Positions 1-64,000 of a stretch of 64,000 nucleotides of DNA are shown piece after piece. The notes beneath the pieces were generated by a model. That model had not been told where the DNA came from. It saw nothing but the letters and a program-made list of their open reading frames with translations, and did no database searches. The first letter of the stretch is position 1; the number at the start of each line of letters is the position of its first letter. Source of the stretch: Cystobasidiopsis lactophilus (Eukaryota > Basidiomycota > Agaricostilbomycetes > Agaricostilbales > Chionosphaeraceae); assembly GCA_001599975.1 (NCBI GenBank), contig BCIO01000006.1, forward strand, positions 1,545,587 through 1,609,586, written 5' to 3'. A program made the position numbers and the translations under genes.

Positions 1-687
1 TTATCGACGATTTCTTTGGCAATTTTGGAGTGGCCATCCGCGTCCTCGACCTATGCAATTGCTCAGCTTTCTTTCAGTGCTGTACAATCAGGCGAATGGC
101 CTACCTTGCCCAGATCTGAAGGGCTATCCCTTAGGATTTTGTCAAGGATCTGTCGAGAGGCCCGATTGCCTCAGATAAGCTTTAGACGACGTGCAGTCAC
201 TCACGCCCATCGTATCGTAGAGCTCTAGTGTCTTGGATTAGAGTGGAGCACGCTCAAGAGTCGTCCTCCCGGTGCAAGAAATTTCTGCGCGTCAAAAAAT
301 TCATTTGGCACCGACGACGATCATGGTGCTCGGGTCGTGTTTCTGGCTCTCAATGCCTGTTGTCGAAAGTGCTGTGGCATGTTCTGTGAGATCCCGACTG
401 TCGGCCTGCCCACCGGACGCGACAAATGTCCCATCCTCCGGCAAAAATGCGGTCGCTCTGTCCCCGGTCCTTGAAGGACGATGCCTTGCTCCTCGTCTTG
501 GTGAACTGGCAGTGATCTATTTTTGGCATCTGAACCCCTCTCAACTCTGCTCATCGCACGTCAACTTTTGCCTAACCGCGCCAATGCGAAATGACGTCCG
601 GCCTGCGGCTGACCTCGAAAGCGGGACAGTGCTGCTTTGCTCCCTTTTTGTCCTTGCCTTCTTCACTCACCGACCAGACAACCAAGA
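1..687. other. No supported gene; upstream flank
   Basis: Short open frames occur on both strands, but none carries a domain, a signal sequence or plausible splice partners. The 3' part should hold the promoter and 5' UTR of the App1-like gene that starts at 688. Confidence 0.5.
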
Positions 688-2329
688 ATGCAATTGCCTA
701 GACTTCTGTTCGCGGTTTCCGGTGTAGCGGCTCAGCTCTCCAGCTTGACTTCTGAAGCGGGCGGAGCCGTCTCCAGTCTAACGTCCGACGTAGGAAGCAT
801 CACTTCGGAAGCTGCCAGTGCCGTCAGCAGTGTTACTGGAGCTGTCGCTTCAGCTTTCACTCAGGCCGTCTTGGGCGTGCCATCGCTTTCCGACATCGAA
901 AAGGCGATTGGATCAGATGCGGCCAACGGGTCCACCCAGGCGCTGCTCATCCCTTCCTATTCTAATTACACCAATGGCGGCTGGAATGTCCGCTTCTATG
1001 GCTTTACCTATCAAATACCGGTCAGTGGTCCTCTCTCTAGCGTCTTAGAACTTTTAGGCGGAGTGCGCGATGCAGAATGTCACCAATTCGACCATCAATG
1101 ATGTTGAAAACCTCTTGACTATATCCAACTCTTCGCTGAATTCGACCGAGCAAGCGCTGCTATATAATCGCACTTTGGACTTGATTTCGTTGCCCGTCTC
1201 CAACGTATCCCTTGCGATTCAGATCTCGCTGAATGGGTCGTCTATTGGCCAGCCCATCAACTCCACCGCATCAGACGACTTCGGCGAGATCGACGAGTTT
1301 CACGTCGTCCCGGAACTGAGCTCCGTAGGCAACATCACGGAAACCAAAGTCATCAACCTGTACGCGCAAAACATGACCGGGCCTGGAAACGGAACGTCTA
1401 TATTGGTGCCTCAAACGGGCATCTCGGTCGTCTCTGATATTGACGATGTGCTTCGGGTTACGAGTAAGGCGTCCAGCTCACAGAAAATCCGCCTCCTTGG
1501 CTGACGATGAACTTCGGCAGAGGTCTTCGTTCCAACAACTGGCCTTAAGAACAGCTTTGCCGAGCCTTACGTCAACGTCAACGACACACCGGCCGTCTTT
1601 GAGTACTGGTTGAAGAATTTGCCTGGAGTTGCCTTCCACTACGACACCACCACGCCCCTGGAACTCACCAGGACATATGTGGACTATCTGTTCAACAACT
1701 ACCCCTTAGGATCACTGGAGATGCGACCTGTTAACCTGTCCTCGCCTTCCGAAATTTTGGATGCCAGGTCAAACAGCTTGACCAAGCTCTTCAACTCGTT
1801 TCCGAACCGTGAGCTTGCCCTCCTGCTATCCGTTGCTGCGCCACAGCTGACATCAATGCGTCTGACAGGCAAATTTGTCCTGGTCGGAGACACTTCTTCG
1901 TCAAGCCTCCTGAGCGCATAGTAAGTCATCAGCGTTTTCCTCGCATGCCACGAAAATTGATCTTTTTTGACCAGCCCCGACATCGCCAAGCAATACCCTG
2001 AGCAGCTGGCGTGCATCTTTATCCGCAATACCGTGGGTCCTGTCGGCCAACACTTAACTTTGGGATTTCTGACGAAGCGGCGATGTTCAGTCTGCTACGG
2101 ATCCGGACGACAAGCTCCCTTACGACACCTCTGACTTCCAAGGCCTGAACTCGTCCCAGTATTTCTTCTACGTCAACCCAGGAGATCTGTTCAACTTGGA
2201 CATCGCCAATGGACAATGCGTCAACTCGACCATCCCTCAAAATGTAGGCTTGCCACCTCTTCCACCAAAGAGAAACGTTAACACGATAGGCTCCAGGTGA
2301 CCTTTGGCGAGCAGGGTGGCCCTCTCTGA
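688..2329 (+). CDS. Secreted App1-like phosphatidate phosphatase (DUF2183)
   Basis: The ATG at 688 opens a signal peptide (MQLPRLLFAVSGVAAQ). An Ala/Ser/Thr-rich spacer and an Asn-rich region with many NxS/T sites follow. The catalytic part shows the HAD-type motif SDIDDVLR near 1436-1455, the App1 block FEYWLKNLPGVAFHY near 1600-1640, and the conserved KFVLVGDTSSS and YPEQLACIFIRN segments. These define the App1/DUF2183 family; yeast App1 dephosphorylates phosphatidic acid. At least four short introns are needed, near 1021-1057, 1490-1525, 1820-1870 and 1920-1975, plus one before the last exon (stop 2327-2329). Unlike cytosolic yeast App1 this copy looks secreted or wall-bound, so its substrate outside the cell is open. 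Confidence 0.82.
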
Positions 2330-2568
2330 ACGAGAGATTGAAGAACTCGATTAAGCAATGGACAATGCTTGCTAGGATGTAGTGGTACAAAGGTCAAACA
2401 CGGATTTTGCTACCCCTTTTGCTGCCAGCAAAATGACACGTCCGAGCTCACACTGACCGACACTTGAAAAACGAAGGACCATTTGACAGGGAATGAAGGT
2501 GAACCAATGAGTGTATTACGATGCAAGATGTCGAAGTTTTTTTTTTGGGTGGGTGTCGAAGTGTCGAG

Positions 2569-3116
2569 CTATTTGACATGTTCGCTGGCCTGGCTGGCTT
2601 TCGTGGACGTCCAGCGAGCGGTGAGATTGAGGTTGTGAACGAGCGTGAGGCAGGCGTTTGGTGGCGGCTACGAGCAGCTCTGTTGGTGCCATCTCACAAG
2701 CGCCGAGCACCAGCAACCCACCTTGGGACCTGGGACAAGCTTAGGGTCCGCCCTCTTCCTCTTGAGGTTCGTCTTCTGCTTTTGACTGGCCTTGGAGCCG
2801 TCGTCCTCGTACAGCGGCAAGAGGGCCGAGTAGTCAGGTCGTGGCCCTGCCGCCAGGGGAGACCGGTCAGTGGGCAAGCTAGTTTCTGAGACACGAGACA
2901 GCTCAGGCGCACTAGGTCTCAATACTCCTTCAGGGACGACCTCGGCACTGCTGGCAGAGCGCTTCTTTCGACGTTTTGGGGCGCCCTTGCTGGGAAGAGA
3001 AGTCAAGTTCAGGGAGCCCTCGACGCTCGGGCGGCGCCTGGTGCTTACTTGGTCGATAAGCGAATGATTTTGTAGGCCCTGGAGGGCTTGATTGCAAAAG
3101 GAGTGGAGGAGACCAT
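2569..3116 (-). CDS. Small basic protein, function not recognised
   Basis: Three exons give about 150 residues. The first starts at ATG 3116 (MVSSTPFAIKPSRAYKIIRL). The second is rich in Lys, Arg and Ser, with clusters such as KRRKKRS and LKRKRADPK that look like nuclear or nucleolar localisation signals. The last exon ends at a stop at 2569 after WTSTKASQASEHVK. The introns (gtaagc..cccag; gtgggt..cgtag) have good sites and keep one frame. The start lies 73 bp from the divergently transcribed Tsc10-like gene, so the two may share a promoter. No family was recognised. A conserved small ribosome-biogenesis or RNA-binding protein is possible but not shown. Confidence 0.5.
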
Positions 3117-3189
3117 GACTTGCACGACCTTTGGTGGGCTTGGGCCAAAAAGTGCTCCGCGTGCTTTTGACCGCCGACGCCCACTTTGC

Positions 3190-4511
3190 ATGCTGCTTTG
3201 GCTTTTGCCTGTGCTCGTTGTCCCAGCCCTCTTCATCATGAGCCTCTTTCGCTCCCCAAAGTCCTACAAAGGCAAAGTAGGCTTGTCGCCACCCTCCGAT
3301 TGCCGCTTGCGCCTGATTTTGTTTACTCCCTTCCAACTCGCGTTGAACAGCACGTCTACATCACAGGCGCCTCACAAGGCTTGGGTTTGGCTGTTGGCCA
3401 GATCCTGGCCTCTCGCGGAGCCAACCTAACCATCGTCGCCAGGGATCAGGGAAAGCTGGACAAGGCCACGGAGGAGATCAGGGTGAGCGAAGTTTGCCTT
3501 CTCGCCTTTCAGGTCAATGGCCCCTAACTTCCAACGCTAGACCTACTTCACGGAGTCCACACAAGAGGTTCATAGCATCTCTGCCGACCTCAGAGAGCGC
3601 GAGCCCAGCCGGGAAGCGTTTCTCAAGGCCTGCCAATTGCACAACGACAAAGTGCCGGATCTCGTGCTGTGCTGTGCTGGAGGAGCAGGCGGCGTTCTTG
3701 GCTTCTTTCTGGACTCTACGGAGCAGCAGCTTCGCGACAGCATGTCTACCAACTACTTGACGGCGTTGTGGACGACGCAGATCGCGGCCCAGACCATGGC
3801 TCAGCGCAAGCTCAAAGGTCGCATTGTGCTCACTTCCTCTGTGGCTGGCTTCTTTGGGCTGGTGGGATACTCAAGCTACGTTGGGCCGAAGATGGCAGTT
3901 CGAGGTGAATCTCCCCCGCCCGCGCTTTGATAGGCACAATGAACGGAAATGGTCGAGCTTGCAGGCCTGGCTGAAACTCTACGCAACGAATTACTCATGT
4001 ACGGCATCTCTGTCAGCCTGTACCACCCAGCCACCATCTTGTCCCGTGGGTGCCTCGTTGATTGGTCGATGGGGCGCAATCTCACCGCCGAGACCGTGCA
4101 GCTGGCCTCGTCGAAGAGAACAAGCTGAAGCCCGATATCACCACGAAGATCGAGGAAGCCGACACTCCACAAACGCCGGAAGTGTGCGCTCAAAAGCTCA
4201 TGAAGGGTAAGGCCCACATTTGCGACCTCAGAGTGTCTTCTGATGAAGAATTTTCAAGGCATCGACAACGAACAGTTTTTCATCACGTCAGATTTCATTG
4301 GCGACCTGATGCGCAACAGTATGACCGGTGTCGCCCCTCGTGCCTCCATCTTTTGGGACAGCCTGCTGTGCTGCATTGGCCCCGTGAGTGAAGTTGTCCT
4401 AGAAACCTGGCACAACAGCACTCATGTCCAGCGCAGATTGCTCTTCCCATCTGGAGAAGGATAGTGGATCGCCAGGTCGTTGAGTACGGACGAAACAAAG
4501 GGTGGCGTTAG
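3190..4511 (+). CDS. TSC10: 3-ketodihydrosphingosine reductase, copy 1
   Basis: NADPH-dependent SDR that reduces 3-ketosphinganine to sphinganine at the ER, the second step of sphingolipid synthesis. ATG 3190 begins a hydrophobic anchor (MLLWLLPVLVVPALFIM). The Rossmann motif TGASQGLG, the CCAGGAGG block (NNAG equivalent), the Ser in VLTSS, and the catalytic YVGPK (YxxxK) are all present. The C-terminal block SDFIGDLMRNSMTGVAPR is typical of KDSR/Tsc10. The last exon gives IALPIWRRIVDRQVVEYGR and stops at 4509-4511. An intron at about 4047-4104 repairs the frame between ATILSP and GLVEEN. A close paralogue follows directly downstream in the same orientation. Confidence 0.88.
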
Positions 4512-4814
4512 GCCCCACACCTGGGTCGCACGTTGCTCCATTTTTGATCCTGAGCTGCTTCGGGTCTTCCATGCAACGACCTAGCGCGAGAAACTGGACC
4601 GACTTTGTCGACGCCACTAGCCGATGGCGATCAAGCTTTTGCATGTGAAATGGGAATTCACTCGCTTGTCGGCATCTCCAGAATCGAACCGCGCCAGAAC
4701 ATTGGGTCTTACGTACTCTTGCACTCTCACTTCTTCTAGCGGCCATGTGCTGCCGCTCACCGCGAAGGCAAAGGCCGAAAGGTCCTTTTGGACCCGACGA
4801 GCCATCATCTTGCG

Positions 4815-6182
4815 ATGTGGCCGTGGCTCTTGTGCGCCGCTATTGCAGGCGCTACCGCCCTTTTGAGCTTCAAATCATCTTCTAAGAAGGACTATGCGGG
4901 AAAAGTGAGCAGGTTCTATGGCGCCCGTCTTCTTGGAGCCTCATTTCGTTTCTGCAGCATGTTCTCGTCACGGGCGGTTCGCAAGGCCTGGGCCTCTGTG
5001 CGGCGCGCTTGCTGGCAGCAAGAGGTGCAAATATCACTATCATCGCGCGGACCCAGTCCAAACTAGACAAGGCAACCGAGGAGATCAAGGCAAGTGCTTT
5101 TCCGATCCAGCTCTCGCACCCGCGGCCCTTTTGAATCTGAGAGCGCGTCTTACAGAGCTGCTGCATTTCACCCTCACAAAGGATTCAGAACGTCTCTGCC
5201 GACCTCAACCAGCGCGAGACCAGCAGGGAAGCGTTCGCCAAGGCATGCAAGCTCCAAGGCGGCGCGGTGCCGGAGCTGGTTCTCTGTTGCGCAGGAGGCG
5301 CGGGCGGCACCCTTGGACTCTTCGTTGACTTGACTGAAGAGCAACTTCGAAATGGCCTCTCGACCAACTACCTTTCTGCTCTTTGGACGGCGCAGGTCTG
5401 TGCACTTGTCAAGCGGCAACTTGGTGCCACTGTCCTCATCGTTTTACCTCCAGATCGCTGCCAAGACGATGTCTGAAAGCAAAGTTAAAGGCCGCATTGT
5501 GCTGACCTCAAGCATCCTGGGCTATTTCGGACTGGTTGGATACACGTCTTATGTGCCGGCGAAAATGGCGATGCGCGGTACGTTCTCGCGGTTTTAGCTG
5601 AAAATCCGCTCTAATTATGTTGAATGCAGGTCTGGCTGACACCCTACGAAACGAAATGAACCTTTACGGTATCCAGGTAGGCTCTTTCGTCGGCCTGATG
5701 CAGGTTGCCGTTCAAAGGTAAACCCACACCAGGTCTCGTGCTACACGCCGGCTACAATTTTGACTCCTGGCTACGAAGAGGAGAACATTGGGAAGCCTGA
5801 AATCACTCTCAAGATTGAAGAAGCCGACGGAGGGCAGACGCCGGAAGTGTGCGCCGAGAAGCTGCTAAGAGGTTGGTGCTTCCACTTTCTCGTGCGCAGT
5901 GCATGCTCAATTGGAAGGATGCTAGGTATCGACAAGGGGCAGTTCCTCATCACTTCCGATTTCATCGGCGACCTGATGCGCAACAGCATGACCGGCGTCG
6001 CGCCCCGCTCCACTTTCCTCTGGGACTTGCTCCTTTGCTGCCTTGGTCCTGTGAGCTCTTTTATCGATCTGTCCCTCTGAGAGTAAGGCCTCACCTTTAC
6101 TGCTCAGATTGCATTGCCCATTTGGCGGCGGCTAGTGGATCGGGATGTGTCCACATATGGCCGAAAGCAGGGATGGAGGTAG
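4815..6182 (+). CDS. TSC10: 3-ketodihydrosphingosine reductase, copy 2
   Basis: Tandem paralogue of the preceding gene, with the same architecture: N-terminal anchor (MWPWLLCAAIAGATALLSF), TGGSQGLG cofactor motif, VLTSSILGYFG, catalytic YVPAK, and the family block SDFIGDLMRNSMTGVAPR. ATG 4815 was preferred over the codon at 4788 because it aligns with copy 1. Two introns here, after WTAQ (about 5396-5455) and after LYGIQ (about 5677-5734), have no counterpart in copy 1. The stop at 6180-6182 follows YGRKQGWR. All catalytic residues are kept in both copies, so both may be active. The 3' end overlaps the convergent bHLH-like gene by 86 bp. Confidence 0.88.
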
Positions 6183-6645
6183 ATTGGACGGGGCCGGGGG
6201 CGGGGCCGGGGGCGAGGGCTGCTTGCAACCGGCGTTGGAGCTCGGTCCTTGTGACCAGCAGATGTTGGATGTAGTGTGTCGCCAGCTCGGTGACCAGCTG
6301 CTCATTTAGAGCTCCCTTTCCGCCCTTGCTCTTGAGGAAGTCTTCTTTTGAGACGTGGCCGTTGGGCGTCGGGACGCTCCAGGCATCCGGCACGGCTTCC
6401 TTCAGGTCGTTGAAGAGGCGAGCGCCCCTCTCCTTGCGATTCGCCTCGCAAGAAGTCGCCTGCGGATGAAGTTTGACAGTCAGTTCCTCACTTGGACTCA
6501 GTAAAGAGACGAAACATGCCTTGGCTCGATCCAGCTGCTTCTTCATCGCTCCCTCCTGAAGCATGGTGTCTGCGGCTTGCTTCTTGCCCAAGGGGCTGCT
6601 GGCTTCAGATGACTGGTGGACTCTGGCTTTGGGAGCTTTGGGCAT
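6097..6645 (-). CDS. Helix-loop-helix-like protein (putative bHLH factor)
   Basis: An uninterrupted frame of 182 codons from ATG 6645. The middle holds a basic/helix-1-like stretch (CEANRKERGARLFNDLKEAV), then a loop rich in Gly and Lys, then a helix-2-like segment (LNEQLVTELATHYIQHLLVT). N..ER.AR, the Leu spacing and A-x-x-YIQ-L resemble the bHLH pattern of DNA-binding transcription factors, but the basic region is weaker than usual and the loop is long. The C-terminus has an APGPAPGPV repeat encoded by a GC-rich DNA repeat. Family assignment is inference. The 3' end overlaps that of the convergent sphingolipid reductase gene. Confidence 0.5.
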   Translation of the reverse strand: MPKAPKARVHQSSEASSPLGKKQAADTMLQEGAMKKQLDRAKACFVSLLSPSEELTVKLHPQATSCEANRKERGARLFNDLKEAVPDAWSVPTPNGHVSKEDFLKSKGGKGALNEQLVTELATHYIQHLLVTRTELQRRLQAALAPGPAPGPVQSTSIPAFGHMWTHPDPLAAAKWAMQSEQ

Positions 6646-7208
6646 CTTTTGAGCTTGTCGTTGTGCAAGAACAAGAGGTGACTCGAAGGGGCCCGTTGGC
6701 CCAATCCTAACGTTCAGAAGCATGTGAAATGTCGGCCTCCGCGGCGATGTGCCTCTTGGTCCGAACCACCATTTGTCGCGTCGTTTCTTTATCCCAGGCA
6801 CCTTGTGGAGTCCAAGACGACTATAAGCTCTGAGCACTAGTTTTCCGACTCCACTGCCAGCCCAAAAACGCGTCGAAGCCGCCAAAAAGTGCCTTCCATT
6901 TCAACTTTCTCGCCAAATTGCCTGCCTCTTCGCAACTGCTACTCTCTGTTCCCCGTTGGCGGGTTCTTTTCAACCTTTTCCAATCGCCTTGAAGCCCGTG
7001 AAGGCGACCAACGGAGACAGTCGGACTTCCTTCCCTGCAGATCAATGCCAAATCTTGCCGACGCCCATTTTGCTGCGGCTTGTTGTTGTGATGAATTTCT
7101 TGCCTTGGCGAGCTGCCAGAGCTTGACACAGCACCACCAACTTTCACGACCTGGCCGACTGTGCTCGTCGATCGCAAAGCAGCCGACTGTACACCAGATC
7201 AAGGCAAG

Positions 7209-8414
7209 ATGATGTTTGGACGACTCGGACTCTCCGTTTGGCTGGCTGGCTTGCTATGCTTGACTTCTTCCGTCATTTCTGTTCCGTTAGTGGACAGATG
7301 CGGCCTAGGGGCCAGAAATCCTTTTTGTTGATTGATCTGGTCGTCCAGCGTGCCCGAGGCCGATACCATCACCGACATTGCGCATAGCCTGTCGAAGCGA
7401 GCTCTGAGCCCTTCTGAACTCAATCAACTGTGAGTTTCAATTTCTGTCTCTCGAGATTGGCAAAATCCTCACAACATCATCCGACAGAGAGCTCAACTTC
7501 ATCCACGAGTTGACCCAGATCTCCAATGCGATCACCGTCGGCAACGCCCGCATCAGCGTCGTCCTCCCCAAGCTCTCCTGGATCGTGTCCAAGGCCAACG
7601 CTTTCATCAACAGCCCCAGCGCCACCAAGAGCCCACTCGCCGCCACCAAGGCCTACCAAGATCTCTACACCATCGGGCACCGACTGATGACTTATGCTCA
7701 AGGCTTTTCCAAGAAGGTGGCCACTCAAATGAAAGCGGAGTACAAGCAGGTCAGCTCTGCTTTCGCTTCACATTCTTCCGGCCAGCTCGTGCTCAAGTCG
7801 TTCGCTAGCTGTCTTCGATCAACGCAGCTCTGTCATTAGGTCTGACACCGTTAATTGCTTTCTGTTGTCTTATTGGTTGTGCTGTGCTCATCAGGATGAC
7901 GACAGAACGGCAACGCCGACACCGACTAAGAGGTAGACCCATGGGTCTTCGAGCTTAGCCAATAGAACCGTGCTCATTCAAATCGTGATCAGGGTCCAAA
8001 AACGCAAGATTGGCCCAATCGTTCCAAACCCTGGATATGGCATGGCCATCGCCTAGTTTGTGTCGTCTGCGCAGATCGCATTGCATGCGTAAGCCTGACC
8101 ACAACCCATGCAGCGCGTCCAACTTGAAGAAGATCTGCACCCGCACCACGAACATGATCAACACCTACGTGGCGCGAATGAACAAGCTGAATTCAAAGAT
8201 TGCGCAACTGATCAGCAAAGCCACTGCCCTCCAAGCCAACAACAAGCTGCCGACCATCACGGAGGCCGAGTTCCTAGCCGATCTCGTTACCCTGGCGCAC
8301 ACGTTTCAGAAGCAAGCAGATGCCAATTTCAACACGCTGAAGAGCGAATTATCGGAAGAGTCGGTCGCCTTGTCCTTCGCATTTAGCGCCGTCTCCAGTC
8401 TCAATGGGCACTGA
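7209..8414 (+). CDS. Small secreted helical protein, family unknown
   Basis: ATG 7209 starts a clear signal peptide (MMFGRLGLSVWLAGLLCLTS). Five exons splice cleanly. The second and third encode SLSKRALSPSELNQL and then a long amphipathic helical region with TQISNAITVGNARISVV. A tiny fourth exon (about 7896-7932) encodes DDDRTATPTPTK, and the last (from 8114) encodes another helical region ending SAVSSLNGH. A KR site after the signal peptide could be a Kex2 cleavage point. Length is about 280 residues. It has few cysteines, so it is not a typical small Cys-rich effector. No domain was recognised; a cell-wall or surface-binding role is only a guess. Confidence 0.6.
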
Positions 8415-8570
8415 GGTTCCGCCCATTTGTAACGTACAATGAACCGAGTTCTGTCGACTGTAAAAAATGCAAGAGATTGTGGCCAAAGCAACCACAGGCC
8501 CAATTCGGGCGCCGAGGGTGGAGAACTCAGAGCGACAGGCCTGGATCGCAACCGTGAAGAGCAACGCACA

Positions 8571-11500
8571 ATGCCAGTGCCTGTTCGCAAGAGAGCTCGC
8601 TTTGAGAGCGTCGAAAACTCTTCTCGCGTCGACGACAGCGTGCACGACGACGACGAGGTCGACGATTTGGCTTTGGACGTTGTCGTCGCCCTGCATCGGC
8701 GAGCGGGCAAGCCCAAGCTGGCAGCGGCCGTCTACGACGCAAAGATTGAGAAGCTCTTGTTGTTTGAAGACGCAGAAGAGATCCCTGGGCACTATGATCT
8801 TGCTGTGACCAGTGCGTGGGCTTTTGACAGGTCGTTTCGGCTGGACCTCACGCCCAGGCCCAGTTCTCGAGCAAACCTCACCCAAGCTTGTGCTCCTGCC
8901 TTCTGGTCTGGAAGAAGATTTCCTCGCGGCTGTCGATCAAGCCCTGGGGGACAGCGGGTCCAAGCTGATCTGCCCTGCGCGCGACTACACAGCGGAGCAA
9001 GGGCGACAAGCCCTGCTGGACCTTACCGTTGTCTCTGGCATCTACGATGGCGACAACAAGCCGTTCGACGTGCTGGCGGGGCAACTAGATGGCGACGAGC
9101 TCCGCGAGAACGCTTCCCTCAAAATGCATTCGTTCGCGAACCTGGATGCTCCAAGCCTCATGAGTGCGGTGGCCGCCCTCAGCTTTTACCTCAGCAAGCG
9201 CCTCGCCCTCAAAACCTCCTCCTTCGACGGCAAGCTACAAGGCTTCCACCAAGTCAACTCTATAGAGCTCCTCCAACTGAAGGGCACGTCCCTGTTCATC
9301 AACCGCGATGCGCTCACGTCGCTTCAAGTCTTCGTCGACGATACCCCTGTCGGACGGAGCCAGGACACCCTCTCGCTCTATGCTCTGCTGAACGTTGCTC
9401 GGACCCCCACCGGCAAACGCTTGCTTCGAAACTGGTTGCTGCGCCCCTCGAACGACCTCGCCGTCATATCTCACCGCCATGAAACGGTGTCCGTCCTCAT
9501 GCGCACCGAGAATTCGCACATCGTGTCCAACATCAGCAACGCCTTGGGATCTGGAGTCAAGAACCTCAATTTGATCCTGCAGCGAATTCGCACGTTGAAA
9601 AGCAAGCACACGGATTGGCTGAATCTGTCAAAATTCTGCGCCGGCGCCATCTCCATCTGCGATTACGCTTCCGGATTGTCCGGCTGGCAAAACGCTCGCA
9701 CTTGTGCCCAATTGCTTGACTTCGACGCCGCCGTCTTCCAGTACGTGCTCACGCTTCTCAACGACACCATCGATTGGCAAGAAAGCAAGACCAACAGCTC
9801 CATTTGCATCCGACCCGGCGTGAACCAAGAGCTGGACGAGTTGCGCGACGAGCGCCAGCGCCTGCCGGGCACACTCGACAAGATCGCCACAAAGCTCGCA
9901 GAGGACCTGCCAGAGGATTTCGCCGTCAATTTGAACGTCGTCTACTATCCGCAGATAGGATACTTGTGCTGCACGAGCAAGCAAGCCCAGGAGGCTTCCG
10001 AGGACGGCAGCTCAGCCTTGAACGAAAATGCGCCCGACGGCTGGCAATTCCAATTTGCTTCAGAGTCTTTCTTGTATTGGAAAAACGAGCAGATGAGAGA
10101 TCTCGACCAGTTCCTCGGCGACATCGCCAACTACGTGGGTTGCACTTGCGCTTGACTAGCTATGCACGCTGAGTTGCGATGTGACAACAGATCCAAGACG
10201 CCGAGTTGGAAATCATTCTTGGTCTCCAAGAGCAAATCTTTTCCTACGAGCGTGACCTGGTCTCGATGTCGGAAGTGCTCGCAGAGTTGGTGCGCTGCCC
10301 GGCACTGGCATCCAGACCTGAACAGCAGCTCACACCCGGGCCAGGACGTCCTGCTCGCGTTCAGCAAAGTCGCCAAAGACCTCAATTGGTCCCGTCCGAC
10401 CATGGTCGAAGACAATGTGATTGCGTGCGTCCATTAGCCTCGCGATTTCGCCGGCGTGCCGCTAACAGAAACACATCAGCATCCGTGGAGCGAGGCACCG
10501 TTTGTTGTCGATCTTGCCTTGGCGCGTTCTGTGCTAAGCTTCCACTCCGCAGCTTTGGTGGAGCTCGTTGTCAACCACTTTGTCCCAAATGACTGCGCTC
10601 TCGCGGGAGGTTTTGTGCCAACTCCTGGCGGGCACGCCGCCGAGATTTGCAGCCCAGATCGGAGCCTCTTGCTTCTGACAGGACCAAACGGAGCTGGAAA
10701 GTCTGTGCTCGTCAAGTGTAAGTCTTTGGCGCCGCTCGAAACAGTCTGCTCACCTTCTCGCAGCAATCGCTCTGATCACCATCCTGGCGCAAATTGGCTC
10801 ATTCGGTCCCTTTGAGGAAGCTACTCTCGGTTTGAGTGACAGCATCTTCACTCGCGTTGGCACTCGAGAGTCCGCCTCAAAGGCCACGTCGGCATTTCTG
10901 GTGAGCGTTGCCGCCCTCGAAGCATTTGCCTCGTTTATTCAGCTCGAAGAGTAGACGGATGTCAATCAGATCTCTTTTGCTCTCCGAAACAGCACTCCTC
11001 GATCTCTCCTGATTGTCGACGAGTTTGGCAAAGGTGAGTTTTTGGGATCGCGCGTCTCATAAAGTCTCATCGCTTGTTCGAAGGCACCGAGTCGAACGGT
11101 GAGCGGTTTCAGAATAATCAATGGACTACTTCGAGATTTTGAGGCAGATGGTATCGGCTTGTTTGCTGGATTGCGTAAGGTTGGAGGTCTCTACACACAG
11201 TTGAGGTTGACGTGGGTGTGGGCATGACAGTCACCACGTTGGCCAACCGTGGCCAAGCGACTCCCAAATGCATCTTGTCGACCCACTTCCAGCAGCTATT
11301 TGCCCTTCAAGACCACCCTGTCCCTCGTGATCACCTTTCGCTGGCCCATATGAGCCTGATCACCTCACAGACCGCTATGGGGACCAGCGTCGTTTTTACC
11401 TTTTGGTGGGTCCCTTTTAGCTATACCATTGTAAACTTGACCAAACGAAGGCTATTGTAGCTTGAGGCCTGGAGTTCTCGAATCCTCCTACGCCGCCGAA

Positions 11501-11716
11501 TGTGCAGAAGTCAACGGCTTGGCCCCGGAAATCTGCAGGCGCGCTCTCCAGCTCACCCAGATCTTTGGAGATGGACGAGTGCCTTCGCAAGAGGAGACCG
11601 AGATGGAAGAAGGACAGAGAAAGAAGCTCGTTCGCTCCGAGATCACCATCCGCAAATTCCTTCAACTCAATCTGGACGACGTCGAGCTGGAGAATCTCGG
11701 ACAGACCCTGTTCTGA
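8571..11716 (+). CDS. MSH5: MutS homologue 5 (meiotic crossover factor)
   Basis: Msh5 pairs with Msh4 as a sliding clamp that stabilises recombination intermediates and promotes crossovers in meiosis. It does not repair mismatches. ATG 8571 starts a basic/acidic leader, and the first intron (about 8812-8857) joins DLAVTS to PVLEQTSPKLVLL. The connector and lever domains follow (TPTGKRLLRNWLLRPSNDL; VVYYPQIGYLCC). The ATPase has Walker A TGPNGAGKS, split by an intron after VLVK, then the Msh5-type FVPND block, LIVDEFGKGT (Walker B and ABC signature region), and the terminal helix (AEVNGLAPEICRRALQLTQI). It stops at 11714-11716, 19 bp from the convergent NNRD gene. Ten or more introns are needed; those between 10900 and 11210 are the least certain. 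Confidence 0.88.
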
Positions 11717-11735
11717 TATTCACATGACTGTCTCG

Positions 11736-13114
11736 TCAAAGCTTTGCAAAGTGTTCGTTGTATGCCTTCCCGACGACTTTGATGAGGTCGCTGGTCTGCA
11801 TCGCCCTTCCTGCGTCCCGGAATGCCAACTTTGAGCACGTTCGAGTGACGACCTGCGGATAGCCATGAGCTCTTTGTCCGTGATACGGCGGTGGCACAAC
11901 TCACAGAGCCTCCCAGGCCGGCCAAAAGCGTCAGGGCGCTGGCGGGCAAGGGCTCTTGGCCTTCCTTGTCGTGCCTGAGGCCTTCTTCGTAGTTCTTTGC
12001 CCAGCCCAGAAAGCAACCAATAGTACCGCTTAACACGTCGCCTTGCCCTCCGCAGCGTTTGAGCCCACCCTCATCATCGGACTTGAGCACCTCGTGCCCA
12101 TTGGTGATGAGGTCTTCGGGTCCTTTCTGGACTATTGTGACGTTGCCGAGCTTGGTGGCCAGCTCTTTAGCCAGCAGATCAGGTGGAGTCTTGGGGTCTA
12201 GGTCCTGTGCGCAGAAGGTGTCTTAGCCTTTTCATGTGGAAATGGCAAGGAAGCATACCATCTTCTTCGCAAGCCGCTGGAACTCGACGACATTCGGAGT
12301 CAAAACCGCTCTTTGGTAGCCCTTAATGATGTTAGGATCGGCTTGGAGAAGGTAGAGGCCATCGGCGTCGATCACGATGAACATCTTGTTAGACTTGGCG
12401 ATTTCGATAGCTGTTCGAGCAGCCGTCTGCATGTATTCGTCCCTACCGACTGATTGGGAAGTCAGACGTAATCACGCGAAGCAGGAACGTATGGCTCACG
12501 CCCTGGACCAACAACGATCGCATGAAGACGAGAGAGCAAGCCGTCTAGCGTGCTCTTGAGCTCTGTTAGATTGCTGATCGGACTATGATGAGCTCGGTGC
12601 CTTATGAAAGTCAAAAGACCTCACTATTGCTCGTGTAGGACCCGATGCACGATCAAATCAGGCGCATAAGTCTTGATGACACTCCCAGCTTCCGGGTCGC
12701 AAATGATATGTCCGAGCTGCGCGTTCGATTTGGCTCAGGCCTGCTCCACGAACTTGCTAGTGATAAATACTCACGTCTGCGCCTAAAAGCATGGCAGAGT
12801 AGCAAGAAAAGTACGGTGCGCCTTGGGACTCAACCGACGTAAGACTCTTGGAGTTCACTTGCTACGCGAGCTGCTCGAAGTACCTGTGTAGTCCTTGCTG
12901 GACGATCAACAGAGCAATATCAGCTGTAAGAAACGGGAAGGGGAAGCGCAGAGGCTTACCTGCCGCCAATGACGCCGATGCGGCCAGCTTGCCCCTTGTG
13001 GAGCTTGTGAGAGAGCGGCGGGATGATGCGCTTCACATCTCGAAAGGCCTGTGCACTCTAGCTTAGCAGGTATTGTGATGGAAAGGCGCTACGACGAACG
13101 GGCAAGGTGCTCAT
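11736..13114 (-). CDS. ATP/ADP-dependent NAD(P)H-hydrate dehydratase
   Basis: Repairs damaged (hydrated) NADH and NADPH; ribokinase-like YjeF C-terminal/NNRD family. ATG 13114 gives MSTLP, then after one intron [20 protein letters not shown] and AGRIGVIGG, the conserved N-terminal block. Further on are [26 protein letters not shown] (substrate and metal region), [15 protein letters not shown], and the GDVLSGTIG catalytic/anion-hole motif. The final exon gives [20 protein letters not shown], and the protein ends at 11736. The start codon overlaps the stop of the upstream F-box-like frame as ATGA on the same strand. Confidence 0.85.
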
Positions 13115-14013
13115 TGTCGGCGGTTGAATGAAGACCGGCGGCGAATTCGAGCGTCCACAAGCAACCTTTCTGGTGGCGAAACTATGGGAGGGCGGCAGTT
13201 CGTTTGATTTACATCTTTCATCATGCCTGGCTTTCTCCTAGGCAAGTTGGGCCTAGCCACCCCCTCCGGAAAAAAAAGCTGCCTTCGAAAAACCTCCACA
13301 AGCTGGTCTCCTTGAACCTCCCACCCTGCAGCCTCTGTCCCGTCCACATGGACGCTCCGTCCTCCGAGCACCAAGGTATAAGGGGCACCGCATATCTCAA
13401 CCTTTCTCAGGCGAGGAAACCGATCCAAGCAGATCGGTCCATCAGGGTCCTCATCTTCCGCATTCCGTATCTCCACTTCCGCCACCCTTCCTGTCCACAA
13501 GCTATCTTCAGACACCAAGAGTTGTAATGTCGTCGTGGGGGCATCGTCTAAGAAAACCTTCATGTCGATAGAACTGCGGATTTTGGCGAGCGGAGAAGGC
13601 AAGTCGAGAAGTTGGCGGACGTCGGACAATAGAGCTTCGAAAGGGTGATCGGTCGATTCAAAGCAGAATTGCAGCTCCAAGCGACGGACGTGTTGCAAAG
13701 ACCTCCCCAGGCGATTGAGCCACCAAAGAAGGATCTTGCTGGGACCAACCCCGTGCAAATGCGGACATCCGTATCGCTCGTAGTTCAAGACATGACGCTG
13801 AAAGCGCATCTCGAAAGAACGCCAAAGGGAGGGCATGAAGGCGCTATAGAGGAGGCGGTTGATTCGGGCCGTGGGCGCCTCCGGGCACGACTGAATTTGG
13901 ACGCAGCATATGCTGCTGAAGATACCGTACGAGAAGTGAATCCGGGCGGGCCGCGTTGGGAGGTTGGAGCCAACTTGAAGGAGAATCTCAAAAGGCAGGT
14001 CGGTGAGCAGCAT
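13111..14013 (-). CDS. F-box-like protein
   Basis: A single open frame of 300 codons from ATG 14013. The N-terminus (LTDLPFEILLQVGSNLPT) fits the first helix of an F-box, the Skp1-binding part of SCF ubiquitin ligases. The rest alternates hydrophobic and charged segments (LQHVRRLELQFCFE; RFPRLRKVEICGAPYTLVLG) like the irregular Leu-rich repeats of fungal F-box proteins. The region after the F-box could hide an intron, because RIHFSYGIFSSICC is atypical. The last codons (FNRRQ, TGA) overlap the downstream NNRD start by four bases. It may be distantly related to the F-box pair at 38-42 kb. Confidence 0.55.
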   Translation of the reverse strand: MLLTDLPFEILLQVGSNLPTRPARIHFSYGIFSSICCVQIQSCPEAPTARINRLLYSAFMPSLWRSFEMRFQRHVLNYERYGCPHLHGVGPSKILLWWLNRLGRSLQHVRRLELQFCFESTDHPFEALLSDVRQLLDLPSPLAKIRSSIDMKVFLDDAPTTTLQLLVSEDSLWTGRVAEVEIRNAEDEDPDGPICLDRFPRLRKVEICGAPYTLVLGGRSVHVDGTEAAGWEVQGDQLVEVFRRQLFFPEGVARPNLPRRKPGMMKDVNQTNCRPPIVSPPERLLVDARIRRRSSFNRRQ

Positions 14014-14372
14014 TTGACCAGCCCTTCGCGTCTGGACGGTTCAGTCAAGAGCCCGGGCCTGATGGAAACATCAGAATACCTTGTGAGAGACTACAGAAGG
14101 CCACAAAGAGCGCAGTGTTCGATCCTTCAGGGTCGGGAGCCGTGAGGCAGAAGGCAGAAGACGTCAAACGCCGGACGCTCGAGCGGCTTTGAGGGCAGGA
14201 AGAGGGCTAATTCTATCACCGCTCTGCTACCAGCTATTAGCAGAAGCTCAAAATAAGGTGCAGGCCTATAGCGCACGAGAGGTGTGCCCCTTTTGGCGGG
14301 TTGAGGACAACCGCATCCGGCGCCATCTTCGCGCTGAAAAGCAGGTGGCAAAAAGTTGTGGGACGAGAAGTT

Positions 14373-15606
14373 TCATTCAAGGTCATCTCTAGTTAGCGGC
14401 AAAGCAACACCCTGCTCCATGCCAGCGGCCAACCTCGGCTTGCCCATGCTCTCCAGGTTCCCCGCCACCAAGGGCGACGGCCAGTACATATGATACGCCA
14501 CCGCTCCAAAGCCCACACCGAGTAGCGATCCAATGAGGATGTCGGTGGGGTGGTGGACGTGGTCTTGCCAGCGGGAAGTGGAGATGTACAGAGCGAGGAA
14601 CAGAGGGGAGAGGGCGACGGCGAGGCGGAAGAGCTTGGAGGTCTTGAGGCCGCGCAGGTTGGTGGATGTGGGGTCGGCGGAGAAGCAGAGCGCACCGGAC
14701 TTGCCGGAGAGGAAGAGGAAGAGGAACACGCCCGCGAACCAGGCTCCCGAAGAGTGACCTGCATGCCACACACGCGATCGAGCCCAACCCTTCAATGGCT
14801 AAAGTAGAGAGATGGCATACCGGAAGGAAACGATCTCTGCAAAGGTTTCGCTCAGTGAGATGGGGCCTGTCTAGTAAGGGAACGAAGAAACCCACGCGAC
14901 CTTCAAGCACCTCGAGCGCCGAGCCGGTGCATTGCTGGAGCAGCTTGTCGTACTGGCAGCGGTCAAAGAAGTCCGGCCTCAAGCGGCCCACCCAGGTCTT
15001 GATCACGTCGGTCGTGAACCAGGTCAAGTTGCTGTGGTCAGATTTCCTGTGGTGAGCTCTGAGGTTTGGGCTCGGAGGGAGAAGTCGCGCACTAGCCAGC
15101 CAAGAAGGAGAGGACGCCCAGGTGTATTTCAACTGTGCCGTTGAAGCCTGATTAGCACAGAAGAGTGCTTGAAAGGGAGGAGAAACGCACAGAGCGAGTA
15201 GCGAGCCGCGCCAATGATGGTGATCACAGCCATTGGCACCCAGTAGGTGAGCTCGTACAGCATCCGCACCGGTACTCTGTATTGGCCTCATGAACCAGTA
15301 GACTCAAGGTCAGGTAGAAAAGGAGGCCTTACGTCTGAGCATGGACATGAGGAAACTGGTAGGCTGGGTCATGCAAATACAACGCTTCATTTTGGATATG
15401 AGGCGTGGCTGTTCACGCATAAAGTCACACTTTGCTCGGTCGAACGAAAGCAAGGAGAAGCGCGGACCCCAGTCCAATTTGCTCGAGGCAATGTGCAAGG
15501 CAATGACGACGGCCCAGTCGAGCAGGATGAACGAAGTCAAGCCGAAGAAGTGGGCGTGCTTCTTGGCCAGCTCCCACTTGTCCTTGTCTAGCACATAAGA
15601 AAGCAT
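14373..15606 (-). CDS. PAP2-type lipid phosphatase (Dpp1/Lpp1-like)
   Basis: Integral membrane phosphatase acting on phosphatidate, diacylglycerol pyrophosphate or related lipids. All three PAP2 signature motifs are visible: KTWVGRLRPDFFDRC (KxxxxxxRP), SFPSG joined by an intron to HSSGAWFAG (PSGH), and SRWQDHVHHPTDILIG (SRxxxxxHxxxD). Hydrophobic segments fit five or six membrane spans (FFGLTSFILLDWAVVIAL; YWVPMAVITIIGAARYSL; FRLAVALSPLFLALYI). ATG 15606 is the first Met of the frame. An early intron (about 15418-15480) joins LDW to TPHIQNEALYLHDPAYQFPH. It shares a 141-bp divergent promoter region with the ankyrin gene at 15748. Confidence 0.83.
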
Positions 15607-15747
15607 CTCTACTCGTCGTCGCTGTCGAACCCTCTGTCAAGCTGTCAACGCTCGGAATCTGTCACAACAGCACCTTCACAAGTTGAAACTCGTGAAATTC
15701 TCAAAAGTTTGTGCGGCTTTGCCCAACAAGTTGTCCTTTTGCCAGCA

Positions 15748-16433
15748 ATGTCCGGGCCTACAACGGAAGAGCGAGACGACGTGGTGTTAGCAGCGCGCTA
15801 CGGCGACGCCGACTCGCTCGCCGACCTCAAAGCGTTCGTGGATCGCTTCGGGCTGCAGCAGCTCGAGCAGGCCAGCGACGAGTTCGGCAACACGGCCTTG
15901 CACATGAGCGCTGCCAATGGCCACTTGGGTGCGTCCATCGTCTCGTTACGATAGCCCCATTTAAAGCACTGTGGCTGATCAGTGCGGCTTGGGTGTACAG
16001 AAATTGTCAAGTTCCTCATTGAAAATCTGCCTTTGCCCGCTCTGGTCGCCCCCAACTTGGCTGGCAACACGCCTTTGCACTGGGCTGCTCTCAAGTGAGT
16101 AGACAGCACACCACATGAGTCTCATTAGCTCATCTTCTATGTTGCTCAACTCACAGCGGCCAACTGGAAGTTTTGAGGCTCTTGGCTCCCTTGCTCACGC
16201 CGGAGCAAATCTCCATCCCCAATGCGAACGGCAAGACGGCTTTCAACATCGCCGAGGAGCGCGCGACCGAGAAGACGTGGGAGTGCGCCGGCTACTTGGA
16301 AGGCCAGCTGCCCGAGTCCGAGGAGGAGCGCAAGGCCAACGAGGCCATGGAGCAGGACGGCCTGACCAACGGCGTGGAGGACCTCAAGGTGTCTGCAGCT
16401 GCTGCTTCCGAAGAGCCAAAAGCGGAGGCTTGA
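15748..16433 (+). CDS. Ankyrin-repeat protein, Yar1-like
   Basis: Three exons. ATG 15748 starts MSGPTTEERDDVVLAARYGD. Ankyrin repeats follow: FGNTALHMSAANGHL, EIVKFLIENLP, LAGNTPLHWAAL, GQLEVLRLLAPLL and NGKTAFNIAEER. The tail is acidic (ESEEERKANEAMEQDG) and ends at 16433. Length (about 185 residues), two to three repeats and an acidic tail match Yar1, the yeast chaperone that escorts ribosomal protein uS3 (Rps3) to the nucleus. Other small ankyrin proteins cannot be excluded. Confidence 0.72.
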
Positions 16434-16468
16434 AAGCCCAGGCTTTTCCTCCAAAGGCAAGAGTTGGG

Positions 16469-17928
16469 TTAGGACCACCACCAAGTCAAAGGCCAACTGG
16501 CCCAACCCCACCAGCTCCAGCCGCCTCCATTAGGTGCGCTGTTGACCTTCAAGCTGGACGGCAAGGGGGTGGAGGCCAACATCAAAGGCTGGCTCGCCCG
16601 CGCGATCCGCCGCATCAGCTCCTTCTCTTCCACGCCCACCACTCGCTCCCTCAACGCCTCCCGAAGCTTGTCTTCCAGCGTCATCGGCGGCTGCTCTTTG
16701 AACAGCACTTCCAGCGTGTCGTCCTCTAGGAAAGTGGACAGGCGTTGGGCGGCCCGGTAGCCTTTGTCGGTTCGAAGCAGGCTGGCCAGTCGCATGTGCG
16801 CTTCTTGCAGCTCTGGCGCCGTCGGCGGCTTGGCCTCGTCGTTGCTTGCGTTAACGTCGACTTCGACTTTCGTTGCCTCCTTTGGGCCATCTTCGACTTG
16901 GCTGGTGCTTTCGCTTTCCGCCACCTCGGCTGGCTCGCCTCCTTTCGCCGCTGTCACCTCCTCTGGCTCCTCGTCGCTCTTGTCGTCCACCTCCAGAGCT
17001 TCTACCAGATGTTCTTCCGCAGGCCCCTCGCTCACCTCCGCCAGGGCTTCCGGTATCTGGGGCTGCGGAATTGATGGCGCTCGTTTTCCGTCCCGGACTT
17101 CCTCCAATCTTGGCGGCAAAAAAGCGTCACCCTCTACCACTGGCATCGAAGACGCCGCCGCATGGAGCTTCGTCAGGCCTCGAGGGAGCAAAGTTTGGGT
17201 GGCGATCTTGAGCACGTAGGAAGGTACGAATTCTGCCCCCATGATATCAGTTTGCGTCTGATGCGGGGAAGAGATTGTACAGCCAGACAAAATGGACTTA
17301 CGAGCTAACGACCCAAAGTTGGTCAACTGCCAAACCTCGATCCCTCCGCCTTCCTTTTCCTCGACCACGAACCCGCCCAGCTCCACCTCGAACCTCATCA
17401 CGCCTTTGGTGGGCGGCTTCAAGTTTGACGTTGCAGATCTACAAGCGGAAGCCAGCCTGAGCTTTGCCGAAGAGGAAGGCGGAAGTTGGGCGTTGACGGA
17501 GTGCAATAGGAGTTCACGCGCTTTAATCACAGCTGCGCAACATGCCCTTCAGCGGCTTTCAACCTCTTGTGAGCTGGAAGCCACTCACGAAAGATGCCGG
17601 AGAACCGAAAGTACTCCAACGCCGAGCCAGGGGCGCCGTCCGGGGCATTCGCCACTTGGATCGATTCCAGCACCGACTCATCCCACCTCTGCCTGTTCTC
17701 TGCCTTGGAGAGCAGCTCGAAGAACTGCTGGATCTTCAAGTTGTCGTATGAGACGTGCAGGAGGAAGTAGGACGCGTGTCTGGAGACGGAATAGCGGCAG
17801 CAATTGAGCAGAGCCCCTGAAGCCAGCACGGGCCAGGTCGCGAGTGGCGGCTCGAAGGGTGCCTCTGCCTCTGCATCTTTTGGAGAAACGATGGACAGCA
17901 ACCTGTTCACAATATCAAAGCTCGACAT
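16469..17928 (-). CDS. START-like lipid-binding domain protein
   Basis: ATG 17928 opens MSSFDIVNRLLSIVSPKD. Residues 40-280 fit a START/Bet v1-like fold: YFLLHVSYDNLKIQQFFELL and SKAENRQRWDESVLESIQV early, then VMRFEVELGGFVVEEKEGGG and IEVWQLTNFGSL. An intron at about 17236-17305 joins this to GAEFVPSYVLKIATQTLLPR, the typical C-terminal helix. The rest is low-complexity and acidic (EDGPKEATKVEVDVNASNDE) with a helical end. The intron near 17525-17570, where two frames meet, is poorly defined. Such proteins carry or sense lipids; the ligand is unknown. It is divergently arranged with the hydrolase gene at 18358. Confidence 0.65.
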
Positions 17929-18357
17929 TGAGGCTCAGATCGTGGAAGGGGGAAAGGAGCGAGCTTTCGAGAGATCGCCGGCATCGCTTATAGGGGCTTG
18001 ATTGGCAGGCTTGATTGGCAGCAGCAAAGATTGAGGGGGCATAGACTCCAATCGTATACTCTGAACGAGACCGCTTCTGCGTCCGTGGAACTTGGCCTGC
18101 CAACATTCGCCACCGTGCGTGCTGGCGCGAAACGTTTCGAGTGCGCCACCACCCTTGCTGAGTCCACAATGAAGAGATCAGTTCTAGAGCGCTTACATGC
18201 CCCACTTTCGGCTCCCAGCTGCTGTTTTGGCGCTGCCTATGCCATCTGATGAGGTGCCCCCGCCCTGACGCCGTCTTAGTGCTCCCCGCCGGCAAGGCAG
18301 AAGGTCTCGAGAACGATGCCTCCGTTTGGCTTTCTGCAGCCTACTGCCTATTGTCAA

Positions 18358-19617
18358 ATGCCTGTCACACATGATACTGTCTGGTCGGGAGAGGGAGTCC
18401 GCATCGCCTTTGCCCAAGCCCTTCCTGAAGGCGTGTCAACCCGCGATGACCCAAGCTTGAAGGGTGTTCTCATTACCAGTAGGGTTCTACCATTACTACT
18501 CTAGTCTTCCGACATTGAACCATTCTGCAGTTCACGGGTGGCCACAGACGGGCCATCAATATCGGTTTGGAGGCTTTCTCAAAGGCAGCAACCAGCCCTC
18601 ATGATTTGATCAGGCATGTCATCCAGCCCATCGCCAATAGGACTTCTTGCGTAGTCCTGTCACCAGACTACCGCGGAGCTGGCTCCTCCTCGAAGCCACA
18701 GTCGGACTACACCAGCTTCACCAAGTTCAAATTGGCTGCCGACCTGCACGACATGATCGAAGCACTGGGGCTTGGCAAGCTCCCCGTTCATGTTCTCGGA
18801 CACGACATTGGGGCCCAGGTTGCTGTGGCCTATGCCATGAATCATCCAACCAAGTCTTTGATCATTGGCGAATCGTGCGTTCGGCCGGTTTTTGGTGGCT
18901 TCTCTGGCTCATCGAGGTACCAGCTTGATCGCCTCCACTCAATCGTATGCCGACATGATCGCACAAACGACCGAGTTGGGGCATATTGCGTTCCACAACT
19001 TGCCGAACCTGCCCGAAATGCTGACCGCCGTTTGTGCTCTTCCTATTTCAAGTGTACAGTTTCTCACTCTTTCTCACAGGGAAGGGAGCGCGAATACATC
19101 GGATGGTTCTATGAGCATTGGGTGGGTACATCGAATCTGCACAGTCGACTTTTGTTCTGATCCGGTCGCAGGCGGCAAACCCAGCTGCTGTCTCGTCCGC
19201 CGACGTAGAATGGTACGGCAGACAGTTCTCGAAGCCCGGTGCTATGCGGTGCGGGTTCAATCTTTATCGCGGTAAGCGAAACCTCCGCCAGCGTGCGCTT
19301 CGTCTCCCTCATGGCTGTTCTCGAGCAACAGCCTTCAAACTGGACGCAGAAGACAACAAGAAGTGGCGAGCCTCCAACGGAAAGCTCAAAATGCCAACCA
19401 CCGTTCTCTGCGGCGAACGCTCCCCGTTAAACAAGGCAGCGGAGAACATGGGCTCCGAACTGTGCGAGCAATACGACAAGTTTTTGCTACCGAATTCGTC
19501 ACATTGGATGGCCGAGGTCAGTTCTCTTATCAGAGCAAAAGCAGTCGCTGATTTGAGTAGGAAAATCCCGATGGCTTCGTCGACGTTGTCTCCAAGCACT
19601 TGCGGAAGCATCTCTAA
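18358..19617 (+). CDS. Alpha/beta hydrolase, epoxide-hydrolase/dehalogenase type
   Basis: Seven or so exons. ATG 18358 gives MPVTHDTVWSGEGVRIAFAQ. The oxyanion motif HGWPQTG forms across an intron, DYRGAGSSSKP follows, and the nucleophile elbow is GHDIGAQVA, with Asp as nucleophile as in epoxide hydrolases and haloacid dehalogenases. The cap region has REREYIGWFYEHW. After the cap are LKMPTTVLCGERSPL (third acid region) and SSHWMAEENPDGF (catalytic His). The protein ends KHLRKHL, stop 19615-19617. The full triad is present, so an active enzyme is likely; substrate unknown. Confidence 0.8.
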
Positions 19618-19731
19618 ATGGCATTGTGCGATGTTTTGCTTTCTCGCGTAAGCGGAAAGAAAAGCTAGTGTACAGGGTGGCAACATATAAGACAGTGTCC
19701 GATTGTCTGTGTGAAAAGGAAACCCAATATT

Positions 19732-21079
19732 TTAGTATCGGCTGCCGACCGAGAGGTTGTCTATGTTGAGGAAGTCCACTCCAGATGAAGTCAAAAGATC
19801 CCAGATTTCGTTGCGCAGGTACAGCGGGAAGTTGGGTGTGCCCCAGAATCTGCACGCCGCCGTTACCACTGATCGTGACTGGCGAAAGGAAGGCAAGCAA
19901 AGACGAACCTAGTGGCGATGCCTTTACTGTGGGCCAGAGCCACCATTTCTCGAACTCCGTGACGCGCAGATCGGGACAGGCCAAGGTAAGGCCAAAGACC
20001 GAAAGTGCCGAAAAAGCTAGCGGAGGCGAGTGGCGAAAGGGTCGGATTGAACTCGTCGCCCTTAGCCAAAGAGGTGAGAGGCGCATCGTAAAACACATCT
20101 CGTACGGCGAGCGATTTGATGAGCGCCAACGGAGCGCTGCCACTCGCCACCACAGTCACTGGGCCCGGCCACAGCCGCTTGCCGTCGTATGTTGTGAGCC
20201 AGCCATTTTCACGAAGAGGCTGTAGGGCATTTAAGACGCTCCAGAGGAGGTCTGGACCATCGTGCTTGAAGTCGAGGAGGAGTTGGAGAGGGACGGTGGG
20301 TGCCAAGTTGAATACACCGTTGGATGGAGTGTAAAGCGAAGCGTTGAGCTGGTTAGGATTGGCTTGGGCGAGTAAATGGTGAATGGGATCGAGGTACAAG
20401 GACTGCAAAGTAGATCGTGGCCGCATAGACTGAGGTTGATGGCCAATCTATTTGTGTCGCGTTAGGACCAGGCGTGTGCCCAAGACGATGACGACAGCGC
20501 CTACTCGAATCTCTCCATCGACCAGCCAAATATCGGCCTCCACGGACGTGTACCCGTACGCCAAAGCCGCCGTCAACGGCGACGGTCGCTGTCCATCATT
20601 ATGGGCCTGGACCAACTCTTGAATGAAGGTTCAAATGCAGGCGCATAAAGCCTTTTTGCTTACATGTAATCGTTTTGGGATGACCCCAAGAGTGAGGGGC
20701 ACATCTAGAGACGCCAGTGGCGAAGTCGGATGGACGGCAGCCAGCAGAGAGTTCTTCTCGCCGTAATTGACCGCCTGATTCCTGTTACTCCAATTTCAGA
20801 TACATGTTTGGGGATGAGTCCGAGTGCAAATGAGACGAACCGAAGCTGCCACACGAAGAGAAGGAAGACACCGAAATGCAGAGCATAATTCATTAGGGCT
20901 GGGTACAGGCGATTCCATAGTTGCGGCCGGCAGTTGCTTCTTGCACTAGCACAAGCGCGTATGCGACGGGAGGAATACAGCAGCAGGCTCTCCTCGTCGT
21001 CGCTTTCTCCAGCCGAAATGAAACCATTATTCCCGAATTGTGAAGGCAGCGGCTTCAGGCGATAGCTGTCTTGCTTCAT
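19732..21079 (-). CDS. AIM6: Aim6-like PLC-type phosphodiesterase
   Basis: ATG 21079 (MKQDSYRLKPLPSQFGNNGF) begins a cytosolic tail, followed by one membrane span (YALHFGVFLLFVWQLRFVSF). The TIM-barrel domain shows QAHNDGQRPSPLTAALAYGY, TSVEADIWLVDGEIRVGH, SLYLDPIHHLLAQ, and LQLLLDFKHDGPDLL, the blocks of the fungal Aim6/PI-PLC-like phosphodiesterase family. The C-terminus is FWGTPNFPLYLRNEIWDLL and SSGVDFLNIDNLSVG, stop at 19732. Introns near 20440-20500, 20600-20665 and 19852-19905 restore the frame. Yeast Aim6 is known only through a mitochondrial-inheritance screen, so the reaction is unproven. Confidence 0.78.
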
Positions 21080-21417
21080 GGCACAGATTCTGCTAGAACA
21101 GCAGGCCCGATTAAGAGCGAAGGAGAGACGATGGGTTGGCTGCCAAGGTCAGAATCAGTCAGCCACCAGTTCATCTCGGTCCGACCGCGGCAGCCGGCCA
21201 GCATCCGAAAGGGCTAAAAATGGCTCAAAGCTCAGGGAGATGTGAAGCAAGGTGGTACTCCTTCGTAAGGCCCCCAACAGTACATCATTCAGAAGACCGA
21301 ACCGATCTGGCGTCCTAGCACCGCCAGCTATGCGCTGGTGGCGAGATGGCAAGCGTCAAAGAAACAGCCCTCAATTGACTGCAGATGCAAAGGTGATACA
21401 CAAGAACCCAAACCATG

Positions 21418-23822
21418 CTAATGGAAGCGCCAATCATTCCAGGCCGTGGCAAGGCTTCTCGATGCGCTCGCCACCGGGTCCTCGTCTTGCGCTGCCGCTT
21501 CGTCGGAAGAGCCAAAGTAGCCCCGGTCCACTTCACAAAGTTGCTCGTCGGGTGGAAGATCGCCGTAGAGTAGGTAGTCACGGAGGAAGCGGTTCTTGCA
21601 GTAGGACACAGAGCCGAGCGAGCAATGGCCAGGCGAATTCTGGATGAGTAGGCGAGACGAATTGCCCATGAGCTGGTTGATCTCCCTCCCCGACGTCAGA
21701 GGCGTGATCCTGCAGTAATTTGTATGAGCCTCAATTCTAACGGTAGTGCGAAAGGGCACTGACGGGTCAGCAGTGTTCGAGATGATCAGCATGGGGGTTT
21801 TCAATGTGGCGTTCCATCTGCAGCCAATGTCAAGGATGTAAGCACAAAAGTTAAGAAGAGAAACACACGGGCCAGTGAAGCGCTCGGGTGCCTTTCCAGA
21901 TGCTGGCCAAAATTGGCATCCACCATCAGGCTCAATCAAGCTCACACTATCCGGGCCACTGTCAGCTTTACGGTCGAGGCTCTACATGTACGGGGCGCAC
22001 CTGGCTCCAAAGTGAGGGGACGTCTCCAAGGCTGCCAAAGTCTTGTCCACCATCAGGTCGGCAGTTGGCCACTCGTCGACGGACTCGAAGGGTGGCGAAT
22101 CCAGGCAAGATACGGCCGTCCGAGATAGGTCTTGGGCTTTTGCTTTGCGATTTTCGGGCAACGGCTTTATCAGCATCTCGTAGAGGTCTTCCACCTTGCC
22201 ATCGAGAGCCTTGGCAAATCTCGCGGCCATTGTTGGCCAGGCCGACGGAACATTTGTGGAGTAGTAAAGAAGGGCTGCCCAGCAGGCTTTAGCGTAATTC
22301 TTTGGAATACGAAGGTATAAGACGCACAACGAGCCTCGCCAGAGGTAAGGAAGCCAGGTCGAGCTGAATGCAGGACCGCCACCGGTTGCTCATACAGCTT
22401 GTCCAGGAAAGCGAAAAGGCGCGACTTGATACGGTCTGCTTCATCCGCATTGGTAGAGTGAGCCAAAGGGCAAAGCTCTGGACCGGCCTGCCATTGACGA
22501 TTGACTGTGAGACGCAACACTCAGTGAGCGGGGCAAAAGAGGACACACCTTTGCGCAATCTCGCAAGAACCAATTGAAGGTATCTTCGGTGCTGGACAAC
22601 CAATGAGGAAGCCAGTCATAAGTGTGCTTGTTGGCCCATCTGCGAAGCAGCTGTTATCGAAAAACACCCCACTCCAAGGCTAGCGCAGACCTACTCTGGC
22701 GCGCTAGCAACTCCATCAATCACGACTCTTCCGATTTTTTCGGGGACCATGTTGACGAGATAAGCGCCGAGAATGGTGCCATACGACTGCAACTCGGTCA
22801 GATGGAGATACCAGCGGTGAACGTCGAGACTTACACCACCGAAAAAGTTGATTGGGGCATCCTTGCCCTCCAGCTGGCGCGACATCTCCACAATATCCCG
22901 GACGACGGTAGACGTGCCCATGAAGCGCAAAGCGTCGCCCATTGACTCCCCACACTTGCCGCCAATGGTCTCTTGCAAGCTCAGCAGTTGCTTGTGCTCG
23001 AGCAGCAGCGTGTCCCTTCCCTCTTGTGAGGTCGCATTCGGCGCAACATCAAAACCAGTCTCGAGCACAGTGCCGGTCTGGAAGTACTTCCAGTCGAAAG
23101 TCGAGTCGAAGCACTCCACTCTAGGTCGGGTCAAGCCGATGCCTCGGGGGTCAAAGCCGACAAGGTCGTAGCGACCTTCGAGCAGCTGACTGAGTGCCGG
23201 ACCTAAGCGAAAGGTCATCTCGACACCACTACCACCAGGGCCACCTGATCTCCATCGGTCTGAGATGACGATGTGACCAACCTGAGACGTTGCACTCGCC
23301 TGGATTGAGGAAAATAGTGCCCAGTCTTTTCGCCTTGGGAACAGAAGCAGGAAGTTTCGACATGGCTAGGGTCGCTTTGGCTGTGGACGAGGTGTTGAGG
23401 GGGTCGAGGGCGACATCCATGTAGCGGCATTGGAAGGCGGGGTCGCGGTCGCACTCGGACCAATGCCAGGTTCGCATCGGGTTTCTTTCGAAGTAGTCCT
23501 GCCGATATAACGAATAGACGTTGCAAAGGATGAAGATGAGGAAGCAAGGGAGCAGGAACGCCACGCAGTGCATCGCGGCCATCGCCTGCTTTTGATCTTC
23601 CTCTGCCCACTTTTCGTGGAGTTGTCGGTCGCGTCGGTCAAGCCATTCCTCGCAGCTTTCATGTGGCAGCCTCTGATTGGGGTCTGGTGGCGATTCGGTC
23701 GCAGGTTGGTGCCACTGGCTATCCCTCTTTTCGTCAAACGCATCATCGTTGTGAGCGGGGTCGTATCGAGGCCGGGGCGAGGACGTGGGCAGTAAAGGCT
23801 CCCTCTCGGCGTCGTCGATCAT
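21418..23822 (-). CDS. Membrane-anchored S33/TAP-like serine hydrolase
   Basis: ATG 23822 starts a charged cytosolic tail (MIDDAEREPLLPTSSPRPRY), followed by a type II anchor (CVAFLLPCFLIFILCNVYSL). The lumenal hydrolase shows the oxyanion loop GGPGGSG, DLVGFDPRGIGLTRP, and the nucleophile FGGSYGT, formed exactly by splicing at the gtaagt site near 22838. The acid is in LIISNTADPSVPF, in a TAP-type C-terminal domain, and the His in NSPGHCSLGS. This is the tripeptidyl-aminopeptidase-like S33 family common in fungi. About eight introns; the model between 22000 and 22650 is least certain. Confidence 0.78.
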
Positions 23823-24064
23823 GATGATGAGATGTGAGAGCCACAGCCAAAGGTCAAGTCGACGAGGAGGAAGAGCTCTTGGAACCGCGGGGCAAGCAGG
23901 TGGCGAAGATTTCGAAGTGTCAACTTGTGGCTGGGTGGCAAAGGGAAGGAAACAAATGCAAAATTAGGTTTGCGAAGACTACATAGAATGGGCATCGTCA
24001 TAGAAGAGAGAAGGAACAGACGCAAGAAGCAGAAGCACATCTTGAGCAAGTGAGCTGCGCTTCC

Positions 24065-25134
24065 TCAGAAAGCCTCGAACCTGGTCCTCTCCTGTTGATC
24101 CGTAGCTAGATTCTCTACAGTCCAGTTCCAGAGCTCCTCTTGCTTCGTGACGTCGTAAGACTCTGGAGAGGAGGGCTTGACGTTTTGGAGCAGCGTGTAC
24201 TGGCCGTCAAGCGGCTTGAGGTCCTTTGAGGCGACGTACTGCGCCAAAAGCTTTCCCGAAGCGGCTGGAGTGGAGACGACGGTGCCGGCCAAGCGGAAGA
24301 TCCAGAGCAGGTAGGGCAGGATGTGCTTCATGACCCACAATTGGGCCGGCGAAGCACCTTTGACAGAGAATTTCATGGTCAAGTCAGGCTTGGATGTCTC
24401 AAGTGCAGGAGGGAAGCTTTAAAAGAAACACACCTCGACCCAAGTTGCTGCCATTTCCAGGACACCAGCCCGGCTCGAACAAGAGCACGGTCCAGGTCGA
24501 CCCCGCCTTCGTCAACCTCTTGTGCAAAGCATAAGCGAAGAACATGGCGGCCAGCTTGGTGGTGGGGTAGCGGATCATGGGGTTGGCCAACTTTGGGTCG
24601 GTCGATTTGGCCGCAGCTTCGGGGGTGGTCCAGTGAGGCTGGCCGGGAGCCATGGGCGCTTTGGGGTCGATCATGGCCGTGGTGATGAAGATGATCTTGC
24701 ACTTTGGAGCGAGCAAATTGTTGTCCCTGAGCAAGAAGAAGAGCAGGGCATGATAGAGGTGGTTGACGGCAAAGGCGGTTTCGATGCCTTCTGCATTGAA
24801 GGTCGCTGGCGTACCACCATGGAGACCGGCATTGAGGATGAAGGAGTCGATGGGCCCGTGCTGAAAGTTTGAGACGAAGGAGCGGACAGATTGTGCGCTG
24901 GTGAGGTCGAGCTCGGCCTGAACCACGTTGGGTGGCAAGGGCTCTAGAGCTTTGGTCTGCGTGCGCCACTCCTTCAGCATTCTTTTGGCGTGGGAAGTAA
25001 AGCGAAAGGACGCTCACTCGACTGGCAGAAACAACCACAGTGGCAGAATCCGAAGCGAGCTCCTTGACAGTGGCGAGCCCAATGCCGCTTGAACCGCCCG
25101 TCAAGAGCACAACCCGATTGTGAGCAGTGGACAT
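24065..25134 (-). CDS. Short-chain dehydrogenase/reductase
   Basis: ATG 25134 (MSTAHNRVVLLTGGSSGIGL) carries the TGxxxGIG cofactor motif at its very start. After one intron come DLTSAQSVRSFVSNF, the FILNAGLHGG block (NAG motif), IIFITTAM, and the catalytic YPTTK (YxxxK). FEPGWCPGNGSNLGR is the substrate-loop region. A second intron (about 24375-24430) leads to a hydrophobic C-terminal part (VMKHILPYLLWIFRLAGTVV), ending ERTRFEAF at 24065. WW-domain-oxidoreductase-like or retinol-dehydrogenase-like SDRs have this shape; the substrate is unknown. Confidence 0.78.
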
Positions 25135-25525
25135 GCTTGAAATGGCGGTGAAGGATTGAGAGTCAAGGTTGCCGAGAGGCCTCATCATCCCCGAGAAGCC
25201 TCAGTGCCGCTCATTGACCATGCCCGAAGCCGTGCAGATCCAGGCTTAAGGGCCGCTGATAGGAGCGCCTATTACCGAATCCGACTCCAACAATAGATTT
25301 TGAGCAGATATCTGAAGAAAATTGGGCCAGAGTCAGCAAGTGGCGTTCGCGTGCGATTCATGCGCAGGCAGTGGCCGGAAGGGCAAAGCGCATTCCGAGG
25401 CGGTCGACAGCGCTCCAGGCCGCATCAAAGCACCACAATGAACCATCTGTAGCAACCAGCAAGCGGCCGAGCGAGGCCAAGAGGGTTCGGCGGCCTTTGT
25501 TTTGCTTCCACCAACCAGGAAAACA

Positions 25526-26443
25526 ATGCGTCCGATCTGGCCCCAGCGACTGGCCCTGCCTCTGCGGCAGCAGGCCCTGCACTCGACGCCGTACCTGGCG
25601 CAGTACCACTTTGACACGCAGGCGCTCGTGTCCAAGCTCGAGGCCGAGGGCTTGACGAGGGAGCAGGCGGTGGGCGTGATGACCGCGCTGGAGGACGTGG
25701 TGCAGGAGAGCGTGCGCAACATGGTCGCCAACCTGGTGACGCGCCCAGAGCAGGAGAAGGTGTGTAGTCACTGGACCTGGTTGCGAGCGGGATACTGATC
25801 TTGGGGGCACGGCAGCATCAATACACCCAAAAGGTCGACTTTGCCAAGGTGGGCCGCTTCGTCTCCCTCGGATCAGTGCTTGGACCAGTGCTGATACCGT
25901 TGTATGTGTCCCCACAGCTCAAGTCGGAAGTGACGCTGGTCGAGAAGCAGGACTACGGCCTGCTGAAGACGGAGAACGAGCGGCTCCTGTCCGATGTCGA
26001 GAAGCTCAAGCAGCGCCTGCGCGAGGAGATCTCCCGCACCTCGGCCGGCGTCCGCCTCGACCTCAACCTCGAGAAAGGCCGCATCAGGGACGAACTCAAC
26101 GCCAGGGAACTCAAGATCCGCGAGGTGGACACCCGGATAGAGGTGCGTGCTGGCATGCCTTTAACCGAGCTGCACTTCGTAGCTGAACAACACCGGCGTC
26201 CACACAGACGGAGATCTCGAACCTGAGGGCCACGATGGAGACCGTCAAGTTCAACATTTTGCAGTGAGCGATCACCACTACGCGGCCTGCTTGCCTGTTC
26301 TCACTTAGCTTGCCCAGGTACATCGTCGGCTCTCTGACTGGCACTGGAGCACTGCTACTAGGTGCGCTTGTCTCTGTCCATAAGCCCGATAAGCTGGTTG
26401 CTGAGAGCAATGCCGTCCAGCCTATCTACGAATGTTCAAGTAG
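25526..26443 (+). CDS. DUF1640/CCDC90-family mitochondrial protein (Fmp32-like)
   Basis: ATG 25526 starts a basic, hydroxylated leader (MRPIWPQRLALPLRQQALHS) that looks like a mitochondrial presequence. YHFDTQALVSKLEAEGLTRE and QAVGVMTALEDVVQESV form the conserved head of the DUF1640 family (human MCUR1/CCDC90B, yeast Fmp32). A long coiled coil follows (LLKTENERLLSDVEKLKQRL), then EISNLRATMETVKFNILQYI and a C-terminal membrane span (VGSLTGTGALLLAYLRMFK), stop 26441-26443. Five exons, all rejoining in frame. Family members sit in the inner membrane and affect cytochrome oxidase assembly or calcium uptake. Confidence 0.85.
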
Positions 26444-27388
26444 CAGACTGGCGCCGGATAGCCTGGCATGGATGGCCTGCTATTCCAGACAGCCTTTCAT
26501 CAGGGTTCGTTGCTGTTATACTTCATCCCCATGGAATTGCTTCAAAGCAGCAAGAACAGGCAGCACTCCACCAGACCAGCCCTCGCCACCGCTCGCCCTG
26601 AACGAAGCGCTCCGTTCTCAACAGCAAGGCATTGTCGTCAGGTAAGCGTCTCGCTGGCACCTCTCTTGGAGCCACCAAGCTGATCCATCAGCATGCAGGG
26701 CGGGTGGCGACTTCGACTTCCGGCCACACCCGGGTGGCGTCCGCGCTGGGACCTCTCCTCACTACGGGCCTGCAAGCTTCGTGATTGGAAGTCGGTCCTA
26801 AGCTGCCACTCCTGAGGGGAAACGATGTATAGAAGGTGTTCAGGTTCTCGTCTTTCACCACTCCCATGTAATTTTCGCTTGACGCGCAAAGCTCATTGTT
26901 CCTTTGCGTTTGCCGCCTTGAGCCTGGACTGTTGGTGAGTCCATAGCGCCCGGTATGCGCATACGCAGCTGAGTATGTGGAGTAGAGTGACGACAGCTTC
27001 TGGCTTTTGTTTTGGTTTTGATTTGCCACTTCCCTCCCGCGGAGTTTCTCTCTCTCCGCATCAGCGAAGGTGTTTGCCTCAACTGGTCGTATTCACTATG
27101 GCATAAGCATTCAACATGTCCCGTTGCCGAATGAGGGTGCCTAACCGAAAGGAGGAAGAGCCATCTAACATGTTCTGAACGCGCCCTCCCCCGAACCTCC
27201 TCCCAACGCCCATTTTCTTGCTCTGGAACAACCAGCGTTTTCCTTGGCTCTCATTGCGGCAGTCTCCAGAAAAGCCCGGCCCTGCTAAGCTGCAGGTTCA
27301 AAAGCGACTCTGTTGTTGCAATCGCGGCGTTGACTCATAAGCTCACTGCCTGAGCTGACATTTGCCCATCTAATTCAGAACGCCTGGC
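26444..27388. other. Intergenic region, 945 bp, no gene seen
   Basis: Both strands have only short frames without domain or splice support. The right half should hold the promoter and leader of the gene at 27389. No tRNA-like or repeat structure was found. Confidence 0.45.
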
Positions 27389-28819
27389 ATGCCTGGCTTC
27401 ATTCGTGTCGGCCACGACGTGGATTTGCAGTTCCTGCTGCGCCAAGCTCAGTTGGCATGGCCTTGGGCCTTTCCTCCATATGAGGGAGCCTTCAACTCCA
27501 AGCTCTATTTCGACATGCACTATCCGTCATTCGCGATGGTAGAAAGTAAGCCAAGTTAGCTCTAAGTCGTTTGTTCAAAAGCAACCTGACCAGCGGAGCT
27601 GATCAGTCATCGGAAACGCGGAAAACGTTGAGCAGAAGCTAGAGAGCACGGCTCGCCACATGCAAGGCGGTGGCCATATTGAAGACGTCGCCTATGTCAG
27701 CATGTTTAAGGAACCTCACATCAAGTTGCTCTTTAAGCACTCTCGAGGGCTTCCAGACTACGGCATTTATCTTCAGAAGGACCTAGATCTTCGAATGACG
27801 CCAGGCAAGACTTGGGAGTACGAGACAAACCCGCCTCCGACGTATCATGACCTCAAGACCATTCGGGGGAAGATGCTTGACCAGTTGGTCTGGGCCTTGT
27901 ATTGCTGGCAAGAAAAGCTCAAGATCAGGAAGCAAGTGTATGAAGGCTGGAAACGAGTCACAGCTCAAGGCAAGAAAGTGGAGTTTCAGTGGACGGAGCG
28001 CAACAAGAAGAACGGCAAGAATTCTTACCACCTGACCCAAATCACCACGAACATGGTGAATAAGTATCAGTGGGCCAAACCTGAGCTCAATCCAGACAAC
28101 TACAAGTACCGCAAAGAAGATCCTGGCTTTCCCTTGCCCGAGGAGTGGCAGCCATACGTCGAGCACTACTTCGTCCCAACACCCGCTGGTGCTGATTTGC
28201 GACGCGAGACGGACTGGATGGAGACACAACGCAACCTCGTCGTCGCTGGCGAACCGCTTCACGATTGGTTGTCCGTCGACTGGATCCGCTACCCAGAAGC
28301 CTGCCTTCCGATGTTCTTCTTAGCTATGGAGATGGACATCAATCTGCCAGTGAAACCTGACGGAGTGAAACCTGACGGAAAGCAGGGTAATGCCGCGAAG
28401 GATGCGGCCGAACTGAAGAGGATCGCAGAAGTGCAAAAGAGGATGCAAGAGGAGCCGACGGCACCCGCAATTCAACGCGCAGGAACCAAAGTGAGCAGCA
28501 AGGGTACTGGATTCTGCACCTGGGCTGTCATGTCACCTTTCGCCATGGGGCTTCTGGCGCTTCACCAGTGGGAGATCATTGGCAAGCTTCGCTGTGAGCC
28601 GCATTTGGTTCGGACCAGACATCGCATACTTAAGGCACTCTAGGCTGGCATTTGTCACTGTCGGGCGAAGCCAAGGGCGAGTACTACGAGAAAGAAAAAT
28701 ACATCAAGCCTTGGCGACAGTATCTTGACAAGCTGGTGATGACGCGCGGTCGCTATTGGGTGCCCCCCAGCGAGCGCCAGCGAAAATATGCTCCCATCAC
28801 GCTCGCAGTCGGAAGTTGA
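27389..28819 (+). CDS. Unrecognised protein, aromatic- and charge-rich
   Basis: Three exons. ATG 27389 gives MPGFIRVGHDVDLQFLLRQA, with an intron after FAMVE. The long middle exon is rich in Trp, Tyr and Lys (GKTWEYETNPPPTYHDLKTI; LDQLVWALYCWQEKLKIRKQ; VEHYFVPTPAGADL; GEPLHDWLSVDWIRYPEA). An intron at about 28593-28641 joins KLRC to WHLSLSGEAKGEYYEKEKYI, and the end is WRQYLDKLVMTRGRYWVPP ... LAVGS, stop 28817-28819. Total about 440 residues. A 15-bp tandem duplication at 28350-28379 encodes VKPDG twice. There is no signal peptide or clear membrane span, and no family was recognised. Confidence 0.62.
28350..28379 (+). repeat. 15-bp tandem duplication inside a CDS
   Basis: The unit gtgaaacctgacgga occurs twice in direct succession and encodes VKPDG-VKPDG in the unrecognised protein. 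The copies are identical, so the duplication is recent or constrained. Confidence 0.8.
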
Positions 28820-29207
28820 AGGAGCAGCGCTCAAATGAATGCGGCAGGAGGACAGCGACAAGCTCGGCCTTAAGCAGTTTCTCTCCGTGCCGATTGCCCT
28901 CTTGTTTGCCACTTGTAGCAGTGCCTTGAAATCAATACACGTTCGGTTCCGTAAGATGTAGCAGGTGAGAAGATGTCGATCAGGCAAGCAAAGCAGAACT
29001 TTCTGTGGACTGGGTTCTGTTGATGCCCTGCGGTGGCGAATAGAACGACCTTGTGGATAAAACCAGTCTACCTGGTTGTTGACGCAGCGGGCACTGTTTT
29101 TACAGAACACACACGATCGTCTAGCATCAGAAGAAGAAGCAAGGCAGAAGACGTGGCCAGCAAACAAGCGTCACTCCCCAAATTTCTTTCAACCCCCGCG
29201 CACCATC

Positions 29208-31356
29208 ATGTCTGAAGGATCAAGCCAGCCTTTGGACACGTCCGAGCCGGACGCCAAGCGGCCCAAACTGGAAGCCAAAGATCCCACGTCGCCAACCGAG
29301 TCCAGAGCAAGCGGCCGGGGCGGCGGACGAGGGCAGTCTCGAGGCGGCCGCGGAGGAGGAGGAGGGCGAGGCAGAGGCAGGGGCCGGAGCGAGTACAAGG
29401 GCAACAAGCGGGTCTCGACCAGGCCTGACACTTGGAACGGCGCAGAGCAGCAAAGCGCAGGAGCCAGCAGCCACGCTGGGGCGGCCGAGGGAGGCGAAAA
29501 GGCTGAGCGTCTGCCCAAGCGCAAAGTCGCTTTGCTCGTGGGTTACTGCGGCACTGGCTTGTTTGGCTCGCAGATGTGAGTGTCTCTTCACTATGTGTAT
29601 GGTGTTGCAAGCTCAATCAGGCGCAAATCAAAGCAACCCGGACGTCAAAACGGTCGAGGGCGAAATCTTTGAAGCTTTGGTCAAAGCTGGCTGCGTCTCC
29701 GCTGACAACTCTGACAACCCGTCAAAGGCAGGTCTTGCTCCTAGTCAATACACTTGTTGATTGGGCATTAATTTTGTTGGGCAACACTGCAGGTCAGCTT
29801 GGCCCGGTGTGCGAGAACAGATGCCGGCGTGCATGCGGCCATCAACATTTTGACCATCAAGCTCATTCTCGCTCCGCCTAGCCTGGCCGAGCCGCACACG
29901 CTCGAGAGGCTGGCCGACCACATCAACAGCTTCCTGGTGCCCACGCTCCGCGTTTGGTCCGTCATCCGCGTCCAGGGCTCCTTCAACCCCAGAGGCTCTT
30001 GCGACTCGAGATGCTACGACTACCTCATGCCCACCTACGTCTTCCTCCCGCCCAAACCTAGAACACCTATGGCGATCCGACTGGAGGAAGCCGGCCTACA
30101 AGTCAACAACTCAGATCCGGTCGCGGAGGATGACCCTTTAGACATTGGTGGGTCGATGGCATCTCACGTATTGATCGCCTGATTGATTCTTGGTGTCTTT
30201 CAACTCACAGCTACGACTCCTGCCGGTCGCTTTTGGGCGGTGGCATCGCGCATCCTGCCGCCACCCAAGTCCAAGCCAAAAACCGAAACGCTAGTCGAAG
30301 GGGGCGACGAGGCTCCAGCTAAATCAAATGAAGCGCCTGTCACCGACACGGCTGCGAGTGGCGAGGGAGAAGTCGCACCGGAAGAGAGCATGTTCCGGCA
30401 GGAGATGGCGTTGAAGCGGAAGTGGCGCCTCGGTTCGTCGCCCGAAGTGCACGAGGCCATCAGGGCAGCGGCCAAGATGTACCACGGCAACCACAACTTT
30501 CACAACTTCACCGTCGGCCAGGCCTTCCAAGATCGCTCCTCGACAAGGAACATGAAGGGCTTGACTGTGCGTCCTTCTTTTCTCGGGCCTCTTGTCGAGC
30601 CGATTTTTGATTCGTCGTGCAACTCAGGTCGGAGAGCCGTTCGTCGTGGGCGACAGCGAATGGATCTCGGTCAAGGTCCACGGCCAATCCTTCATGCTCC
30701 ACCAAATTGTGCGGATGACCCCTTCCCTTCAGGTTGCCTAAATCTTAGGCGGAATCTTCTTCGCACAGCGCAAGATGATGGGCATGCTGGTCCTGGTCGT
30801 TCGAAGCGGCGCCTCGCCCTCCATCATCCCCGAAACCTTCGGCCCGCAGCGCATCCACGTCCCCAAGTCGCCCTCTCTAGGTCTCTTGCTGGAGCACCCC
30901 AACTTTGAGATGTACAACAAACGAGTGATCGAGCACAACCAGCGCCTCGACTCGTCCAAGTCCGCCGCCACCGCCACAAACGAGGATGAGGGGCTCAAGC
31001 GGGACACGCTCGAGTACTCCGACGAGCTCAACGCCCGCATCGACCTCTTCAAGCAAGAGCACATCTACGACAAGGTGTATGCTGCGGAGCTCCAGTCCCA
31101 TGCGTAAGCTGCCCTCCTTCTAAACTGTGCACTTCGGTTCATCTGCTTTTCAAACGCTTGCAGCTACGCCAAGTTCCTCAACCTGCTCGACCTCTATCCT
31201 GGCCCTGATTTCGGCTATCTCAATGAGAAGGGCATCATCCCGTCAAGCTGCGTCTTCATCAACGGCAAGATCCCCGGCAGACAGGCCCTGGGGCTCAAGG
31301 TGGACGACGACGAGGGCGAGGACCAAGTCGTTCCCGCAGGCATGGACGACGGCTAA
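29208..31356 (+). CDS. PUS1: tRNA pseudouridine synthase Pus1 with RGG-rich N-terminus
   Basis: Converts uridines to pseudouridine in tRNA and some other RNAs; TruA/Pus1 family, nuclear. ATG 29208 begins MSEGSSQPLDTSEPDAKRPK, then an RGG/GRG-rich stretch of about 30 residues (an RNA-binding type tail). KRKVALLVGYCGTGLFGSQ is the first TruA block. VSLARCARTDAGVHAAINIL contains the catalytic Asp in RTDAGVHA. MYHGNHNFHNFT, VKVHGQSFMLHQIRKMMGML and KEHIYDK-like helices complete the fold. The end is VVPAGMDDG, stop 31354-31356. About seven introns; the one at about 30567-30627 joins MKGLTV to GEPFVVGDSEW. Confidence 0.86.
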
Positions 31357-31506
31357 TTATCCACTTGTACTCTCGAGCAAGCTGCTGTAATCTCGTCTTA
31401 ACTATTTGCTGCACCCACAAATGGCAGAGTTCGAGCGATGACTCCGCCGCGCGGTGGCTGCAAACAGCCTGCGAAGGGTTTCTCATCGACGTCGACGTTC
31501 TGCAAG

Positions 31507-32794
31507 ATGAACTCAGAGCACGCTGCTGGTCTTGATAGACCCATCGAAATCAATATCAAATTGGCACCTGGCGCCAGCGCGGAACCCTTTCTCCTTCTGC
31601 CTACAGTCGCCCTTCTTGCTATGGAGGCCGCGCTCCCTGAGGGCTTTCTCAATGTCGGCTTTCTCACCCACACGATGGTTTGCATCACTGGCCAGAAAGG
31701 AGTGCTTGTTCCCATGTATCCCAGCTCGCACCAACTGCGCCTTGAACTCCACCTGCCTCTGCGCGAATTGGCTGCGACATGCTCGTCCCTCCGATGCGAC
31801 ATCCCAGACACAGCGGTCAAAGCGCTACCGATCACCATCATTCCAGCTAGCGAACTCACCAAGGCGGGCTCAGCGTCATACTCCGAATCGTCAAGCTCGT
31901 CTGGCGGATCGGGAAGATTGAGCGACCCGGTATCAGCTATCTCGCTAAGTGAGCTCCGGAACGAGGGGTTGGACACTGGCGACAACCTGCCGTGGGTGTT
32001 TGAAGGAGAGGCCTTGGCCAAGAGTACGCGGCAAAAGCAACTTCGAGAGTTGGTTGTCACGAGGGACGGCGATTGCCGTGTGTCAAAGCGGCCTGCGTTT
32101 GAGTCGGATGCTGCCCACCTCATAAAAGACTCTAATCCTGATATAGTGAGCGGCTTCCCGGGTTTGAACTTCCACGCGACTCACGACGAAACAGAATCTC
32201 ATCCATGTCGTGGCGACGCGACAGCACCTCTATCCCAATTCCACAATGACGCTGCGCTCATTGTCCAAAGGAGTAAACCGACCAAAACCCTTCCCGCCTT
32301 CAACGATTGGGACTGACAGTCGAGCCAGGTCTTTGACCCGAGGGCGGCCCTGCTCATTCAATCAACCTTGCAGAAGCACTACCTCGATAACAACATCATG
32401 TCGATCTACCAGGTGCGTCATCCCTCTTGACTTTTGCGCCTCCGCTTCTGATTGTGTTCAGCTACCCAACGTCACAATCGAGGGCAACGATCAGCTAGCG
32501 GGCGCCTCTTCCTGCCGCGGTGTCCTACTGCCTCTCAACAATCTCGCCCTCACTTGCCTGACTGAGACCTATATTTTCAAGTCCCGCCCGCCAGCCGAGC
32601 TACTGGGCCACCTCTTCGGCCTGGAACCGGGCGTCGAAGAGCCTTTGCCCTTGCTTATCGATTGGTTCCATGGCAGCCGCATGCTGTCTCATTTCGGGTC
32701 ATTGCAGGCGAAAGATTTCGTTCGACAGTCGCCGATGGTCTACACCATCAACGCGTGGGCTGACAAGAAGACGGCTCGAAAGAGGACCAGGTAA
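31507..32794 (+). CDS. HNH_2-type protein, copy A (probably degenerate active site)
   Basis: ATG 31507 (MNSEHAAGLDRPIEINIKLA) was chosen because the same start is kept in copy B; ATG 31438 is an alternative. The N-terminal half is conserved between copies (LLLPTVALLAMEAALPEG). The C-terminal half matches fungal HNH_2 proteins: LVVTRDGDCRVSKRPAFESD-AAHLIKDSNPDI, intron, LIHVVATRQHLYPN-STMTLRSLSKGVFDPRAA. The first His (AAHL) is present, but the H before xxFD is replaced by Lys. Three introns (about 32145-32193, 32271-32329, 32413-32461) restore the frame through SRMLSHFGSLQAKDFVRQS to the stop at 32794. The function is not known in fungi. Confidence 0.68.
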
Positions 32795-33108
32795 GAGCGG
32801 CGGTTCTCCCGTCGACATGATCAAGCGGTCGCCAGCGTAAGCAAAATGATGGCCAAGATCGTGTGCACAGTGCGGTGGCGAAGGAGCACTGAAGGAGCAC
32901 TTGGACTTGGGAAATACATGTCGCTTGTTTTCCTTTCTTTCCAGCAATTCGTCGAATCCGTTTCGGGTCCAAGTCCTAGCATCTTGAATGCCAATGTTAT
33001 AGCTGTTGGCTGCACTCGCTTTCGAGACCACAATCGGCCAAACTCGAACGTTGGCTCCGCCGGGCGGTGGCTGCGAAGGGTTTCTCATCGACGTCGACGT
33101 TCTGCAAG

Positions 33109-34406
33109 ATGAACCCAGAGCACGCTGCTGGTCTTGATAGGCCCATCGAAGTCAATATCAAATTGTCCCCTGGCGCCAGCGCGGAGCCCTTTCTCCTTCT
33201 GCCTACAGTCGCCCTTCTTGCTATGGAGGCCGCGCTCCCTGAGGGCTCTCTCAACGTCGGTTTTCTCACCCACACGATGGTTTGCATCACTGGCCAGAAG
33301 GGGACTCTTGTGCCGATGTATCCCGACTCGCAGCAGCAGCGCCCCTTCCAACTGGAGCTGCCTCTCCGCGAACTAGTCGCGACGTGCGCATCGCTTCGAT
33401 ACGACATCCCGGAGACAGCGATTGAAGCTCTACCCATCACCATCATCCCAGCTAGCGAGCTCACCAAAGCAGGATCTGCTTCATGTTCTGGATCTTCAAG
33501 CTCCTCCGCCGAGTCTGGGTCAGCAGTCTCGCTCGGTGAACTTTGGAGCGAGGGCCTAGATACGGGAGACAAGCTGCCATGGGTCTTTCAAGATGAAAAG
33601 CTGTCAAAGTCCACCCGACAGAAACGTCTCTGGGATGCGGTGGTTCCAAGGGATAAGATGTGCCGGGCGACGCAGAATCCTGCGGACCATTCGAAGGCTG
33701 CCCACCTTATCAAGAAGAGCAATCCCGACATAGTCAGTCTCGCTCTCTTGCCATTGTGGGGCATGGGCTAAAACAGACACCAGAATTTGATTCACGTTGT
33801 GGCCACTCGTGGCAAACTTTATCCTGCGTTGGACTTGGAACTTCGCTCTTTGTCAAAAGGGGTAGGCCCTTCTCATTCTGATGCTACAGTACCTCCTGGT
33901 GGGTCTGATTGTCGCAATACAGCTGTTTGATGAACGGGTCGCTCTCCTCCTGCATGCTCCTTTACTCCGATACGAGCTTGACACCAATCGCATGTCCATC
34001 TACCAAGTTGATCCTAGCTATGAATTAGTCTTTTGCAAGTTGGCTGAATCGTTTAGAGCAGACGCCCAATATTACACTACCCGATAGCCAGAGTTCTTCT
34101 TGCGCCTGGCTTTTGCCTCTCAATAGCCGAGCGCTCGAGTATCTTTCCGAGAATTACATCTACAAGTCAAAACCACCGACTCCACTGCTTGTGCAATCCT
34201 TTGGTCTCGAAGCGGGCAGGAACGAACCTCTGCCATTGTTGTTCGACTGGTTTCATGGCAGCAAGATGTTGTCCCACTTCGGTACACCAGAAGCCAAAAG
34301 CTTTGCCACTTCGTCACCCATGGTGTACTCGGTAAAGCGATACCTGCAAAAGACGGAAGAGAAGCAGATGAAGGCAGTGACCGGGAGAAGCGGCTCGCCC
34401 ATATGA
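33109..34406 (+). CDS. HNH_2-type protein, copy B (degenerate active site)
   Basis: Tandem paralogue of copy A, offset by 1,602 bp at the start codon. The first ~200 bp of coding sequence are nearly identical at DNA level, and identity falls towards the 3' end. The order is the same: MNPEHAAGLDRPIEVNIKLS, LLLPTVALLAMEAALPEG, Ser-rich linker, AVVPRDKMCRATQNPADHS-KAAHLIKKSNPDI, HVVATRGKLYPALDLELRS-LSKGLFDERVALL. Here the Asn position is also changed (PALD in place of PNST). Introns at about 33734-33787, 33862-33920 and 34010-34065 give one frame to the stop at 34406. Both copies are intact as proteins but probably not as nucleases. Confidence 0.66.
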
Positions 34407-34628
34407 CAGAGCGAGTCAAGCACGCGTTGATCTAGGCGAAGGGCACAGACGAGCCTTCTTACTCTCGAGTGCCGAGAGACGTCTTCTTTCATCCCTTTTC
34501 GTCTCATGACGATATCCGTTGTTCGGTGGGCATTCGTCCCTGCGATTTGCAACTTTGATGGGCCCATATATACAAAGCGATTCTCGCGCTATGCCAAATC
34601 CAAGCACCTCCCGCTCACATAAAGACAA

Positions 34629-36583
34629 TCACTTGAAGACGACCTCCAACAAGTCGTCGTTCTCCGCGTCGCAGTCCCCGATGGGCGAGTTGAGGTCCAG
34701 CACGTCGCCCTCAAACTCGAGGCGGGCTTTATCGATCTGGTCCAGCATGCCGTTCTCTTTCAGGTAGTGCTTGATCACCGTCCGGACCGGGATGGTGCGC
34801 TTGACTTCGATCTCGAGGGGCTCGGGCACGGCGCGGGAGCGGAGGCGGAGGGCGATCGAGTCTTCTGGCACCGGGTCGTCGTCCGAGTCGCCGGCTGGCT
34901 GAGAGGAGGAGGGGCCGGTGGACTTGGTGGGAGTCGGGATGACCTCGTTGGCGGCTGCCAGAGCACGCTTGCGGGCCTCGAGCACTTTTTGGTAGACCGG
35001 CTGCTTGTAGCCAGCTGTGCACCAAGACCAGACATGGATTCAGACACTGAAGATGAATACGAAGGAATCTGAACGCACCGATCTCGACGCGGACGGGCAT
35101 CTTGAGGATGTCTGGTGTGTTGGACTTGAACAGGGAGGTGTTTTGGTATTCGAGCACCAGGTCGGACACGAGCATGGCTTTCGCCTTGGCCACTTTGTTG
35201 AACACGGCGTCCAGGGCTTCTTTCTGTGTACGCCCAACTCTCTTCGATCAGAACTTGGGCTCAAGTCTGATAGAGAAACGGCCTCACCGAGCCCAATTCG
35301 ACCTCCAGCGGCGCTTCAAACACCTTCATGGCGTCTTTCGCGACTTGGCCGAGCTGCTCGTACTCGTCCTTGTCTGCCAGGCCGACCATGGTGATGACCA
35401 AGTTGATCGGCCTTCCCTTGTCCACCTCCTCCGTGCCCTTCCTCGCCTGCTTCTCTTTGGCTTTGGCCGCCAACGCCTGCTTAAAAGCGGGGTCCATGTC
35501 CTCAAACGGGTCCTTGTCCTGCTGCCAAATCGCGTCCTCGTCCTCGTCCGGCTTGATGAGCGCGGGCAGCTTTTTGAACTTGGCCATGTACTTGTCGTTC
35601 TCCTCCAAGATGAGGTGCGGCGAGATGGGCGCTGGCGGAGTCAAGGCGCGCGGCTTCTTGGGCGAGGCGGCCGACTTGCGAGCGGGCTTTTTGAGCTTGG
35701 CCTTGCCCCTTTGAGGCGTCGACTGGGAGTATATCTCGATGTCCGAGTCGGAGGAGGTGGACTCGTCGGCCGCTGCAGATTGGGAGAAGAGTTTCCTGTC
35801 GGGAAGTCTGTAGGGAGCATCCAATTTCGCCAGCATGAGATCTCAAGAAACACATGAGGACAAGACGGCAGCACCCACTTTGGGATGTCCTTGGCCTTTT
35901 CCTTCTCCTTGGCTCGCTTCTTGGACTTCAGCTGCCGAGCTCTGGCCTTTTTGGTGCCGGGGGAATGCTGGGCGTCCGGGTCGGAGACGATCTCGTCGTC
36001 GGTGGAAGTCATGTCGTCGGAGCTCGTATCCAAGGTGATGACTTTGGACGTCGCCTTGTTGGACGTGGACTCTTCCAAAGGCGGAGGTACGAAGACGGGC
36101 GTGGCGGAAGCGAGGCGCTCTGGGCTCAATGAGGGTCCGACTGTGGGCAGTCTCCGATGCAATCAACGCCCGCACTGGCAGTGAAATGTCAGGAGAGCAG
36201 CACGCACGCTTCTTCTTGGACGGGTTGGACTTGGAAGTAGTGAAAGTGAAAGTGCGGCGGCTCATGAAGAAGTTTGGGTCCAAGCCGGCGTCCGCGTCCT
36301 CCTCCTCCTCTGGCTGCTTGGCTTTGGCCTTGCCTTTGCCCTTTGGCTCCTTCTTGGCCGGCCGCACTTCCGGGCTGGGCGACTCGTCCAAAGCAGCGAT
36401 GGGCGACGAGGGCTGAGGCGGAGGCGAAGGGTCCAAGGCGGGCAACGACGAGCCAGTGTGGGCGCGGACTTTCTTGCGAGGCGACGCCGCCGCCCGGTCG
36501 CTGCTGCTGGGCGACGCCGCCCGCTTCTTGTACGTCGCCTTGGGCAGCACGATCGCGTCGTCCGAGTCGTCGCTGAAAACCAT
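34629..36583 (-). CDS. Rad60/Esc2-like protein with SUMO-like domains
   Basis: ATG 36583 gives MVFSDDSDDAIVLPKATYKK. The first half is low-complexity, charged and nuclear in look (KKEPKGKGKAKAKQPEEEED; STSDDEI-like acidic Ser clusters that resemble SUMO-interacting motifs, such as SKVITLDTSSDDMTSTDDE). The middle holds a SUMO-like domain (GRPINLVITMVGLADKDEYE; LVLEYQNTSLFKSNTPDIL). The C-terminus is a second one (EIEVKRTIPVRTVIKHYLKE; ARLEFEGDVLDLNSPIGDCD; AENDDLLEVVFK), ending at 34629. This is the layout of Rad60/Esc2/NIP45, which act with Smc5/6 and SUMO in genome stability and silencing. Introns at about 36140-36210, 35838-35880, 35226-35290 and 35013-35074. Confidence 0.8.
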
Positions 36584-37426
36584 CTGTTGTTGATCGTGGT
36601 CCGGGAGCAAGGCAAGCGCTCGCTGTGACTTGCGCCCGGCCAGCCACTTGCTGCTGCTGCTTGTGCTTTGCTGCTGGGAATGCTCTGGTGTGCTCTCTGT
36701 GTGGCCTGGTGTGCCCGAACGCGGCCATCGAGCGCGGAAAAGTGTGCGCGATTTTGGGCGGACGAAGTGGCGACTGCCTGGCTGGCCCTTCTCCCGTTCA
36801 ATCGATTGTGTTGCCTGCCTGCCTTCTTTCGTCTGCCGTCAAGCATGACCTCATTTGCTTGCCCATTCCTTCTTCGGGGACAGGGATCCTCGGTCCAGCG
36901 CTGTGCTTGATTCTCGAGATACTTAGCGAGCAGCAGACATCCTGTTCAGCGCAACGCTCCGGCTTTGTCTTTGAGCCCGTCTGACCCTTGGTACGTTGCT
37001 TCTTGCCCGCTGGGCAGCCGAGGATCCTATCGCCTTGAACGCCAGCGACTTCATTGTCCGTCTGGTTGCTCACTTTGCTGCTGACTTCAAACGCAAGACC
37101 AAAAGAGGTGAGCCCAGTCTATCTGCCCTCGGCTCCGTTCATCGTCGTTTCTGATCCTATCTGCCTTGCTAAGATTTTTCGTTCAATGCCACCGCCGTTC
37201 AGCGTCTTCGGAGCGCGTGCGAGAATGCCCAGCAAAGGCTTCAAAGCACAAAGCAAGCGGATATCGCCGTTCCGGCAATCTTTGAAAGCGTGAGCCTCTA
37301 CGCTCCTTTGGCGTGCGCTCGGGTGGCGATCGCCGGTGGCAACACACAGGACATCGCCGCGGTCGGCAACGTCAAAACTTCTCCGCCGACTCTCCGCCTG
37401 GTCGCTTTGATGGACACACAATTTAC
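36584..37426. other. Intergenic region with one possible unassigned exon
   Basis: A short frame from ATG 37186 encodes MPPPFSVFGARARMPSKGFK and runs to a GT donor at about 37289, but no acceptor joins it to the coiled-coil frame of gene A in phase. It may be a 5' exon of a longer gene A or nothing. The rest shows no gene. Confidence 0.3.
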
Positions 37427-37958
37427 ATGCTCAATCTGAAAACCGCCGTTTCGGAAGCGAAGCTGACCCAGTCGACTGGCGTCCAGTCTCGCGCAGACGC
37501 GGACGAGAAGAACACCCTTCTGGGCACTCTTGGCACCTTGTCGACCACTCTTGGTACTTTGTCGGCGTCCTTAGCCACGATCAACTCGATCTTCTCGGAA
37601 AGGCTCACCCGGATCAAGTCTCGGCTCGACAGTTTGGTCGACGACAAGAACTCGCCTGCTAGCCCTTCACCCCTCACAAGTGAAGATGCAAAGAGATGTC
37701 AGCTCCTCACAGCCAACAGCAGAGGCCGAGCATGCCTCCGCCACTCTCGCTCCTTCAGTCGTCAAGGTCGAAGACGACGACAGCGAAGGTCTATTTTCGC
37801 CCTCGCTACGGCGCGGCCTCAAACAAGACTATGAACCAACTCCTGCACCTCAAAGCTTCAAGCGCCAGCAAATAGCCAGTAGACCCGCCAAGAAAGTGGC
37901 CGAGTCGCAAGCCAGTCCCTCGTCAGTCAAAATTGCTAAGACCGAGTCCGCACCCTGA
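37427..37958 (+). CDS. Array gene A: coiled-coil member of the local family
   Basis: ATG 37427 (MLNLKTAVSEAKLTQSTG) opens a frame with a Leu-heptad coiled coil (TLSTTLGTLSASLATINSIF then ERLTRIKSRLDSLV) related to those of genes B and C. An intron, probably about 37639-37713, must join it to the second frame, which has an acidic stretch (VKVEDDDSEGLFSP), SFKRQQIASRPAKK (compare SFRRPETF in F and I) and the family motif AKKVAESQASPSSVKIAKTE. The stop is at 37956-37958. No LH-x-SLG module follows. The 5' end and the intron are uncertain. Confidence 0.5.
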
Positions 37959-38453
37959 CCTGTTCCGCTTGCGCTTTCGAGGGCGCGGTGCAAAGTTGGA
38001 AATAGTGGGCTGGGTTTGACGAAGCGTTGGTGGCAGCTTGGTGGCGGACTTTTTAGTTTCTTCGTCCATAGCCATGGTCCCTTAGAAGCTTCAATTTAAA
38101 GTCCTCTAGAACCACTTTTTGTCTGCAAGCCTGACCTGGGCTCGTCAGACGCTGGAGAAACTGGTTTTCGACTCGGTCAGCGACCTGATGAGCTAACCTC
38201 TTCCTCCCGGACGCCCTTTGCCTTCTTTCTGGGTATTACATTGAAGTCTTGCTGCCCATCTCAGCCCAAGGATTGCTTATCATCTCCTTCTCTCGCGTCC
38301 TTCTCGCTGCAGGCTGAGAATTTCTTCGAAGCCGTCGTGTCTGCCAGTTTCGGTCGCTCTCGGTTCTCTGCCTCTCTGTCTTGCCCCTGCTCTTGCTCCT
38401 GCACGACTTTGAGCTCGATTTTGGGCCATACCGACGGCCGTGCGGTTACAGCA

Positions 38454-39829
38454 TGGCGTACGCTTTCGAAATCTATCGTAACAGACGTGTAGAGCTGCTT
38501 GACCTGCGTGAGTTTCTCAGACCGAAAGCCCGCAGTATAAATGCGCTAACAGTCAGTAAAGCCAACGAGATCCTCACTCGCATCATGCGGCTCGCTTCCG
38601 TCCAGACATTGCCGCGATATCGGGTGCTCGCTCGTCTTATTGAAAGCGCCGAACTACCGTGCGGATTCGACGCAACTCCCCCCAACACAGCATACGTTTG
38701 CAAACGTTTCAGTGCCATTACTTCCGCTGTGGTCTGGGAAGAAGTGGAGCTAGAGCTTATAGTGGGATACGATGGTCACGGCAATGTGAAGGTTCAAGAG
38801 GCCAAGGAGACACTGTCGAGATCGCTGTCAAAACGGACGCATCTCATCCGCCGTGTGCACCTCACGTCGGGCACCGTCCATGTCCAAAAGTACTTGCCTT
38901 TCTTTGAAGTTCTCCACGACCTTCTTCCGCATGTCCGCCTCTATCTCAAAGCTGCGGTGGTGCTTTCGACTTCCTTACAGGAAATGGTCTCACATCCTTC
39001 GTTTTTGGGCCTCCGCGATATTCTCTATAGCCTGGACCTCACAGGCGCCACGCAAGGTCGGCCCACCCCCTTGCCTCTATCATTCCCACATCTCGCGCGC
39101 ATCTCGTGCTCTCCCCCTCTCCTAGCTGCCAGTTCCTTTCCCATGATGGACTCCGGCTTCGGTGATTTGGCTTCATCAATGGAATTCCGACGGGACCGAC
39201 AAGGAGAATGGAGCCCGCATTCTGCAACATTCTGGGTGGATTGGAGCCAGCGAATCGGTGCCAAACCGAGACCCACACAGCGCGAAGTACTATGGCACCG
39301 CGCTTTGAACATTCTGCGAGCGGCGGATACACTGAAGGAACTGGAGCTCGGGATGGTCAGCAAGGAAATTGCCAAGTTTAACGATTGGGCGGACGCTCTG
39401 CCCGCCTCTTCTCTCCAAAAGTTGGAGGTCAGCCTCATTGTTCGACCTACACGGTCCACCAAGTGCCCCGATCTGGCACCGCTCTCGGTACTACGCCGGC
39501 TGCGCCGGTTCCACCTCGTCGAAGATATTCGCCAGTCTCTGGACTTCTTCAATATCAATCACTACACTTCCGCTCGGGTCATGAAAGGTCGGAAGCCCTC
39601 GCTCGAGGGACTGCCGCCGTCGCTGGAAACTCTCCGTATTACCGGCAGCTTTCAATTTTTGATCCCACTCCTGTCCAGCATTACTGGGACGGCGACTTAC
39701 CCGAATCTTCAAACATTGGAGGTGTGCATGTATGAAGGAACAGGCGAGACTCCCGCCTTGAAAGCAGCTATCAATGCAGCTTGTCCTTTCGCCAAAACCC
39801 TGCTCGCCGTCAAGAAGAAAGTGGTCTGA
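38454..39829 (+). CDS. F-box/LRR-like protein, copy 1
   Basis: ATG 38454 gives MAYAFEIYRNRRVELLDL. An intron starting at gtgagt (about 38512) and ending near 38561 creates ELLDLPNEILTRIMRLAS, a good F-box core (Skp1-binding, SCF ubiquitin ligase). The rest is a solenoid-like series: TAYVCKRFSAITSAVVWEEV, THLIRRVHLTSGTVHV, LRDILYSLDLTGATQGR, LPLSFPHLARISCSPP, LKELELGMVSKEIAKF, SLQKLEVSLIVRPT, LETLRITGSFQFLIPLLSSI, LQTLEVCMYEGTGETP. The stop is at 39827-39829. Copy 2 follows in tandem and keeps the F-box intron and the solenoid order. Confidence 0.72.
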
Positions 39830-40388
39830 CGTAGGTTGGTCTCGGCCATTCCTTGGCGCATGCTAATGATAGCATGTAGAGCCTGCCTGCGGCGAGACAG
39901 CATCCAGACAGAGGGGAAGACCGTGAGCGTGGCATGGTGGCGCAACTGGGGTGGCCAGTGGCAACTGGGGCGGATTCCTAGGGCTTTCCTCACGCATTGT
40001 TTGAACCCTTGTATTTTGAAAGAAACACCTTAGTTAAGCATCTCTTGCCTACGATAACGTTGACGCAAACAGCGCGCAATGCGCATCGGCATCGTTTTCG
40101 GCTTTTCGACCCGCTCAGCGATGTCGATGGACTAACCTATTCCTTCCAGGACCCCTTTTCGGTCTTTTCTGCGATGCATTGAACCCTGGGTGGTCATCTG
40201 AGCAATCTTGCGTATGATTTGCCTCTCTCGCGTCGCTTCAGACAGCAGAATCCGAAGCCGCAATTTCTGCCCCCTTCTGCCTGCCCCTGTCTCTCTGCCT
40301 TCCTGTCTGGCCTTTTGCTCTGGTACCGCCATCACAGTCGGTTTTGAGCATTTATAGCCGTGCACAGGCAGCGACTTGCTCTCAAGCA

Positions 40389-41693
40389 ATGCCTGAACTC
40401 CTTGATCTCCGTGAGTTGCCCCTCGAAAACTACAATATTGAGGAATGACCTGTGGATGAAGCCAACGAGGTGCTCATTGAAATTGTTCGGCTAGCACTAG
40501 TCGACACGATGCCGCGATATGGGCTGCTCACGCGAAATGGGTGGCTCTGGAATCGGCATCCGGGCATTCTATGCGGTTTCGACACATCTCCCCCTAACAT
40601 GGCCTACGTCTGCAAGTTTCTAGGGGGTATCACATCTGCTGTGGTCTGGGAAACGGTGGCGATAGAGGACAGAGCTCAGAACAGTAAAGACTTGCTGTCG
40701 AGGTCACTCGCAAAACGCGCCCACCTCATACGCCAAGTTTACATTGAGGCCAATGCAAACGATGTAGATGCCAACGCTCACACCTTCGAGGCCATACACG
40801 ACACAATTCCTTTTGCCCGGCTCTACCTCAAGATCAACGTGGATCAGCCAACTTCCTTGCAGGAACTGGTGTCGCATCCTTCGTTCCAGCGCCTGCGCGA
40901 CAGCCTGTATCACTTGGACCTCTGCGGTGGTTCCGAAGGTCGGCCGGCGCCTCTACCCCTGTCGTTTCCGCACCTAGTGCGCATCTCTTGCCATCCTCCC
41001 CGTCTGGCGGCACAGTCGTTTCCGGCTATGGATGCAGCCTACAAGAATTCGGCGTCCATTGTGGTGCTTCGACGAGGGCAAGATGGGTCGTGGGGCATCT
41101 CCGCTGCTATACTTTGGGCGAATTGGGACGAGCGCGTTGACAGGAACAAGCCGCGCGAAACCCTGCGTAACCGGGCGCTAGATTTTATTCGGTCGGCCTC
41201 TACACTAAAGCAGGTGCATGTGGGATTGGACATCAAAGAGGCCGCCCATTTCAGCGAATGGGTTAGCGCCCTGCCGGCCGCCTCCCTTCAGGATTTGAAG
41301 CTCAACCTCGTCGTCCGGCCACTTCAGCCAACGACCATCCTCGACTTTGCTCCCTTTTTGTCGTTCAGCGAGCTCCGGCGTTTCAATTTCATTGAAGACA
41401 CACGGCAAGGTCTCATGATGTGGCGTGCCCACGGTCCTGAAGCTTCGGTTCGCGTCATGGCCGGACAGGCGCCCACTCTCAAGGGGATGCCACCGTCGCT
41501 GGAGACCATTTGCCTCACTGGCAGCTCTCAATTCTTGACTCCACTCCTTACCAGCATCACTGCGGCCTCTTTTCCAAACCTCCGAACAATGCAGTTGTGC
41601 CTGTATGAGGGCACCGGGGACATCGACCACTCAGTCATAGCAGCTGTCCAAACAGCTTGCCCCTTCGTCCAAACAACGCTGGTGACCTGGTGA
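40389..41693 (+). CDS. F-box/LRR-like protein, copy 2
   Basis: ATG 40389 gives MPELLDL; an intron (about 40411-40459) makes ELLDLPNEVLIEIVRLAL, a textbook F-box core. The body aligns with copy 1 throughout: NMAYVCKFLGGITSAVVWET, AHLIRQVYIEANANDV, LRDSLYHLDLCGGSEGRPAP, LPLSFPHLVRISCHPP, TLKQVHVGLDIKEAAHFSEW, LETICLTGSSQFLTPLLTSI, LRTMQLCLYEGTGDI. The stop is at 41691-41693. The upstream non-coding DNA also resembles that of copy 1 (CTAACCT-x-TTCCT block at about 40133 versus about 38193), so promoter and gene were duplicated together. Targets are unknown. Confidence 0.72.
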
Positions 41694-42408
41694 CCAAGAA
41701 GAACTTCAAGATTTGGTGATGTGCGAACCTTCCTTTGGCTATCCCTTTGAGTGTCGCTGAACACCAAAATGCAGCCAACAACAATTTGTCTGTGTACGAT
41801 TATACGCATATCTTGTCGCTTCAAGCATGAAAACTCGCCTCATCTCTACGACCGGTTCTTGCAGCTCATTTCTCGCGCGCACACTTTCGGGCTTGCCTCC
41901 TCAATTACTCTGGGCCTCTTCACTCGCTATCTTCTCTAGTTCTGATGGTGGTGGGATACGGCGAGAGCGGCAGGAAGGGACTTTACTCTGGGACGGACTT
42001 GGGTGAAGGTGGCGCAGAGTGCTGGGCAATGGAAATCTAGAGCTGTCGGTCCGCGGGCTGCACTCTCGGTGTTTTTGCATCGCTCTGATGAAACAAATGC
42101 ACAAGTCTGCTCGACTTGGGCGAGCTACCAGTTCCTGCACCTCGTGGCAAAAGCTCCTTTCGCCTCAGCACTCTCTTCCTCGCAAAGTTGACCTTGTCCT
42201 ACGCACGTTCCTCTCCAAAGGCTCTTATTGATTGTCTGGTAGGTGCCTGGCCCATCCCAAGCTGAAGGAAGCGACGCTCACTTCGAACAAGCATTCCCGC
42301 CGACTGGTCTGCTTTTGGCTCGTTTGTCTGCTAAGGTCTCGCCTTGCCGTCGCACACAGTACAGTATCACCCACGCCTCGCATCAAGTAGAACCGACCAG
42401 AACATCGA

Positions 42409-43086
42409 ATGGTGTCGACTAAACAGACCGCCAGGAAGTCCACCGGCGGGAGAGCGCCGCGGAAGTCATTGCACGCTCAGGGACCGCCGCCGCCCCGGGA
42501 GCAACTGGCGCTTCGAGTTGCCGCAGCCGAGGAGAACGATGTAGAAGAAGCCGAAGAGGAGCCAGAGGAGGAAGAAGAGGAGCCAGAGGCTGGGGCCGCC
42601 GACACCCGCTCTCTGACCGCCCGCTTGGACAAGATCTCCAGCCGGTTGGACAGCCTGGTCTCCCTCTTCGCCAACTCCTCCGATCGGATCACTAGCATGG
42701 AAAACTTGCTGGAAAGGCTTGTGCCGGCGGTCGAGGCAGGATCGAGTTCAACCAAAGCCGCTTCTCGGTCTAGCCCGGCAAAAGCTGAAGAAGGCGACGA
42801 GGTAGGAAATATTGTCAGAGAATGGAAAACCCAAACTAACAGGATGAGCGATCAGCAGACTTCTAAGAAGCTTCAGCTACTGGTCCGACATGGCAAGCGG
42901 CCGGCCGACTCACAAGCGGGGCCGTCTTCATCCTCCAAGGCTCCCAAGACCGAGCCCTCTGCTTCCACGCTGACAATCACGCATCCGAGTGAGTGCATTG
43001 CAGCTGCCCTAGCAAGCGCTTATTGGGATGCTTTTATACTTACTCACGCCGCTAGGGGACTAAATCTCTGTTCTCGGAGTGGATAA
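42409..43086 (+). CDS. Array gene B: histone H3-tail mimic fused to a coiled coil
   Basis: ATG 42409 encodes [20 protein letters not shown]. Histone H3 after its Met reads [20 protein letters not shown]: 16 of the first 20 positions match, including K4, R8, K9, S10, T11 and K18, while R2, K14 and Q19 are changed. A Pro-rich spacer, a long Glu run (acidic), then a Leu-heptad coiled coil follow ([38 protein letters not shown]). After an intron (about 42802-42855) comes the family motif [20 protein letters not shown]. No histone fold is present, so this is not an H3 gene. The 3' end is uncertain: a late intron would give a stop at 43061-43063, the unspliced frame at 43084-43086. Confidence 0.72.
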   Translation: [225 protein letters not shown]

Positions 43087-43730
43087 ACCGTCGACAGCAC
43101 ACACACACATAGGCCAGTATATTGGCTTCATTTCAGTTCAACTTGAAGCCATAGTCTGATGCGCAATGGGAACTTAGGGCGGTCGGCCAGATAGGCAACT
43201 CTTTATCCTCTCTACTTTCGCGATGCAACCTTGTACGGGATCCAATTGCATGACTTTAATCTCATGTCTACCAAGTTTTGGGCTGTGGCGCAACCTGGCG
43301 CAACTTGAAGCTCAGTTCCGCCGCGGCTGCAAAGCCTGCTTAGACCTCAACGTCGAGCAAGCGCTGCCTTTCTGCTCTATCCTCTTCCTCTCTGTGCCTA
43401 AGGAGGAGCTCCAAAGTCAACGAGAGCCCTCCCGTCCTGTCGCTGCTCTCGCCCACATTCGATCCTCCTGAGCTTGGCCCGAAAGGGACTGAGGAGCCAT
43501 CGTCTTGCGATTCGCGAAGCCGCCTCCTCTGCTTGCTGTGCTACTTTCGAGATCATTCTGTCACCTGCAAGGTGACTTGTGGACTCCAAAGAGTCCTACA
43601 AAATGCTCATTCTGCACGAACAGCCCCGCCTTGCTCCCTTATCGCAGCGGCGACTTCGGCTCTTCCAGAACCTACATTCGACCGGCACCAAACCGCCTAG
43701 CGACTTCTTTTTCACACTTTTGGACGAAAG

Positions 43731-44317
43731 ATGCAGCCGCGCAAGGTGCTTGCATGCAAGGCCGCTTGGAAAACCACTCGGCCCTGGCCTCCCCCGGCCC
43801 TAGCGGCGAGGGCTGCTCGTAAAATGCCTCCGCCCCAGAATTATGACGACGATGAAGAGTCTGACGATGAAGAGGGCTCCATCACTGAGGAAGAGAGGGA
43901 GGCTTTGGTCGCCCGCCTGGACACCATCTCGGACCGGCTGGACAGCCTGGTCTCGCTCTTTGCCAACTCGGCGGATCGGATCGACCGCATGGAGAAGATC
44001 CTGGAGCAGCTTGTCCCTGCTGTCGAGGCTGCATCTCCACCGTCGAAGTTGACAGTTCGCTCCGTCTCAAGGCCGGCCAAGCGCGAAACCAAGGAGGTGG
44101 GCAATCCTTCCTTCTCGGTGTGCTTTGATGAACGACTCAAATCTTTCATTTGATACAGTCGAGCACCAAAGAATCTGGACCCAGCGCCAGACCGCCCAAG
44201 CGGGCTGCCGACTCGGAAGCCAGCCCTTCCTCCTCCAAGGCTCCTAAGGCCGAAGCCTCCGAATCTGTGTTGCATATCAACCACCCGAGTAACAATCCTT
44301 TCTATGATTCAAGATGA
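43731..44317 (+). CDS. Array gene C: coiled-coil paralogue of B
   Basis: The frame is open from ATG 43731 (MQPRKVLACKAAWKTTRPWP), with a second Met at 43824 (MPPPQNYDDDEESDDEEG). The segment before the second Met ends LAARAARKMPPP, reminiscent of H3 residues 20-30 (LATKAARKSAP). An acidic stretch precedes a coiled coil almost the same as B's ([40 protein letters not shown]). An intron (about 44097-44158) leads to PKRAADSEASPSSSKAPKAE and VLHINHPS, matching TLTITHPS of B; stop 44315-44317. It lacks the LH-x-SLG module. Which Met is used is undecided. Confidence 0.62.
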
Positions 44318-45484
44318 CTATCCGCTGAAGTGGGAACGACAGGTTCCTGAAGAGGGATCGATGGGCCTCTCACATCTGAAAAGTCCAGAAATTGGACCTT
44401 GGCCTGGTATATGGGTGCCAAGAAGAGCTGTTCAATGTTTACGAGATAGTGTCTGCAAATTGGCCTTGTGACGTCTTGAACAATTTCACAGGCTCGAGAG
44501 CCGTTATGGGGGAAAAGAAAAATGAGAACAAAACCGGCGCTGAATTCTCTTGTCCTGCTACAACGATTCGGAGGTTGGGAAGGCTCCCGAAGCCCCAAGT
44601 GGCGTCCCCATCCAACCGGGGCCCACTTGGCGGTAAGGTAGAGGCCAGACCGTAAAACTGCGAGGCATGGACGCCCGGTTCCCTAATGCTCTTACTGCCT
44701 GGGTTTTTTTACTGCCTGTATGCTCTTGATAGCCCATAGCGGCTCGTTGTCACCGGTCGGCCAAGCCGGTCCGTCGTTTCGAGATGCTGCCTTGGTGCAG
44801 CTGAGCCGTTGTCGAGCATCGAAGCCTCAACGGCCTGCACTTTGGGTCTTCGTGCTCATTGTACTAGCCAAAAAAGCTTTGAATAGAGTTAGAGGGCAGC
44901 AATAGAAGCAGCCTGAGGCGCTGTGGGGCATAACGGCTGCCGAGTTTGCCACCTTCGTTCCCGGAATTGGCAGGCTGGCTTGGGTTACTTGGTCCTCGCA
45001 CGGCGAATCATATGATAACTCCCGGAAGATTCAAGTCTTCGATAGCAATAGGAACCAAGCAGCAAAAGATGGAGCCTCCAAATCCAAGCGCCCGAACCAT
45101 TGTTCAGCGATTTGTAGCCATATCGAGGATTCAGCAAGCCAAGGAGTCGTCAGAGCACACATTCACACGTCATAAGCGCACAACGCGAGGGAGACCAGAG
45201 CCACCAGAAGTGAAGTGGGCGAAGCCGCCTTGATCGCCTGGCTCCAAGCGCCTTTTGAAGTCTGGCGGCCTTTTGTTCTATTGCATACCCGGGCATCGAG
45301 TGTCTTAATTGGAGGGCTTGGAACCAGACGAGCAAGCAAGAGTACTGCTGCTGTCCCTGCATTAGCTCCCGCGGTTGTCAAAGGCAATGGCAGCAGCAAC
45401 GCCGAATCTCTGTGCGTTTGATGCGGTCGTGCTATCTGTTCCTTGGGGCTGCCTCTGATTCGCGCCCTCCTTGCTCGATCAGCC
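44318..45484. other. Region of 1.17 kb without a supported gene
   Basis: Frames of 60-90 codons exist on both strands, but none shows a family motif, signal or splice-consistent extension. It is the longest gene-free stretch inside the array and could hold a dead member too diverged to see. Confidence 0.4.
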
Positions 45485-46882
45485 ATGCCAAGTCGATCCC
45501 GACGGCCTCCAGGAGTTGCCCGAGAGCACGTTGTCCCCTCTATAGGCCGCAGGAACGACGTTGCAGATCGGCCGCCCACTGCGTCCAGGTCCGAAGCACG
45601 GCTGCTCACGACCAGCCTGTATCAGTCGATGCAGTCAACAAACCTGTTGGCAGCTGCCCAAATCAGGACGGAGGTCGGCAGGACTGCAACGGGCGCCAGT
45701 CAAGTCGAGCCTGAGGTTGGGCTCACGCTCGCCGCCGCGGCAGCCAAAGCTATGGCCAACCAACCTCCAAGCGCAATTAGCATCAGAGGGAGAGCGGCAG
45801 CGCCATGGAGCAGCCATCCCTGGCTTCCCGATCCCAGTGCACTGGCTCGCTCTAACAATGGCCCTTCGCCCAAAGCGAACATCAAATGGTTCCGTGACGG
45901 CCTCTGGGATGATTCCCTCTATTATGCAGTCAAAGGTGCAGATTGTCCTTCGATCACTTCCAGCGTATGGCTAAATCCTTTCCCTCGCCTCGCAAAGCTC
46001 CCGCCTCTTCACGCCGATCCGGCAGCACTTGGGGCCCTACCGTAGCCCGCACTCCAGTGACCCAGCGAGACCCTACAGCCGTCGTACACAGATCCAAAGG
46101 CAAAGAGAAGGCCACTGCACCCAAGGCCATCCCACCTTCGCCACCTGTACCAAGCAAGTCCACTCGCTCTCCCAATGACCGGTCAAAAGCGCCGGAAGGG
46201 GGCCAAGCTGCCGCTGTTCCTGCTCCTGCCAGACCCTCGGAGCGCCCTTCCTCTTCCAGTCGCCATGCCGGGACTGGTTCCAAGGTTTCAATCAGTAGCG
46301 CCGGCGTTCGGGCTAAGATCTCGCCTTCGGCACTCGCTGGCACCAGCCTGGCTACTGCTCAGTAAGATCACTCTCACCTTTTGTTCGGCGTCGCTGATTA
46401 CAGGCATAGGCAATCGTTGTCCGCTTCGGTCAAAGGCAGCAGCAGCACCACCTCTCCTCTCAAAACCCCCAAGCTTGAAAAAGATGACGAGCCATCGAGC
46501 TTTCGACTGCCCGAGCCTTTCACCCGCCCTAAGAAGAGGCCTGCGGATGAGCCGGCGCAGCCGTCTAGCAGCAGCAAGGCTCGCCGGTTCGATGCTCCAC
46601 CATCGCCAGGTTCGACTTCGGACCAGAATGCTTCTGCTTTGGTATGGACGAGCACCCAAGATAATCAGACGCTCTTCTGATTTTCGAGACTTGCTGAATA
46701 CAGAAAACGACGGCATGTCTAGGTCGCTTGCTGGTTATGGTTGCCAACCCGCACTCAAAGGACGATGTCAAGGCGCTGCTGCTGGTGCTTCATCAATCTC
46801 TTGGTATGTGTCGTTCCCGCTCCTTTTTATGCCGAATACTGACAATAGATCAACCGCAGGCTTCACTAAAGATGACTTTTGA
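45485..46882 (+). CDS. Array gene D: family member with C-terminal module
   Basis: ATG 45485 opens MPSRSRRPPGVAREHVVPSI. A short intron (about 45928-45963) joins DDSLYYA to RMAKSFPSPRKAPASSRRSG. A basic/Pro/Ser-rich region follows. After another intron come KTPKLEKDDEPSSFRLPEPF (acidic plus SFRxPE motif) and KKRPADEPAQPSSSSKARRF (family motif). Two last introns flank the module: exon from 46704 gives KTTACLGRLLVMVANPHSKD and DVKALLLVLHQSLG, then after a phase-1 intron FTKDDF and stop 46880-46882. The role is unknown. The basic clusters suggest a nuclear protein. Confidence 0.62.
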
Positions 46883-47306
46883 CTGCTGGCCTCCCCTGTC
46901 CTTCCCTCCGCCACTTTCGCCCTTTCGATGTGCTCCCTTCAACCTTGCATCTGTCTTTGCCGTATTCTACCTTGCTGGAGCGTGTGCTTCATGATGGGTT
47001 CTGTGTTGACCGTGGCGTTGTTTGTCTGGGACCTTTTTGCATTGCGCTTCTTTTTGAACCTCAGCTCCATCCCTTTTTGCGTCCAGTGGATAACTTTCTG
47101 CTGCGAAGTCCCGTTCTCCTTGCACGACACAAATGTCTAATCGGTCATTGGGAAAGATGAGAGGGAAGGCAGTGCAGTGTGCGCATTGACCGTCGCCGAG
47201 GAGTCGGCGCTCGAAACTTGAAAAGCCTTTCAGCCTCTTGTTCCCATACGGCCGTCTTCCTCGACTTACACCCTGCTTCTAGCCTCCGCTTCAGTTTCGG
47301 TGTAGA

Positions 47307-47872
47307 ATGGCGTCAAATTCCACCATGCCACCGCAGGCAGCGCAGAAAAAGAGTTTAGAGGGTGTGTGCCTCAGCCATTCGAGCTTTGATAGACGGCTTT
47401 GAGCAGGTGTGGCATAGAATGGGCAGAGGAGCGGCGAAAAGAAATGCTGTTCCGCCTGATGCAAAAAGACCGCAATGGATTTGAATCCGTGGCACCCGCC
47501 AAGAGAAAAGCGGAAACGCAAGACCTGCCGTCTTCAGACAGCGAAGTCCGCAAAGTTGATCCCGCCCAATCTGGTTCCAACTCCACCTCTCCTTCCACTG
47601 TATGCTTTGGTTCTCTTTGCTTTGCTTTCTGCCTTGATCTGATCTCATGTCCACAGCAAGAGCAGCAAAGCACGATGACCTGCTTGGGGAACATCATGCT
47701 CCTGGTTTCCAAACCTCACACTAAAGCGGACATGATTGGCCTGCTCCAGGGTTTGCACAAGTCTCTCGGTTCGTTTCTGCCTCCCGTCTGATCTCAATGA
47801 AGAACGTTTGAACCTTTGAGAGCAGGCATCGACAGCGCTGACTTTGCTCTCATCTGCCCTCCTCCCAAATGA
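47307..47872 (+). CDS. Array gene E: minimal family member, mostly the module
   Basis: ATG 47307 (MASNSTMPPQAAQKKSLEGV) is joined by a short intron to GIEWAEERRKEMLFRLMQKD. The family motif AKRKAETQDLPSSDSEVRKV follows almost at once. After the phase-0 intron the module exon starts at 47657: QEQQSTMTCLGNIMLLVSKP, HTKADMIGLLQGLHKSLG, then past the phase-1 intron IDSADFALICPPPK and stop 47870-47872. At about 135 residues it is the shortest member and shows the module as a self-standing unit with a short basic arm. The splice choice of the first intron is inferred from frame. Confidence 0.58.
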
Positions 47873-48253
47873 GCCTAGCTTCTCTGTCAACAAAAGCTGA
47901 CGCACAACACTTCCCTTCTTGTTGCTTCTGATGGGCAGTGGATATTGACGGTTGGCGCGCTTCTGTGCTGGTGGCAGAGTTCAGGGAGGAAGGACAGGCG
48001 CAATTTGCCACCGTCGTTTTAAGCCTTAGCTGTTGAGCTCCATAGACATCTTCTTGCTTTTGGAAAGCACAATATCCTGTCCATGTCACTTCTGCAATAC
48101 AACCGAAAGCGACCAGCAGTGCAGAAAGCGCATTGACCATTTTCCGTTGAGAAGATTGGTTGGCGAGCCTCTTGGTCGCTGTCCGTCTTGTGATCTGCTC
48201 CTTGCAGATTTCTGCAGGTCCGATTATTGTTCTTGATTTCTAACTCGGTCAAG

Positions 48254-49909
48254 ATGAGATCGCGGCCTCCTCCCGCCTCTGCTGCCCCTCAACCAACGTT
48301 CAATGGTGTGACGGCGGGTGCGTGCGAAAAACTCGCGTTAGACGCCGAAGTCAGGCTGATTCTTAGGGTGGCGCCATTCCAACAGCTCTTGTGAATCGCA
48401 ATCGCAGGCTTGGCGCACCAATTCGCGAGGGCCGCAACTCCAAGAGGCCTCGGCTGGACGCGCCTGCCTCGCAGAGTGTGAAGCGCACGGGCAGACCTCC
48501 GCGACCTTCGACCTCCAGGAGTGATTCGTCTAATGCCGCAAGCGGTTTGAGAGCGTGGAGTGGCAGTGAGGTCCAGGATGAGCGGGAGCAGGCGGTCGAC
48601 GAGTGGGGGTTCTCGGTGACGCCCTTCACGCAGGGCACGAAGGAAGTCAGGCCGGTGGTCGATGCCCTTCCTATGGATGTCTCAGGCGGCACTTCTTCTT
48701 CCTCTCTTGCTCGGCGGCGGGTGTCCAAATTTTCTTCAGCACCGGGCGGCGGGTTGACGTTGTCCAATGTCCTCTCCAAAGTCAACGACTTCAACAAAAG
48801 GGCTTCTCAAATCCAGCCGAGATCTTGTGGCACTGTGCGAATACGAGAAATCGACCAAGACGCTACGTCGAACTCTGTGCAGACCAGGTCGCCGCCTTCC
48901 TCATCATCCCACCAGCCCTTATCTGCTCCTATTAGGCAATCCGACTCTTCGTGGAACTTACTGAAAAGTCCTCCCGAGCGTGTCAAAGACCCAACAAACA
49001 ATAGGCCGCAAGGGTTCTGTCCTCCTACGATGAAAGGCATGACTCCGCCGACTCCAACGAGACCTGCCACTCCGCTTCTTGCCTCGCCTTCTCCTCCTCC
49101 TCCTGCGTCTATTACAAACCTTTCTGAAGTGACCAAGGCGCCTCGAAGCCCTTCGCCGGAGCCGTCTCAAGTCCAGGATTTTCCCTTCCCATCGGCTCCC
49201 AAAATTTGCCTTTCGCCTATGACCTCCTCTTCTCCTACGTTCGGTTATGAAGCGCTGCCTCGAGTAACAGAAGTACTGGCAGAAGAGCCCCAGTTTGCCA
49301 TGCGTCCCTCCTCTCTCAAAGTCACCCCCATTCTTTCCTCCGGCGATATCGACCACGGTGCAAAGGAAGATCCAGCAGACAAGCAAGAGATTAGCTCTCT
49401 CAAGAGTGATGACGACCCACCATCCACTTCTTCTCGAAGCACTCCCAGTGCCGAAATTTTTATCGAACCCAAACTGGAAGAAGATGAAGATGCAACGCCA
49501 CCGCCCGCCAGTTTTCGCCGCCCCGAGACGTTCAGTAGATTGATCACCAAACACGCAACACCTCGCATCACCTTGGAGCCCGATTCGCTCGCGACCAAGA
49601 AACGCAAAGCTGTCGAGCGTCAACAATTTGCCCCGCGGAAGCCAGAGCCACAATTCGCACCTGACCAAATCGTGAGCGCACTTCATAGCCCTCTGGTGAT
49701 GCTCCCACAGGCTGATGTACCACACGCTTCAGGAGGCTCAAGCGGGCTCGCTCAGCAAAATCCTGCGCTTGCTTGACAAGCCCCAATCCAACGACGAGAT
49801 TAGAGGTTTGCTGCTTCGGTTTGCAAATGATCGGCGTATGTGTTCTCCTTGCGACCGGCGCTAGCTCCACTGGCTGATTGCGCGTCGACTTGCAGGTCTT
49901 GCTTTGTGA
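48254..49909 (+). CDS. Array gene F: long disordered member with diverged module
   Basis: ATG 48254 (MRSRPPPASAAPQPTFNGVT) is spliced to a long Pro/Ser-rich exon starting LGAPIREGRNSKRPRLDAPA. Most of the ~500 residues look disordered. Near the C-terminus are KLEEDEDATPPPASFRRPET (acidic plus SFRRPETF) and the basic TKKRKAVERQQFAPRKPEP, a weak version of the family motif. The module exon, from 49733, reads EAQAGSLSKILRLLDKPQSN and DEIRGLLLRFANDR, then after a phase-1 intron RLAL and stop 49907-49909. The module aligns with D, E, G, H and I but has lost LH-x-SLG and the DF end. Confidence 0.6.
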
Positions 49910-50494
49910 ATTTGGACTTGCTTTGTGAACTTGGACTTGTTTTCGCCTTCTCCTCTCACCCGAAGCTTCACAGCGTTGCCTATGTGAAGCTGGATACCCT
50001 CTATCTGCGTGTTCTGCAAAAGGTTGCCACTGCGGGAGGTCGGAATCGGTCCAATCGTGTCCGATCTTTACCACCCCTCGTTCAACCCCTGAAAGCCTTC
50101 GTTCTCCTATCGGCCCAACGACGCATGACTTACGGGAAGATGAAGCTCGTTATTCGAAAGTACCTAAAGCGAGCCGCGCCACCAGAAGTGCGCTGTCCTC
50201 AATCGCACGTGAAATGGCCGCCGCAAATCAAAACAAACATGTCCTCGGCGTTTGTTGTTCGCTATCAGCCTTGTACTTTGAGAGAAGCTCTGCTCAAAGC
50301 TTCTCTGTTGTGCTCCTTGCATCGCGCGTGAGCAACGACTATGGCTTCGGTGCCTCGCACATTCGCAGCGCCGGCGGCGCAACCTGGCAACATCAAAACA
50401 ACAACCTGTACGTCAATCTTTCCAATCTGGCCCACTTTAAGTTTCATCTCATGCTACATTTGGTTTCACAGCTGCGTATGAGCGTCGCCGCGCA

Positions 50495-51863
50495 ATGGCC
50501 GGGCAGGGACGCGGTGCGCAAGGAGACCTCCGACGAGACGGGGCAAGCAGCGAGAAGACTCTCACAAAATCCCAACATGAAGCTTTGGACTTTATGCTAC
50601 AAGAGCTGTATGTCCACAGCAACTGCCACGGCCGGCAGATCAGTCACGCCTTCCGCCAAACTCGACCCTTGGCTGAGCATCGAGCTTTTTACCACAAGAT
50701 TGATCGCCCGCGCTTCTTGTCCACAGTCAAGGTGAGCAATCTGTATGATCTCTTCCTTTTGGCTGGATTTGATATCCCCAAATTGCCAGCGCGCGTGAGT
50801 CGCAATAAGCCAAGACGAGGCGAGGCGGTAGCTTAGACATCTGAACAGCTTGGACCTCGGGCTCTACAACAAGGCTTCCACCGTCTATGAGGACCTCAAG
50901 CTCATCTTCTTGCAAGGCCTGCGGTTTTACAACATTTCCTCCAACGGTGCGTCCCCCATTGTCCTACCCGAGAGGACCCTACTGACCTTGTGTGAGCGCA
51001 GGCTATCGAGATTCAAAGAACATGCTCAAATATCTAGACGACTGCTGGAGCGGCTCATGCTACCTTCCTTCACTCGGACGTATGGGCTACGCGGCATCGG
51101 CAACAAAAGTCGACAGCGCGATCCCAGCCAAATCGCGCCCTCACCTGACGGAGGACGAGCTTAGCCACTACAAGAGTCTCGCGCGCGAGATGGATGTCGT
51201 TCACGCTGAAATCATCAAGGGTTTTTTGTCGGGCCGACAGGACGAGGCGGGCACCGTTCGAGCCTTCCAGAGAGAGAAGGACCTGTGTTTCCCAGCAGCC
51301 GGCAGCGATGGTCTTTGTTCCCCAACAAGGGCTCCAAAGCCTGCTGCCGACTCCCCTCGCCATCCTCCTTGGGGCAGCTTCGGCGCTCCGGACCAGCGAC
51401 GCGAGCATGCTGCACCCAAGACCGCCAAGGTCAAGGTCGACGACACTTCAGCACGACCCCTCAAGAGGGCAGCCGAAGAGGACTCGCGCGCTTCTTCGAG
51501 CAGCAAAGTTCGTCGAATCGACCGCTCGCCCTCAGCAGATCCTCCACCAGCCCGCTTTGGTTCTGGCTCCAATGGCGCTCTAATGGTATGCTCATTTCGT
51601 ACCGCTTTTTTCCTTCTTTCTGTCCTTTGCTTACATATGCCTGCAGAATGACCGACAGACGGAAACAATGTGCATGGCCAACATAATCCTCGCGGTGTCC
51701 AAGCCGCGGACCACGGCCGACTTGGTTGACAGGTTGGAGGAGCTGCACCAGTACATGGGTGAGCCATCGAGTCTTGATATCAGCTCATCTTGGCTGATGC
51801 TGACCCTTTTTTGCGCGCACAGGTGTCGACAGCTTCTATCTCGTTTCCCGTCCAAGCAAATAG
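50495..51863 (+). CDS. Array gene G: bromodomain protein with the family module
   Basis: ATG 50495 (MAGQGRGAQGDLRRDGASSE). Residues about 25-140 fit a diverged bromodomain, the acetyl-lysine reader fold: SQHEALDFMLQELYVHSNCH (helix Z), FYHKIDRPRFLSTVK (PMDLxTI region), LGLYNKASTVYEDLKLIFLQ (helix B), GLRFYNISSN (with the YN whose Asn binds acetyl-lysine), YRDSKNMLKYLDDCW (helix C). Introns at about 50733-50828 and 50947-51000 join these pieces in one frame. Then a helical region (HLTEDELSHYKSLAREMDVV), the family motif LKRAAEEDSRASSSSKVRRI, and the module from 51647: TMCMANIILAVSKPRTTADL, VDRLEELHQYMG, and VDSFYLVSRPSK with stop 51861-51863. Confidence 0.66.
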
Positions 51864-52376
51864 AGCTCGCATCTTTCGATGGTTCGCCAGCCAGCGGCGC
51901 TTCTCTTTCATCTTCGCGCCATCTCGAAATGGCAATGGTAAAATCTTTATGTGCGAACCGGGGGCTCGAAAAAAGTGCGATTTGCCACCTTCGGTTTTAG
52001 ACTCAATTTCAACGCTATAGGGCCGGCGTCTGACCAAAATACTTGTTTTGATAGCTGTTATCTTCCAGACCTTTGGGATAGATAAATGTGGATGGGACAG
52101 TGCTGCGATTAGGGCCTTGAGGGCAAGTTCGATGCGCTGTGGGGCTAATTGAGCATGCACCATGAGCCAGCTTGAGCAGCCAATGATATAGACAGCTTTA
52201 AAAAGGACCTGTAAGGCATCCAAGACCTTGAGCCGAGCAGACCCAAAGGTCTGATGAAGCAGCCCCAGCTCGCTTCGTCGAGCGCATCTTTTGCTCCCCG
52301 TCAGCCTTGATCCCTGGCGCTATACCCGGCCCTTGCCTCCCATCTGTGCCTAGATCTGTGTAACTGCAGCGAGTCA

Positions 52377-54909
52377 ATGGCGGCCCCCACGTCTTCTGAG
52401 GCGGCAGCGTCGATCTCGGACGAAGCCGAATCCAGTTTGGCAGCCAGTTGCGTTCTTTGCCTTGCTTTAGCTCTGCGATTGAGCTGTCTGCTTACGACTG
52501 CTGCGCAACAGTTGTCAAGAACCGGACCCGCAAGGCGCCCACTCGGTTTGGCACATCCACCACCAAAGAAGACCCCAACACACGCCGGTCGCCCAGGCGG
52601 GCGCCAATGACAGCTCCTCCCGCTGCGCCTACCAGTCCCACGGCCAGCCCGTTGCGTGCATCGACCTCCAAGAATGAACCGTCACCCACCAAAAGCCCAG
52701 CGAAGGGCGGCAAGGACGAGCAGCAACCTGACGAGTCGGTCCCTTCCTCGGCGCTCGAGCAGGACGAGGCCACGGAGGGCGTCACCACCCGCGCACGAGC
52801 CCGACAGCGCCAACTGACTTCCTCGTCGCCGCTGTCCTCCGACTCTGCCGTTCGGTCCACCTTGCAGATCGTCCACCACCGCCAGACCGAGGACGACGAG
52901 GAGGACAAGATGATCGCTGCTGCTCTTACCTCCCGGGTCACTCCAGCTATACCCGAGATTTCAGAAGTGGAACCTGCTAGTGCCGAAGCCAGCCATCCGG
53001 TCGAGGAGCCAGTCGCTGTCCAAGTCTCTTCACCACCCGCGGCTGGCTGTTCAGAGGACGGTGGAGAGCCTGTTCCTGTCCCAGTGACTAGCGTTCGCAT
53101 CCCCATTGATAATCCAGAGCCATGTCCCGCCGCCGAGTCTCCCACTAGCAAAAGCTCTTCTGCGGCCACTCAAGTTCCACCGCCCCAAACTCTCATCATC
53201 GAGGGCTCGGAGCCTACTCCGATTGATCCCCAGCTTGGCGCTTCCCCATCGGCCTCGGACACGCCCGCCTCGAAAACGCCGTCCAGCGCGTTGCCGCCCG
53301 AAGAAGGTCCCACCACTACGTCCTCGATTCGCTCTTCTTCCGACCCTGCTGCCAAAGCTCCTTCCGCTAAAAAACCAAAGCTGATCCTCAACGTCCCACG
53401 TCTTTCCCAAACCGTAGCACCGACGCCACCCGCTCGACCTCCCGCCCAGCCGTCGCCTCCTGAGGAAGAAGCGGACGATCCCAAAGCCCGCCGAGCCCGC
53501 ACCGCCGCCCGCATGCAGGAGCTCCGACAGCAGGTGGCTGCCGACGCGGAGGCCGAAGCCAAGGCCAGGCAGCAGAAGAAAGACGAGCAGAAGCAGAGGA
53601 AGGAGATGGAGAAGAAGCGGATGAAGATGCCCGCCGCCCAAGCGCCGCCGCCGCCTCTTCCACAGAAGAACCCTGCTCCGCCTCCCAAAACCGGCAGTTC
53701 CTCTTCGTCCAAACCTGTGGCCGGTCAAAAGGCGAAACGCCCGACGTCGACCGAGAATGGCAACGCAGAGATCAAAGCCAGCCGATCTTCTCAGACTGGA
53801 CCCTCCTCGAGCGACGTCCAGGCCAAGTCCTCTCCCCAAGAAGCCCAGAAAAGTAGCATTGAACGAGCTCAGCCGCCCAATAAGAAGCACAAGGTTGACG
53901 ATCGCGAACCAACTTTTGCGAACGAAGAAGTTCCGGTCGAGCAGCGTGCCAAGACGAAGCAGATTGGTCAAGCGACAACGAATACTCCCATGCCCAGTAC
54001 CAGCAACACTCATCGGGGTGCATTGACCTGCGCTACCATCGAGACCCCTCTCGACTCTCACCCCGTTGCTCGCCCGCAGCCAGGCAGCATAAGCATCGCG
54101 CCCATCAGCACCACCACTGCCATGACCCTGACCGACATACGAACAGAGCGCACCGAACCTAACCCATTGCCGTCTAGCTGGCCGCCGATGGAGCCCGGCA
54201 GGACACCGCCTACTCCGCGAAACGCCACTCCACCTCCTGGCCTGCTGACTCCCACCCCTGATCTGCTGACGCCACCTAGGACTCCCTCTCCACTGGGGGA
54301 CTCGAGCCATTATGATCCTACTCCTTCTCCGCCTGCAACCGACCTGCTACCGCCACCTAGGACTCCCTGTCCACTGGGGGACTCGAGTCAATACGAGCCT
54401 ACTCCTTCTCCGCCTGCAGCCATGCCCGATTCGCAGCGCGAAAGCCAAGTAGAGCTTCCTGCTCCCGTGGTCGAGATGGAGACGGTCCAGGGCAGCAACA
54501 CCCCTGCCGCTATGGTCGAGAAGCCCTCGATTGCAGCGCCCTCGGTACCTGCCAAGAGGCCTGCCGAAGCGGAAATCGAGCCGCCTTCGAAGAGCAAAGT
54601 GCGCAAGGTCGACCAGCCGTCCCAGACCGAATCTGTTCCCAGCCCGGCTGCACTCGTACGTCGTTCCCATCCCTCCCAACTTCTCGGGTCTTATAGATGT
54701 CATGAAACCGACAGATGAACCCAACAGCATGTCTTGGCCGCTTGATGCTGGTGGTGGCCAATGAGGCCCACAACAAAGAAGACCTCAAGCCCTTGTTGCA
54801 AGAGCTGCACAAATCTCTCGGTCTGTTCGGCTCTTTTGTTCAGTAGAAAGTATTCGCTGATCTCATGGACATGTGAGCAGGTTTCAGCGCCACTGACTTT
54901 TCGCCCTGA
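52377..54909 (+). CDS. Array gene H: largest family member, mostly disordered
   Basis: ATG 52377 (MAAPTSSEAAASISDEAESS). An intron (about 52453-52510) joins to IVKNRTRKAPTRFGTSTTKE. A long Pro/Ser/Thr-rich region follows, interrupted near 53470-53630 by a highly charged helix (RTAARMQELRQQVAADAEAE; ARQQKKDEQKQRKEMEKKRM), probably a single alpha helix or coiled coil. An 81-bp repeat near 54260-54420 encodes TP-rich segments. At the end are AKRPAEAEIEPPSKSKVRKV and the module exon from 54714: MNPTACLGRLMLVVANEAHN, KEDLKPLLQELHKSLG, then FSATDFSP and stop 54907-54909. About 780 residues. Confidence 0.66.
54260..54421 (+). repeat. 81-bp direct repeat inside gene H
   Basis: Two copies (about 54260-54340 and 54341-54418) in direct succession keep the core ccacctaggactccct and ccactgggggactcgag, and encode LLTPPRTPSPLGDSS / LLPPPRTPCPLGDSS. 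They add TP-rich disordered sequence; a weaker TP-rich unit lies just upstream. Confidence 0.75.
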
Positions 54910-55296
54910 TTTTCTTTCTACAAAACGGCATCTGGCAATCAGTCGCTTACAAGGACACAACGCTTCTCCCGGATCGTATTTCGCCGTGCATTCTTCTGGG
55001 CGAGTTCTAGTGTGTAGCATTTGGCAAGCACGATGGGGCTAGCGGTCTTCGATGCTCGCTATGGGATTCCGTTTGCCTTTGCCAATGACAAGCCGAAGCT
55101 TGATGCCAGTCCAACTTCGGTTTTAAAGAATGAGAATTCATTGCATGAGTGATTGAATCCTATGACAAATGCAGAAGGCCATATGTATGAATGCCCTGCT
55201 TGGGCCCACAGATGATGATGCAGCTCAAGCTGAGCGATGCATTGAAAATGATGATACATGAATAGTGTCCGTTTGATTGAAATGAGCGTTCATCGT

Positions 55297-57350
55297 CTAG
55301 AACGTTTCCGTAGGAGCCACTTCGGTCGTTGAACTTCGGGTCCGAACTCGACGGGTCGTTGCGGGGGTGGTGGTGGTGGTGGGTGAGACGATTCGGACGG
55401 CAGTCGTAGTGGCAACTCGTCGAGGCGTCGTCGTTGTGGTCGGCGTTTCGTAGGTGTAAGTGGGGTAGTAGTTGTAGTCCGACGTCTCATAGTCGGTCGT
55501 CGCGAAGACCACTGTCGTCCGCGTGGTGGTGCGTGCGGTAGTCGCGGCCGCAGGAGTGTAGCCGCCATCGTAAGTCGGGCTGGCGTCACTTTTTAGCGGG
55601 GGGAAACTTGAGCGGCACCGCAAGACGACTGCTCACCTGGGGATGCTGTAATCGATGGACTCAATATCGGTGGCCACCTCGATGCCCTGAGAGGTAAGCC
55701 AGTCATCGATGGTCGCGTTGTTTTGCTTATAGTCGCCGCCGCAAGTGCCGACCTGTGCGCTGCATGAGAATTGGTACTTCAACGACATAATCAGGGGAGC
55801 TCACATTGGCGAAGTAAAAGTAGTGATCTTGCTGAAACGTGCTATTGCCGGTAGGGTGGGGGACGCAGCTGCCATCCACATCCTCGTCCCAGCAAACTGG
55901 ACCAGGTACAAATGAGCGCAGCCCAGGAGAACCGAATTGGAAGGCACTTACTGTCCCACTGTGGTCCCAAAGCGGTGTTGTTGAATCCAGAGTAGTAGAA
56001 TGGTGTACCAGCGTGTGTGTAGTTGGCACTCTCGGGGATGAACTCGGTGTAGTTGTCTGCCAAGTCAAAATGAGCTTTCGTCGGTGGAGAGGATGTGCTG
56101 GACTTACCATTGCCGGCAATGCCACGCTCGCCAGACTGATCACACTGCATCAGTCTCGAGTCCAGATCGAGCACAGACGTGCGTCCTCACCTCGCCCCAG
56201 AAGTTGTAATTGCTGCCGGTCGAGAGACGTCAGAGTGAATCAAATACACCAAAACGGGCCAGCTCACTAGTACCATGCACCAGGTCCGTTAAAGACTCGA
56301 GGAGTGCCATAGGTGTGGTGATAGTACGAAATATTTTGGTGGTTGAGCTGTCGACTAAATTTAGCCGACGAGGTCCAAATCTGGAAGGCTGCAAAGGAAG
56401 CTTACATCCATTGCTGCGATGATAGAGTGCATGCCACCCTGTTCAAGAGACTCAGAATAGAGCCGAAACCTCAAGAGACATGAAGCAAAACGCACAAGTC
56501 CGTGACCAGCGATGCTGAAAACGAGCCCTTGGCCAGAGTAGCGGTTGATGATGTCTGCCCAGTCATTGGTCTCCGCCTTCGCTTCGAGGTAGCCTTGTAG
56601 GGCGAAAGCGTTCATCGTGCAGTTTTGGTCGCCAAAGCCGTTCAGCTTTCCGAAGTAGCGGCAGATGCCAGCGAGGTTGGGATCAAGCTGATTCCAGTCA
56701 GCGACATCAGACGATAGCGATTGCTCGAGCTGGTAATTGCCGGAGAAGACGATCAGGGCCTTGTTCATTTCTGGCACAATCGCGGTGAAGCCAGATGCAC
56801 CCGAGCTGTTCCATGGAACCCTTGAGCATCATGCATTGTGTGATAAAAGGAAGAGGACAGACGCAGTGGGTCCAAAGGTGTTGACCACTTCCCACGGTGG
56901 CAAGGTCGAATCGGGAAAGTTCTTCAGCATTGCCGCCTCAGTGAAAGTCTGGTTCGGGCAAAGCGTGTTGTAGTCGCCATAGCTTTCGAACAAGATCAGC
57001 CTTTTAGATGCAAGCGCTTCACAATAAAGGACCCACGACGACATCGTCAAGATAGCACTGAGGTCCGGCGGTGAGCATTGGAGGTAGAGCCGAGTGGGAG
57101 TGGCATGAAGACCTACTGGTATCTGCAATGGAACCAAGTCGATAAGGGGTTAGGCTTGGCGTCAAGAGAAGATGATCGGTGGGCTTACCTGTTGTGCCAA
57201 TACGCTGGTAGGTGGATTGGCCCCATTGAGCCCAATTCAATCCCGCAATGAAGTCAAGGCCAACGCACCATCCGGCGTCAAGCTGTTCTCCTTGTTGACC
57301 TGGGCATAGGCCAGCGTCGCTGCCAAGAGGGCAGGCAGTAGAATCTGCAT
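55297..57350 (-). CDS. Secreted class-3-lipase-like protein, nucleophile Ser replaced by Gly
   Basis: ATG 57350 begins a signal peptide (MQILLPALLAATLAYAQ). The lipase fold is shown by GFTAIVPEMNKALIVFSGNY, CRYFGKLNGFGDQN, the elbow FSIAGHGL joined by splicing at about 56440-56501 to GGMHSIIAAMD, YGTPRVFNGPGAWY, and FDLADNYTEFIPES...YTHAGTPFYYSG. Active class-3 lipases have GHSLGG; here the codon is GGA, giving GHGLGG. The C-terminus is Thr-rich (PTYTYETPTTTTTPRRVATT) and ends at 55297, like an O-glycosylated stalk. Eight or more introns. It lies between array genes H and I but on the other strand and is not related to them. Confidence 0.68.
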
Positions 57351-57997
57351 GGCGGCTAGATTCCTAGGGTGCTAGCTATCGATGACGAGCGTAGCGTGGG
57401 GGCGGGCACAAGTGATAGAGCGGGTTCTTGCTGTCCTTGGAATCCGTCGATGCTCTGCAAGTTGAAGCAAACCTAGGAGAACGTTGGCTGCTTGCAGAAA
57501 AGATGTCTATAGCACATCGAGCCGAGACAACTGAAATAAGGTGACGCCGGATCGCAGGCGAGAGGCACCGCTCCCGCCCTTGGCTTTGCTTGGTTCCAAT
57601 GACGTCCTCTCGCTCGCAAGTCTCCTGACTTCCCACCGCCGTGCCATTAGCAGCAGCTGGAGGCGCTGAACGCAGGCAAGGCAGGCAGCAAGCAACGAAC
57701 GGGGCAGCAGGCAGCAAAATTTAGCAGGCAACGCGCAGGCCGCAGGTTGGCGCTGAGACAGGCGCGTTCCAATCGCCAAGCAGGTTCCTCCTTAGCATTG
57801 TTGGTCCAGCTCCACCAAGAGGCACAATGGTGGTCAGTGGCCAATCTTTGTCAAACGCGAAGAGACAAGAATTTCATTGGACTTGACGGCGACGCGCTCC
57901 AAATGAAATGGGTGGCGGCATGAACACATTTCTATGCATGACAGCTGAATGGCCCCTGGGTTGGCCGACGACTGAAGACGACGAATGGCCACAATGA

Positions 57998-59340
57998 ATG
58001 TGGGCCGTGATGGTCATGTCCGCTTCCTTCTGTTGCTTCAAGCCTGTCCAATGCCTTCTGCTGTCACGACCGAACAATTCGCGATACGGAGTTCGAGCAT
58101 TCCTAATGGCACTGCCCTTCAAATCAGTCTACGTTCGACCAGGCCAAGCACCTCTTCCTGTAGCTTTGGAGCCGGGCGAGATCGAGCATGAGCCGCCGCG
58201 ACAAGCCATGCGGCCGGCGAATGCAGACTTTCCCATCCCAGTTCCCTTCCCAGCAGTGGGCAAGAAGGAGTGGACGCGCCCTATCAAGTCTCTTGCTGCC
58301 ATTTCATCGCCAGTTGTGTCGGGCGAGGAGCTCGTTTATCCCTATCGCACGCGGCCTTTCCCAGCGGCGCATTTTCAACCTAGCCCTTCTCCCCCTGTCG
58401 CTCCTCCAGCCCAGCCCATTGATCTTACTCGCTCAGAAAGCCCGGTGGTGGCCAAAGATCATCTGCCGTTGACCCTCAAGGTGCCGAAGGAAACGAAGAT
58501 GGGAATGACGCGGGAGGAGATCACCTTCTGGCTTCTCAACTCCAGTGATGGATGGCGTCACTCCATCTCTGTGGGAGTACAAGCTCAGCTGGAACCGCTA
58601 GAGACGAAGCAGGAAAGCACGCTGAAGGAGGTCCTCGCCAAGGTGGACGACTGCCGGCGCCTCACTGCCGAGCTGTCCAAATCCTACCAAAGCCTCATCG
58701 ACCCTGTGGCGAAAACCTCAAACGATCTTTCGACAGAGGTGGACGCGCATGTGCCACTGCCGAGCACCCAAGAAGAAGCGCCGACCCCGGATGCCGTCAC
58801 CGAGCCCACCGGTGAAGCGGAAGAGGGGCCTTCTGGCCACAAAGCTCAAGCATCCTCTCTGGTCAACGAAATACTTTCTCCAATTATGCGTGATGGTCAA
58901 GTTGGAGATGTCAAGGAGGAAGACGATGACGAGGGGTCGCCAGCGCCAAGCAGCTTTCGCCGACCAGAGACCTTCAAAAAGCCCAGCAAGCGATCTGCTG
59001 CATCTCAAGATGAGATTGTCCTACTGCCTGCCAAGGTTCGCCGTGTGGAGCAAACGCCTTCTACGCCACCTCGGCTTGGTCTTTCTTCATCTGCGGTGAG
59101 GATCCCCGCCACTCCCTCTTGAGGACTACAGTACTCAAGGCCGACGTGATTTCCTCACAGGATGGGCCACTTCTGATCCTGGAGAGGATTGGGGCTTTGC
59201 TCGCCGGGCCTTATTCCAAAGATGACATGAAGTCATTGGTGCAAGAGCTGTTGAGCGCATTAGGTTCGTTAGCCCGTGCTATACTAGAGAAATTATCCAT
59301 CTGACGAGTGCATGCAGGCTTCATCAGGGATGATTTCTGA
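57998..59340 (+). CDS. Array gene I: family member with C-terminal module
   Basis: The frame opens at ATG 57998; the Met at 58106 (MALPFKSVYVRPGQAPLPVA) is an equally good start because the segment before it is atypical. A Pro-rich region, then a helical block (MTREEITFWLLNSSDGWRHS; LKEVLAKVDDCRRLTAELSK) follow. VKEEDDDEGSPAPSSFRRPE (acidic plus SFRRPETF, as in F) leads to SKRSAASQDEIVLLPAKVRR (family motif). The module exon starts at 59161: DGPLLILERIGALLAGPYSK, DDMKSLVQELLSALG, then after the phase-1 intron FIRDDF and stop 59338-59340. The two last introns match those of D, E, G and H. Confidence 0.65.
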
Positions 59341-59704
59341 CTTGGCTCTGTTGTCCTTTCGCCTCTCCCGTTTCCTGCCGCCCAGTGATCTGCCTCTGAG
59401 CGCTCTCTCCATGGTCTCTCTTAAACTCATAGCGTTTGCTTTGAACAAGATTGTAAAATTCGGTTGTACAACGAGCCTCAAAGACTCCCTCGTCCATTTT
59501 GAGCCCTCGCCTCACTCACATCCGCAACAGAAGCCCGTTCTCATCGTAGACGGACCAGGCGGTGAGCCTGAAATCAACGCCAGTTCGTCCTAAGCAGGAG
59601 CGTGGTATTGCAGCGCAAGAATATGGAAAGAAGGAAACTGAAACAAAGAACCATTTCAGGCCATCATGATGAAACCAAGGCGATCACTGAGGCCGACGCC
59701 CGTT

Positions 59705-60276
59705 CTAGCCCCTGGAGCTCCAGTTCTGAAAGAGGATCTGCAAGTCGCCGCGCAAGCCAACCAGGTCAACTTGAAGGTGGCTGTGCTCGGCGTTCAAGCG
59801 CTGGAGCTTGGTACTGATGCTCGTGGCCAGCTGCGAGTGCGCCCATTCTTGGTCGCCGTACATGAAGCGCCCAAGCCGGCCAATCAGGCTGAGCAGAATG
59901 CCCGCGAGCCTGGCGAGCTTCTTCTCCAGCTCCTTCTGGACAATGCGCGTTTCCAGGGGAAATGCCTGCGCAATGACCACCATGCCGTCTGCATGTCCCC
60001 TTTAGTATTCAGCTTTGTGGGGCACGCCACCAGAACGGAACAGGGAGGAGACTGACCCCGGGCATCAACGGCCAAGTGTCTGGCACCTGTGTTCAAGGTA
60101 GACAGCGCGAGGACAATGAACCTGACTAGATCGTGCTGAGTTTGAGGCGGCTGGGCAGCGGGAGGAGGGTTGAGCGAAGTGTGAATCGCCGCGATCAAGG
60201 TGGGATCGAGTCTGACAGAATGAGGATCAAAATCGCTGAGATGGTTCAGTTGGTCCCAGACGTTTGGAGCGGCCAT
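59705..60276 (-). CDS. Small helical protein, family not recognised
   Basis: Two exons, about 165 residues. ATG 60276 gives MAAPNVWDQLNHLSDFDPHS, then TLIAAIHTSLNPPPAAQPPQ and DLVRFIVLALSTLNTGARHL. An intron (about 59984-60055) leads to DGMVVIAQAFPLETRIVQKE, LEKKLARLAGILLSLIGRL and a closing coiled coil (KLQRLNAEHSHLQVDLVGLR), stop at 59705. The heptad pattern suggests a subunit of a coiled-coil complex. No signal peptide was seen. Both splice sites are good and the frame is kept. Confidence 0.55.
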
Positions 60277-60463
60277 TTTTTTGGGGAGATGTTTTCGAGT
60301 GTTCAAGTTTTGGTACTGAGAGGCTGAGAGATGAAGAGTGTGGGCCAGCAAACAACGCTTTATATATAAAACATGCAAGCTTCTTACGTCCGAAGGCCTA
60401 CGACCAACAGCCGAGACCTACGCCCGACATAGCCGAGGCCTAAGTCCAAGAACCGACGTTCGA

Positions 60464-60497
60464 ATGGCCGTGATGTCCGCATGGCCGTGATGTCCGC
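60464..60497 (+). repeat. 17-bp tandem repeat, two perfect copies
   Basis: The unit atggccgtgatgtccgc occurs at 60464-60480 and 60481-60497, in the gap between the small helical gene and CCDC47, within a stretch of loosely repetitive CCGA/CCTA sequence from about 60385. Confidence 0.75.
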
Positions 60498-60996
60498 TCT
60501 GAGTGATGGCAACGCGCACGCAATCTTGTTACGACCTACTCCCGATCCCGAGGAGGCCTAGGGCCGGGCTTACGTTCTTACTCGTCTCAATGGCAATTGT
60601 GTGAGCAAAGAGCTGCTGTCTTATCGGTGAAAGCAAGAACGAGAGGCAGCCAGGAAGCAAGAACAAGTAGAGAGCGGGCCAAGAAGGTCGTGCGCCGAGC
60701 TGTACAGCGAGAAGTGTGGGATTTAAAGATATAGAACAGTTACATCTAAAGTCCGTGCTTGGAAGTGCATTGCGGCAAAGAACATAGTTTGAAGCACAAT
60801 GCACGACGCCCTGGCTCAGACAGGCACCTGAGCCACGGTGACCTCTCTCAGCACAGCTCGCTCGGTCAGGCTCCAGGATTGGCGCATTGCCTTTATGCGG
60901 CAGAAGTGACACAGGGAAGCAAGACCAACAGCAGCAAAGTGAGCAAATCCGAAGTGTCCAAACAGGCAACATTTTGGTTGGAGGCGAACGAGCATC

Positions 60997-62638
60997 ATGC
61001 GAGTGGCCTGCTTGTTGCTGGCGTCGGCCTCGGTGGCGCTGGCGTGGACGAACCCGTTCGCGGCCAAGGAGGAGGTGGCAGTCGCAGCAGCAGCGCCGGG
61101 GACGCCGGTGGACGAGTTCGCTCCGCCGCCCGCTGTGCCTCAGGACCCGGCGTCGACGTCGACGTCGACGATCCCAGTCGCTGCCTCGGACGCGGCCACG
61201 GCGACGGCTGCTGCGTTGCCGTTCGCCATCCCGACGCCCGTGGACTGGTTCAACGGCAACAAGACGCTGGCGCACCAGGACGAGTACGACGGCTTGGAGT
61301 TCAAAAAGTGGAAGGTCGTCTTCAGGCCGGGCCTGTTCCAGCAAGAGGCCCTCGCCATCCTCGCCATCCTCGTCACCGTCGGCTTCAGCTTCACCCTCAA
61401 AGCCGCCAACCGGAAGCGGGCCGAGGCTTGGCTCGAGGTCAACCGCACCACGCTCGCCACCAACTTCTTCAGCCTGGACAAGACCGCCTTTGACACCACG
61501 TCGTCCAACACCAACTACACCGCTTGGCTGTCAGGTCGCCGCGGGCTGGCCGGGCTCAAGGTCGACTTCGAGTTCAAGCCGCGGGCCGACCTGGTTCAGA
61601 CCGTCTACCAGACCGTCCGCTCCCTGCTCGACTTCACCTACGTCGGCAGCCTGGACAAGGTCGTGCTGAACTTCCAGCTCGCCGACCCCTCGCCGGAGCA
61701 CAAGCCGGACGACACCGTGCTGGCCCTCCTGCACAAGTCGCTGCTCTCCACGGCCAGGAAGGACCGGTGGGACCTCAAGGCCTTCACCGTGCTCGCCAAC
61801 TCGACCAAAGGCTTGCCCACCGACATGGCCGTCTTCCAAGAGACCTCGGCCGCCGGCGAGGCGCTGTTGAGCACGCGCCTGAACGGGTTGGTGGACTGGC
61901 TCAGCTTGGAGCCGCAGGCGCCGGCTAGGAAGTGCTTCGAGAGCTTGATCATCTCCGACATTGCCGCCATGCAGGACGAGCCTCTGCCAGAGTGCGTTGG
62001 CCTCGTCGTCCCTTAATCCAAAACTCACCAGGATATTGACGGTTGTGCCGCACAGGACTTTGGCATCCGAGCAACCGTTCATCAAGAACCGCCAGATCAG
62101 CTTCACCTTCCAGCTGCCCTCCAGCACCTCCCAATACTCGGCCCTGTCGCCCGCTTTGGTCCTGGCCATCAACCTCGTCGACTCGTTCACCCAGGCCAAG
62201 TCCTCCGCTCTCACCCAGGCCGACGCCACCCGCATCGTTCGTGTCTCTCCTACATCCAGAAACTAGCCCTTTTCTAAGATATTTGCGATGAACACGAACA
62301 GAAGAAGAGGCGGTTGGAAATCAAAGGCGACCTGACCAAGGACTACCTCAAGGAGCTCGCCGAGACCAACGCTGAAAAAGCGAGGGAGAACCGCAAGAAG
62401 GAGCAGGAGGCCAAATGTGCGTGCTTAAGCCTTGCTTTATCAATGCCTGGACTGTCATTGATTGGTGGGGTGGAACGCACAGACAAGTGAGTTTCGACCG
62501 GGGGATCTGGTGAAGTGACGCAAGGCTAACGATGGGTGCAGCGCCATGTCCAAGGACCAGCAGAAGAAGTTCGACGAGCAGGAGCGTAAGCGGAGCATGC
62601 GCAAGTCGAACGGCAAGCAGTCCGTCCAGCGAAAGTGA
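60997..62638 (+). CDS. CCDC47-family ER membrane protein (DUF1682)
   Basis: CCDC47 is a PAT-complex partner at the ER translocon that helps insert multi-spanning membrane proteins and influences calcium. ATG 60997 opens a signal peptide (MRVACLLLASASVALAWTNP), then a Pro/Ala/Thr-rich lumenal part. One membrane span (LAILAILVTVGFSFTLKAAN) is followed by the cytosolic domain: RAEAWLEVNRTTLATNFFSL, LKVDFEFKPRADLVQTVYQT, DKVVLNFQLADPSPEHKPDD. After introns (about 61990-62055, 62237-62300, 62415-62540) come IKNRQISFTFQLPSST, then the charged coiled-coil tail (KKRLEIKGDLTKDYLKELAE; SKDQQKKFDEQERKRSMRKS), stop 62636-62638. Length and order fit the family. Confidence 0.87.
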
Positions 62639-63497
62639 ACGAATCGTGCGTTCGGGGGCTTTACCTTTTATCATCGACTTCATGTTGCTGATGTTCGGGC
62701 TGCTTTGCTGCACAGACACACCAATTCTTCAAAATGGAGAGGAACTTGGGAGAGGGTGCGTTTGGAAGCCTGACATTAATTATCAGTTTTGGTTGCTGAT
62801 GAGGCTGCCTTCGTCGCACAGCCAACCCAGATCCAAGAAAATGAACAGGCAATTGGGAAGCACTACCAAAATGGCGCTGCTCACCAACACTGGCGAGATC
62901 CGGTTTCTTGTTTCCCCCTCAAAAGCGCTTGCCCTCTCTCCCTCCCCCAAACCCAAAAGTGCATGTTAATCCTGCTTCCCCCCTTTGCATTATTCATGAG
63001 ATCCTAGCACTGCCCTATTGTGAGTCTCGTTCGCCACCCAAGACTTCCTAGCGGGCCGCGAGCTAAATTTGGTGCCCCTCCTCCGAAAGTGATAAAGGCC
63101 CCCCGCCGATCTTTTGGCCACGCGCTGCCGTCGTCAGCGCAACAAGTCAACTCGGCACTGGACTGATACGCGCTACGTAAAACGAACTTGTCCTCCATCG
63201 GACTTTGTCTGTGCGCTGCGTGCTGACAACGGACCCCGGACTGCCTCGGTCTTTGTTTGCTGTCCACCACCTACCCTGACTCAGCGCTTTCTGACCCTTC
63301 CTGCTGTCCGGATTTCTGCCTCTCGGTGGTTTCCAGGCCTCTGGTCTCGGACTGGGGTCTGCGCAGAACAGAGAATTCCCTTTGTCGTTGAAGACGTTTC
63401 GAGGGAGCCACCTCCTTCTCCCGCTTCCACCACAGGCCTTCCTCCCCTTCCCTTCGCTTCTAATCCGTGCAGTCCTCTCTAGACCGAGCCAGCGACC
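62639..63497. other. Intergenic region, 860 bp, no gene seen
   Basis: Only short frames occur. The pyrimidine-rich stretch at about 63280-63480 probably forms the promoter and leader of the gene starting at 63498. Confidence 0.45.
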
Positions 63498-64000
63498 ATG
63501 TCCAAGGAAGTCCTAGAGCCTCTCGTACGTCCCTGCTCGGCGTCACACGACACCGCTAGCCCTGCTTGCTTACTGAGCTTCCCTTGCAGGCGGTCGTCGC
63601 CCTCTTGGCAGCAGGCGTCTGGTTCAACCGGCGGCCCGATTTCGGCGAGGAGCCCAGCTCGCCGGGGGTGAGCGAGCACTGGGAGCGAGAACGAGGCGTT
63701 CGACGGAGGCCGTTCTTCGGCCGGACCATCACCACTCGCAATACGCTGCGCTTTCGACATAACCTAGCGAGCCGGGTGCTCTACAAGTTTCCTTTCATCG
63801 CTGAAGTGGCGTACTTTCTCGAGATTTACTTGACGTGGGTTCGCCTTCCCGCGGGCTGCTTCGGCAAGTGACTGAACGACTGCCCCGGCTACCCGACAGG
63901 TATCAATTCGGCCGCGCGTTGGTTGCCGTCTGGCTCAACTCGACAGACAAGGTCGTCGAGCTAGCCGAGCGCCACGGCGTGCAAGTGCTGAAGTTTGAAC
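63498..64000 (+). CDS. Membrane protein, N-terminal part only (possible PAP2/inositolphosphotransferase type)
   Basis: ATG 63498 gives MSKEVLEPL, intron, then a hydrophobic start (AVVALLAAGVWFNRRPDFG), RPFFGRTITTRNTLRFRHNL, a second hydrophobic helix (FPFIAEVAYFLEIYLT) and, after an intron (about 63835-63900), YQFGRALVAVWLNSTDKVVE-LAERHGVQVLKFE. The frame leaves the window at 64000. The last segment, just after a membrane helix, resembles the A-x-x-HA-x-x-VL-x-x-E block found before the PAP2 core of fungal inositolphosphorylceramide-synthase-like proteins. That assignment rests on little sequence, because the catalytic motifs lie beyond the window. Confidence 0.5.

Follow-up and report, generated by a model that had tools for sequence, protein, structure and literature searches.

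A candidate histone H3-tail mimic at the N terminus of a predicted coiled-coil protein in Cystobasidiopsis lactophilus

Gene B of Cystobasidiopsis lactophilus encodes a predicted non-histone protein that opens with 24 residues closely matching the N-terminal tail of histone H3. We put at about one in two the chance that this N terminus derives from H3, has been kept by selection and acts as a multivalent nuclear mimic of the H3 tail for the enzymes of Lys9 and Ser10 (K9/S10). The match itself is confirmed as real and beyond chance, and a histone-tail-like sequence on a non-histone protein makes B a candidate histone mimic.

The H3-like tail of gene B and the protein that carries it

Gene B lies in a 64,000-nucleotide stretch of DNA (the window; contig C6, positions 1545587-1609586) of a 22.1-Mb genome assembled in 8 contigs, with a GC content of 56%. 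First-pass annotation of this DNA had suggested comparing the tail of B with the genome's own H3 genes, of which we found five. Aligned without gaps and Met on Met, B and H3 are identical at 18 of 24 residues, the substitutions relative to H3 being A1V, R2S, K14R, Q19S, A21H and K23Q. Identity is unbroken from T3 to G13 and takes in the whole of QTARKSTGG, the context of K9 and S10; the kept residues listed in the annotation were all recovered, together with T3, which was absent from that list. At the very start of the tail, V1 and S2 stand in place of the ART or ARS found in H3K4-type mimics. Two of the H3 genes (L010 and L011) encode the 24-residue reference tail used here, and a 19-residue stretch is common to all five.

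The ungapped score of the B tail against H3 is 89, with 18 identities. The best values in 22 Mb of simulated sequence (11 × 2 Mb) were a score of 45 and 11 identities, and those in the rest of the window, with the B segment removed, were 30 and 8. When the whole 22.1-Mb genome was searched in six frames with residues 1-25 of B, six matches came back at E ≤ 10, namely gene B and the five H3 genes. The annotation's statement that the match lies far beyond chance therefore stands. A possible second H3-like segment follows the tail (Table 1); it is weak, its score having been reached in 18 of 4,000 shuffles of residues 26-42 and in 79 of 400 shuffles of residues 26-176.

The remainder of B does not look like a histone, as had been proposed from the DNA. 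A Pfam scan of the spliced B and C proteins (C being the tandem paralog described below) gave zero families at E ≤ 0.1, and a genome-wide search for the histone fold (PF00125) gave 11 matches, the gene B locus not among them. Judged by these searches the product of gene B is not an H3: it is without a histone fold and carries instead an acidic stretch, a predicted coiled coil, the a/d core of which is identical in B and C, and a basic, Ser/Pro-rich patch at the C terminus that by eye resembles a nuclear localization signal (NLS). AlphaFold2, given a two-sequence alignment of the exon-1 proteins of B and C, left residues 1-29 without secondary structure and placed helices at 30-41, 60-88 and 90-111; mean pLDDT was 67 and pTM 0.30, with the ten-residue blocks of 61-110 at pLDDT 80-96. 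The predicted layout of B is thus probably that of a flexible tail on a helical, multimeric stem.

The three-exon models of B and C come from comparison of the two genes, whose intron places agree, and predict spliced proteins of 176 and 167 aa, respectively; reading through intron 1 of B also keeps the frame. An in-frame TAG lies upstream of the ATG of gene B, at 42388-42390, and an additional coding exon 5′ of 42409 may exist. The next in-frame Met of exon 1 is residue 97, within the coiled coil, so that a later start there would leave neither the tail nor much of the coiled coil.

Table 1. Features of genes B and C, in window coordinates.
Feature	Position	Strand	Basis
H3-like N-terminal tail of gene B (24 residues)	42409..42480	+	identity to own H3; codon test
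Possible second H3-like segment of B (10 residues), weak	42493..42522	+	shuffle test
Gene B exon 1 (131 aa)	42409..42801	+	open frame; splice model from gene C comparison
Gene B intron 1 (57 nt, GTAGGA...GCAG)	42802..42858	+	model; intron 1 of gene C in the corresponding place
Gene B exon 2, basic/Ser-rich C-terminal part	42859..42988	+	model
Gene B intron 2 (67 nt)	42989..43055	+	model
Gene B exon 3 including stop	43056..43063	+	model
Acidic stretch of B (residues 41-67, net charge -15)	42529..42609	+	
Predicted coiled coil of B (residues 69-108), a/d core LLILLFSIMLL	42613..42732	+	heptad pattern
Gene C exon 1 (122 aa), tandem paralog of B	43731..44096	+	
Gene C intron 1 (62 nt)	44097..44158	+	model
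Gene C exon 2	44159..44288	+	model
Gene C intron 2 (54 nt)	44289..44342	+	model
Gene C exon 3 including stop	44343..44350	+	model
Putative decayed H3-like segment of C, PRKVLACKAAWKT against H3 16-28	43737..43775	+	shuffles, DNA score
Putative second H3-like segment of C, PPPALAARAARKMPP against H3 16-30	43788..43832	+	shuffles
Predicted coiled coil of C (residues 59-98), a/d core as in B	43905..44024	+	

The paralog C and the search for relatives

The protein encoded by gene C begins MQPRKVLACKAAWKTTRPWPPPALAARAARKMPPPQ and contains two segments resembling H3, PRKVLACKAAWKT with a score of 39 and PPPALAARAARKMPP with a score of 40; the annotation had made no mention of this resemblance. The first score was reached in 0 of 4,000 shuffles of residues 1-20; the second was reached in 1 of 4,000 shuffles of residues 20-36, but in 17 of 4,000 shuffles of residues 1-36. 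Shuffles of the whole protein reached the best score in 5 of 400 cases, and at the DNA level 13 of 3,000 control windows scored as high against H3 as C does. Among control open reading frames (ORFs) from 21 loci, 1 of 245 also scored 40 against the H3 tail. These segments were chosen after looking, and the Ala/Arg/Pro-rich composition of C favours such matches. Since shuffles of whole C and of its residues 1-36 do reach the best score, an H3 origin for C rests on the two segments jointly (0 of 2,000 shuffles) and on its paralogy with B. When the 219 ORFs of the window were ranked by likeness to the H3 tail (ORFs counted from their first ATG, at least 60 aa long, each scored over its first 36 residues), B came first and C second, the next scoring 30. 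The in-frame codons directly 5′ of the ATG of C read GRK, and the DNA alignment with H3 extends through them. The sequences 5′ of B, between the two genes and 3′ of C were also searched for further remnants of the H3 tail; the best ungapped scores in nine frames were 19-32, which we find unconvincing.

Over the 42 codons of the coiled coil, divergence between B and C amounts to dN 0.17 and dS 0.80 (NG86), or 0.15 and 1.15 (YN00); over the whole alignment of 154 codons the values are dN 0.43 and dS 1.43 (NG86). The coiled-coil parts of both genes are, on these substitution rates, under constraint. As a decayed piece of the tail seems to persist in C, the tail would have been joined to the coiled coil before B and C separated. 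We think it rather probable, on the sequences of the two genes, that their common ancestor already carried the H3 tail, and that B kept its first part while C, having lost the start, retains the second part in degraded form.

A search of the genome with C returned B, C and two weak matches (E 2.6 and 3.9) that we take as chance, which suggests only two clear members of the family in this genome. A search of 5.8 billion proteins with residues 25-176 of B gave 1,082 candidates, none at E ≤ 1, and one with residues 1-60 gave 3,300 candidates, none at E ≤ 10; true H3 proteins were also missing from the latter, which is hence insensitive to a short tail. A control search with a 204-aa piece of an SDR gene in the window found only two matches (52% identity, and 49% in Tremella mesenterica). 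The database is therefore thin in this clade and such negatives say little. Exon 1 of either gene found no match among viral contigs.

Other local duplications occur in the window. Directly upstream of B and C, at 38453-39829 and 40509-41693, lie tandem paralogous ORFs that by eye are LRR/F-box-like and have no Pfam match; this pair and B/C form two adjacent tandem duplications. Farther upstream, the ORFs at 31402-32313 and 32980-33768 share a near-identical stretch (GFSSTSTFCKMN.EHAAGLDRPIE.NIKL.PGASAEP), and downstream of gene C, at 46737-47791, a motif is repeated in two ORFs (NPHSKDDVKALLLVLHQSLG / KPHTKADMIGLLQGLHKSLG).

Origin of the tail and selection on it

From T3 to K18, B and H3 differ at 12 of 48 bases, 10 of them at third codon positions, and at only one of 16 residues (K14R). 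At the residues shared by B and H3, 6 of 17 codons are identical, where general codon usage predicts 6.8; with codon identity at background, the residues have outlasted the codons. Compared with the H3 gene L010 over 54 bases from the codon for Q5, 11 of the 19 differences in B fall within codons for the same residue. The tail was probably captured from H3. A route by exon shuffling at an intron that the H3 genes have today is unsupported: by eye, three of these genes have an exon end after K4 and the other two have one in codon 40, none of them near residue 20.

The basic tail of H3 is able to function as an import signal. In B, the captured tail might accordingly direct nuclear import or docking to histone chaperones instead of being a mimic that carries marks. 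The net charges of B residues 1-24 (+6) and of C residues 1-31 (+8) fit such a role. However, the uncharged T, Q, A, S and G of T3-G13, needless for a basic signal, have been kept exactly despite the codon changes, whereas K14 and K23 have been lost, and the NLS-like patch (by eye) already supplies a basic signal at the C terminus. We consider this explanation unlikely.

Another possibility is that a 5′ fragment of an H3 gene was joined by accident to an ORF and that its decay is still pending. The small size of the family, with two clear members in this genome and relatives not found, and the poor tail of C are consistent with such a relic. Neutral simulations run to the same DNA distance nevertheless gave a mean of 7.3 residue changes (s.d. 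1.3), or about 7 of the 16 residues against the one change seen, and 0 of 20,000 runs gave one change or fewer; the simulations assume descent from H3 codons resembling those of L010, and an H3 donor with other codons would weaken this argument. The fall of codon identity to background likewise tells against a relic, under the same proviso, and this reading seems to us quite unlikely. If H3 was the source of the tail, silent sites in it are close to saturated, and purifying selection has probably held its residues.

Codon identity is unable to separate descent from convergence: shared codons no more frequent than general usage predicts are equally in keeping with a tail built de novo by selection for binding H3-tail enzymes, with no copying of H3. 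Against such an origin, the 18 identical residues lie in register from the Met, some of them outside any single recognition motif, and C seemingly matches another part of the same tail, so we hold convergence to be very unlikely. The notion of an artefact (a misassembled H3 locus, which the annotation had named as a possible refutation, a wrong start, or chance) draws on the start and splicing of gene B being predicted from DNA, and is largely refuted by the 19, 19, 19, 19 and 20 differences in those 54 bases from the five H3 genes, which rule out misassembly, by the shortfall of simulated scores, and by the position of the next exon-1 Met.

Possible partners, proposed function and known mimics

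Most H3K4 readers use the free A1 and R2 of the tail. As V and S replace these residues in B, H3K4-type reading is unlikely, whereas the complete QTARKSTGG better suits an S10 kinase and the writers and readers of K9. The annotation had offered both K4 and K9 readers and writers, together with an S10 kinase, as partners of a decoy or scaffold; the K9/S10 part of that proposal agrees better with the sequence than the K4-reader part.

We searched the genome for candidate partners. A SET gene (L021, contig C3, 1336090-1336407) has RFLNHSC, a CxC post-SET motif and, by eye, split pre-SET-like cysteines. Its best PDB matches are SETMAR (1.8e-20), SUV39H2 (5.7e-12) and Clr4, with NSD (K36) chains near (1.6e-11), and it likely belongs to the K9 (SUV39/Clr4/SETMAR-like) class. 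A search of the genome for the Pre-SET family was empty, as it was in control genomes. The chromodomain search gave four matches, named by eye: an eEF3-like gene (L017), a pair taken from its spacing alone as CHD1-like, and a weak ABC-F-like match. HP1 is the usual reader of methylated K9; chromo-shadow and Swi6 queries found no match to it, a result that had no working positive control and does not imply absence. Were HP1 truly missing, acetylation or S10 phosphorylation would be the likelier use of the B tail. A SWIRM search, bearing on a possible LSD1, found two loci.

For B we infer nuclear location, multimerization, binding, modification and regulation along the following lines. The flexible H3-like tail would be followed by the acidic stretch, the coiled coil and the NLS-like C terminus; the coiled coil would join at least two chains, presenting several H3 tails per particle away from chromatin. 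These tails would be bound or modified by H3K9/S10 enzymes, such as an acetyltransferase, a SUV39/Clr4-type methyltransferase or an Aurora-type kinase, with which B would compete or which it would recruit. The paralog C would carry a truncated remnant covering about residues 14-28 of H3, with the K9 half lost. In a bolder version, which we think improbable, the captured tail has been split between the tandem paralogs, B keeping K4-K18 with the K9/S10 site and C keeping remnants of K18-K28 once or twice, and homo- or hetero-multimers of the two would display a soluble, non-nucleosomal H3 tail tuning H3 writers and readers as an endogenous decoy system.

SNAG domains lie at the N terminus of their proteins and have little sequence identity to H3. 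B shares with SNAG factors an N-terminal H3-tail mimic, but is nearly identical to H3, is without A1 and R2, and has no DNA-binding domain found by Pfam. H3 variants share 18 of the first 24 residues with B, which differs from them in lacking a histone fold (Pfam, E ≤ 0.1) and in its predicted coiled coil.

Histone mimicry is established, and mimicry of H3 in a fungus has already been published. In Snail and Slug the SNAG domain reportedly mimics the H3 tail and engages the active site of LSD1 (PMC10940100). Swi6/HP1 of fission yeast is, like B, a fungal non-histone protein with an H3 mimic sequence, in its case built in and auto-inhibitory (PMC7192584, citing Canzio et al. 2013); that sequence sits within a K9me reader, whereas B is without a reader domain (Pfam empty) and matches about 18 H3 residues from the Met. 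EZHIP/CATACOMB of placental mammals is also a host-encoded non-histone protein working through an H3-tail-like peptide, an inhibitory 14-residue motif in its C-terminal part, four residues of which (VRMR) mimic H3K27M (PMC6513997, PMC12713659); in B the match is N-terminal, spans about 18 H3 residues and keeps a modifiable K9. The tail of influenza A NS1 mimics the H3 N terminus (ARSK against ARTK; PMC10612106) and is viral, C-terminal and four residues long; that of B is encoded in the chromosome, spans about 18 residues at the N terminus and is centred on K9. Non-histone substrates of EHMT/G9a share with B an ARKS-like motif that is methylated as on H3, and were used as 10-residue segments (PMC10611923); theirs is a short linear motif, and B matches T3-K18 except at residue 14.

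What the NS1, EZHIP and EHMT-substrate mimics have in common with the tail is a short motif or some four residues, against about 18 in register and with scrambled codons in B. Among the matches listed from open-licence PMC papers, we recognised no non-histone protein with so long an H3 tail. B is set apart by the length and fidelity of its match, its very N-terminal place and its probable origin by capture. If the proposed function is correct, B would be a natural experiment: an H3 tail detached from the nucleosome would reveal which enzymes need only the tail to act, and whether soluble tails serve cells to buffer or to recruit chromatin enzymes, and capture of an H3 tail would become a testable evolutionary route.

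Two further observations concern the histone loci of this genome. The H3 gene L014 (contig C6, 69320-69858) has SAPTTGG instead of SAPSAGG, and its ARTK exon is preceded by ...TTNR, not directly by a start codon. On the minus strand of contig C5, 1629800-1631500, a divergent H4-like gene (L050; GAKRHRKVRKDAMAGVTKGDIRRLARRG; KISAQIYDPVREVLSK) is present beside four closer H4 loci. On its sequence it is a probable H4 variant, a class that to our knowledge is unusual in fungi.
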